Assembly (NCBI GenBank): GCA_036490175.1
Contig: DASXEJ010000018.1
Location: 1-40,526 of the forward strand
Source of the DNA: Pirellulales bacterium
GTDB lineage: Bacteria > Planctomycetota > Planctomycetia > Pirellulales > JACPPG01
DNA: 40,526 nucleotides
Direction: 5' to 3'
The first letter of the stretch is position 1. Every line of letters starts with the position of its first letter. Positions 1 to 40,526 of this stretch are shown piece by piece. Below the pieces are notes generated by a model. It saw only the letters and a list, made by a program, of their open reading frames with translations. It was not told where the DNA came from and did not search any database. A program made the translations under genes and the position numbers.

Positions 1-2
1 TG

Positions 3-1334
3 GGCCAAGACACGCTGGCCGGCTGGATGAGGGCGCCTTCGGACATGGACGCGATTCGTGCTCGGCAGGAGCTCGTTCGCCAGCTGTCCGGATGCCTCGA
101 CCTGCGCGAGGCGCTGGCGTCGCTCGATGCCGACTTGGGGCGAGTCGTGCCCGAAGGGCTGATTCAATGGGCCAACGCTCCGCCGATATTGCCATCAATC
201 GTGGCGCGCGTTGTCGGCGCGGCGCTGGTGTGGGGAATGGCCCTCGCAACCGTGATGGGGATTGTGCGTGGAGGAGAATGGTGGCTGGCGCTTGTCATGT
301 TGGCTGTGCTCGAGGCCGGCTTCTATCTCGCGCGCCGGCTAGTGGCCCGGGGGATTGGGCAGCACGTTGGTCCGGCCGGACACGCGCTGGGGGTGCTTTA
401 TCGCTTACGCGCCGTGCTGCGCGATCGAACTGATGTGCCGCACGGTTTGAGCGACCTGGTCGCGGCGCTCGATCGCGCACTGACGCTGCCGGCCGGGTTC
501 GTCGCCGAGGTGTATGGTCTGACTCTTCAAAACAGCTTCTTGCACGCGCTGAAGGTGCAAGGGATGCCGCTGTGGGAAATGTGGCGTTTGCGGGCCCGGC
601 CCGCTGTGCCCGCGGCACTTGCGGCAGCCGGCCAGATCGAAGCCCTGGCGGCCCTGAGCGCCTATGCTTATCAGCGCCCCACCGATCCGTTTCCTGAACT
701 CGTGGAACGCGGCCCGCTCTTTGCCGGCGTGGGTCTCGCCCATCCACTAATGCCGCCCGGCACCTGCGTGCGTAACGATCTTTCGCTGGGGGGCGAACGG
801 TGCTTGATCCTGATCAGCGGCTCGAACATGTCGGGAAAAAGCACGCTCCTGCGCACTGTGGGCACCAACACCGTGCTGGCGTTGGCTGGTGCACCGGTAC
901 ACGCCCAGCGGCTGACACTGTCGCCCGTGACCTTGGGAACGGCGATGCGGTTCCGCGATTCGATTCATCAAGGCGCTTCGTACTTCTATGCGGTGCTGAA
1001 GCGATTGCGGGCAGTGCTCGATCTCGCTGGGCACGAGCGGCCGTTGCTGTTCTTGTTCGACGAGATCCTGCAGGGAACCAATTCGCAAGATCGGCTGACC
1101 GGGGCCGAAGCGTTGATGCGCAAGCTGCTCGCCGAGGGGACGATCGGACTGATGACTACGCACGATCTGGCGCTGACGCGCGTGGCTGACGACCTGGCCC
1201 CGCGTGCCACAAACATGCACTGCGAAGACCAATTGATCGACGGCCTGATGACGTTCGACTACAAACTTCGGCCGGGGGTCGTGACCAAGAGCAATGCGCT
1301 GGCGCTGATGCGCTCGATGGGGTTGGACGTGTGA
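3..1334 (+). CDS. MutS-like membrane-anchored ATPase (5' end cut by window)
   Basis: C-terminal part of a MutS-family protein. The reading frame is open from base 3 and the residues ahead of the first ATG (27) already look like the family pattern (DTLAGW before an RARQELV motif), so the true start is upstream of the window. The visible part has two hydrophobic segments (about bases 200-350), a helical linker, and a complete MutS ATPase domain: Walker A SGSNMSGKST near 816-845, an SYFYAVLKRL signature near 980-1010, Walker B LLFLFDEI with the following QGTNS near 1045-1085, and the TTHD switch histidine near 1156-1167. The usual MutS mismatch-recognition domains are not visible. This matches the bacterial MutS-related subfamily with membrane segments, whose role is unclear. 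It should bind and hydrolyse ATP as a dimer; mismatch repair should not be assumed. The ATPase assignment is firm, the function is not. Confidence 0.88.
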   Translation, partial: GQDTLAGWMRAPSDMDAIRARQELVRQLSGCLDLREALASLDADLGRVVPEGLIQWANAPPILPSIVARVVGAALVWGMALATVMGIVRGGEWWLALVMLAVLEAGFYLARRLVARGIGQHVGPAGHALGVLYRLRAVLRDRTDVPHGLSDLVAALDRALTLPAGFVAEVYGLTLQNSFLHALKVQGMPLWEMWRLRARPAVPAALAAAGQIEALAALSAYAYQRPTDPFPELVERGPLFAGVGLAHPLMPPGTCVRNDLSLGGERCLILISGSNMSGKSTLLRTVGTNTVLALAGAPVHAQRLTLSPVTLGTAMRFRDSIHQGASYFYAVLKRLRAVLDLAGHERPLLFLFDEILQGTNSQDRLTGAEALMRKLLAEGTIGLMTTHDLALTRVADDLAPRATNMHCEDQLIDGLMTFDYKLRPGVVTKSNALALMRSMGLDV

Positions 1335-1449
1335 ATCGTGGGCAGTGGGCTAACTCTTCCGTTATTTGCAGACACCGTCGGTGCCCGCGCGCCGGCAGGC
1401 GCGAAATGGAATCTCCGCCACAGCTAGTATCACGAGTGCCGTAAGGATG

Positions 1450-2316
1450 CTACTTCGACCTATAGACGGCGCGCTGGCGCCGCCGTACGAGGGTGGCGAT
1501 GGCGCAAGCGGCGCCAACCACGGCCAGGAAGAAGGCCCCTGGCTCGGGAACTGTCGCTACGATTTGGCCCGTGAACTCATAATGAACGAGTTGGCCTGCT
1601 GCCGGCACGGTCAGCGTAACGTCTATCGGAATCGTCAACTGCTCGACACCAGGGCCGGGCGTCAAGAATTCGCCTAGACCGCTGGTCACATTCCCCAAGG
1701 GGCTGACGAGCGACTGAGAGCCGAGAAAGCCAATCGAGGGCGTCGCCCAGTTCAAGGCTCCGGCCGTCACTTGTTCGCTGAGCAGATTGGCCGAGAACGT
1801 GCCGTCCGCGTTAAGCGGAATGTCGCTGCCGGCAAACGACAGCAGCATGCCTGCCAGATACCCGATCGATGAGCCACCGAACTCGGGATTGACAATTTGG
1901 CCGGCAAAATTCGCGGGTACGTTTCCGGGAGTAAACAACCCGGGTGTATTTCCGACCGCGATCTGAACCGTCGACAAGTTCAGGTCACCGGAGGGCCCAA
2001 TGGTGACAGACAGGCTGCCATTCAACGACGTAGTAAGTGAGCCGACAACTTGGGCAGTGATCGGTTCTTGGACGTTCTGATTTGGGGGATCAAAATTGTC
2101 TACGTAGCCAGAGCCCGTCAGGAAACTGGCAGAAGGATCAATGACGAGGTCCGCTGCAGACACCCCGCCGGTAGCGCCAAGCACGAGTACCGGCAGCCCG
2201 ATGGCAATGCACCAGACGAATCCCCTTTGCACCTGGCGACGGCGGGCAGCAGCGGCGAAACGCGTGGCGATGGTTTTAGTCAGAGCCGTTCGATGAATTG
2301 TCATCGCGATAGTCAT
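1450..2316 (-). CDS. PEP-CTERM sorting-domain protein
   Basis: Exported protein of 288 residues. It has a long basic N-terminal region followed by a hydrophobic signal segment ending near SAADL, a low-complexity Gly/Ser/Thr/Asn-rich body with beta-type sequence, and a C-terminal PEP-CTERM tail: VPEPG, a hydrophobic helix, then an arginine-rich cluster. In the family, this tail is recognised by an exosortase that removes it and delivers the protein to the cell surface or outside. No exosortase gene is in the window. The start at 2316 is supported by AGGAGAGG a few bases upstream; a second ATG lies four codons downstream. The mature body is not recognised, so the function is unknown; surface or secreted structural roles are typical. 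It lies convergent with the MutS-like gene. Confidence 0.85.
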   Translation of the reverse strand: MTIAMTIHRTALTKTIATRFAAAARRRQVQRGFVWCIAIGLPVLVLGATGGVSAADLVIDPSASFLTGSGYVDNFDPPNQNVQEPITAQVVGSLTTSLNGSLSVTIGPSGDLNLSTVQIAVGNTPGLFTPGNVPANFAGQIVNPEFGGSSIGYLAGMLLSFAGSDIPLNADGTFSANLLSEQVTAGALNWATPSIGFLGSQSLVSPLGNVTSGLGEFLTPGPGVEQLTIPIDVTLTVPAAGQLVHYEFTGQIVATVPEPGAFFLAVVGAACAIATLVRRRQRAVYRSK

Positions 2317-2988
2317 TAGCCTCTCCTAGGTTGCAAAGATATTCAAAGTTTGTTGATGAGATGTCAGATTGATGATTGGTGTCTTGCGCCGGCACGAGGC
2401 CAAGCGGTCGATTCATCGCAAGGCCCAAGGCATTACCGCACATAGTCGTGCCCGACGCGGCACAAGCCATGCGGGAATGGCGAATTGACCGAGACGACGT
2501 GTCACGCCGCGCGTGGCAAGGGTCATTACCAAGTAGACCGAGAAAGAAACCCGATCTAAAACGGCCGCTTGTGGGACGCGCGCTTAGGTGCGTGCGGTCA
2601 GAATTGTCATTAGCGTTCCTCCGCCTCGTTGCAGGGCGGTAGTACGCGTGACGCTGGCGGGTTGCCGAGCCAGGGTGTTAGGGGCCGATCAACGACACGA
2701 TCAGGCCGAATTCCCGTAGAACTCATTGGCAATACCCCAGTAGCAGCTGCCTCAACTTCTAGACACAACGAGGTCCAGAATGCGGTACGGATCGCTCCAG
2801 CATCCGTTACGTTCCGGAAGTATAGATACGCAAACATGCCAGGGTCAAGAAAATTGTTCGACACACGATTCGTCTGCGCAATTTGAACTTGAAACACCCC
2901 GCTGACCGCTGGGCAACGCCACGGTTTGGCTGTGCGACGTCCTCAGCCCGACCAACGATACCGTCAGCATCTTGGCCCGCTCCATGAC
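2317..2988. other. 672-base region without a confident gene
   Basis: Between the PEP-CTERM gene and fumC. On the minus strand there is a 95-codon open frame (2610-2897, GTG start) that I do not recognise, and a short ORF behind a good ribosome-binding site: GGAGGAACGCTA precedes an ATG near 2613 that stops after eight codons. The start of that short ORF (ATGACAATTCTGACC) resembles the start region of the neighbouring PEP-CTERM gene, so this could be a decayed second copy, but the similarity is short. I see no RNA gene or convincing terminator. Confidence 0.4.
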
Positions 2989-4413
<1,425 letters not shown>

Positions 4414-4456
4414 GGGAACCCTCAGTTGGAAAAAACGCGGATAACAAGACGACGAG

Positions 4457-4591
4457 TCACGGGCCCCCGTCCGGATAGAATTGCCCCGGCCCTTCGTCAC
4501 GGCGATTAAAACGCCGCTGAGAGTCGCGAAGCAGCCAATATGTCGTCGCAAACAGCACGACGATAATACAAATACCTATGACAGTCCCCAT
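4457..4591 (-). CDS. small single-pass membrane protein, 44 residues
   Basis: Short ORF 43 bases upstream of fumC on the same strand. It encodes one hydrophobic helix (about residues 4-21, VIGICIIVVLFATTYWLL) followed by a basic, glutamine- and arginine-rich cytoplasmic-type tail and a Gly/Pro-rich end. The topology is what is expected for a small N-in or N-out membrane peptide and is unlikely to arise by chance in GC-rich DNA, but 44 codons give little statistical support and the ribosome-binding site is weak (GGGG just before the ATG). An extended -10-like element (TGGTACACT on the minus strand, near 4643) lies about 50 bases upstream, without a good -35. The function is unknown. It may be co-transcribed with fumC. 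Confidence 0.45.
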   Translation of the reverse strand: MGTVIGICIIVVLFATTYWLLRDSQRRFNRRDEGPGQFYPDGGP

Positions 4592-4841
4592 GCCCCAATT
4601 CTACCAAACCCGCGGAACCATCCCAAGAAATCTAGGATTCATAGTGTACCAGTACCAGATGACGAGTCGATGCGATCCCTTCGCGAACGGGCGTGGTCCT
4701 GCCGCCGCGAACGTGATCACACCAGAACAACGCGTCAATAATAGTGCTTGTCCGCAGAATCCGACAGGGCTTGTGCGGCGGCCAGGCCGGCCGATGCAAC
4801 CGTCGCAGCGGACCTTCGTCGGGCGGGTGTCGGCTCGGGTA

Positions 4842-6152
4842 TCAGCGATCCGTCACGATCGACAATGTCGGTCGCGAGCGTTCCAGACCAGCGACAAAGC
4901 TTCGGCTCACCGCTGTCCCCAAAACGTTGACGCCGCGCAGCATGGGGTTCGCCACAAGAAGCTGCATGCCATCGTCCGTGATCTTAGTATTGCGGAGCGA
5001 CAACGACCACAGCTTGGGCAGCTTCGCCAGCGCGGCCAAGGTCCGGTCCGTCACAGCGGTGTCGTCGAGCCGCAGTGATTGCAGGCCGGTCATGCCCGCC
5101 AACACATTGGCCGCCTCGTCCGTGATGGCTGTGCCGCTTAGGTCGAGGTTTACCAGTCCGATGATGCCTTGCACGTGAGGCAGCCCACGGTTGGTGATAC
5201 CGCTGCCGCTAAGGTTCAAGTTCAGCCGCGCGGCCGACCAAGACGCGATGCCCTGCAACATATCATCCTCAAGTGGTGTGCCGGCCAGATTGAGTTGGGT
5301 GAGCGCAGCAAGCCGGCCGAGAAACTTCAGTCCCGAGCCCGTGATACGCGTCTTACGCAGGTCGAGAATACTTAGGCCACGCACTTGGCCGAGATGCTCG
5401 AGCACGCCGTCAGAGATTTCCGGGCAGTCGCTCAAATACAAGTTCGTCAATCGCGGGAACGCGGCGAGCTCGGCCAAGGCGGTATCGGTTACTGGGCAAC
5501 GGCTCAGTAAGATCGCTTGCAGGTTCGGTAGCTTTGCCAGTGCGGGCAAACCGGAGCCGTCGACTTGCGTGCCGGCCAGGTCGAGGTAATTCAGAAACGC
5601 GCAGCCACTCAGGTTCTGCAATGTGGCATCGGTGATCGCGGTCTGGGCGAGACTGAGAGTCACCAAGCCGGTGAAGCTCGCTAATGAAGCGCCGCCGCTG
5701 TCTGCTAAACGCGAGTTATTGAGGTATAGATTGCTGATTTGCGGCAGCCGTCGCAGCAAACGCCCCAATTCCTGGTCCGAAAGGGCCGTACCCGGCAAAC
5801 TGACTGATTCCATTTGGGCGGCGCAGTCGGGACCGAAGAGCGCCTGTGCCCACTCGGGCGCCTTGTGTTCAAACTGGACGTGCCCGCCCGCGGCACGCAC
5901 GGCATGCACCGTGGGGGCGAAAAAGCGTTCCTGCCAACCGTTCTTCACGGCAATCGCCGCACCTGTCAGCAGCACGCCCACGATAATCAGCGAGGGCCGC
6001 AAGTTCCGCGCAGGCGCGACAGGGCGCTGCGACGTCGCTGGACTGCCCTGCGGTTGTGGGTTACTGGGCGATTGCACGGCAGGCACCGTGGGGGCAAAAA
6101 AGATTTCGCGCCACTCATCGTCGCATGCGGGCGGGGCGCTTGATAGAGGCAT
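4842..6152 (-). CDS. membrane-anchored leucine-rich repeat protein (paralogue A)
   Basis: Protein of about 436 residues with a proline/glutamine-rich N-terminal tail, one transmembrane helix (RNLRPSLIIVGVLLTGAAIAV), a juxtamembrane segment (WQERFFAPTVHAVRAAGG) and a series of about twelve 24-residue leucine-rich repeats with the pattern LxxLxLxxTxITDxxLxxL. The repeats should form a curved binding surface outside the membrane; the ligand is unknown. It is a tandem paralogue of the next gene upstream, sharing the membrane helix, juxtamembrane motif and repeat layout. Unlike its paralogue, it has a second copy of the juxtamembrane motif (WREIFFAPTVPAV) ahead of the membrane helix. The start is uncertain: ATG at 6152 is given, while the frame also allows TTG at 6164; neither has a clear ribosome-binding site. 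The function is not known. Confidence 0.82.
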   Translation of the reverse strand: MPLSSAPPACDDEWREIFFAPTVPAVQSPSNPQPQGSPATSQRPVAPARNLRPSLIIVGVLLTGAAIAVKNGWQERFFAPTVHAVRAAGGHVQFEHKAPEWAQALFGPDCAAQMESVSLPGTALSDQELGRLLRRLPQISNLYLNNSRLADSGGASLASFTGLVTLSLAQTAITDATLQNLSGCAFLNYLDLAGTQVDGSGLPALAKLPNLQAILLSRCPVTDTALAELAAFPRLTNLYLSDCPEISDGVLEHLGQVRGLSILDLRKTRITGSGLKFLGRLAALTQLNLAGTPLEDDMLQGIASWSAARLNLNLSGSGITNRGLPHVQGIIGLVNLDLSGTAITDEAANVLAGMTGLQSLRLDDTAVTDRTLAALAKLPKLWSLSLRNTKITDDGMQLLVANPMLRGVNVLGTAVSRSFVAGLERSRPTLSIVTDR

Positions 6153-6216
6153 CCTCAGCAGCAAACGGCGCGTTCGAGGGGCGCCTCTTCGTGGGCAGAC
6201 GCGGTGCGACTAGAAA

Positions 6217-7449
6217 TCATTGGTCAGCGATGACCGTCAGACCAGGATGTCGCTGTTTGAAAGTATCAACAGCGGCCCGGGTTACGCCTGTGCCTTGGAC
6301 TGTGATCGATGTCAGCGCGGGAAATCCAGCGAATTTGCCGATCCCGTCGTCGCTAATCTTCGCGCCGTGGAGCGATAACGTTTGTAAAGAGGGCAACTTC
6401 GCCAGTGCCACGAGCGCCTGGTCCGTGACCGCTGTTTTGTCGAGACATAGCCATGTCAGGCCGGTAAGCGTTTGCAGAGTCGCGAGCCCGTCGTCGGTGA
6501 CGTTCGTGCCGTCAAGATCCAAAATCATAAGGCCGGTCATCCCCTGCAAATGCGCCAGCCCTCGATCGGTAATCGGCGTGCGGTCAAGAGTCAGGTTCGA
6601 TAAGAGCGTCAGTGGCGCCAAGTGGGCCAAGGCATCGTCCTCGAGCTGTGTTCCGCTGAGACAGAGAATGCCGAGCGAGCCGCATGAGCTGAGACTCTTC
6701 AATCCTGCTCCGGTCAATCGGGTGTCGTTCAAAACCAGAAAAGACAATTTTGTCACCTGGCCAAGATGGACCAGGCCATCGTCAGTCAAGTTTTTACAGC
6801 CGCTCAGATTGACGGTATTCAGTGCGGGTAACATGGCCAGGTCCGCAAGCTGGTCGTTCGTCACGGTCGAGCTTTCAAACAATAGCTTTGTGAGCTGTGG
6901 GAGTGGAGCGAGCCCCCGTATGGCACGCCCCTCAACTTGCACCGTGTGCAAAAAGATCTGCTGCAATTGTGCATTGCCGCTCAGTCCGCCCAGCACGTCC
7001 TCAGTGACAGTCACCGAATAGAAGCCTAAACTCCGCAGGTTTGTAAGCTGGGCCAGCGCGGCCGCTGTGGCCGGCCCGAGTACCACGTGATCCAGGCTGA
7101 GATTTTCGATGTGCGGAAATCTCCGTACGAGGGCGGCATTCTGCTTGTCCGATAGCGCTGGGTTATCCAGCGACAGCGACACCGCCTTGGCCAGGAACGC
7201 TTCGCCGAGCAGGGCGCGCATCCAGTCGGACTCAATCCGCTCGAGATCGACGTACCCGCCCGCCGCTTGAACAGCATGAACCGAAGGGGCCAGATATCGT
7301 TCGTGCCAGCGATTTTTTACGACAACGCCCACGATCGTCAGCAGGATGCCCACGATGATCAGCGATGGCCGCAAATTGCGACGTGGCGCTTCGGTACGGT
7401 GTGATGCCGCGCTACCGGATGACGGATAAGAGGCGCCTGGCGGTTGCAT
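6217..7449 (-). CDS. membrane-anchored leucine-rich repeat protein (paralogue B)
   Basis: Protein of 410 residues with a short Ser/Pro-rich tail, one transmembrane helix (RNLRPSLIIVGILLTIVGVVV), the juxtamembrane motif WHERYLAPSVHAVQAAGG, and about a dozen leucine-rich repeats of 24 residues rich in T-x-I/V-TD-xx-L. The start at 7449 is supported by GGAGGG about eight bases upstream. It lies 64 bases ahead of its paralogue on the same strand, so the pair is probably one transcript. LRR arrays of this type are common in planctomycetes and usually mediate protein binding; no catalytic domain is visible here. The pair arose by duplication, judged from the near-identical membrane and juxtamembrane segments, while the repeats have diverged. 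Confidence 0.88.
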   Translation of the reverse strand: MQPPGASYPSSGSAASHRTEAPRRNLRPSLIIVGILLTIVGVVVKNRWHERYLAPSVHAVQAAGGYVDLERIESDWMRALLGEAFLAKAVSLSLDNPALSDKQNAALVRRFPHIENLSLDHVVLGPATAAALAQLTNLRSLGFYSVTVTEDVLGGLSGNAQLQQIFLHTVQVEGRAIRGLAPLPQLTKLLFESSTVTNDQLADLAMLPALNTVNLSGCKNLTDDGLVHLGQVTKLSFLVLNDTRLTGAGLKSLSSCGSLGILCLSGTQLEDDALAHLAPLTLLSNLTLDRTPITDRGLAHLQGMTGLMILDLDGTNVTDDGLATLQTLTGLTWLCLDKTAVTDQALVALAKLPSLQTLSLHGAKISDDGIGKFAGFPALTSITVQGTGVTRAAVDTFKQRHPGLTVIADQ

Positions 7450-7534
7450 TCTGCCACCCTCCTAATCGCTGGCCGGTTCCAAGGCTTGTGCGAAGTCCCC
7501 GTACGTTAATCGAAAAATGCGTCGGGCGACACGG

Positions 7535-7954
7535 TTATGTTCGATTCACGAAGCCTTCGGCGTCGGCCTTGGTCATGGCATCCAGCGGTGTACCACAACG
7601 CGGACAGTACTTCGGCCGCACCAAGAAGTTGCCAGGCAGTATTGTCGCGCCACAATGATCGCAGAATTTCGTCAACTTCAAGTTAAGCCATGCGATCAGG
7701 ATAACGATCGGAAACAAGACGCACAGCAGAAATGGCCATGCCATCTGCACACCACTCGATGCGTTGATCGCCACGACAAAGAAGATGAAAAGCCCGCTCA
7801 TCAGCACAACCATCCGCCGGAACCATTTCCTTTTGAAGGTCGCGTCTCGTCGGCTGAAGAGCACATAGGCATTGACGCAGAACAGCACGATCCACGTGCA
7901 TGCAAAGCAAGCGATCAGGCCGGAACTGACGGCGTTCAATGGTTGTTGGGGCAT
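7535..7954 (-). CDS. membrane protein with C-terminal zinc ribbon
   Basis: Predicted 139-residue protein with three hydrophobic segments (about residues 10-33, 48-64 and 72-92) and a C-terminal zinc-ribbon pair: CDHC at 98-101 and CPRC at 117-120, each with a following glycine. Such ribbons bind one zinc ion and usually mediate protein contacts. The ATG at 7954 is chosen because it begins the recognisable membrane region and sits 17 bases after the stop of the upstream gene; the frame extends further back, but that extension overlaps the upstream gene and looks like a shadow. It is likely in one transcript with the two genes upstream. The function is unknown. Confidence 0.75.
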   Translation of the reverse strand: MPQQPLNAVSSGLIACFACTWIVLFCVNAYVLFSRRDATFKRKWFRRMVVLMSGLFIFFVVAINASSGVQMAWPFLLCVLFPIVILIAWLNLKLTKFCDHCGATILPGNFLVRPKYCPRCGTPLDAMTKADAEGFVNRT

Positions 7955-7971
7955 TAAGGTAACTGTACGGG

Positions 7972-8352
7972 TTAGAATAATTCGCGGACGCCCGCAATCA
8001 AAAACGCCAGCGTGCCAAACGCGCAAACAAACAATAACGGTAACCAGAACAGCCCTATGACATAGAGAAACGTCGCCTTGAGCGCGCCGCGATATCCTTG
8101 CACGAGCATTCCCCAGGCACTGAAGGCGAACCCACCGGTGATGACCCAGGCCAGGCCTGCGATCCAATCTTTGCTAGAAGAGGTCCATCGCAGCGTGGCG
8201 CTTGCGCACGCAACCAACACCATCGCCGCCAGCATGCGGCGCAAGTCGAATTGCATTCGGCGCGGGGATCGGGCACGAGGCGGGACGACCGCTACGGACG
8301 GTTCACCAACAGAAACCGTCGGCGCCATCCGGATTGGCGTGCTCTCGTTCAT
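7972..8352 (-). CDS. small multi-pass membrane protein
   Basis: 126-residue protein with a proline-rich cytoplasmic-type head and three predicted membrane helices. The first helix is introduced by FDLRRMLAAMVLVA, which resembles the F-S/D-LR-x-LL motif that opens many short planctomycete membrane proteins. It lies six bases downstream of the DCC-family oxidoreductase gene and 17 bases upstream of the zinc-ribbon protein, so the three genes probably form an operon with translational coupling; its own ribosome-binding site is weak. The function is unknown. Confidence 0.72.
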   Translation of the reverse strand: MNESTPIRMAPTVSVGEPSVAVVPPRARSPRRMQFDLRRMLAAMVLVACASATLRWTSSSKDWIAGLAWVITGGFAFSAWGMLVQGYRGALKATFLYVIGLFWLPLLFVCAFGTLAFLIAGVRELF

Positions 8353-8358
8353 CGATAT

Positions 8359-8808
8359 TCATCGATGCAGACTGCAGCTGCCGTCGGTGCATTCTTCGCG
8401 GCGGCCAAACCAGTAGCGCCGGTTTGCCACCTGGCGATAGAGTGCTTGCCAGAGCGGCATCGAGCCAGGCACGTGCATGAGCGGCGCCAACCACCACAGT
8501 CGTGGCAGCCGGCGTGAAAGATAGCGAATGGCCGCCGCCCCCCCATGACGACCTCCCTGCCGATCGACAACGTACATCTGTCGCATTAGGTCGTCGTGCG
8601 ACAGATCAGGATAGCGCACCGGCACCCGCGCGTCGTGGAGCGATAAATAGGCCAGCCGGCCAGCCGCGAACCACCGCTCCAGAAAACCGATCTGGCCAGT
8701 ACACATCCGGCACTCGCCGTCATAGATCACCACATCGGCCAGCGGTCGCTGATCGGGACCTGGCAATGGCGGGTGTAACGGCGTTTGGGATTCTGTCGCG
8801 GTGGCCAT
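8359..8808 (-). CDS. DCC-family thiol-disulfide oxidoreductase (DUF393)
   Basis: 149-residue protein of the DUF393 family, named for its D-x-x-C-x-x-C motif, seen here as YDGECRMCTGQI near residues 29-40. The motif suggests a thioredoxin-like redox site. The conserved middle (AYLSLHD, then VVDRQGG and AIRYLSRRLP) and the C-terminal YRQVANRRYWFGR pattern also fit the family. A Cys pair near the C-terminus (CTDGSC) is an extra feature also seen in relatives. Members are thought to act on thiols or disulfides, but substrates are generally unknown. The start is ATG 8808 with GGAG about ten bases upstream. It is the first gene of a small minus-strand operon with two membrane proteins. Confidence 0.88.
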   Translation of the reverse strand: MATATESQTPLHPPLPGPDQRPLADVVIYDGECRMCTGQIGFLERWFAAGRLAYLSLHDARVPVRYPDLSHDDLMRQMYVVDRQGGRHGGAAAIRYLSRRLPRLWWLAPLMHVPGSMPLWQALYRQVANRRYWFGRREECTDGSCSLHR

Positions 8809-8869
8809 TTGCGGCGTGCTCCGCAGTTAGAACCGGAACGGTTTGGGGTGGGTAACAGCGGCCCGAGGA

Positions 8870-8875
8870 ATTATA
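8870..8875 (-). promoter_or_regulatory. candidate -10 box for the DCC operon
   Basis: A perfect TATAAT on the minus strand, about 60 bases upstream of the DCC-family start codon and well placed for a short leader. No convincing -35 hexamer is found at 16-18 bases, so this is only a candidate. Confidence 0.35.
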
Positions 8876-9100
8876 CATCGCTAGACTCGCCGCCGTCGTG
8901 GCCAAAGATCCCCGGTTATGGCCGGCATTTGCTGAGCCTGGCTGTGGGGTGCGGGATCGCCGGCCTGGCAACCGACCCCGGGAATTGTCTTATCTGGCTG
9001 GCTTCCGGCCCCGGGAAGTCCTATGATCAAGGAGCCTTTTTTAAGCGCACGCCGGCGCTGGCGAGCGGCCGATTTTTCGCTGTTGGCAGGAGCGATTGTC

Positions 9101-10735
9101 ATGGAACAGCTCTCGAAAAAAGTCGCGATCGCCAGACGGCGATTGGCGACGCAAAAGTTTCTGCGGGCCGTGCCCTGGTGCCTGTTCGGCACGCTACTCT
9201 TGGCCGCCCTGCTGGTGGCCGTCGACAAGTTTTATCCGCTGGGGCTCAAGGTGTGGGCCTGGCCCGCGATGGGCGCAGCGGCCGGCGTGGTGTTGGCTGC
9301 CGCCTTGGTCTGGTTTCGCGGACAATCCGAAATCGATGCCGCGATCGAAATCGATCGCCGCTTTCAGTTGAAGGAACGCGTATCGAGCACCTACGCGCTG
9401 TCGGCGGCCGACCGCGACAGTGCTGTCGGCCGCGCGCTGATCGGCGATGCGGTCCGCGCCTTGGAGCGTGTGGAAGTGGCCGAAGGTTTTCGCCTGTCGA
9501 TGTCGCGCGCGGCGCTGCTGCCGATTCTGCCCGCGGCGATCGCCTTTCTGGTGGCTGTGTTTTTGAACCCGGCCAGTGATACGGCCACAGCCACGACCGA
9601 GACGACCGAGAAGGTGCAAGTCAAGCACGCCGTCGAGATCGCGCAGAAGAAGGCCGAAGAGCGCCGTAAGGAAGCGCGCGAGCTGGATCTGAAGGACCTC
9701 GAAGAGCCGCTCACCAAGCTCGAAGCGGGGCTAAAGCAACTGGCCAAGGGAGACGATGACCGGCGCCAGGCAATGGTCAAAATGAACGACCTGAATAAGG
9801 AACTCGAACAACGTCGCGAGGAACTGCGCGGCAACGATCGATTGAAAGACCAGCTCGAGCAGATGAAAAACCTGGGCAGAGGGCCGGCGGATAAGCTGGC
9901 CGGCGCGCTCAAGAATGGCGACCTCAAGCAGGCCGCCAAGGAGCTGGAAGCTCTCAAGGATCAGTTGAAAAACGGCAAGCTCGACGACGAGGCCAAGGCC
10001 AACCTCGCCAAGCAGCTCGATCAAATTGAGCAGAAGCTGCAGGCGATGGTCGACAAGCATCGCAAGCTAGAAGACGAGTTGAAATCACAAATCGCTGAAA
10101 AACGCGCAGCCGGCCAGACCAAGGAAGCCAACGAGTTGGAGAAGCAACTGGCCAAGCTCGCCAAGCAGGCGCCGCAAATGAAGCAGTTGGAACGCATGGC
10201 CCAAAAAATGGGGCAATGCGCGCAATGCACCAAGCAGGGTGACGGTCAAGGCGCCGCCGAGGCGATGGCCCAGATGCAAAGCGAACTGGCCGAAATGGCG
10301 CAACAACTGGCCGAAGCCGAACTGTTGGACGAAGCCCTCGATCAATTGGCCGAGGCCAAGGATGCCATGGCCTGCAAGGAATGCGACGGCATGGGCTGTG
10401 CCGCTTGCCGCGGCGCCGGCCGATTCGGCAATCGGCCTGGTAACGGATTGGGACGCGGTCAGGGCGAAGGCGACCGCCCCGAAGAGGAAACACGCACCGG
10501 CTTCTACGATACCAAGGTCAAACAACAAATCGGCCGCGGCGCCGCCACGGTGACCGACCGGGTCGAAGGACCAAATGTCAAAGGTCGGGTCGAACAAGAG
10601 ATTCAATCGCAGTTTGAGGCGGTCCGCGGCAGCGACGCCGATCCCCTGGCTGACACCAAACTGCCGCGCGGTTATCGCGATCACGCGCGGACGTACTTCG
10701 ACAACCTCCGCGAGGGGGAAAAGCCGGCCGAGTGA
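9101..10735 (+). CDS. coiled-coil membrane protein with three CxxC pairs
   Basis: 544-residue protein. Residues 22-42, about 53-72 and 137-157 are predicted membrane helices. A long charged coiled coil follows (about 175-420, rich in K, E, Q, A and L). A C-terminal Gly-rich region carries cysteine pairs CAQC (373-376), CKEC (425-428) and CAAC (433-436); the last two, in the form CxxCxGxGCxxCxGxG, resemble half of a DnaJ-type zinc-finger domain. The segment between helices 2 and 3 (IDAAIEIDRRFQLKERVSS) resembles planctomycete proteins near DUF4175, but I cannot confirm the family. The start is ATG 9101 because AGGAG lies eight bases upstream; the open frame reaches back to 9023. A membrane-tethered scaffold that binds zinc is a reasonable guess. 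The function is unknown. Confidence 0.85.
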   Translation: MEQLSKKVAIARRRLATQKFLRAVPWCLFGTLLLAALLVAVDKFYPLGLKVWAWPAMGAAAGVVLAAALVWFRGQSEIDAAIEIDRRFQLKERVSSTYALSAADRDSAVGRALIGDAVRALERVEVAEGFRLSMSRAALLPILPAAIAFLVAVFLNPASDTATATTETTEKVQVKHAVEIAQKKAEERRKEARELDLKDLEEPLTKLEAGLKQLAKGDDDRRQAMVKMNDLNKELEQRREELRGNDRLKDQLEQMKNLGRGPADKLAGALKNGDLKQAAKELEALKDQLKNGKLDDEAKANLAKQLDQIEQKLQAMVDKHRKLEDELKSQIAEKRAAGQTKEANELEKQLAKLAKQAPQMKQLERMAQKMGQCAQCTKQGDGQGAAEAMAQMQSELAEMAQQLAEAELLDEALDQLAEAKDAMACKECDGMGCAACRGAGRFGNRPGNGLGRGQGEGDRPEEETRTGFYDTKVKQQIGRGAATVTDRVEGPNVKGRVEQEIQSQFEAVRGSDADPLADTKLPRGYRDHARTYFDNLREGEKPAE

Positions 10736-11031
10736 TAGCGCGCGCCATTACGTCGTCGCGGCGTGATGGGTTCCCCTGGCCTGCGGCTGGCGTAGGCCTG
10801 TGACGAGCCGATCCGGCAAGTTCCGCCGCCGCGCACGAATATGACGGCTGGCGCATGGCATTTTCACAGCCCCCCACATCGGCTTGCCGCCGGGGGTGTT
10901 TGCAAGCGCCGCCGGGCCGCGTAATCTAGAGAGTGGTGAAGGTCGTGCTCGCGCGCCTTCGACTCCCACGTCTATACAATCGCTCCGCAAGACCAGGCTC
11001 GGTTTTGGCGTCTTTCCAAGGCGTTCGTTTC

Positions 11032-12129
11032 ATGGTTTCGACGGCACTCTTCAGCTTGCTCGTCGCCTCGATGTCGGCACCTGCGCCGGCCCAGGCACCC
11101 GCCCAGACGCAAGTAATCGAAGAGCGCTTTAAATCAGGCGCGCTGCGCTCCAAGCGGCACGTGCGACTGGATGCCAAAGGCAATTCCGTCGACCACGGCG
11201 TTAACGAAACCTATTACGAAAAAGGACAACTCGCCAGCCGCTACATCTATCGCAAAGGCGAACGCGACGGCCCCTGGACCGAATGGTACGAATCCGGTCA
11301 GAAGAAAGGGGAAGGCACGTACGCCCACGGCAACAAGACGGGGCTAGAAACCCGATATTTCGCTGACGGGTCGAAGAAACAAGAAACGAACTATCGCGAC
11401 GACGTCAAGCACGGCAAATCCGTCACGTGGCATCCCGGCGGACAGATGTCTGTCGAACAGGACTTTGATAATGGCGACGCCCACGGAACAAAAAGCCGCT
11501 GGTATCCAGACGGCACCCCGCAAGAGGTCACCAAGTACGTTCGCGGCACGAAGGAGGGGACGTCCGTTAGTTACTATCGCACGAAGCACAAATCGCTCGA
11601 GGTGGCCTTCAAGAGCGGTACAAAGCACGGCCATTACGGCGAATGGTATGCCGACGGATCCCCCAAAGCCGACAGAACCTATATCGAGGGTACGCTGGAC
11701 GGCGAATTCACCGAATGGCATCCCGATGCCAGCCTGAAGGCCAAGGGCCTCTACGTCGATGGTCATCGGGATGGCGAATGGCAGGAGTGGTGGTCGAATG
11801 AAAGCGATCACCACCTGAAGATCGAGGCCACCTACGAAGAGGGCGAGATGGTAGGTCTCTACCGGTCGTGGTATCGCAACGGCCAGATTCAGACCTTCGC
11901 CGAATTCACCGACGGCGCCAAAGACGGCACGGTTATCGAATGGTACGAAGGGGGCAATAAGAAGTCGGAATGCTTATACGACAACGACGTGCCCACCGGC
12001 CAGGTGATGATGTGGTTCGAGACAGGCGCGCCGAAATCGATCGTGAGTTTCGTGATGGGGCATCGCGAAGGGGACGCCTACGAGTGGAACGAAGAGGGAG
12101 ACCTGACCGGGTCCCGGAAAAGCCACTAA
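11032..12129 (+). CDS. secreted MORN_2 / YwqK-type repeat protein
   Basis: 365 residues. It begins with a signal peptide (MVSTALFSLLVAS with cleavage near APAQA), followed by about a dozen tandem 22-25 residue repeats of the MORN_2 kind, recognisable by G-x-x-x-G-x-W-x-x-W-Y/H-x-x-G/D, for example GPWTEWYESGQKKGEG and GEFTEWHPDASLKAKG. Annotation pipelines often label such proteins as YwqK-family antitoxins after a Bacillus protein; the label says little about function here. The repeats form extended beta-hairpin arrays. ATG 11032 is preferred over the longer frame beginning at 10933 because it gives a clean signal peptide. It is likely periplasmic or extracellular and a binding protein rather than an enzyme. 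No toxin partner is adjacent. Confidence 0.85.
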   Translation: MVSTALFSLLVASMSAPAPAQAPAQTQVIEERFKSGALRSKRHVRLDAKGNSVDHGVNETYYEKGQLASRYIYRKGERDGPWTEWYESGQKKGEGTYAHGNKTGLETRYFADGSKKQETNYRDDVKHGKSVTWHPGGQMSVEQDFDNGDAHGTKSRWYPDGTPQEVTKYVRGTKEGTSVSYYRTKHKSLEVAFKSGTKHGHYGEWYADGSPKADRTYIEGTLDGEFTEWHPDASLKAKGLYVDGHRDGEWQEWWSNESDHHLKIEATYEEGEMVGLYRSWYRNGQIQTFAEFTDGAKDGTVIEWYEGGNKKSECLYDNDVPTGQVMMWFETGAPKSIVSFVMGHREGDAYEWNEEGDLTGSRKSH

Positions 12130-12172
12130 ACGACGCACCGGCCTCATAGCCGTGGCCCGCACCGAAGGCGGA

Positions 12173-12406
12173 TTAACCCTTCACGCGTTGCGGAATCGTG
12201 AAGGAATACAGAATCGTCACGGCGCCCGCCGAGAGCAAGCTCCAGGGGGCCCATTCTGGCGGTTTGATGTCCCGGCTGACACCGCGGCCAACTTCGTTGG
12301 CGGCCGCGGCAGTGCGGGACGCCAGCACGAAATCATCGACGACCAGGCATTCCGCGCCGATGACGCACATGGTCAAGCCGAAGGCTAGGAAGAATGCCCG
12401 CCACAT
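12173..12406 (-). CDS. small two-helix membrane protein, 77 residues
   Basis: Short protein with a first hydrophobic helix at the N-terminus (MWRAFFLAFGLTMCVIGAECLVV), a polar loop, the segment KPPEWAPWSLLSAGAVTILYSFTIP carrying a second helix, and a short basic end. The combination of a WRAFF start, ECLVVDDFVL and PPEWAPWSLLSAG looks like a family I associate with planctomycetes; that association is from memory and unverified. It runs convergent to the MORN_2 gene, with a gap of 43 bases. The function is unknown. Confidence 0.72.
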   Translation of the reverse strand: MWRAFFLAFGLTMCVIGAECLVVDDFVLASRTAAAANEVGRGVSRDIKPPEWAPWSLLSAGAVTILYSFTIPQRVKG

Positions 12407-12728
12407 CGTCTGTGTCTCGTCGCGATCGTTGCGCCCCGCGTGTGACAGCGCGCCGGCAAGGCGCCAGCGGGCCGGGACTCTGTAAAGATCATCGACGCGT
12501 CGCTAGCAGGTCTTCAAAGATTGGCCGGCCGACCGTCTTCGCCGGCCCGGCACGTCGGGCAGGCTTTGACGATCCTACCGATGGTATCCGGCAGGACGAC
12601 GCTCGTGCCGCGCAGCCGCGGCATTCCTGGCGGGTCGTAATCCCGTCGGCCCTTTGTTACCATCAGAGCTTTCCCGCCCGGGCCTGGCCCGTGTGGGCGG
12701 TTTATTTGCTACAGACGGACTGTGATCT
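12407..12728. other. divergent intergenic region, 322 bases
   Basis: Lies between the small membrane protein (minus) and the SEC-C/TPR gene (plus), and so should hold both promoters; I cannot point to clear -35/-10 pairs. Near its right end a GC-rich hairpin (CCGCCC at 12674-12679 pairing with GGGCGG at 12695-12700, with an inner GGG/CCC) is followed by TTTATTT, 20 bases before the plus-strand gene. It could act as a weak terminator or a leader structure for that gene. Confidence 0.35.
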
Positions 12729-14849
12729 ATGGCGCTCGATCCCTATTCTCCCTGTCCGGCCGGCACGGGCAAAAAACTGAAATTCTGCTGCGCGGACCTG
12801 TTGGGCGAGCTGGACAAAATCCAGCGCATGCTCGAGGGAGATCAGCGGCTGGCATGTCTCGAATACATCGAGAAACTACAGACCCGATTTCCGGGGCGCG
12901 CCTGTTTGCTGACCACCCAGGCGCAGTTGCTTTTGGAGCTGGGGCGTACGGACGAAGCCAAACGCGTCGTCGATGGCGTGCTCGCGACGGCGGCCGCCAA
13001 CCCGGTGGCGTTGGCCGAATCTGCCCTGATCGCGCTGGGGCAAGGAGACGTGCCCGGCGCGATCGAAGCGTTGCAAATGGGGATCGCGGCCAGTCCCAAC
13101 CCCATGCCGGCGACGGTAGTCGACGCGATCGCCAGTATCGGCGAATCGCTGATTGCGGTCGGCGACGTGCCGACGGCCTTGGGGCATCTGCTACTGTTGG
13201 CCAGTTTGCTGCCTCAGGACGAGCGCACGTTGACGTTGCTGATGCGGCTTAATGCGTCGCCTCAAGTGCCGCTGCTCTTCAAAGAAGAGCCAGACCTGTT
13301 CGAGGTTCCGGCCGATGCGCCCTGGAGGGAACAATTCCTCACAGCGGTCGATCCGGCGCGGCGCGGCGCCTGGCGAGCGGCGGCGGATAATCTGGCCGCG
13401 TTGGGCGAGAAGGTGCCGGAGGCGGCCGTGGTTTGGCACAGCCTGGCGATCTTACAAACATGGCTGGGCGATCATCAGCGTGCGATCGAAGCATTGCGCT
13501 ATCTGGCATCGCTGGACGTGTCGCGCGATGAGCAGGTCGAGGCCGAAGCCCTCGCACAGTTACTCGATGCGGATAGCAACACCGAGCGGATTGACCTGCT
13601 GATGGTCGCTTATCCGATCACGAATATCGATGAGTTGATCGAAAAGCTCTCGGACCGGCGCGCCGCGTCGACGCCCGTCGATCCCGCTGCCTGTACCGAC
13701 CAGAACGAGCCGCCGCCACGCCATTCTTACGTGCTGCTCGATCGCCCGGCGCCGCGCACCGGCGCAGGGTTGACGCGCGATGACGTGCCCAACGTGCTCG
13801 GTCACGTGCTGATCTTCGGTCGTCAGACGGACCGCGAAGCGCGGCTGGAGATGAGCGTTGCCCGGCCGAACCTGGCCGCGGCCAAGGCCGTGCTCGCCGA
13901 ACTATGTGCCGCACAATTGGGACCAGCCGGCGAAGAAGAAAAACGCGGCGACCTGCCCAGCGGCCAATGGGCGCTCAGTTGGAACTGGCGGCTGCCCGAG
14001 GACACACCCGTCGACCAGGTTCACAAACTGCTGGTCGAGCAGCGCCGCTATGCCATCCTGCAGCGTTGGCCGACCACGCCGCTGGCTGTGCTGGGGGGTA
14101 AGACGCCGCAGCAAGCCGGGCCGGACGCACGATTGCAGAGCCGCCTGCTGGGCGCGATTTTGATATTGGAGTTGTCGTTTCAAGAACCGTCGGTCGGCGA
14201 CGTCTTCGTGGAACTGCGGCGTCGCTTGGAACTTCCGGCTGCTACCCCGATCGAACTCGGAACGACGCCTGTCGAACGTGTGCCGCTGGCGCGATTGCAC
14301 CGCGTAGATTGGCAACACGTGGACGACGAATCGTTGATCAATGCCAACAGCCGGGCGCTGTTCACCGCCGCGCAACTTGCCCTCCGCAAGATCGTGCTCG
14401 CGATCCTGACGCGCGATTCGCTCAAAGGAAAGGTGAACCGGGCCCAGTTGTACGGATTGCTTGCGCGGGTGGAAGACGACACCAGCCAGGCAATTCAATA
14501 TCTCGATCAGGCTCGCGCCGCCGCGGACGAGGCCAAACAATCCACAGCGATGCTCGACTTGCAGGAGTTGGCATTGCGGATGGAGCGGGGTGAGCCCGAG
14601 GAATTCGGTAGAGTGTTGTCGCACATTCAGATGCATCACGCGCGCGAGCCCGGTGTGGCTCAGGCGCTGATGCAAATCCTGGTCGAGGCGGGGCTGATGA
14701 CGCCAGACGGGCGCCCCGTTCGAGGGCCTGGACAGGGCGAAGCAATGGCCGCGCCAGGCCCAGCGGCAGACGCCGGCAAGATCTGGACCCCCGAGAGCGA
14801 GGCCGGTCCTGGCAAAAAATCCGCGCTATGGGTTCCCGGCGCCGAGTGA
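12729..14849 (+). CDS. SEC-C-like motif protein with TPR-type repeats
   Basis: 706 residues. The N-terminus carries a SEC-C-like zinc motif (PCPAGTGKKLKFCC, residues 8-21), a motif first named from SecA. The usual pattern is CxC...CC/CH; here the second ligand is alanine (A11) between C9 and C20/C21. An alpha-helical region follows with TPR-like pairs (residues about 30-300; for example LLTTQAQLLLELGRTDEAKRVV), then a middle domain that I do not recognise, then further helical repeats near the C-terminus (YGLLARVEDDTSQAIQYLDQA) and a Pro/Gly/Ala-rich tail. No membrane segment or signal peptide is present, so it is probably cytoplasmic. TPR proteins act as interaction scaffolds; the partner is unknown. 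It is followed after 121 bases by ribD, but the functional link is not evident. Confidence 0.85.
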   Translation: MALDPYSPCPAGTGKKLKFCCADLLGELDKIQRMLEGDQRLACLEYIEKLQTRFPGRACLLTTQAQLLLELGRTDEAKRVVDGVLATAAANPVALAESALIALGQGDVPGAIEALQMGIAASPNPMPATVVDAIASIGESLIAVGDVPTALGHLLLLASLLPQDERTLTLLMRLNASPQVPLLFKEEPDLFEVPADAPWREQFLTAVDPARRGAWRAAADNLAALGEKVPEAAVVWHSLAILQTWLGDHQRAIEALRYLASLDVSRDEQVEAEALAQLLDADSNTERIDLLMVAYPITNIDELIEKLSDRRAASTPVDPAACTDQNEPPPRHSYVLLDRPAPRTGAGLTRDDVPNVLGHVLIFGRQTDREARLEMSVARPNLAAAKAVLAELCAAQLGPAGEEEKRGDLPSGQWALSWNWRLPEDTPVDQVHKLLVEQRRYAILQRWPTTPLAVLGGKTPQQAGPDARLQSRLLGAILILELSFQEPSVGDVFVELRRRLELPAATPIELGTTPVERVPLARLHRVDWQHVDDESLINANSRALFTAAQLALRKIVLAILTRDSLKGKVNRAQLYGLLARVEDDTSQAIQYLDQARAAADEAKQSTAMLDLQELALRMERGEPEEFGRVLSHIQMHHAREPGVAQALMQILVEAGLMTPDGRPVRGPGQGEAMAAPGPAADAGKIWTPESEAGPGKKSALWVPGAE

Positions 14850-14970
14850 CGTGTTGGCATCCGCCGTGCTCGTGAATTCGGCCGCTGCGGCAGCATGTGA
14901 CCAGCGAAAATCGCACGGTCGGTCTCCGATATCTTGTTTCTCCGCGCGTCGATGAGCGAGGGCCTGTACC

Positions 14971-16107
14971 GTGAATTCCGGCGAACGACCGCGCGAGCTT
15001 GACGCCTGGCACATGCGCCGGGCCATCGAGTTGGCGGCCCAGGGCCGGGGCTTCGTCGAGCCCAATCCCCTGGTGGGTTGCGTCATCGCTCGCGGGGCCG
15101 AAATAATCGGCGAGGGATGGCACGGTCGCTTTGGCGGCCCGCACGCTGAGGTCGTGGCTCTGTCTGTAGCGGGCTCGCGCGCGGCGGGGGCCACAATGTA
15201 CGTCACGCTGGAACCCTGTTGCCATTTTGGCAAAACCCCGCCGTGTACGCAGGCGATTCTGGCGGCAGGGATCCGCGAGGTAGTCATCGCCGAGCAGGAT
15301 CCGTTTCCCCAGGTCAGTGGCGGTGGCATCGCGGCGTTGCGCGCGGCGGGCCTGCAAGTAGACGTAGGCGTGCTCGGCGCAGAGGCTCAGAAGCTCAACG
15401 CTCCGTACCGCAAGCTGATCACCCACGGCCAGCCCTGGATTATCGCCAAGTGGGCCATGACGCTCGACGGGCGGATCGCCACCGTCACCGGCAGCAGTCG
15501 CTGGATTTCGAACGAACAATCGCGCGCGATCGCCCACCGTTTGCGCGGCCGGGTCGACGCCATCGTCGTTGGTCGCATCACGGCCTTCGCGGACGATCCC
15601 TTGCTCACCGCGCGCCCGGCCGGCGCACGTGTGGCGACGCGGATCGTGGTCGATAGCCAGGCCCTATTAAGCAGCGACAGCCAGTTAGTGCGTACTGCCG
15701 CCGAAGTACCCGTTTTGATCGCGACGGCCGAGTCGGCCTTTCCCGAGAACGTGGATCGGTTGCGCACCGCCGGCTGCGAAGTTTTGATCTGTCCCGGCGG
15801 CACGCATCGCCAGCGGCTCGATGCCCTGCTGGTCGAACTGGGGAGGCGGCGCATGACCAACGTGCTGGTCGAAGGGGGAAGCCGCCTGCTGGGCGCGTTC
15901 TTCGACGCCCGCGCGGTGGACGAGGTTCACGCTTTCATCGCTCCCAAGATGTTCGGCGGCGAGGTGGCACCGGCTCCGATCGCAGGCGCCGGCTTATACG
16001 ATCCGAATCAGGCCTTCAGACTCGACGGGCCGCGGATCGAATTGGTGGCCGGCGACATCTACATACACGGTCACGTGGAAAAGGGCCGTGAGCAGGCCGC
16101 ATCGTAG
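14971..16107 (+). CDS. ribD: bifunctional riboflavin biosynthesis deaminase/reductase
   Basis: RibD, which performs two consecutive cytoplasmic steps of riboflavin synthesis: deamination of the pyrimidine ring of the GTP-derived precursor and NADPH-dependent reduction of the ribosyl side chain. The N-terminal deaminase domain (about residues 8-145) has the zinc site GPHAEVVAL and EPCCHFGKTPPC. The C-terminal reductase domain (about 148-370) has KWAMTLDGRIAT, the substrate-binding SRWISNEQSR and VVGRITAFADDP stretches, and NVLVEGGSRLLGAFF. The length, 378 residues, is normal for the family (E. coli RibD 367). The start is GTG 14971 with GAGGG about ten bases upstream; the next in-frame ATG is residue 15, too late for the domain. 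No other rib gene is nearby. Confidence 0.95.
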   Translation: MNSGERPRELDAWHMRRAIELAAQGRGFVEPNPLVGCVIARGAEIIGEGWHGRFGGPHAEVVALSVAGSRAAGATMYVTLEPCCHFGKTPPCTQAILAAGIREVVIAEQDPFPQVSGGGIAALRAAGLQVDVGVLGAEAQKLNAPYRKLITHGQPWIIAKWAMTLDGRIATVTGSSRWISNEQSRAIAHRLRGRVDAIVVGRITAFADDPLLTARPAGARVATRIVVDSQALLSSDSQLVRTAAEVPVLIATAESAFPENVDRLRTAGCEVLICPGGTHRQRLDALLVELGRRRMTNVLVEGGSRLLGAFFDARAVDEVHAFIAPKMFGGEVAPAPIAGAGLYDPNQAFRLDGPRIELVAGDIYIHGHVEKGREQAAS

Positions 16108-16145
16108 CGCCGCCGACGTCACCGGCACGGCGACAACTGCAGCGC

Positions 16146-17552
16146 CTAGTGAACAGCCGTTGTTTCGACCGGCGCGGCGCTGGGGACCTTGATGGACCGC
16201 TCCGTCATTGTGACCGCCATGCCTGGCTGCACGAGTTCGGTCCCCTCGACGACCACGCTTTGGCCGGCCTCGAGCCCCGCGGTGATCACACTCAGCCCCT
16301 GGTACGTGTCGATCGGTTTAACCGGTAGCGCGACGATGTGCGATTCCTGATCGACGACGTAGACCGACGGGCCGCCGGGTCCGTGCAAAACCGCCTGTTC
16401 AGGAAATACGACCACATCCTGATACTGACCGATTGTGGCGCTCGTCTGCACGCACTCACCAGGCAGAATTACTTCTTGCGGGTTGGCGACCTGAGCCTTG
16501 ACCAACACGGTCGACGTCGGTTCGTCGATCGTATTATCGACGAAGATCACTTGCGCCTGCTCGCCGTACAGGCGATCTCCTGGCAGCGTCAGCCGCAGTG
16601 ACAGCCCGCGCCGTGCCAGCTCGGTGACCTCTTGCAAATGTCGCGCGGGGACCTTGAACTCGATGCCCATCGGATCGAGCTGTTGAATCGTGACCAACAC
16701 CGTGTTGTCGTCGGCGCTGACCAGATTGCCAAGCTTGACGTGCATTTCGCCAATCCGACCCGTTGCGGGGGCCATGATGCGGCAATGGGCAAGATTCGCT
16801 TCCGCCAGATGCAGGGCGGCCGTGGCTTGCTGCACGGCGGCGTCACTCGCCAAGATCCCGGTCTTATGGTCCGAGGCCGTCTGGCGCTCTTGTGCTTGAT
16901 CGGCTTCGACCTGGGCGGCGGCTTTCTTGCGAGCCGCCTCGGCCTGATCGAATTCAGACCGGGTGGCGTTACCGCGCGCTAACGATTGAGATTGCCGACG
17001 TTCTTCGATTACCGCCTGATCGAATTGCGCCTGATGAAGTCGCAACTGTGCTGCGGCTAGTTCGTGCGTCTTCGATTCGCGCGCCCGCACCTGCTGGGCT
17101 TCAGCCTGCGCAAGCTCGGCCCGCGCCTGGGCCAGCGCCAACTGGAACGGCTCCTCATCGATCACGACCAGCAAATCTCCGGTATGAACGTCGGCGCCTT
17201 CTTGAAAATGTTGTTCCTTGAGAAATCCCGATACGCGGGCACGAATCACAACATCGCGCAGGCTGCGCGTCATGCCAGGGGTCGTGATGACGATCGGCAC
17301 CGCAGTTCGTTCCGCTTTGACCACCACCACAGGCGGCGCTTTACCCGAGGGAGTTAGCGACGATTCCTCGCCGCAGCCTGGCAGCACGCATGCGGCGAGC
17401 ATGAGTCCGATCGCCGCCACGCCATAGCGGGCACCATCAAATGCCTGACGCAACCAGGGGTGACGGCATTCGACGGGCGGGAGGTGGTTCGCCCCATTCC
17501 CGCCCGATATCTGGCACGCGACGGAACTGAAAAGGGCATTTATCATGCTCAT
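16146..17552 (-). CDS. RND/HlyD-type membrane-fusion lipoprotein
   Basis: Periplasmic adaptor subunit of a tripartite efflux system, 468 residues from ATG 17552. A lipobox (VLPGC, with the cysteine 60 residues from this start) predicts lipid anchoring. It is followed by the first half of a lipoyl-like domain (RARVSGFLKEQHFQEGADVHTGDLLVVID), a long alpha-helical hairpin rich in A, E, Q and R, the second lipoyl half (APATGRIGEMHVKLGNLVSADDNTVLVTI), and beta-barrel and membrane-proximal domains. Family members connect an inner-membrane RND pump to an outer-membrane channel; no pump or channel gene is adjacent, so it is an orphan in this window. The lipobox lies unusually far from the ATG, so the true start may be a downstream TTG (27 residues before the cysteine) or the upstream GTG 17564. 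Confidence 0.86.
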   Translation of the reverse strand: MSMINALFSSVACQISGGNGANHLPPVECRHPWLRQAFDGARYGVAAIGLMLAACVLPGCGEESSLTPSGKAPPVVVVKAERTAVPIVITTPGMTRSLRDVVIRARVSGFLKEQHFQEGADVHTGDLLVVIDEEPFQLALAQARAELAQAEAQQVRARESKTHELAAAQLRLHQAQFDQAVIEERRQSQSLARGNATRSEFDQAEAARKKAAAQVEADQAQERQTASDHKTGILASDAAVQQATAALHLAEANLAHCRIMAPATGRIGEMHVKLGNLVSADDNTVLVTIQQLDPMGIEFKVPARHLQEVTELARRGLSLRLTLPGDRLYGEQAQVIFVDNTIDEPTSTVLVKAQVANPQEVILPGECVQTSATIGQYQDVVVFPEQAVLHGPGGPSVYVVDQESHIVALPVKPIDTYQGLSVITAGLEAGQSVVVEGTELVQPGMAVTMTERSIKVPSAAPVETTAVH

Positions 17553-17828
17553 GAGTCCGAACACGTTTCACTATGAGTTAGGAACACGGGTGCGCCCCGC
17601 CATGGCGCCAGTTTGCTCCCTTATTCCCATTTATTGTACAGGCCGGCGGTTCGGCTCGCCCGCGATCGGTCGACACGGATCCGGCTCCTGGGGCACGAAC
17701 GCTTTGCAGACCTGCACGGGTGCTTACGGCCCGTCTGTTGAGTATCCTATGACCATGGCGCCTCGCCGGCCACTGGCCGACAATCGCCCGAATGCCCGCC
17801 CCGCATCACTCCTTGTCGAGAATTTCCC

Positions 17829-20800
17829 ATGGCGTCCACGCGCATTACTCTCATCGCCAGCCAACCATGCGGTCGGGATTTTCTGGTACGGGGTATGGCC
17901 CGCTGCGTTTGGGGCCGCGTGGCCGTCGGTATGGTGGTGGCATGCTTCCTGGTCGCGGGTGCCACCGGTGCATCAGCCGAAGAGAAGCCGGTCGCCGTGG
18001 AGGACCAGGACTTCTCGGCGGAATTGCCCCGGATTGCGCCGGTTGAGCCGCCGAACGCGGCGGGCACTTTTGTCACGGCGCCAGGTTTTCACGTGGAACT
18101 GGTGGCCGCCGAACCGCTGGTGACCGATCCGATCGCCCTGTCGTTTGATGAGCAGGGCCGGTTGTACGTCGTCGAAATGCACGACTACTCGGAAGACGCT
18201 GAAGGCAACACGGGCGTGATCCATTTGCTCACCGACAAAGACGGCGATGGCCGATTCGACACCAGCAGCGTATTCGCCGACAAGCTCTCGTGGCCGACCG
18301 CGGTTGTTTGTTACGACGGTGGTATTTTCGTCGGAGCGGCGCCCGATATTTTCTATCTCAAGGATACCGATGGCGACGGCCGCGCCGACGTGATGAAGAA
18401 GGTCTTTACGGGCTTCGGACGCAGCAATGTCCAAGGACTTTTGAACAGCTTGACATGGGGGCTCGACAATCGCATCCATGGCGCCACGAGTAGTTCCGGC
18501 GCTTCGGTAAAGCGGGCCGACGACGACAAGGCCAAGCCGTTGGCCTTGGGGGGTCGCGATTTTGCCTTCGATCCGCTCACGCTCGCCATCGAGGCTACCA
18601 GCGGCGGCGGCCAATACGGCATGAGCTTCGACAACTGGGGGCATAAGTTTGTCTGCTCGAACAGCGACCATATTCAGCAGGTGATGTTCGAAGACCGCTA
18701 CGTCGCGAGAAATCCTTACCTGGCAGCTCCGAGCGCGCGGGTCAGTATCGCCGCCGATGGCCCAGCGGCCGAAATCTATCGCGCCAGCCCGGTCGAGCCG
18801 TGGCGTGTTGTCCGCACGCGATTGCGCGTGTCTGGCAAAATCCAAGGGCCGATCGAAGGCGGAGGACGCGCCAGCGGCTATTTCACAGGCGCCACCGGCA
18901 TCACGATCTATCGTGGCAACGCCTGGCCGAAGCAGCAGGAAGCGTGGGCGATCGTGGGTGATGCCTGCACGAACCTGGCCCATCGCAAACGCCTCGAACC
19001 CAATGGCCTGGAGATGATCGCCCGACGAATCGACGTCGACAGTGAGTTCGTGGCGTCGAAAGATATCTGGTTTCGGCCGGTGCAATTCGCCAATGCTCCC
19101 GACGGCAATTTGTACATCGCCGACATGTATCGCGAGGTGATCGAGCATCCGTTGTCGCTGCCGCCGATGATCAAGAAACATCTCGACCTGACCAGCGGTC
19201 GAGACCGGGGTCGAATCTATCGTGTGGTCGCCGATGGTTTCGCGCAGACGGCATTGCCGCAAATGGGGCGTGCCACCACGGGCGAACTTGTCGCGATGCT
19301 CGGACATACAAACGGATGGCAGCGTGACACGGCGGCACGATTGCTCTTCGAGCGGCAAGACAAATCCGCCGTACCGGCCATCGAGCAAATGGTTGCGAGT
19401 GCGCCGACACCCGAGGGACGCGTGCATGCGCTCTATGCCCTCGCCGGGCTCCAGGTCGTGGCGCCGCGGGCTCTACTGGGGGCACTTGCCGACGAGCACC
19501 CGCAGGTACGCCGGCATGCGGTGCGGCTGGCCGAGCGCACGGCAAATGACTCGTCCGAGCTGCGCGACAAGTTGCTGCATATGGGCGGCGCGGAACAAGA
19601 TCTCGAAGTCTGTTACCAATTGCTGTTCAGCCTGGGCGAGGTGAACGCCGGGGGGCGCGACACGGCCTTGGCGAAACTAGCCCGCCGCGACGGCACAGAT
19701 CGGTGGATGCGATTGGCCCTTGTCAGTTCGCTGGCCCACGGCATCGACGCGGTCTACCAGGATTTGTACATGGACCAGGCCTTTCGCGCCACCGATGCCG
19801 GCCGGCTGTTGCTGGCCACGTTGGCGACGCAAGCGGGCGCCTCGGGGCGCGAAGCGGATGTGACGGCGGTTCTCGCTTCGGTCGACGCGTTGCCTGAGTC
19901 CGAGGCGGACCTGGCCGGGCAGATCGTGCGCGGCTTGAGCGAAGGAGCGGCACGGCAAGGGGCCTCGCTCGAGCGCTACCTGGCCAAGCGGCCGTCGGGC
20001 CGCACGCGCGAAGTAGTCGCCCGATTGCTTGAGGATGCGCAAGTCCGCGCGCGTGATACCAATCGCCCCGCCGCAGAACGGGTACGGGCGGTTGGCGTGT
20101 TGGCATTGGGCCCCTCCGAGGCGGCGCTGCCAGTATGGAAAGATCTGGTCGACCATCGTCAACCGCAAGAAATTCAACTGGCGGCCTTGGCTGCGTTGGG
20201 GCGAGCGGACAATGACGCTATCGCTGAGATCATCCTCGCTGCCTGGCCGACGTTGAGTCCTCGCTTGCGCTCGCAGGCAACGGAATCGTTGTTTGCCCGC
20301 GCCGATCGATTGCCGGCGTTGTTGAACGCCATCGCGGAGGATCGGTTCAAAGCGGCCGATCTCGATCCGGTGCGCGTGCAGCAGCTGTTGAAGAATCCGG
20401 ACGCCACGATCCGACAACGAGCGACGGAATTGTTGGGCGATATCAAGTTAGGCCGACGACAGGACGTTATCGATGCCTATCGTCCGCTGCTGAAATTGGC
20501 CGGGGATCCCATCGCCGGCAAGAAGCACTTCCAAAAAGTGTGCGCTGCGTGCCATCGGGCCGAAGGCGTGGGATACGAGATCGGCGCGAACCTGGCAGCG
20601 ATGAAAAATCGTGGGCCCGAGGCGATCCTGGTCAATGTGCTCGACCCCAACCGCGAGGTGAACCCGCAGTTCGTCAACTATCTGCTCACCACGACCGACG
20701 GACGGGTGCTTACCGGCATGATCGACGCTGAAACGGCCACCAGCGTTACGTTAAAGCGCGGGGAAGGGGCCACGGATACGGTGCTACGCGTCAACATCGA

Positions 20801-20924
20801 GCAACTCACGGCGAGTGGCCAGTCATTGATGCCCGAAGGGGTCGAGGAACAGCTCGCCGTTCCGCCAGCCGAGCGCCAACAAGCTCTGGCGGATCTGATT
20901 GCCTATTTGATGGCCGTGAAATAA
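17829..20924 (+). CDS. PVC-type membrane-bound dehydrogenase with HEAT repeats and cytochrome c domain
   Basis: Large exported protein of 1031 residues. It has a signal peptide (best from the internal Met at 17895: MARCVWGRVAVGMVVACF..., cleavage near ASA-EE), an N-terminal beta-propeller dehydrogenase-like domain of the PVC type (PGFHVELVAAEPLVTDPIALSFDEQGRLYVVEM at the start, several DTDGDGR metal-loop motifs, and QFANAPDGNLYIADMYREVIEHP near its end), a HEAT-repeat helical region (about residues 480-880), and a C-terminal cytochrome c module with CAACH (905-909) and a later methionine-rich part. This domain order matches the planctomycete family known from automated HMMs (PVC N-terminal domain plus HEAT plus heme-binding). 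It is thought to oxidise sugars or similar substrates in the periplasm, passing electrons to the heme; the substrate is unknown. The start at 17829 has no clear ribosome-binding site. Confidence 0.9.
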   Translation: MASTRITLIASQPCGRDFLVRGMARCVWGRVAVGMVVACFLVAGATGASAEEKPVAVEDQDFSAELPRIAPVEPPNAAGTFVTAPGFHVELVAAEPLVTDPIALSFDEQGRLYVVEMHDYSEDAEGNTGVIHLLTDKDGDGRFDTSSVFADKLSWPTAVVCYDGGIFVGAAPDIFYLKDTDGDGRADVMKKVFTGFGRSNVQGLLNSLTWGLDNRIHGATSSSGASVKRADDDKAKPLALGGRDFAFDPLTLAIEATSGGGQYGMSFDNWGHKFVCSNSDHIQQVMFEDRYVARNPYLAAPSARVSIAADGPAAEIYRASPVEPWRVVRTRLRVSGKIQGPIEGGGRASGYFTGATGITIYRGNAWPKQQEAWAIVGDACTNLAHRKRLEPNGLEMIARRIDVDSEFVASKDIWFRPVQFANAPDGNLYIADMYREVIEHPLSLPPMIKKHLDLTSGRDRGRIYRVVADGFAQTALPQMGRATTGELVAMLGHTNGWQRDTAARLLFERQDKSAVPAIEQMVASAPTPEGRVHALYALAGLQVVAPRALLGALADEHPQVRRHAVRLAERTANDSSELRDKLLHMGGAEQDLEVCYQLLFSLGEVNAGGRDTALAKLARRDGTDRWMRLALVSSLAHGIDAVYQDLYMDQAFRATDAGRLLLATLATQAGASGREADVTAVLASVDALPESEADLAGQIVRGLSEGAARQGASLERYLAKRPSGRTREVVARLLEDAQVRARDTNRPAAERVRAVGVLALGPSEAALPVWKDLVDHRQPQEIQLAALAALGRADNDAIAEIILAAWPTLSPRLRSQATESLFARADRLPALLNAIAEDRFKAADLDPVRVQQLLKNPDATIRQRATELLGDIKLGRRQDVIDAYRPLLKLAGDPIAGKKHFQKVCAACHRAEGVGYEIGANLAAMKNRGPEAILVNVLDPNREVNPQFVNYLLTTTDGRVLTGMIDAETATSVTLKRGEGATDTVLRVNIEQLTASGQSLMPEGVEEQLAVPPAERQQALADLIAYLMAVK

Positions 20925-21405
20925 GCGTGCGCGCCGCTCGATAGTTCCTCGCTGATTCAGCGCCGCCGCTCTGCGAACCGTATTCTGTAGCTTTGTCCGC
21001 GAATCCCGCTGGAACCCGCGGACCAGGGTTCCGCGGCACGGTGACACCGCAAATGCCGCACGTCGGATGGCACGGCGCTTTTCCAATGGACCGCGTGATT
21101 CCCAGAAGTGATTAAGGCCTTGGCATGTTGAACAAACATTACAAATCGCACAGGTTTTGCGGAGGGGAACCCCATTTGCCTAAATCCTCGTCGTCAGCGA
21201 AATTTGCCTGGAAAGAGGGAAAGTTGCCGACAAACCCGGCAGACCTGGCCCAATCCTGAGGCAAACGCAAGGTAAGGACCCAGGGGAGCGCGGTAGAATG
21301 CGGCACACTTTCCGCACCGGCGATTTTCGTCGGAATGTTCTTGCCGAGGCGATTTCGACATCCATTACTATCTCAAGAATCACACCATCTTCGCTTAGGT
21401 GACCC
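20925..21405. other. 481-base region, leader of the following small gene
   Basis: No convincing gene. A 44-codon frame (21125-21259, plus strand) is present; its second half is polar (KFAWKEGKLPTNPADLAQ) and a GGAGGGG precedes an internal TTG, but I cannot support it as a gene. A short GC-rich hairpin is possible around 21012-21036. A TGGCAC at 21068 lacks the GC at the -12 position needed for a sigma54 promoter. Confidence 0.3.
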
Positions 21406-21888
21406 ATGAGCACGTCGTTCGCAGTAGCCACTAAATTAAGAAACCTGGACCATAGGCAACACGCAGTGCGACTTCATTTCTATGTCAGTAAACAGCTTGC
21501 CGAGCGCATCGCAAAAGTCGGTTCCATGCTGGGTCACGCCAAAGCGCGAACAGCTTCGTTTTTGTTGGATAACGCGTCGCAAGTCGAGCACGAGGCCATC
21601 GCGGTGCTCGATCGTCGGCTGGATGCGTCCACGGTCAATGGCAACGGACGGGCGAAGCCCGTCAAGAGTTCCACGGATGAATCCTCGGGCGAAGTCGTCT
21701 TGATGTATGTTCGACTGGAGCCACAGGTGGCCCTCCGCATCGAGCGCTTGGCCAAGAAGAAAAATCTGAGCCTTTCCAAAGTCTGTGCCTGGCTGTTGAG
21801 TCGCGCCGTTGACGACGATCAGTGGATCGTAAGTATCGTGCAAGACCGCTTGATGCAAGCCTTGGCCAAGGTGCCGTCTGAAAACTAA
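21406..21888 (+). CDS. small protein with two ribbon-helix-helix-like units
   Basis: 160 residues, no signal peptide. Two units of about 50 residues align with each other: residues 21-74 (VRLHFYVSKQLAERIAKVG ... ASFLLDNAS ... AVLDRRLDA) and 102-151 (VRLEPQVALRIERLAKKKN ... CAWLLSRAV ... SIVQDRLMQA), separated by a polar Ser/Gly/Asn linker. Each unit has a short strand followed by two helices, the shape of a ribbon-helix-helix (CopG/Arc-type) DNA-binding fold. If correct, one chain would form a pseudo-dimer. It may also be a planctomycete-specific fold with no DNA role. The ATG is preceded by AGGTGA at good spacing, and a terminator-like hairpin follows the stop. It stands alone between the PVC dehydrogenase and the cytochrome operon and could regulate either; this is speculation. 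I do not recognise the family. Confidence 0.78.
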   Translation: MSTSFAVATKLRNLDHRQHAVRLHFYVSKQLAERIAKVGSMLGHAKARTASFLLDNASQVEHEAIAVLDRRLDASTVNGNGRAKPVKSSTDESSGEVVLMYVRLEPQVALRIERLAKKKNLSLSKVCAWLLSRAVDDDQWIVSIVQDRLMQALAKVPSEN

Positions 21889-21910
21889 CTGCCCGCTGGG
21901 GGGCGGTTTT
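21887..21910 (+). terminator. intrinsic terminator after the RHH-like gene
   Basis: AACTGCCC (21887-21894) pairs with GGGCGGTT (21901-21908) with one G-U pair and a six-base loop, and the run ends in four T. It overlaps the stop codon of the small gene. Moderate strength. Confidence 0.5.
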
Positions 21911-21962
21911 CCGGGTCGAGCAGTCCACAATAGTGGCACGCCGGGTCGAGTCCGGCTATTGT
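21911..21962. repeat. short direct repeat and inverted repeat before the cytochrome operon
   Basis: CCGGGTCGAG occurs at 21911-21920 and again at 21941-21950. The second copy lies inside an imperfect hairpin: ACAATAG (21927-21933) pairs with CTATTGT (21956-21962), with CCGG/CCGG inside. It sits 7 bases before the operon's first ATG, where it could influence translation or bind a protein. Confidence 0.4.
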
Positions 21963-21969
21963 CAAGCGG

Positions 21970-24819
21970 ATGCCCTCCGCCTCTTTTCCCACCCTCGGCG
22001 CGCAGTTGATCGTGGTGACGAGCTTGCTCGTCAGCGCTCTCGGCATCCCGATCGTCGCCGCAGCAGACTATGCGGACAGCGTGCGCGCCACGGAAGGTCT
22101 GCTCGCCCATTGGCGTTTTGAAGAGTCGGACAGTTCCGTTGCCGGTTCTTTACCGGATCTTGTTGCGCAGCCAGGGGGCGAGATCTCGCGAGGGGTCGAC
22201 TCGGCTCTTGGCTCGCTGGGCAAGGCGCTGCGATTGGGCCCCGGCGGCCACGTGCGCCTACCGCGACTCGGGCGGCACGACGCAGTGAGTGTCGAGATGT
22301 GGATCAACGTCGCCCGACTGCCGGCAGAGCCCACCGCGGCCCTGTACGCCGTTGATAACTGGGAGCCGGGCTACCTGCATTTCAATCTCAAGTCTTCAGG
22401 CGCCTTGGAACTCGCCATCCAGGGCGCTAGTAGTAATCCGAATAGTGAGCCGGAAACAGTTCGTCCCGGTCGCTGGTTGCACTTGGTTGTGACCTACGAT
22501 GCACGGACCGGACTCGAGCGACTATTTCGAGATGGCCGCTTGATCATCGAAACCGTCGTTAATCCGCACCCGCCGGTGCTGCTGGACCCGGCTGCGCTGG
22601 GCAACTGGTCGAACGGCGGGCAGGCTTCGCGGTCGCTGCTGGCAGACGTGGACGAATTGGCGGTGTACTCAGTGCCGCTATCGCAAGCGCAGGTGCGCAG
22701 CCACTATCTGGCGGCCAAAGGTGCGCAAGCCGCGCCGGTGGATTTTGTCAGCGAAGTGCGGCCCTTGTTGGCCACGCATTGCGTCGGCTGTCACGGCACT
22801 GACGCCCAAGAAAATCAATTGCGGCTCGACGTGCGCGATTGGGCTTTTCGAGGTGGTGAGTCGGGCGAGCCGGCGGTCGTACCCTACGACACGGATGCAA
22901 GTCACTTACTGGCGCGTGTGACGAGCAAGGATCGCGAGGCGAGAATGCCTCCCGAGGATCCGCGCCTGAGCGATGCCGAGGTCGCCACACTGCGCAACTG
23001 GATCGATCAAGGCGCCCCCTGGCCCGACGAGTTGGCAGGCCACGCCGAGCTACCGAAAGTCGAGACCAGCCATTGGTCATTTCAGCCTCTGCGAGACACC
23101 GCGCCTCCCGCGATTGAACATCCATTCGTCGCCAGCGGCAACCCGATCGACGCCTTTATCCTGGCCGGGCTTAACACCCGAGCATTGAGTCCGTCCCCCG
23201 CGGCCGATCGTCGCACGTTGGCTCGCAGACTGTACCTAGACATGCTCGGGCTTCCCCCGTCGCCCGAGGCGGTAAAGCAATTCATCGAAGACGATGCGGC
23301 AGACGCTTGGGAGAAGCTGGTGGATCGCGTGCTAGCCAGCCCGCAGTATGGCGAGCGGTGGGCGTCGCATTGGCTGGATGTCATTCGCTATGCCGACACG
23401 CACGGCTTCGAGGTCAACACACCGCGCGAAAACTCGTGGCCCTTTCGCGATTACGTAATCAAGAGCCTGAACGAAGACAAGCCGTTCGATCGCTTCATCG
23501 TAGAACAGGTGGCGGGCGATCAATTGGGGGTCGACTCGGCGACCGGCTTTCTCGTCGCGGCGCCGGCCGTGCTGCCCGGACAGGTTGGCAAAGACGAGCC
23601 CTCGATCCGCCAGGCGCGCGTTGACGAATTGCACGAAGTGATCGTCTCGGTCGGTTCGGGTGTGTTGGGACTGACAATCGGCTGCGCGCGTTGCCACAAT
23701 CACAAATTCGATCCGATCTCGCAGCGTGACTATTACCAGATGCAAGCCATCTTTGCTGGTCTGCACTACGGCGATCGCCCCGTGCGCGATCCGGCCGAGG
23801 TGCTGTTGCCCGGCGGCGCCGCGGAAGTTCTGCCGAAGGCCGTGTTCGGCGGTACGTTTTCAGCCCCCGGCCCGACATATCGACTCTATCGTGGCGATCC
23901 CATGCAGCGGCGCGAACGCGTCTCGCCCGACGTGCCTGCGGTGTTCGGCTCGCTCGGGATCGAGTCGACGGTCGTCGAGGCCGAGCGCCGGATGGCGCTG
24001 GCCCGTTGGCTGGTCGATGCGCGCAATCCTCTGACGCCGCGTGTGATCGTGAATCGTCTCTGGCAGCAACACTTTGGCACAGGCCTCGTTGCCACGCCGT
24101 CGGATTTTGGCGCGATGGGCGTACCGCCGTCGCATCCCGAGTTGCTCGATTGGCTCGCGCGGCAGTTGATTGACGCCCACTGGTCGCTCAAGGCTCTGCA
24201 CCGGCTGATGCTGACTTCGAACACCTATCGTCAGGCGAGCGTGGCTCATGAGTTGGGGCTGCGAACCGACGCGGCCACACAGATGTTGTGGCGCTTTCCC
24301 GCACGGCGCCTGGAAATGGAGCCGATTCGTGATTCGATCCTGGCCACCAGTGGCGCCCTGGATCCGACGCGCGGGGGGCCCGGCTTCAACGTTTTCAAGC
24401 CCAACGACAACTACGTGCGCGTGTACGATGCGCGCGAGGTGTGGGGGCCAGACGCCTGGCGGCGGATGATTTACGTGCATCGGGTGCGGATGGCCCAGGA
24501 CGGCGTCTTCGGCGCGCTCGATTGCCCCGACGCCGGTCAACCTGCTCCGCGGCGCAGTCGTTCGACAACGGCCATCCAGGCGCTCAACCTGTTCAACAGT
24601 GAATTCATCCGTCAGCAGGCCGAGCTACTGGCAAAACGAGTTCGCGATGCGGGACAGCAAGACCTAAGCTGTCAAGTGCGCCGCGTGTTTGCCGAGACGC
24701 TGGCACGCGAGCCGAGCGCCGGCGAGCTCGCGTCGTCGGTTCGCGTGGCCGAAGAGTTCGGCCTGCCGGCGGTCTGCCGCGCGGTTTTCAACAGCAACGA
24801 GTTTTTGTTTCTTCCCTAG
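21970..24819 (+). CDS. planctomycete cytochrome protein: LamG, PSCyt1, DUF1549, DUF1553
   Basis: Exported 949-residue protein. In order: a signal peptide (ends near VAAADYA); a LamG/concanavalin-like domain (about residues 45-245, opening with [11 protein letters not shown]); a planctomycete cytochrome c domain (PSCyt1) with CVGCH at 271-275 and [30 protein letters not shown]1549 (about 390-590) with a second Cxx[15 protein letters not shown] at 572-584; and DUF1553 (about 640-949) with [18 protein letters not shown] and the C-terminal RREPSAGE-like and NSNEFLFLP ends. The four-domain order is a hallmark of planctomycetes; a carbohydrate-binding and redox role at the cell surface or periplasm is generally assumed but unproven. 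The linker between DUF1549 and DUF1553 is short. It is the first gene of a three-gene operon; its stop is one base from the next ATG. The ribosome-binding site is weak. Confidence 0.93.
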
Positions 24820-24820
24820 C

Positions 24821-26305
24821 ATGCACCCTACCGACAGTTCACCAATACGTGCCTTGCTCGATCGCCGCGCGTTTCTCGGCAATGCCGGGAGCGCACTCAG
24901 CGGCATTGCGCTCACGGCCTTGCTTGATCAAGATCGCCTGCTCGCCTCGGATACGATGGCCGCCTATCAACCGGCGATCGATCCGGCCGCGCCGCACGCA
25001 CCACGGCCAGCACCGGAGCGCGCGCGGGCCAAAAACGTGCTGGTGATTTTCTGCTCGGGCGCGCTGTCGCATATGGACACGTTCGATTGGAAGCCGGAGC
25101 TTGTGAAGCGCGACGGAGAGCCCATGCCCAATGCCGAGGCGGCCGTCACTTTTCAGGGCGAGAACGGCGCCATCGCCCGCCCACATTATGAGTTTCGCCC
25201 GCGCGGGGGCGTGGGCAAGATGACGAGCGACCTGCTGCCACGCCTAGGAGCGCTGGTCGATGACTTTTGCTTCATTCACTCGCTGACGACGAAGACCAAC
25301 ACTCACGGGCCGGGCGAGAACTGCATGTCGACTGGCTTTACGCTCGATGGTTTTCCCTCGATGGGCTCGTGGGCAACCTATGCGTTAGGGTCGGAGAATC
25401 AGGATCTGCCCGCTTACGTTGCCATTCCGGATCCGCGCGGCGTGCCGCAGGCGGCGGTGAATAATTGGGGGCCAGGATTTCTGCCGGCGGTTTTTCAAGG
25501 GACTGCGTTCAATGCCCAACGGCCGATCGCCAACTTGCAACCGGCCGCAGGGGTCGGCGAGGCCGAGTCGCGCGCGACGCGTCGCTTGCTGGCCGAGTTG
25601 AACGCGGAACATCGGTCCCGTTTTCCTGCCGATAATGAACTCGCCGCGCGCATCGCCAGCTACGAGCTGGCCGCGCGGATGCAGCTCAGCATCCCTGAAG
25701 CAACCGATCTTTCCAGCGAGCCGGCCTATGTGTTGGCCGAGTACGGCGCTGACGACACACAGAACAAGGTCAAGGCTGGTTTTGCCCGCAACTGCCTGCT
25801 CGCGCGGCGGCTGTTGGAACGCGGCGTCCGCTTCGTGCAATTATTCAACGGCGCATACGCCATGGGAGAGGGCGTCGGCAACTGGGACGGTCATCGCAAG
25901 CTGCGCGAGCAATATGACATTCACGGACCGATCCTCGATCAGCCGGCGGCCGCACTTTTGCAAGATCTCAAGCGGCGCGGCCTGCTCAAAGACACGCTGG
26001 TCGTATTCTGCACCGAGTTCGGCCGCATGCCCATGTACCAAAAGGGAGCGACAGGCCGCGATCACAACCCGCTCGGCTTTACTTGCATGCTGATGGGGGC
26101 AGGTGTCCGGGCGCCGTTCTCCTATGGAGCCACCGACGAACTGGGCTATAAAGCCGTGGAAAACGTGGTGTCGATTCACGACTTTCACGCGACGATTCTG
26201 CACATACTAGGGCTCGATCACACGCGGTTGCGTTATTACAACAACGGTATCGAACGCCGACTGACCGATGTCCACGGCCATGTAATTTCCGAGGTACTTG
26301 CCTGA
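24821..26305 (+). CDS. DUF1501 protein, Tat-exported sulfatase-like fold
   Basis: 494-residue protein of the DUF1501 family. The N-terminus has a twin-arginine-type signal ([24 protein letters not shown]). The body shows the family features: [24 protein letters not shown] near the start, the [27 protein letters not shown] region, [28 protein letters not shown] and the C-terminal [14 protein letters not shown]. The fold is related to alkaline phosphatase/sulfatase enzymes, but the family has no established substrate. DUF1501 genes nearly always sit next to DUF1549/DUF1553 genes in planctomycetes, as here, with a single base between the stop of the previous gene and this ATG. Translation is therefore likely coupled. 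The start is placed at 24821 instead of the longer frame from 24689, which overlaps the upstream gene. Confidence 0.93.
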
Positions 26306-27481
26306 ATGAACGTTCTCCCGCGTTGCACTGTCGTTGCTTTGGTTTTGTTCCTGCTGTACGCCACGACGCTCACGGCACGAGCGGATATTCTGCTTTCGGG
26401 CAATGAAGGCAAGTACGATTTATCGAGCGGCGCCGGCCGAACCGTCGACAACGCCGAGCCTGATAGTTTGACGATCCTCGACTTTGCCGTATTTCCGCCG
26501 CGCGTGCGGCACGTGATGGGCGTTGCGAATAGCGTCGTTGGGCCGCCGACCAATGTCGCGCTTAGTCCCGACGAGCGCTGGGCGCTGGTGGCCAATTCGG
26601 TCAGCCGCTACACGGACGACCCGCAGCATCCTGTGCCTGATGACATTGTGCAAATCATCGACCTCTCGCTCGCAGCACCGAAGATCGTAGGCACGGTGCG
26701 CGTTGGCAAGCAGCCCTCGGGCGTTGCCATCAATCGCGCCGGCGACCTGGCCCTGGTGGCCAATCGCGGCGACGGCACGATCTCGTTGCTGGCGATCGAC
26801 GGGACGAGCGTGACCGTGCGTCAGACGCTGACTGTCGGAGAACCGACGAGCGAACCCGCCGATATAGCCATCAATCCGGCCGGCACGATGGCGCTAGTGA
26901 GCTTGAACAAGGGCGCCGCGGTGCGCGTGCTAAGGATCAAGGAGGGACACGCCGCGCTCGAAGATCGCAAGTTGCCCTCCTACGGGCAGCCTTACCATGT
27001 GCAGATCACGCCCGATGGTGCGCTGGGTCTAGTGGCAGGTGGCGGCAATCAAAAGGGTCCCGACGCCGATCTGTTGACCGTCATCGATCTGACCGTCGAT
27101 CCGGTGCGGACGATCGATCACTTGACGGTCGGAACCGGGCCCGAGTCGTTCGATATCAGCCCCGACGGGCGCCTGGTAGCCGTCGTGCTGATGGAAAGCT
27201 CGAACATTCCGTCCACCGATCCGCAGCGCACCGAGCATGGCCGATTGCAACTATGGAAACGGATAGGCAAAACCTTCTCGCAGTCGGTCGACATGCCGAT
27301 TGGTCGCATCCCTGAAGGAGTCTGTTTCACGGCTGACGGACGCTACCTGGTCGTGCAGGAGCATGCGGCGCGGCAACTGGCCATCTTTGGCGTGGACAAG
27401 GACGATCTGCGGGATACCGGAGTGCGCGTCTCTACGCCCGGCTTTCCTTCCTCATTGCGACGGGCCGATCCGTCGCGATAG
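26306..27481 (+). CDS. secreted beta-propeller protein (lactonase/YncE-like)
   Basis: 391 residues with a signal peptide (MNVLPRCTVVALVLFLLYA, cleavage near ARA-D) and repeated propeller blades with the pattern NVALSPDERWALVANS, GVAINRAGDLALVANRGDGTISLL, DIAINPAGTMALVSLN, VQITPDGALGLVAGGG and FDISPDGRLVAVVL. This is the seven-bladed YVTN/lactonase-like propeller fold, common in exported planctomycete proteins. A binding or hydrolytic role is possible; no catalytic residues can be named with confidence. Its ATG directly follows the TGA of the DUF1501 gene, so it is the third gene of the operon and is likely co-expressed with the exported cytochrome system. Confidence 0.9.
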   Translation: MNVLPRCTVVALVLFLLYATTLTARADILLSGNEGKYDLSSGAGRTVDNAEPDSLTILDFAVFPPRVRHVMGVANSVVGPPTNVALSPDERWALVANSVSRYTDDPQHPVPDDIVQIIDLSLAAPKIVGTVRVGKQPSGVAINRAGDLALVANRGDGTISLLAIDGTSVTVRQTLTVGEPTSEPADIAINPAGTMALVSLNKGAAVRVLRIKEGHAALEDRKLPSYGQPYHVQITPDGALGLVAGGGNQKGPDADLLTVIDLTVDPVRTIDHLTVGTGPESFDISPDGRLVAVVLMESSNIPSTDPQRTEHGRLQLWKRIGKTFSQSVDMPIGRIPEGVCFTADGRYLVVQEHAARQLAIFGVDKDDLRDTGVRVSTPGFPSSLRRADPSR

Positions 27482-27634
27482 GCCGCGGTCAGGTCGGTTC
27501 ACCGCGTCCCGTTTCAACGCGCGGGTCGTCGCGCGATGCGAGCGGCTCGACTTTCCGCCCTAATGGCGCATAGCGCTCTGATGTTGGGCATTGTATTCTG
27601 CGGTGCTTGGCGTCCGTAGGAATCGTCGTGGCCG

Positions 27635-27715
27635 GGTGCCACGTCCACGCAACGCGTGGACATGTGAATGAGCACTCAAACCAGACATGCTCACGTGTTG
27701 CGTGAGCATGGCACC
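27635..27715. repeat. composite palindromic intergenic element
   Basis: Two near-perfect hairpins inside a shared outer inverted repeat. GGTGCC (27635-27640) pairs with GGCACC (27710-27715). Inside, GTCCACGC (27643-27650) pairs with GCGTGGAC (27654-27661), and CATGCTCACG (27686-27695) pairs with CGTGAGCATG (27701-27710). The two stems share a similar core (CCACGC/GCTCACG). It looks like a dispersed intergenic repeat; a second copy is not in this window. Confidence 0.55.
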
Positions 27716-27751
27716 GCGTTAGTCCGATTTACTGTTCGAAATACCGCCAAC

Positions 27752-27811
27752 AAAAAAATCGCCCACTCATTCTGCGGCTCTGGTGAGCCAGGCAGAGTGA
27801 GCGGGCGATTT
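27752..27811 (-). terminator. strong intrinsic terminator of the Cys-rich gene
   Basis: On the minus strand, a 20-bp stem (27792-27811 with 27756-27775, one mismatch and one G-U pair), an inner stem GGCTC/GAGCC with an ACCA loop, and a run of seven U (A at 27752-27758 on the plus strand). It lies 58 bases beyond the stop codon of the Cys-rich gene. Confidence 0.85.
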
Positions 27812-27868
27812 CAAGCAGACAACTTGACGCCTGGCACGGGCGAGCGTCTCGTCCGCGCTGCGGCCGAT

Positions 27869-28330
27869 CTAGCCGCGATAGACAACCGTCACATCACCGC
27901 AGCGATCGAAACGCACGACGACGCGATAGCCGCAGCACCAATCGTAGGTCACCACGCCGCGGCACAATAAGCCGCGTTGACCATCTACCACCGGGCATCC
28001 GTCGCAACAGGCCGGCAAGCAAACGGGCACTTCCACCGGGCAGCAAGTGACCGGATTGACGACCTTTAAAACTGTCTTGATCGGCGGCTTGCAGTCACCG
28101 CAGCAAGGCTTGTGGCAGGTCCGATCGATGTAGCGAATACAGGGAGTCGGACAGCAGGTCTGCACCGGAGTGCAACAGCTCGGATCGGCGGCCAGAACGC
28201 GGGCCGACTTGAGCGCTACCAATTGAACTCGCGGCTGGCCCGCATCGACACGCGCCGACGCGGCAACAACGGCCGCGACGAAGAGCATTACAACCGCCGC
28301 GCGGCGGCCAAAACATCTCACATCTCGCAT
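27869..28330 (-). CDS. secreted cysteine-rich protein
   Basis: 153-residue protein with a signal peptide (basic start, then VVMLFVAAVVAASARVDA) and a mature part of roughly 120 residues with 19 cysteines, many in CC pairs (SCC, TCC, PCC, TCC, ACC, WCC). The core begins near VLAADPSCC and ends with a beta-rich tail (YRVVVRFDRCGDVTVVYRG). Many disulfides are likely, with metal binding as an alternative. The start at 28330 is chosen because AGGAGGGG lies seven bases upstream and the signal peptide begins there; the frame reaches to 28426. A strong terminator follows. I do not recognise the family; small Cys-rich secreted proteins are common in planctomycetes, but that is only background. Confidence 0.75.
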   Translation of the reverse strand: MRDVRCFGRRAAVVMLFVAAVVAASARVDAGQPRVQLVALKSARVLAADPSCCTPVQTCCPTPCIRYIDRTCHKPCCGDCKPPIKTVLKVVNPVTCCPVEVPVCLPACCDGCPVVDGQRGLLCRGVVTYDWCCGYRVVVRFDRCGDVTVVYRG

Positions 28331-28932
28331 CTCACATCCCCTCCTTAAGGAACAACTGTGGCGTGGCGGCATCCAACGGCGGACACCTCGGCCGATATTA
28401 CTTTTCACGTTGCAACTACCGTGCATCGGGCCGATACGCCAATCGTTTCATTACCGTGCGGCCCGCTGCAAAGCAGGAAATCGAGCCGAATCCACGCTAC
28501 GAACGACCCGGTAAACATCGCATATCTCGGCGGTCGTGCAAGGCCCTGGAGCCGCTGCCGAGCGCCGCGACCGCCACATCCGGACGGGTTAAAACCTCTA
28601 TTGGGGTAATTCTGGGGGGGGAAGTGCGCGAGCGACTCATTGGCACACGATCCGCCATACGCAGGCCACATACGGACTTGCGACAACGCGTGGCAAAAAG
28701 GGTTCGTATAGCACCGGTTTGCCTGTCTTGCGAATTCGACCTAAGTTTTTGCTGGCGGGATGCCATGTCATTTTGTCCGCCTCACTTTTCCACGCATTGT
28801 CGCGACGGGCGGATCCACTTTCGACAATCGCCGCGGCGCTGGCCGTGGGCCCAATTACGCACGACCTTTGTCCGATCGTCGCAGCGGCGACGGCTCGGGA
28901 TCGATCCTTTCCACTGCGCGAACGTGGTTTCC
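28331..28932. other. divergent intergenic region, 602 bases
   Basis: Lies between the Cys-rich gene (minus) and the coiled-coil gene (plus). Both promoters should be here, but I find no good pair of boxes; candidate -10 sequences lack suitable -35 boxes. Overlapping short frames on both strands read like non-coding noise. I see no RNA gene. Confidence 0.4.
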
Positions 28933-29901
28933 ATGTCGACCGATCTGACACTTTCGGGTATTGACCGAGATCAGATACGGGGATGGTTGGACGAGCTGCG
29001 CCAGGCTGGTGACGAATTCCAGGATTTCGTCGCCGCTAGATTAGACGATTTGGACGCGTTGCGAGTCCTGATCGACCAGCGGCAAGGCGAGTTGGATACG
29101 CGACGCGACGACCTTGAGCGCCAAGTCACGGCTTTCCAGGCTGCGCAACAAAGACTGGACACCGCGAATGCCACCGCCGAAAAACTGGCCGACGAACTGC
29201 GCGACCAGGTTCAGCGACTGGCGACCGACGCCGGACGCGCGCTGGCAGAACAGGCCGACGCGTTGCGGAGCGAACGCGAACGAGTCCGCGAAGAGCTCGA
29301 TGTCGCGCGCAGTCAGACGCAATCGATCGGCCAATCGGTGCTCAGCGAATTGTCGCAGGCCTGCGCTGCTCTCGTAGCCAACCACGAGCAACTCTCTTTC
29401 GAGCGGCAAAAGCTGGCCGACCTCGAAGCGCCGCTCTGCGCCGCTTTGGCCGCACACACCGCCGCGCGTGCCACGGAACAACATCCCGTCGAACCAGCGC
29501 ACGTATCCGACCAGGTCGCTGCGGCCGAGACCGCCAGCGCCGCCGATCAGCACTCGTTGGCGGGCGAAGCGACGCCCGTTTCGGACATCGCAATCCCGCC
29601 GGAAGATAACGCCGATAAAGGCGCTCCGGCAGGTACTGCTAGTAACCGAGGGTGGACCCAGGAACTCGCGTCACTCCGCAAAGGGCTTGCCAGCTCTACG
29701 CTGCCCGAATCGAAGAAGCAGGCCGGGCCGGCCGGTGCCCAGCAAGATCGAGCGAACGCCGCCGCGCCGCCCGCCGCGGCCGCCGAGACCGATCCGGTGC
29801 TCGATTCTTTGATGGCGCAATTCGAATCCCTACAAAACGATCTCGCCGGCGGTCGCACGACCGCGCGAACGACAAATACCAAGCAGAAAACCAATGGTTA
29901 A
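28933..29901 (+). CDS. coiled-coil protein with low-complexity C-terminal half
   Basis: 322 residues. The first half (about residues 15-185) is a long charged coiled coil with regular heptads (for example RLDDLDALRVLIDQRQGELDTRRDDLERQ in outline). The second half is an Ala/Pro/Glu/Thr-rich tail with a short conserved-looking motif, DPVLDSLMAQFESLQ, near its end. No signal peptide or membrane helix is visible, so it is probably cytoplasmic. ATG 28933 is used because the coiled-coil domain begins there; the frame is open far upstream (28363) without a plausible start. Its 3' end overlaps the next gene by 8 bases, which suggests translational coupling. The function is unknown; a structural or cell-biology role is possible. 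Confidence 0.72.
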   Translation: MSTDLTLSGIDRDQIRGWLDELRQAGDEFQDFVAARLDDLDALRVLIDQRQGELDTRRDDLERQVTAFQAAQQRLDTANATAEKLADELRDQVQRLATDAGRALAEQADALRSERERVREELDVARSQTQSIGQSVLSELSQACAALVANHEQLSFERQKLADLEAPLCAALAAHTAARATEQHPVEPAHVSDQVAAAETASAADQHSLAGEATPVSDIAIPPEDNADKGAPAGTASNRGWTQELASLRKGLASSTLPESKKQAGPAGAQQDRANAAAPPAAAAETDPVLDSLMAQFESLQNDLAGGRTTARTTNTKQKTNG

Positions 29902-30322
29902 AGGCAAGATGGAATCGCAAACTATGGCTTCACGTCCCCGACCTTCTCGCTACGACTGGGTACCGCCGTCGGCGCCCACCATGATCGAGCCCCAGCAATC
30001 TCGCGCACCAGAAGAAGACGCGTCACCAGGCACCATACGCCTTCCTGGGACATCCGGTGCCGACCTGGTCGAACAGTTGGGCCTGCTCGACGATGTGGTG
30101 TTCGAGGCCATTGCCGGCCGGGCCGGTGCGCTCGCCAAGCTGCAGTCTTTGTGGCCCCAGGTGAAGTCGGCCGTGGGACCGGCGCTCGTCGACGAATCGC
30201 GCGAGCAATACGTCAGGCACGCTCTGCGCGTGTGGCGCCGCTGCCTGGCCGGAGAAGAGCTTCACGATCCCGCGCACGCCCTGGCGGCGCTGGATGTCGT
30301 CTCGTTACTGTTCGACGAGTGA
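29894..30322 (+). CDS. small helical protein coupled to the coiled-coil gene
   Basis: 142 residues; its ATG lies inside the last codons of the coiled-coil gene. The N-terminal third is Pro/Ser-rich and disordered (RPSRYDWVPPSAPTMIEPQ...), and the rest is helical (DLVEQLGLLDDVVFEAIAG ... ESREQYVRHALRVWRRCLAGEELHDPAHALAALDVVSLLFDE). An alternative start is the ATG at 29909 behind AAAGG. The 3' end overlaps the 3' end of carA by 18 bases on the opposite strand, so any transcript must run into carA antisense or stop by other means. It probably works with the coiled-coil protein. The family is not recognised. Confidence 0.7.
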   Translation: MVKGKMESQTMASRPRPSRYDWVPPSAPTMIEPQQSRAPEEDASPGTIRLPGTSGADLVEQLGLLDDVVFEAIAGRAGALAKLQSLWPQVKSAVGPALVDESREQYVRHALRVWRRCLAGEELHDPAHALAALDVVSLLFDE

Positions 30323-31465
30323 CAGCATCTCGCGGAAACGCCGGAACAGATAATTGCTGTCGTGCGGCCCCGAGGACGCTTCCGGGTGGTACTGCACGCT
30401 GAAGGCTGGTAGGTCGCGATGCCGTACGCCTTCGATCGTTTGATCGTTGAGGTTGCGATGCGTCACTTCGAGCGATGACGGCAGGCTGGCTTCATCCACG
30501 GCGAACCCGTGGTTTTGGGCCGTAATTTCCACGCTGCCCGTCTCCAGGTTCAAGACCGGTTGATTGGCCCCGCGGTGCCCGAACTTCAGCTTGAACGTCT
30601 TGCTGCCGCAAGCCAGGCTCAGCAGCTGGTGTCCCAGGCAGATGCCAAAAATGGGGACCCGGCCCAGCAAACCCTGTATCGTGCGGATCGCATAATCCAA
30701 AGGCTCGGGATCGCCGGGACCGTTGGAAAGGAACACGCCGTCAGGCCGCTCGTCGAGCACCTGCTCGGCCGAAAACGTGCCTGGCAGCACCGTTACTCGG
30801 CAACCCTGATCGTACAAGTGCCGGGCGATGTTCCATTTCATGCCGTAGTCGATGGCTACCACGTGCGGCCGCGCGCTGTCGTCGATCGCTTTCTGATCGC
30901 GCCCCTGAATTTCCCACGGGCTGAGTCGCTCGCTCCATGTTTTGGCCTCGGTCGGCATGACTTCGCGCACGAAATCGCGTCCGACCAGCCCGCGGCTGTT
31001 TTTTGCCTTGGCCACCAGGCTGGCGTCGTCGAGATCCTCGGTCGACAGCACCCCCTTCATCGCACCACGGCTGCGAATCCGGCGGACCAGGGCCCGCGTA
31101 TCGATGCCGGCCAGCCCCACCACACCCGCTGCGGCCAGGTAATCGTGCAAGCAGCCATTCGCGCGAAAATTGCTCACGCGATGACTCAATTGGCGTACGA
31201 CGAAGCCCGACAGGTGCGGACGGCCGCTTTCGACATCCTCGGTATTGACGCCGTAGTTGCCAATCTCGGGATACGTCATCGTGACGATCTGCCCGCGATA
31301 GCTCGGGTCGGTGATGATTTCCTGATATCCGGTCATCGACGTGTTGAAGCAGACTTCTCCGTCGACCTCACCGGTCGCGCCGAACGAAGTGCCGCAAAAA
31401 ATCGTGCCGTCTTCCAGGGCCAGCTTGGCGATGGGTGTGTTGCTCATCGGCAAATCAAGGTTCAT
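30305..31465 (-). CDS. carA: carbamoyl-phosphate synthase small subunit
   Basis: Glutamine amidotransferase subunit of carbamoyl-phosphate synthase. It hydrolyses glutamine and passes ammonia to the large subunit (CarB), feeding arginine and pyrimidine synthesis. 386 residues. The N-terminal CarA-specific domain has FNTSMTGYQEIITDPSYRGQ and PEIGNYGVN. The C-terminal class I amidotransferase domain has VVAIDYGMKWNI, LSNGPGDPEPLD, the nucleophile motif FGICLGHQLL with the catalytic cysteine, and the paired His/Glu in FSVQYHPEASSGPHDS. Two starts are possible (31465 and Met7 at 31447), neither with a clear ribosome-binding site. No carB is adjacent. Its 3' end overlaps the neighbouring gene on the other strand by 18 bases. 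Confidence 0.95.
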   Translation of the reverse strand: MNLDLPMSNTPIAKLALEDGTIFCGTSFGATGEVDGEVCFNTSMTGYQEIITDPSYRGQIVTMTYPEIGNYGVNTEDVESGRPHLSGFVVRQLSHRVSNFRANGCLHDYLAAAGVVGLAGIDTRALVRRIRSRGAMKGVLSTEDLDDASLVAKAKNSRGLVGRDFVREVMPTEAKTWSERLSPWEIQGRDQKAIDDSARPHVVAIDYGMKWNIARHLYDQGCRVTVLPGTFSAEQVLDERPDGVFLSNGPGDPEPLDYAIRTIQGLLGRVPIFGICLGHQLLSLACGSKTFKLKFGHRGANQPVLNLETGSVEITAQNHGFAVDEASLPSSLEVTHRNLNDQTIEGVRHRDLPAFSVQYHPEASSGPHDSNYLFRRFREMLSLVEQ

Positions 31466-31691
31466 CGGGGAGTGAGGATTTTCGGTTTATAACGATCGCA
31501 ATCCGCTCAGCCGGCTTGCCCAGCCGTGCCATCTGCCGCGGTACACCCTGCGTACCGCCGAACTTCCGGTAACCAGCGTGCCGCGGTCCGTACCGCTAAA
31601 GTCCGTCGGTCTGCTGGCCCGATACGTTCCTAATGGCTGTGGGTCTCCGGACATGACCGGCGCCAGTCGGTCCTGAACGGACAGCCTTGAT

Positions 31692-31732
31692 GAGGGTCCT
31701 TGCCCCGGCGAGCAAGGGCCCTCTGTTTTTTT
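31692..31732 (+). terminator. strong plus-strand intrinsic terminator
   Basis: GAGGGTCCTTGC (31692-31703) pairs with GCAAGGGCCCTC (31712-31723) over 12 bp with one G-U pair and an eight-base loop, followed two bases later by seven T. No protein gene reads into it from the left on this strand, so it points to a non-coding transcript. Confidence 0.75.
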
Positions 31733-31774
31733 GCGCGCAGCGGCACGCGCGTTGGGGCCATCGGTCAAGGAAAG

Positions 31775-31780
31775 ATTATA
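31775..31780 (-). promoter_or_regulatory. candidate -10 box for carA
   Basis: Perfect TATAAT on the minus strand. The hexamer at -35 spacing is poor (TTTTCG). If used, it gives carA a long leader of about 320 bases. Confidence 0.3.
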
Positions 31781-31876
31781 GGCCGGGCAGGCGGGATCGA
31801 AAAGTCGCCGCACGATTGGGGCGCGCCAAGGCTCTTTTGCCAGGTGTCTCGTTTACAGGGGCCCGGCGTCTCTGCG

Positions 31877-33154
31877 TCAGCCCGACACCGGCGGGGCCGT
31901 CCGCTCGCGTGATTCGGTACGTGCCTCGGCGCCCAGGCAGCGGGCGATCTGGCGAACGGCTTGACGCAGCCGGCTTTCATTTTCGACTAGTGCCATCCGC
32001 AGGTAACCTTCGCCCGCCGGGCCGAAACCCGAGCCGGGGCTGGCGGCCACATCCCCTTCTTCCAGCAGTTTCATGGCAAAGGTGAGCGTGTCCATGCGCT
32101 GGCGCCACTGATCAGGGATCTTGGCCCACACGAACATGCCGGCGCGTGGCGGGGTGATGTCCCAGCCAATGCGGCGCAGCCCCTCAACCAGCACGTCGCG
32201 GCGATGCTGATAAATGTTGGCCTGCGACTCGACCGCGGCTTCGGTATGCCGCAGGGCGACGATGGCCGCCACTTGAATCGCCTGAAACATGCCGTAGTCG
32301 TAATAGGCCTTGATCGTGCCCAGCGCGCGAACCATCTCGGGATTGCCGGCGCAAAATCCGACGCGCCAGCCCGCCATGTTGTAGCCCTTGCTCATCGTGG
32401 TGAATTCGACCCCCACATCCACGGCCCCCGGCGCCGCCAGAAAGCTCGGCGGTTGATAGCCATCGAAGGCCACATCCACGTAGGCCGCGTCGCTAATCAC
32501 CATGAAGCCGTAACGCCGCGCCAGCTTGACGACCTCGACAAAGAATTCCGGCTCGACCGTCACGCTGGATGGATTGTGCGGATAGTTGACAATCAATAGC
32601 TTCGGCGACGGGTGCAAATGCTGGCACGTATAGGCCACGTTCGACAAAAACTTCTCGCAATCTGCCACCTCTAGCGTGATGACATTGCCCGAGGCCAATG
32701 TCACCGCGTGGGCGTGCGCCGGGAATGTCGGCGACGGCACGATGGCCGTGTCGCCCGGGCCCATCAGCGCCAGGCACATGTGGCTGAAGCCTTCTTTCGA
32801 GCCCAGGCAGACGATGATCTCGCTTTCGGGGTCGAGGCGGACGCCATACTTCTTCAGGTATTTGCTGGCCACTTCGCGGCGCAAATTAAGGATGCCCGTC
32901 GACTGGCTGTAGCCATGGCTCGTGGGATCGCGCGCAGCCTCGACCAGCTTTTCGATCACCAGGTCTTGGGGCGGGTCCGAGGGATTGCCCATGCCCAGGT
33001 CGATCACGTCGTCGCCGGCGCGGCGCTTCTTGTACAGCAGCGCATTGATCCGCCCGAACAAATAGGGCGGCAGCCGACTCATACGGCCGGCGAGTTGCAC
33101 TTTGAACGGCGGCAAGCCGTCGTCGGCCAGGTGCGAAGAAAAGTCATTACTCAT
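31877..33154 (-). CDS. alaC: alanine-type aminotransferase (AlaC family)
   Basis: Class I/II PLP-dependent aminotransferase of 425 residues, closest in pattern to E. coli AlaC (412 residues), which transfers the amino group between glutamate and pyruvate. Shared motifs, in order: [37 protein letters not shown] (cofactor phosphate site), [37 protein letters not shown] (ring-binding Asp/Tyr) and [15 protein letters not shown] with the PLP-binding lysine, plus the conserved C-terminal arginine context [10 protein letters not shown]-diaminopimelate aminotransferases are related, so the exact substrate is not certain. The ORF continues upstream to 33412, but the ATG at 33154 begins where the family begins. 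A terminator between this gene and the foldase makes it its own transcription unit. Confidence 0.9.
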
Positions 33155-33485
33155 CGTGGCGACCCCGAACGGGGGAGACTTGGTGCGGACGTACTGGTCC
33201 CTAGAAGATACCTTCGGCGAGGCACGTCGAAAACTGCCAGGGGGGGCCGTGGCGCCAGATTGCTCGGCATATCGGCACCAACCCCACCACCGTGCCAGAT
33301 CGCTTTCGCCCCCAAGAGCGGTGCATCCGGCCGACAAAAACGACGAACGGCAAGCACGTGGCTCAGAAAAACTCGCGGGCCGGCAGCACCGCGAGAGCGC
33401 GGGGACGCTCACCGCGCATTCCGGCCGCCACCCGCAGACTGCGCCGCGGAGAATGTGGCCGCCTTCTGGCGCGAATCCGCACGCG
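33155..33485. other. 331-base intergenic region upstream of alaC
   Basis: Contains the foldase terminator (33367-33395). The alaC promoter should lie between that and 33155, but I see no clear box pair. Nothing else is supported. Confidence 0.5.
33367..33395 (-). terminator. intrinsic terminator of the double-parvulin gene
   Basis: On the minus strand CTCGCGG pairs with CCGCGAG (plus-strand 33389-33395 with 33372-33378), a 7-bp GC-rich stem with a 10-base loop, followed by five U. It lies about 90 bases past the stop codon. Confidence 0.7.
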
Positions 33486-35606
33486 CTATCGTAGCAACGG
33501 CGTGGTCGGCGTCGCCTTCGCGGGGGACATGCCGGTCGGCAGCTTGCTGGGGGCAGGGCCCGTGTAGCCCGAGCGCGGTACCGTCGGATCGATCGGCGCT
33601 TCGGCGTTCACACGCTGAAACATGTTCCGCTCGTCCTGCTTGGGCGACTGCGTCGTGTTGGCCAGGAAGTTATCAATCGTGGCCGCGTCCTGCAACTTGG
33701 CGAATTCATCGGCGATCGCCACGCGCATCTTCTTGTCGCGCACGTCTTCGCTGATGATGTGCTTCACTTCTTCGAACTTGACGTTCTCGGGCTTAGTCCG
33801 GCCTTCGCAGAAAATGATCACGAACTTATCACCCAATTGCACGATGCCCGAAAGTTCGCCGGCTCGCATCGAAAAGGCCTCTTGCTCGAGCAGCGGACGC
33901 CCGCCGAAGCGTTGGATGGGGGGCACTTCGCCTTCGAGCGCGCTGGAGCCGACTTCGATCGAGTATTGCGCCGCCAGCTTACCGTACAGCTTGGCCGCCT
34001 CGTCGATCACGGCCTGCACTTCGCGCGGCGGATCGACCCACACGCTGCCTGCGGTGCGTTCGGCGGGGCGCTTGGCCAGTTGCTCGATCGGGGCGAATTT
34101 GCGAGCTTTTTCCCAAACTTCTTGCGCGCGGCGCTGATTGTTCAGCACGATCGCTCGCACACGCACTCGCGGCCCGTAGTTGGCGTCGAACCCGCGGTGC
34201 AGATCCTCGTCGCTGACTTGCACTTTATCGCCGGCCAGCTTCTTGAGTGCCACCTCGGGCCAGATGACCTCGTGCATATACACATCCCAGGTCATGTCCT
34301 GCTCTTCCATCACATATTTCCGCCATGCTTCCACGTCGGGCGAGCCATCTTTGCGGGGCTTCACGCCGATCATCGCAGCCCGCATGACTTCGGCGTCCAA
34401 TTCCTGCGGCGTGATTTGCATCTTGCGCCGCTGGCAGGCTTGCTCGACCAACCGATGGTTGATCAACCCCTTGAGGCTGTCCTTGCCGTGCCGCTCGATG
34501 CACTCTTCCGCCAATTCGTCCATTGTGATCGGGTGGCCGTTAACCGTGGCGGCCACGCCGGGAAAGGCGGCGCGCTTTTGCGGATCGTTGAAGATATTCT
34601 CCACCACCGTGTCGCGCTGCAACTCCTCGAAGACGTCTTTGGCCGCCAGCCGTAGCTTCTTATCGCGGATGGCCTCGACCAGCAGCTTTTGCACCTGATC
34701 CATCGGCACCGGGCGGGCGGCGACCAGGGCATCGCATTTCAGAAAAACGTACTGCCCTTGCACCTGGATGATTTCCGAAATTTCCCCCTCGCGCATCGTG
34801 AACGCGACCTTTTCGATCGTCGGATCGCCCAGGTGCTTGCGCACGGGTTGAATCATTCCCTTGGCGCTGGCGCTATTGGCATCAATAGAATGTTCTTTGG
34901 CGACATTGCCGAAGTCTTCCGGATTCTTCAACACTTGTTCGCGCAGCAATTGAGCCTTCGGCAGATCGCTGGTCACGATGACACGCGCTTGCACGGCCGG
35001 ACCGAATTGCGTCTCGTAGGCTTCCTGCAGATCCTGCTGCGAGACTTGCAGCCGCGACTCGGCCAGCTTTCGCAAGGCCAGCGTGGGCCAGATGATATCC
35101 TTGGCGTATTGGGCCGCCGTAATGCTCCGCTCGTCCTTGAGCATCTTCAACCATTGATCCGTGGGCAGGCCAAAGCGGTCGGCCATGCGATCGATCTCGG
35201 TGTCGATTTCCTTGTTGGTGATGACGACATTGCGCTGCTTGCAATGCTCGGCGATCAGATGCTTGTTGGTCAGGCTCTCTAAGACTTCCTTGCCGTGGTG
35301 CAACAGGCACTCGCGCGCCAGATCGTCGCGCGTGATCCGCTGATTGTTGACCACCGCCATAACCTTCATCTTTTGGTCAACTGGCGTCGCCGCGGGGGCA
35401 GCTTGCCCCTTGGCCGGCGGTTTGCCCTTGGCAGCCTTGCCACGCGCCACCGGCGGCGCTTGCGCCCCGGCGTGCTCGGGACCCCACACGCTGCGCACCA
35501 GGATCGCTGCGCCCACGATTACGAGTGATCCGGCGCCAACGGCCAGACGATTCTTCCACTTGCCGCCTATGCGCACAGCAGGCGCCAGGGCATCCTTGCC
35601 TGACAT
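33486..35606 (-). CDS. exported foldase with two parvulin (PpiC) domains
   Basis: 706 residues, with one N-terminal membrane anchor or uncleaved signal ([17 protein letters not shown]), a Lys/Ala/Pro-rich linker, and two similar halves. Each half has a SurA/PrsA-type chaperone helix region ([21 protein letters not shown] at the start of the first; [21 protein letters not shown] of the second) followed by a parvulin-like domain (about residues 200-290 and 480-595), each ending in a [10 protein letters not shown] or [11 protein letters not shown] strand. The second parvulin domain carries an insert of about 60 residues. Such proteins help fold exported proteins; whether both parvulin domains are active is unclear, because the catalytic His/Asp motifs are not obvious. 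The start at 35606 has GGAGGT six bases upstream, and a strong promoter precedes it. Confidence 0.88.
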
Positions 35607-35697
35607 AGCCTTACCTCCGGTCGAAGTTGCATTCCTCGCTGCGACGACGAGCCACAATGGTGCCCGTCGCCTGCCCATCTGGATCAATGGGCGGGGG

Positions 35698-35727
35698 AGT
35701 ATAGGAAAGGAAGTCGAAAAGGGTCAA
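35698..35727 (-). promoter_or_regulatory. sigma70-type promoter of the foldase gene
   Basis: On the minus strand TTGACC (35722-35727), an 18-base spacer, then TATACT (35698-35703). Predicted start of transcription near 35690, about 85 bases before the ATG. It is one of the two best promoters in the window. Confidence 0.75.
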
Positions 35728-35861
35728 GATCGGTGCCCATTGCGGCGTCGCCGCAGTTGCTAGCAACTCGCCAGAGTCGATCCTCGCGCGCGGACCACAA
35801 ACATGAGCGCGGACAGCGGCGTCGATGCCGTGGAAGGCGCGGTAGCCGGCACTTGCACCCG

Positions 35862-36644
35862 CTAGCGTGCCCGCGGATGCGCGGCCACGACTGCTTTGAT
35901 CTTCTCCGGTACGTTGCTAGTGATCGCGTCGATGCCGAAATCGATCAATTGCCGCGCCCGCTCAGCATCGTCGACGGTCCACACCGAGGCTTTCAGTCCC
36001 CGCTCGTGGATGGCGTCGATATACGGCTTGGTTAGATGGTCGTTGTTCCAGCCGACGAATGCCGCGCCGAATGATTGAATCTCGTCGAGCTGCGCCGCCG
36101 TAAGATCGTGCTGGCCGATCGCCCCCAGCGTCAGATCCGGCGCCAGACGCCGGCAATCGGCCAGAAAGTCCCAATCGAATGCGATCACCGCTAGCCGTCC
36201 CAGGCAATTCTTTTGCCGGATCAGTTCCACAAATGTCGCGGCGTCCCCCGCCTTGCGCTCGACCAGCGGCATTGCGCCGGTCAGAATTGTGTCGAGCGCT
36301 TCGGCCAGCGTGGGAATCCGCGTGCCGACAAATTGCGGACCAAACCAGCCCCCGGCATCGAGCCGTTTCAATTCGGCCAGTGTCTTCGTTGCTAGCCGTA
36401 TCTTCGCCTCACCGAACACAGCATGAGCATCGGTCAGGCGATCGAGTTCTTCGTCGTGAAAGGCGACCGGCACGCCGTCGGCCGAGTGCAAATAGTCGAA
36501 CTCGACCAGATCGACGCCCACTTGCAAAGCCGCTTCGAACGCCAGCAGCGTATTTTCGGGCGCCACGCGGCTTGCCCCGCGATGCGCGACCACCAGCACG
36601 CGATTCTTCCGCAACAGGGCGGCGACGGGGGTGAGCGTGGTCAT
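35862..36644 (-). CDS. glycerophosphodiester phosphodiesterase
   Basis: 260-residue member of the GDPD family (TIM-barrel), which hydrolyses glycerophosphodiesters to glycerol-3-phosphate and an alcohol using Ca or Mg. Key elements are AHRGASRVAPENTLLAF (first catalytic His), VEFDYLHSADGVPVAFHDEEL (metal-binding Glu and Asp, second His), PTLAEALD, and the C-terminal WTVDDAERARQLIDFGIDAITSNVPE. In the usual EXD motif the first metal ligand is Glu, as in the EFD here. The length is near E. coli UgpQ (247). No signal peptide, so cytoplasmic. The ATG at 36644 is preferred over the GTG at 36659, with weak support. It lies 79 bases downstream of frr and may be cotranscribed. Confidence 0.92.
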   Translation of the reverse strand: MTTLTPVAALLRKNRVLVVAHRGASRVAPENTLLAFEAALQVGVDLVEFDYLHSADGVPVAFHDEELDRLTDAHAVFGEAKIRLATKTLAELKRLDAGGWFGPQFVGTRIPTLAEALDTILTGAMPLVERKAGDAATFVELIRQKNCLGRLAVIAFDWDFLADCRRLAPDLTLGAIGQHDLTAAQLDEIQSFGAAFVGWNNDHLTKPYIDAIHERGLKASVWTVDDAERARQLIDFGIDAITSNVPEKIKAVVAAHPRAR

Positions 36645-36723
36645 CGAAATAGTGCGCACGCTGAGCGACGTGTACCGAACGCAAACAAATCCGTTCCGCG
36701 CTCGACGCGTCGCGTTCCGCGTC

Positions 36724-37290
36724 TCACTCCTCCATCACCTCGGCCTCGCGCGACCTGGCCAATTCGTTGGCGCGGGCTTCATACTTCTTGGTCAACTCTT
36801 GGATCTCGTCCTTGAGCCCCTTGCAGTCGTCCTCGGAGATCTTTTTGTCTTTCTCCGATTGATCGGCGTACTTGTTGCCGTCGCGGCGCACGTTGCGAAT
36901 CGAGACTTTGGCTTCTTCGGTCAAATCCTTGATGCGGCCGACCATCTTGCGCCGCACCTCGCCCGATAGCGGCGGCACGTTCAGTCGCAGCACGCGGCCG
37001 TCGTTCATAGGGTTGAAGCCCAGGCCGGCGGCCTGGATCGATTTCTCGATATCTTTGAGCGTGCCCGGATCGAACGGGCGAATCACGATCTGCGAAGGCT
37101 GGTCCGGCGGCACGCCGACGCTGGCCAAAGTCTTCAGCGGCGTGGGCGATCCGTACGCCTCGACTCGCAAGGAGTCGACCAGGCCCGGGTTGGCGCGGCC
37201 CGTGCGGATGCCCGACAGGGCGTGCTTCAAGACGTCGATGGCCTTGTCCATCCGCTCTTCCACGTCCAGCAGAATATCGTCGGCGTTCAT
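36724..37290 (-). CDS. frr: ribosome recycling factor
   Basis: 188 residues (E. coli 185). It acts with EF-G and IF3 to split post-termination ribosomes. The protein shows the family features: ERMDKAIDVLKHALSGIRTGRANPGLVD at the start of the triple-helix domain, YGSPTPLKTLASVGVPP in the beta domain, RPFDPGTLKDIEKSI, NDGRVLRLNVPPLSGEVRRKMVGRIKDLTEEAKVSIRNVRRDGN and the C-terminal helix. The frame runs further upstream to an ATG at 37377, but AGGT before 37290 and the family start support the shorter form. It is the last gene of the conserved rpsB-tsf-pyrH-frr order. Confidence 0.96.
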   Translation of the reverse strand: MNADDILLDVEERMDKAIDVLKHALSGIRTGRANPGLVDSLRVEAYGSPTPLKTLASVGVPPDQPSQIVIRPFDPGTLKDIEKSIQAAGLGFNPMNDGRVLRLNVPPLSGEVRRKMVGRIKDLTEEAKVSIRNVRRDGNKYADQSEKDKKISEDDCKGLKDEIQELTKKYEARANELARSREAEVMEE

Positions 37291-37401
37291 GGCAGGTACC
37301 TGAATAATGATGGATGAGAAATGATGAACGATTAAACGAAGAGTGCGGGCCCAGGTGCCGGGCTGAAACTCCTTCATTCACCATTCTGCATTTTGCATTT
37401 C
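37291..37401. repeat. short AT-rich repetitive spacer between pyrH and frr
   Basis: Spacer of 111 bases made of short near-repeats unlike the GC-rich surroundings: on the plus strand, GATGGATGAGAAATGATGAACGATT near 37310-37334 and TTCATTCACCATTCTGCATTTTGCATTT near 37374-37401, which themselves are partly complementary. It also holds an in-frame ATG for frr (37377). It may be a dispersed spacer element; only one copy is visible. Confidence 0.4.
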
Positions 37402-38148
37402 CTATCTCGGCTCGGCGGCCTTGCTGCGGATCAGCGTGCCGATCTTCTCGCCGCTGACGGCCCGCACGATATTACCCACCTTGCGGAAATTGAAGACCAG
37501 GATCGGCATGTCGTGCTCCATGCACTGCGTAATGGCCGTGGGGTCCATCACTCGCAAATTCTGCTCGCGGACGGCCTGATAGCTCAACTCGCTATACAGA
37601 ACCGCGTGCGGATTCTTCTCTGGATCGTCGCTATAGACGCCGTCGACGCGGGTCGCTTTGAGCAAGATATCGGCGTCCAGTTCCAACGCGCGTTGCGCGG
37701 CCGCCGTGTCGGTAGTTACGAACGGGCTTCCGGTGCCGCAGGCCAGGATCACGATCCGCCCCTTCTCTAAATGCCGGGCGGCGCGGCGACGAATATACGG
37801 CTCGGCCACGCCGTCCATGCGAATGGCCGAGGACAGCCGCGTGGCACAACCCAACGATTCGAGCGCGTCCTGCAGGGCCAGCCCGTTGATCACCGTGGCC
37901 AGCATCCCCATGTAGTGGCTCGTGGCCTCTTGAATCTTGCTACTCGCCGAGGCGAACTGAGCGCCGCGCAAGATATTGCCGCCGCCGATCACGATCGCGA
38001 TTTGCACGCCGCGCTCGGCGGCCTTCGCCGTTTGCTCGGCCGTGTGCACGACCGCGTCCATACTGATGCCACGTTCACCGGCATGGGCAAAGCTTTCGCC
38101 GGAAAGTTTTAACACAACACGGCGATGGGTCTGCAGCGGGTCCGACAT
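37402..38148 (-). CDS. pyrH: UMP kinase
   Basis: 248 residues. It phosphorylates UMP to UDP with ATP in pyrimidine synthesis. It is a member of the amino-acid kinase fold, not of the NMP kinase family. Motifs: [10 protein letters not shown] at the start, [65 protein letters not shown] and the [20 protein letters not shown] region. The length matches E. coli PyrH (241). The hexameric enzyme is usually controlled by GTP and UTP. It sits 111 bases upstream of frr and 101 downstream of tsf. Confidence 0.96.
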
Positions 38149-38249
38149 GGCGAGAGCAACTTTCGAATCAGGATCTACTTAGGAAAACAACCATCTTCCG
38201 TCCGCCAACCGCCAACACCGAGCCCGTCGCAACGTAGCGCGCTCTGCGC

Positions 38250-39080
38250 CTACACCTTGGCCAGTTCCCATAGCACGTACCGCTTCATCTTCATGCCGGC
38301 CTCTTTGGCCACGGTGCCAACAGTCTTCTTGTCGTCCTTGACGAACGGTTGCTCGCTGAGAACTTTGTCCGCGTAGAAGTTCTTCATCCGCCCTTCGACC
38401 ATCTTCGCCAGGATGTTCTCGGGCTTGCCCTCTTTGCGGGCCGCCTCGGTGAGAATCTCGCGTTCCTTGTCCACCAGGCTCGCGTCGAGGTCCTCTTTCG
38501 AGAGTGCCGCCGGACGCTGCGCCGCGATGTGCATGGCGATGTCCTTGGCCGACTCGGGCGTTCCTCCTTCGACTTCCAGCAGCACGCCGGGGCTACCGGT
38601 GTGATGGGCATAGGCGCCGGCGGCCGAGTCGATGCGCACGATCCGCGCCAGGTTGAACACCTCGCGGATGCGATTGAACATATCGTCCTTGACCTCGCCC
38701 AATGTATGGCCCGGCTTGCTCGGCGAAGGCTGCTTGAGCAACTCTTCGGGCGTCTTGGCGCCGGGACCCGTGGCCAACTGCTTGGCCATGTCGTTGGCCA
38801 ACTGCACGAACTCCGCGCTGCTGGCGACCGGCGCGCTCTCGCATTGCAGCTCGACCATGGCCGCCACGCCCTTGGTCATGTCGGCATACACGGCGATCCG
38901 GCCGGCGGCCGTTTCGCGACCGATGCGGGTTTCTTGCGTCTTGATTCCCTGCTTGCGCAGCCAACTGACGGCGGCTTCTTCGTCGCCCCCCGTCTCTTGC
39001 AGGGCCTTCTTGCAGTCCATCATGGGCAGTCCGGTGCGTTGCCGTAGCGCCATGACCTTTGCCGCAGTGATTTCTGCCAT
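38250..39080 (-). CDS. tsf: elongation factor Ts
   Basis: 276 residues (E. coli 283). It exchanges GDP for GTP on EF-Tu. The N-terminal UBA-like domain has the hallmark VMALRQRTGLPMMDCKKALQETGGD and EEAAVSWLRKQGIK; the core has the family pattern VELQCESAPVASSAEFVQLANDMAKQLA and, near the C-terminus, KMVEGRMKNFYADKVLSEQPFVKDDKKTVG. The start is ATG 39080 with GGGAGA about ten bases upstream. It follows rpsB after 216 bases that contain a hairpin. Confidence 0.96.
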   Translation of the reverse strand: MAEITAAKVMALRQRTGLPMMDCKKALQETGGDEEAAVSWLRKQGIKTQETRIGRETAAGRIAVYADMTKGVAAMVELQCESAPVASSAEFVQLANDMAKQLATGPGAKTPEELLKQPSPSKPGHTLGEVKDDMFNRIREVFNLARIVRIDSAAGAYAHHTGSPGVLLEVEGGTPESAKDIAMHIAAQRPAALSKEDLDASLVDKEREILTEAARKEGKPENILAKMVEGRMKNFYADKVLSEQPFVKDDKKTVGTVAKEAGMKMKRYVLWELAKV

Positions 39081-39131
39081 GTTTGTTCTATCTCCCTAAA
39101 GGGCTTGGGAAAGCCTCGGTGAATTATTGTA

Positions 39132-39163
39132 GCGGGCTCGCCCATTCAGGCAGCCAAGCCCGC
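39132..39163 (-). promoter_or_regulatory. hairpin and TACAAT in the rpsB-tsf spacer
   Basis: On the minus strand GCGGGCT (plus 39157-39163) pairs with AGCCCGC (39132-39138) with an 18-base loop. It is followed at once by TACAAT (39126-39131), a possible -10 box without a good -35 at 17 bases. There is no U run, so this is more likely an internal processing or weak promoter site than a terminator. Confidence 0.35.
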
Positions 39164-39296
39164 CAAAAGAGTCTGTGCGAAAACGATCGGTGTGGGCCTA
39201 CGGGGCAAACGCTGTTCCTGGCCGGCAATGCGTGGCCCCGCTAGCGGTCCATACAGCACGACCAGGGACGATTCGTTGGCTCCGACCCCCGCACGG

Positions 39297-40061
39297 TTAG
39301 TCGGCGTCTTTGTCGTCGCCGACGTCCGGGCTGGTGTAGGCGGCCGGCATGGCGTCTTTGCCACCCGCTCCGGTAGCAGCGTTCGTCTTGCCTTCCAAAA
39401 TCGCGTCAGCCAGTTGCTGCACGACCAGCTCGATCGACCGAATGCTGTCGTCATTGCCCGGAATGGGCAAATCGACCAGGTCCGGATCGCAGTCGGTATC
39501 GATCAGCGCCACAGTCGTGATGCCCAATGAACGGGCCTCGCGGATGGCGTTCTTTTCCTTCTTCGGATCGATCACGATCAGGCATTCGGGCAGACGGTTC
39601 ATCGTGCGGATGCCGTCCAGATTGCGCAACATCTTGCGATGCTCGCGATTCAGGGCCGATTGCATCTTCTTCGAGTAGGCGGCCAGCTCTTCGCTGTTCT
39701 TCAGCTTATCGAGCTCTTCCAGACGGGTGAGCCGGCTGCGAATCGTGCGGAAGTTGGTCAAGGCGCCACCGAGCCAGCGGTCGCTGACAAAGGGCATGCC
39801 GCAACGGCGCCCTTCGCGATCGATCGTCTCGGACGCTTGCCGCTTGGTGCCGACGAACAGCACCAGGCTGCCGCCCCCCGCGACCTGGCTGATGTACTTC
39901 TTGGCGCGGATCAGCCCGCGGATCGTTTCGCGGACGTCGATGATGTGAATCAGATTGCGGCGGCCGTAGATATAGGGCCGCATCTTGGGATTCCACCGGC
40001 TGGCACGGTGGCCAAAGTGGACTCCCGCTTCGATCAACTCTTTGACGAGAACAGTAGACAC
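39297..40061 (-). CDS. rpsB: 30S ribosomal protein S2
   Basis: 254 residues (E. coli 241). A primary 30S subunit protein. Motifs include [22 protein letters not shown] at the N-terminus, [55 protein letters not shown], and [48 protein letters not shown]. The C-terminal tail (about 35 residues, ending [10 protein letters not shown]) is an acidic extension. The start is GTG 40061: GAGGAG lies about eight bases upstream and the protein then begins like S2. The frame is open back to 40175, but that part has no family match. It is the first gene of the translation cluster, with its own promoter. Confidence 0.96.
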
Positions 40062-40216
40062 GGGGGCGCTCCTCGCTAGGCACACCGGCAAAAGTCCCGC
40101 TGGGCGAAAAGCTCGCCCGGGGCGTCCGGCGTTCGGTTCGGACTCGGCCAAAAGCCGCCCGCGTGTACGAGACACGCGCCGCCGCCCTGCGGGCCGTTCG
40201 CAGTGGCAAGCCCAGT

Positions 40217-40245
40217 AGTGTACCGATGTTCTGGCAGGTGGTCAA
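40217..40245 (-). promoter_or_regulatory. sigma70-type promoter of rpsB with structured leader
   Basis: On the minus strand TTGACC (40240-40245), a 17-base spacer, then TACACT (40217-40222). The transcript should start near 40210 and have a leader of about 150 bases with possible hairpins GCGTGT/ACACGC, CGGC/GCCG and GGGCGA/TCGCCC before the GAGGAG ribosome site. Such a leader could mediate S2 autoregulation, as known for rpsB in other bacteria; the specific structure is not recognised. The IS110 element begins just beyond the -35 box. Confidence 0.8.
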
Positions 40246-40256
40246 TTCGGAGAGGG

Positions 40257-40526
40257 ACTAGGTAGACAGAATGGTTGGGACCAGTCGCTCACGTTTGACG
40301 TGGGTTACGCTGGAGTTGCGTTTACAATGCGCAGAGCCACCACGGAGGACTGGTCCCATGAAAAAGCTAGTATACGTCGGTTTGGATGTCCATCGGGATA
40401 CGATTGTCATCGCGGTTGCCCGTAGCGGGCGAGAAGCCGCCATGCAACTGGCCACGATCGCTCACGATGAGTTGGCGCTGCTCAAACGTCTGGACGACGT
40501 GGCGCCGCGGAGTCTGCTGCGGGTCT
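40257..40526 (+). mobile_element. IS110-family element, left end only
   Basis: The window ends inside an IS110-type element. The transposase start at 40358 is preceded by about 100 non-coding bases. In them GGGACCAGTC (40277-40286) and GACTGGTCCC (40348-40357) are perfect inverted copies, and CTCACGT-TTG-ACGTGGG (near 40288-40304) forms a hairpin. In IS110-group elements this end encodes a bridge RNA, so these structures may belong to it, but the boundaries are unknown; the left edge of 40257 is estimated. The element stands just upstream of the rpsB promoter and is transcribed away from it. Confidence 0.65.
40358..40526 (+). CDS. IS110-family transposase, N-terminus (cut by window)
   Basis: The first 56 codons of an IS110-type DEDD recombinase. 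The start VYVGLDVHRDTIVIAVAR gives the first catalytic aspartate of the RuvC-like domain (GLDVH), the classic IS110 opening. GGAGG lies about nine bases before the ATG. The serine-containing C-terminal domain is outside the window, so intactness cannot be judged. Confidence 0.85.
   Translation, partial: MKKLVYVGLDVHRDTIVIAVARSGREAAMQLATIAHDELALLKRLDDVAPRSLLRV

Follow-up and report, generated by a model that had tools for sequence, protein, structure and literature searches.

What does the spacer between carA and the neighbouring class I/II aminotransferase gene encode, and on which strand? The window analysed, a 40,526-nucleotide stretch from a Pirellulales bacterium, was initially annotated with a non-coding RNA of 200-250 bases transcribed away from carA, or alternatively with a long structured carA leader formed from the same bases and starting at a minus-strand TATAAT at 31775. 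The 12-bp terminator stem and seven T reported for the plus strand were found at 31692-31732, and no plus-strand protein gene reading into this terminator was found, as had been stated. Its stem is the longest among three sites resembling terminators that were counted over 1.7 kb, where 1.7 sites with a stem of any kind are the chance mean. Folded as the plus strand, 31480-31732 exceeds shuffled sequences in stability (z -3.2); the minus-strand fold shows a smaller excess (z -1.65). The region had not been recognised as tmRNA, SRP or RNase P RNA, in agreement with database searches: the window had no match in Rfam 15 at gathering scores, 31300-31900 had none at E<=5, and ARAGORN found none, so that the covariance search proposed by the initial annotation matched no family.

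Structure and strand of the element

A DNA search of 57 relatives recovered the element in 33 genomes, the aligned part covering only ~31593-31740; positions 31466-31590 are not conserved among relatives. The comparison of relatives, likewise proposed at the outset, revealed stems conserved with compensatory changes, and the length had been overestimated: the conserved part includes a promoter motif (Table 1), and the predicted RNA is ~98 nt. Its predicted start at 31632-31635 is derived from the position of the -10 element, and its end is placed within the T run. In hairpin 1, GGCUG is followed by the UGGGUC bulge, a UCCG...CGGA helix and CAGCC; a short linker then leads to hairpin 2, the terminator. 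The distance from GGCUG to the T run has a median of 93 nt. Minimum-free-energy folds of 131 unique copies contained the terminator in all 131 and helix 1 in 119. The marks of an intrinsically terminated sRNA, namely its own promoter, non-coding sequence and a stem-loop with a U tract, are all present in the sequence.

Table 1. Features of the small RNA locus and its neighbours in the window
Feature	Position	Strand	Basis or remark
carA (carbamoyl-phosphate synthase small chain)	30305..31465	-	Pfam PF00988, PF00117; divergent neighbour of small RNA
Sigma-28 (FliA)-type promoter	31597..31624	+	-35 TAAAGT (31597-31602), -10 CCGATA (31619-31624); judged by motif
Small RNA gene, ~98 nt	31632..31732	+	Covariance model match 31632-31730; alignment A3 (99 copies)
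Hairpin 1	31635..31686	+	GGCUG (31635-31639) pairs with CAGCC (31682-31686); upper-stem sequence variable
Conserved unpaired 5' bulge UGGGUC (core GGGUC)	31640..31645	+	Alignments
Hairpin 2, 12-pair intrinsic terminator stem	31692..31723	+	11 of 12 pairs changed on both sides (99 copies)
Conserved terminator loop CCCGGCGA (consensus NNCGGCGA, core GGCGA)	31704..31711	+	Loop of 8
Terminator T tract, seven T	31726..31732	+	Then frequently conserved GCGC (31733-31736)
Probable carA -10 box TATAAT	31775..31780	-	Transcript from there would be antisense to small RNA
Class I/II aminotransferase	31877..33412	-	Pfam PF00155; converges on small RNA 3' end; coordinates from the frame's first possible start

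Base pairing is retained throughout. In alignment A3 (99 copies), which was fitted to the model structure and whose counts therefore lean towards it, 98.6% of cells are paired, 256 cells are compensatory compared with a shuffled mean of 59.6, and 14 of 21 pairs vary on either side; structures slid along the same alignment are at most 54% paired. The independent MAFFT alignment A1 gave 99.3% paired cells, with 26 compensatory cells against 5.6. Where wobbles occur, the plus strand has G-U in 192 cases and A-C in one, which identifies the plus strand as the RNA strand. Together with the terminator and the conserved promoter, the compensated stems and the wobble asymmetry strongly support a non-coding RNA on the plus strand, transcribed away from carA as originally proposed. 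A small protein was considered and rejected, as the element length is free modulo 3 and no frame is open across the copies. A pseudoknot between the GGG of the bulge and a CCC of the loop was likewise unsupported, since copies with the loops UUCGGCGA and ACCGGCGA, read by eye, retain the same bulge. The sequence GCGC follows the T run at a distance of no more than 5 nt in 77 of 130 copies (~3% in shuffles, measured over a slightly narrower window); it is kept also in copies without carA.

Distribution in the Planctomycetota

A covariance model built from 29 copies (R1) located the small RNA in 75 of 117 Pirellulales genomes, nearly always as one copy, and a broader model (R2) likewise did so in 75 of the 117. 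One genome (G102) carries two copies on different contigs (L277 and L278). A pattern scan of the contigs of named genomes returned at least 119 stretches, at least 105 of which were accepted as real by their T run; these copies include Blastopirellula marina DSM 3645 and many Phycisphaerae, Phycisphaerales, Sedimentisphaerales and Tepidisphaeraceae records. The scan pattern requires GGCTGTGGGTCT, CAGCC and CGGCGA, so that these letters are invariant in the pattern-found set by design. Among the BLAST and covariance-model matches, which were chosen without the pattern, GGCUG/CAGCC, GGGUC and GGCGA hardly vary, and in the few copies whose basal stem departs from this sequence the change is compensated: CGCUG/CAGCG (L272), AGCUG/CAGCU (L273) and GGCUU/AAGCC (L274). 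The small RNA is an RNA family at the level of the phylum Planctomycetota. Pattern matches outside the phylum (Pseudomonas, Arthrobacter, Brevundimonas, Enhygromyxa and others) lack a terminator T run after the motif and were dismissed as chance, and the weak covariance matches L064-L068 and L230 were discounted as ordinary terminators or unrelated sequence.

The family is not universal. Of 30 genomes (20 Pirellulales without a model match and ten from family f21), 29 yielded carA, and near those 29 carA genes R2 detected only a single copy, cut by the contig end (G052). In several Pirellulales families and in f21, which belongs to the same class, the RNA seems to have been lost or moved, and the absence of a copy beside carA in these groups indicates that members of the phylum can do without it. 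Phylum-wide tallies scored only 11-14 candidates per genome, which makes absences in them weak; presence at that level is taken from the pattern scan.

The promoter and sigma-28

A standard sigma-70 promoter scan found no promoter. Across the copies, the motif T[A/C]AAG followed by CGATA recurs upstream of the RNA. In the 136 copies that have CGAT[A/G] ahead of the RNA, a set in which some genomes are counted twice, the T[ACT]AAG-to-GATA spacing is 23 in 42 copies and 24 in 64; the other distances from 20 to 27 do not occur, and T[ACT]AAG is missing at the right distance in 30. The Bdellovibrio FliA consensus, TTAAG-N16-CCGATA, corresponds to the 23 spacing (PMC3627812). The motif points to a promoter of sigma-28 (FliA) type, presumably read by the corresponding sigma factor. 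In the window's genome the strict form TAAAGTN{14,18}CCGATA occurs a single time, at the small RNA; five further exact sigma-28 motifs in that genome did not exceed a reversed-pattern control.

Of 117 genomes, 110 have a FliA/WhiG match that exceeds the cut-off. The window's genome encodes FliA at G000:C142:5300-6094 (L269, 264 bits), in a row of flagellar genes that runs flhA (FHIPEP), an SRP54-type GTPase (flhF-like), a ParA-type ATPase and fliA. A second sigma factor of FliA/WhiG type is encoded elsewhere in this genome (G000:C237:4829-5497, within L270:4670-5587) and also exceeds the cut-off, with 193 bits. Among 30 related loci with a Flagellin_N match, eight have TAAAG-N17-CGATA 250-400 nt upstream of it, always on the sense strand (L193, L194, L196, L199, L202, L203, L204 and L208), and judging from this distance the flagellin genes there apparently have long leaders. 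The five genomes searched from the window's own genus yielded no Flagellin_N match, so that the link to motility is not direct there; this genus has retained a flagellar sigma factor without a recognised flagellin.

Function of the small RNA and comparison with known systems

Divergent carA adjoins the element at all 30 BLAST-found loci fetched and at the strong covariance-model loci, an arrangement that speaks for a structured carA leader (an attenuator or riboswitch) on the minus strand, with the plus-strand terminator as its by-product. A minus-strand TATAAT within 110 nt past the terminator is frequent (34 of 130 copies, compared with 1.2% in shuffles) and favours the same reading, as do two loci (L024 and L025) in which the -35 of the small RNA abuts the carA start, so that a carA leader must cross the element there. 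Against it stand the wobbles, the T tract and the conserved promoter, all of which belong to the plus strand. Furthermore, among the at least 105 pattern-found copies listed, 67 are divergent beside carA, and 26 are not beside carA despite at least 1.3 kb of flank and have differing neighbours; these 26 mark the RNA as a gene of its own rather than a carA leader, which we regard as a very improbable explanation of the element. The TATAAT named by the initial annotation is present (31780-31775), and the course that it implies for the carA transcript is probably correct, but the structure does not lie on the carA strand. As carA's likely TATAAT lies past the terminator, its leader very likely runs antisense through the small RNA gene, and the two transcripts would overlap across the whole RNA. 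The small RNA would then be fully complementary to the carA leader wherever the carA arrangement holds, and an added cis effect on carA is possible. This overlap is also what recommends a cis-acting antisense RNA, silencing mainly carA through leader pairing or transcription interference. A purely cis-antisense RNA could do without compensatory pairing and without a conserved bulge or loop; in Phycisphaerae all three are retained in copies without carA. The overlap cannot explain the conserved bulge and loop, and a mainly cis-acting role appears improbable.

A structural RNA that binds one protein, as a sponge or as a 6S-like binder of RNA polymerase, rather than pairing with mRNAs, would fit the near-invariance of the basal stem, bulge and loop across classes alongside an upper stem whose sequence is free. 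No known protein-binding motif was recognised in the element, and a 6S RNA, which the initial annotation had thought possible, is excluded by the model: RF00013 has no match here, even at E<=5. 6S RNA is a long hairpin of ~180 nt with a central bubble that mimics a promoter; the planctomycete RNA shares with it the character of a stable bacterial non-coding RNA, but has about half the usual length and consists of two short hairpins in ~98 nt rather than one long hairpin with a central bubble. 6S-like matches occur in relatives on contigs other than that of the small RNA, at L266 (G013:C95:5993-6185, 57.0 bits), L267 (G005, 45.3 bits) and L268 (G003, 32.3 bits), of which only L266 exceeds the Rfam cut-off. 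We consider an RNA acting solely by binding a protein to be somewhat unlikely.

The conserved structure, strand, terminator, promoter motif and independence from carA are established, and the element is probably a freestanding gene for a trans-acting small RNA of ~98 nt that is driven by sigma-28 and has its own terminator, a reading in which we infer transcription, the sigma factor, the trans role and the timing. The sigma-28-type promoter would drive the small RNA and the intrinsic terminator would end the transcript, so that the RNA would be made when sigma-28 is active, in the motile or swarmer state. Pairing with mRNAs, or binding of a conserved protein, would take place through the GGGUC bulge and the GGCGA loop of the terminator, both of them conserved and unpaired. 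No target emerged: complements of the loop and bulge in flagellin leaders showed at most weak enrichment and no convincing signal; TCGCCG is present in 11 of 30 leaders, with 5.1 expected from a mononucleotide shuffle, uncorrected.

Small RNAs tied to sigma-28 are known from other bacteria. Escherichia coli has four sigma-28-controlled sRNAs, UhpU, MotR, FliX and FlgO (PMC10578931); the planctomycete RNA would resemble them as a short RNA linked to this sigma factor, but they derive from UTRs, whereas its gene is intergenic and has a promoter and terminator of its own. CjNC1 and CjNC4 of Campylobacter have been described as non-coding RNAs that depend on sigma-28 and are tied to flagellar regulation (PMC4626219). 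Likened to the planctomycete RNA by description, they belong to another phylum, and their predicted targets are sigma-54 genes. In Bdellovibrio, an organism with motile and growth phases, three sRNAs have FliA promoters, and the suggestion has been made that FliA regulates the motile phase globally (PMC3627812). These attack-phase sRNAs share the spacing of the FliA motif with the small RNA. The Bdellovibrio merRNA, which is 445 nt long, carries a c-di-GMP riboswitch and has no FliA promoter marked in the table of the same paper (PMC3627812), differs from the planctomycete RNA of ~98 nt, which matches no Rfam family.

A literature search of open-licence papers brought up no account of an sRNA conserved among planctomycetes and hardly anything on small RNAs in Planctomycetota. 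The only listed candidate for identity is the Rhodopirellula-1 motif, a candidate structured RNA of Planctomycetes and Proteobacteria (Weinberg 2010, PMC2864571), which is listed there as probably cis-regulatory and without an Rfam accession. Compared with it by description only, the small RNA appears to form a new family within a known kind of RNA.

Planctomycetota have budding cells and a swarmer stage. A paper on tools for planctomycetes assumes that fliA is cell-cycle regulated, because a flagellum is formed only once the daughter cell has been released (PMC11958385), and by analogy with the sigma-28-linked RNAs above the small RNA may have a role in the swarmer state. Tentatively, it could be an ancient regulator of the Planctomycetota that is made by the flagellar sigma factor and, via GGGUC and GGCGA and a protein or mRNA partner, links motility in the swarmer stage with growth or metabolism in sessile, budding cells. 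RNA libraries would gain a new family from it, and in planctomycetes it could serve to mark the sigma-28 regulon. Mostly present as a single copy, retained in at least two classes and equipped with a recognisable promoter and two unpaired elements that hardly vary, the small RNA would offer a handle on the switch between motile and sessile life.
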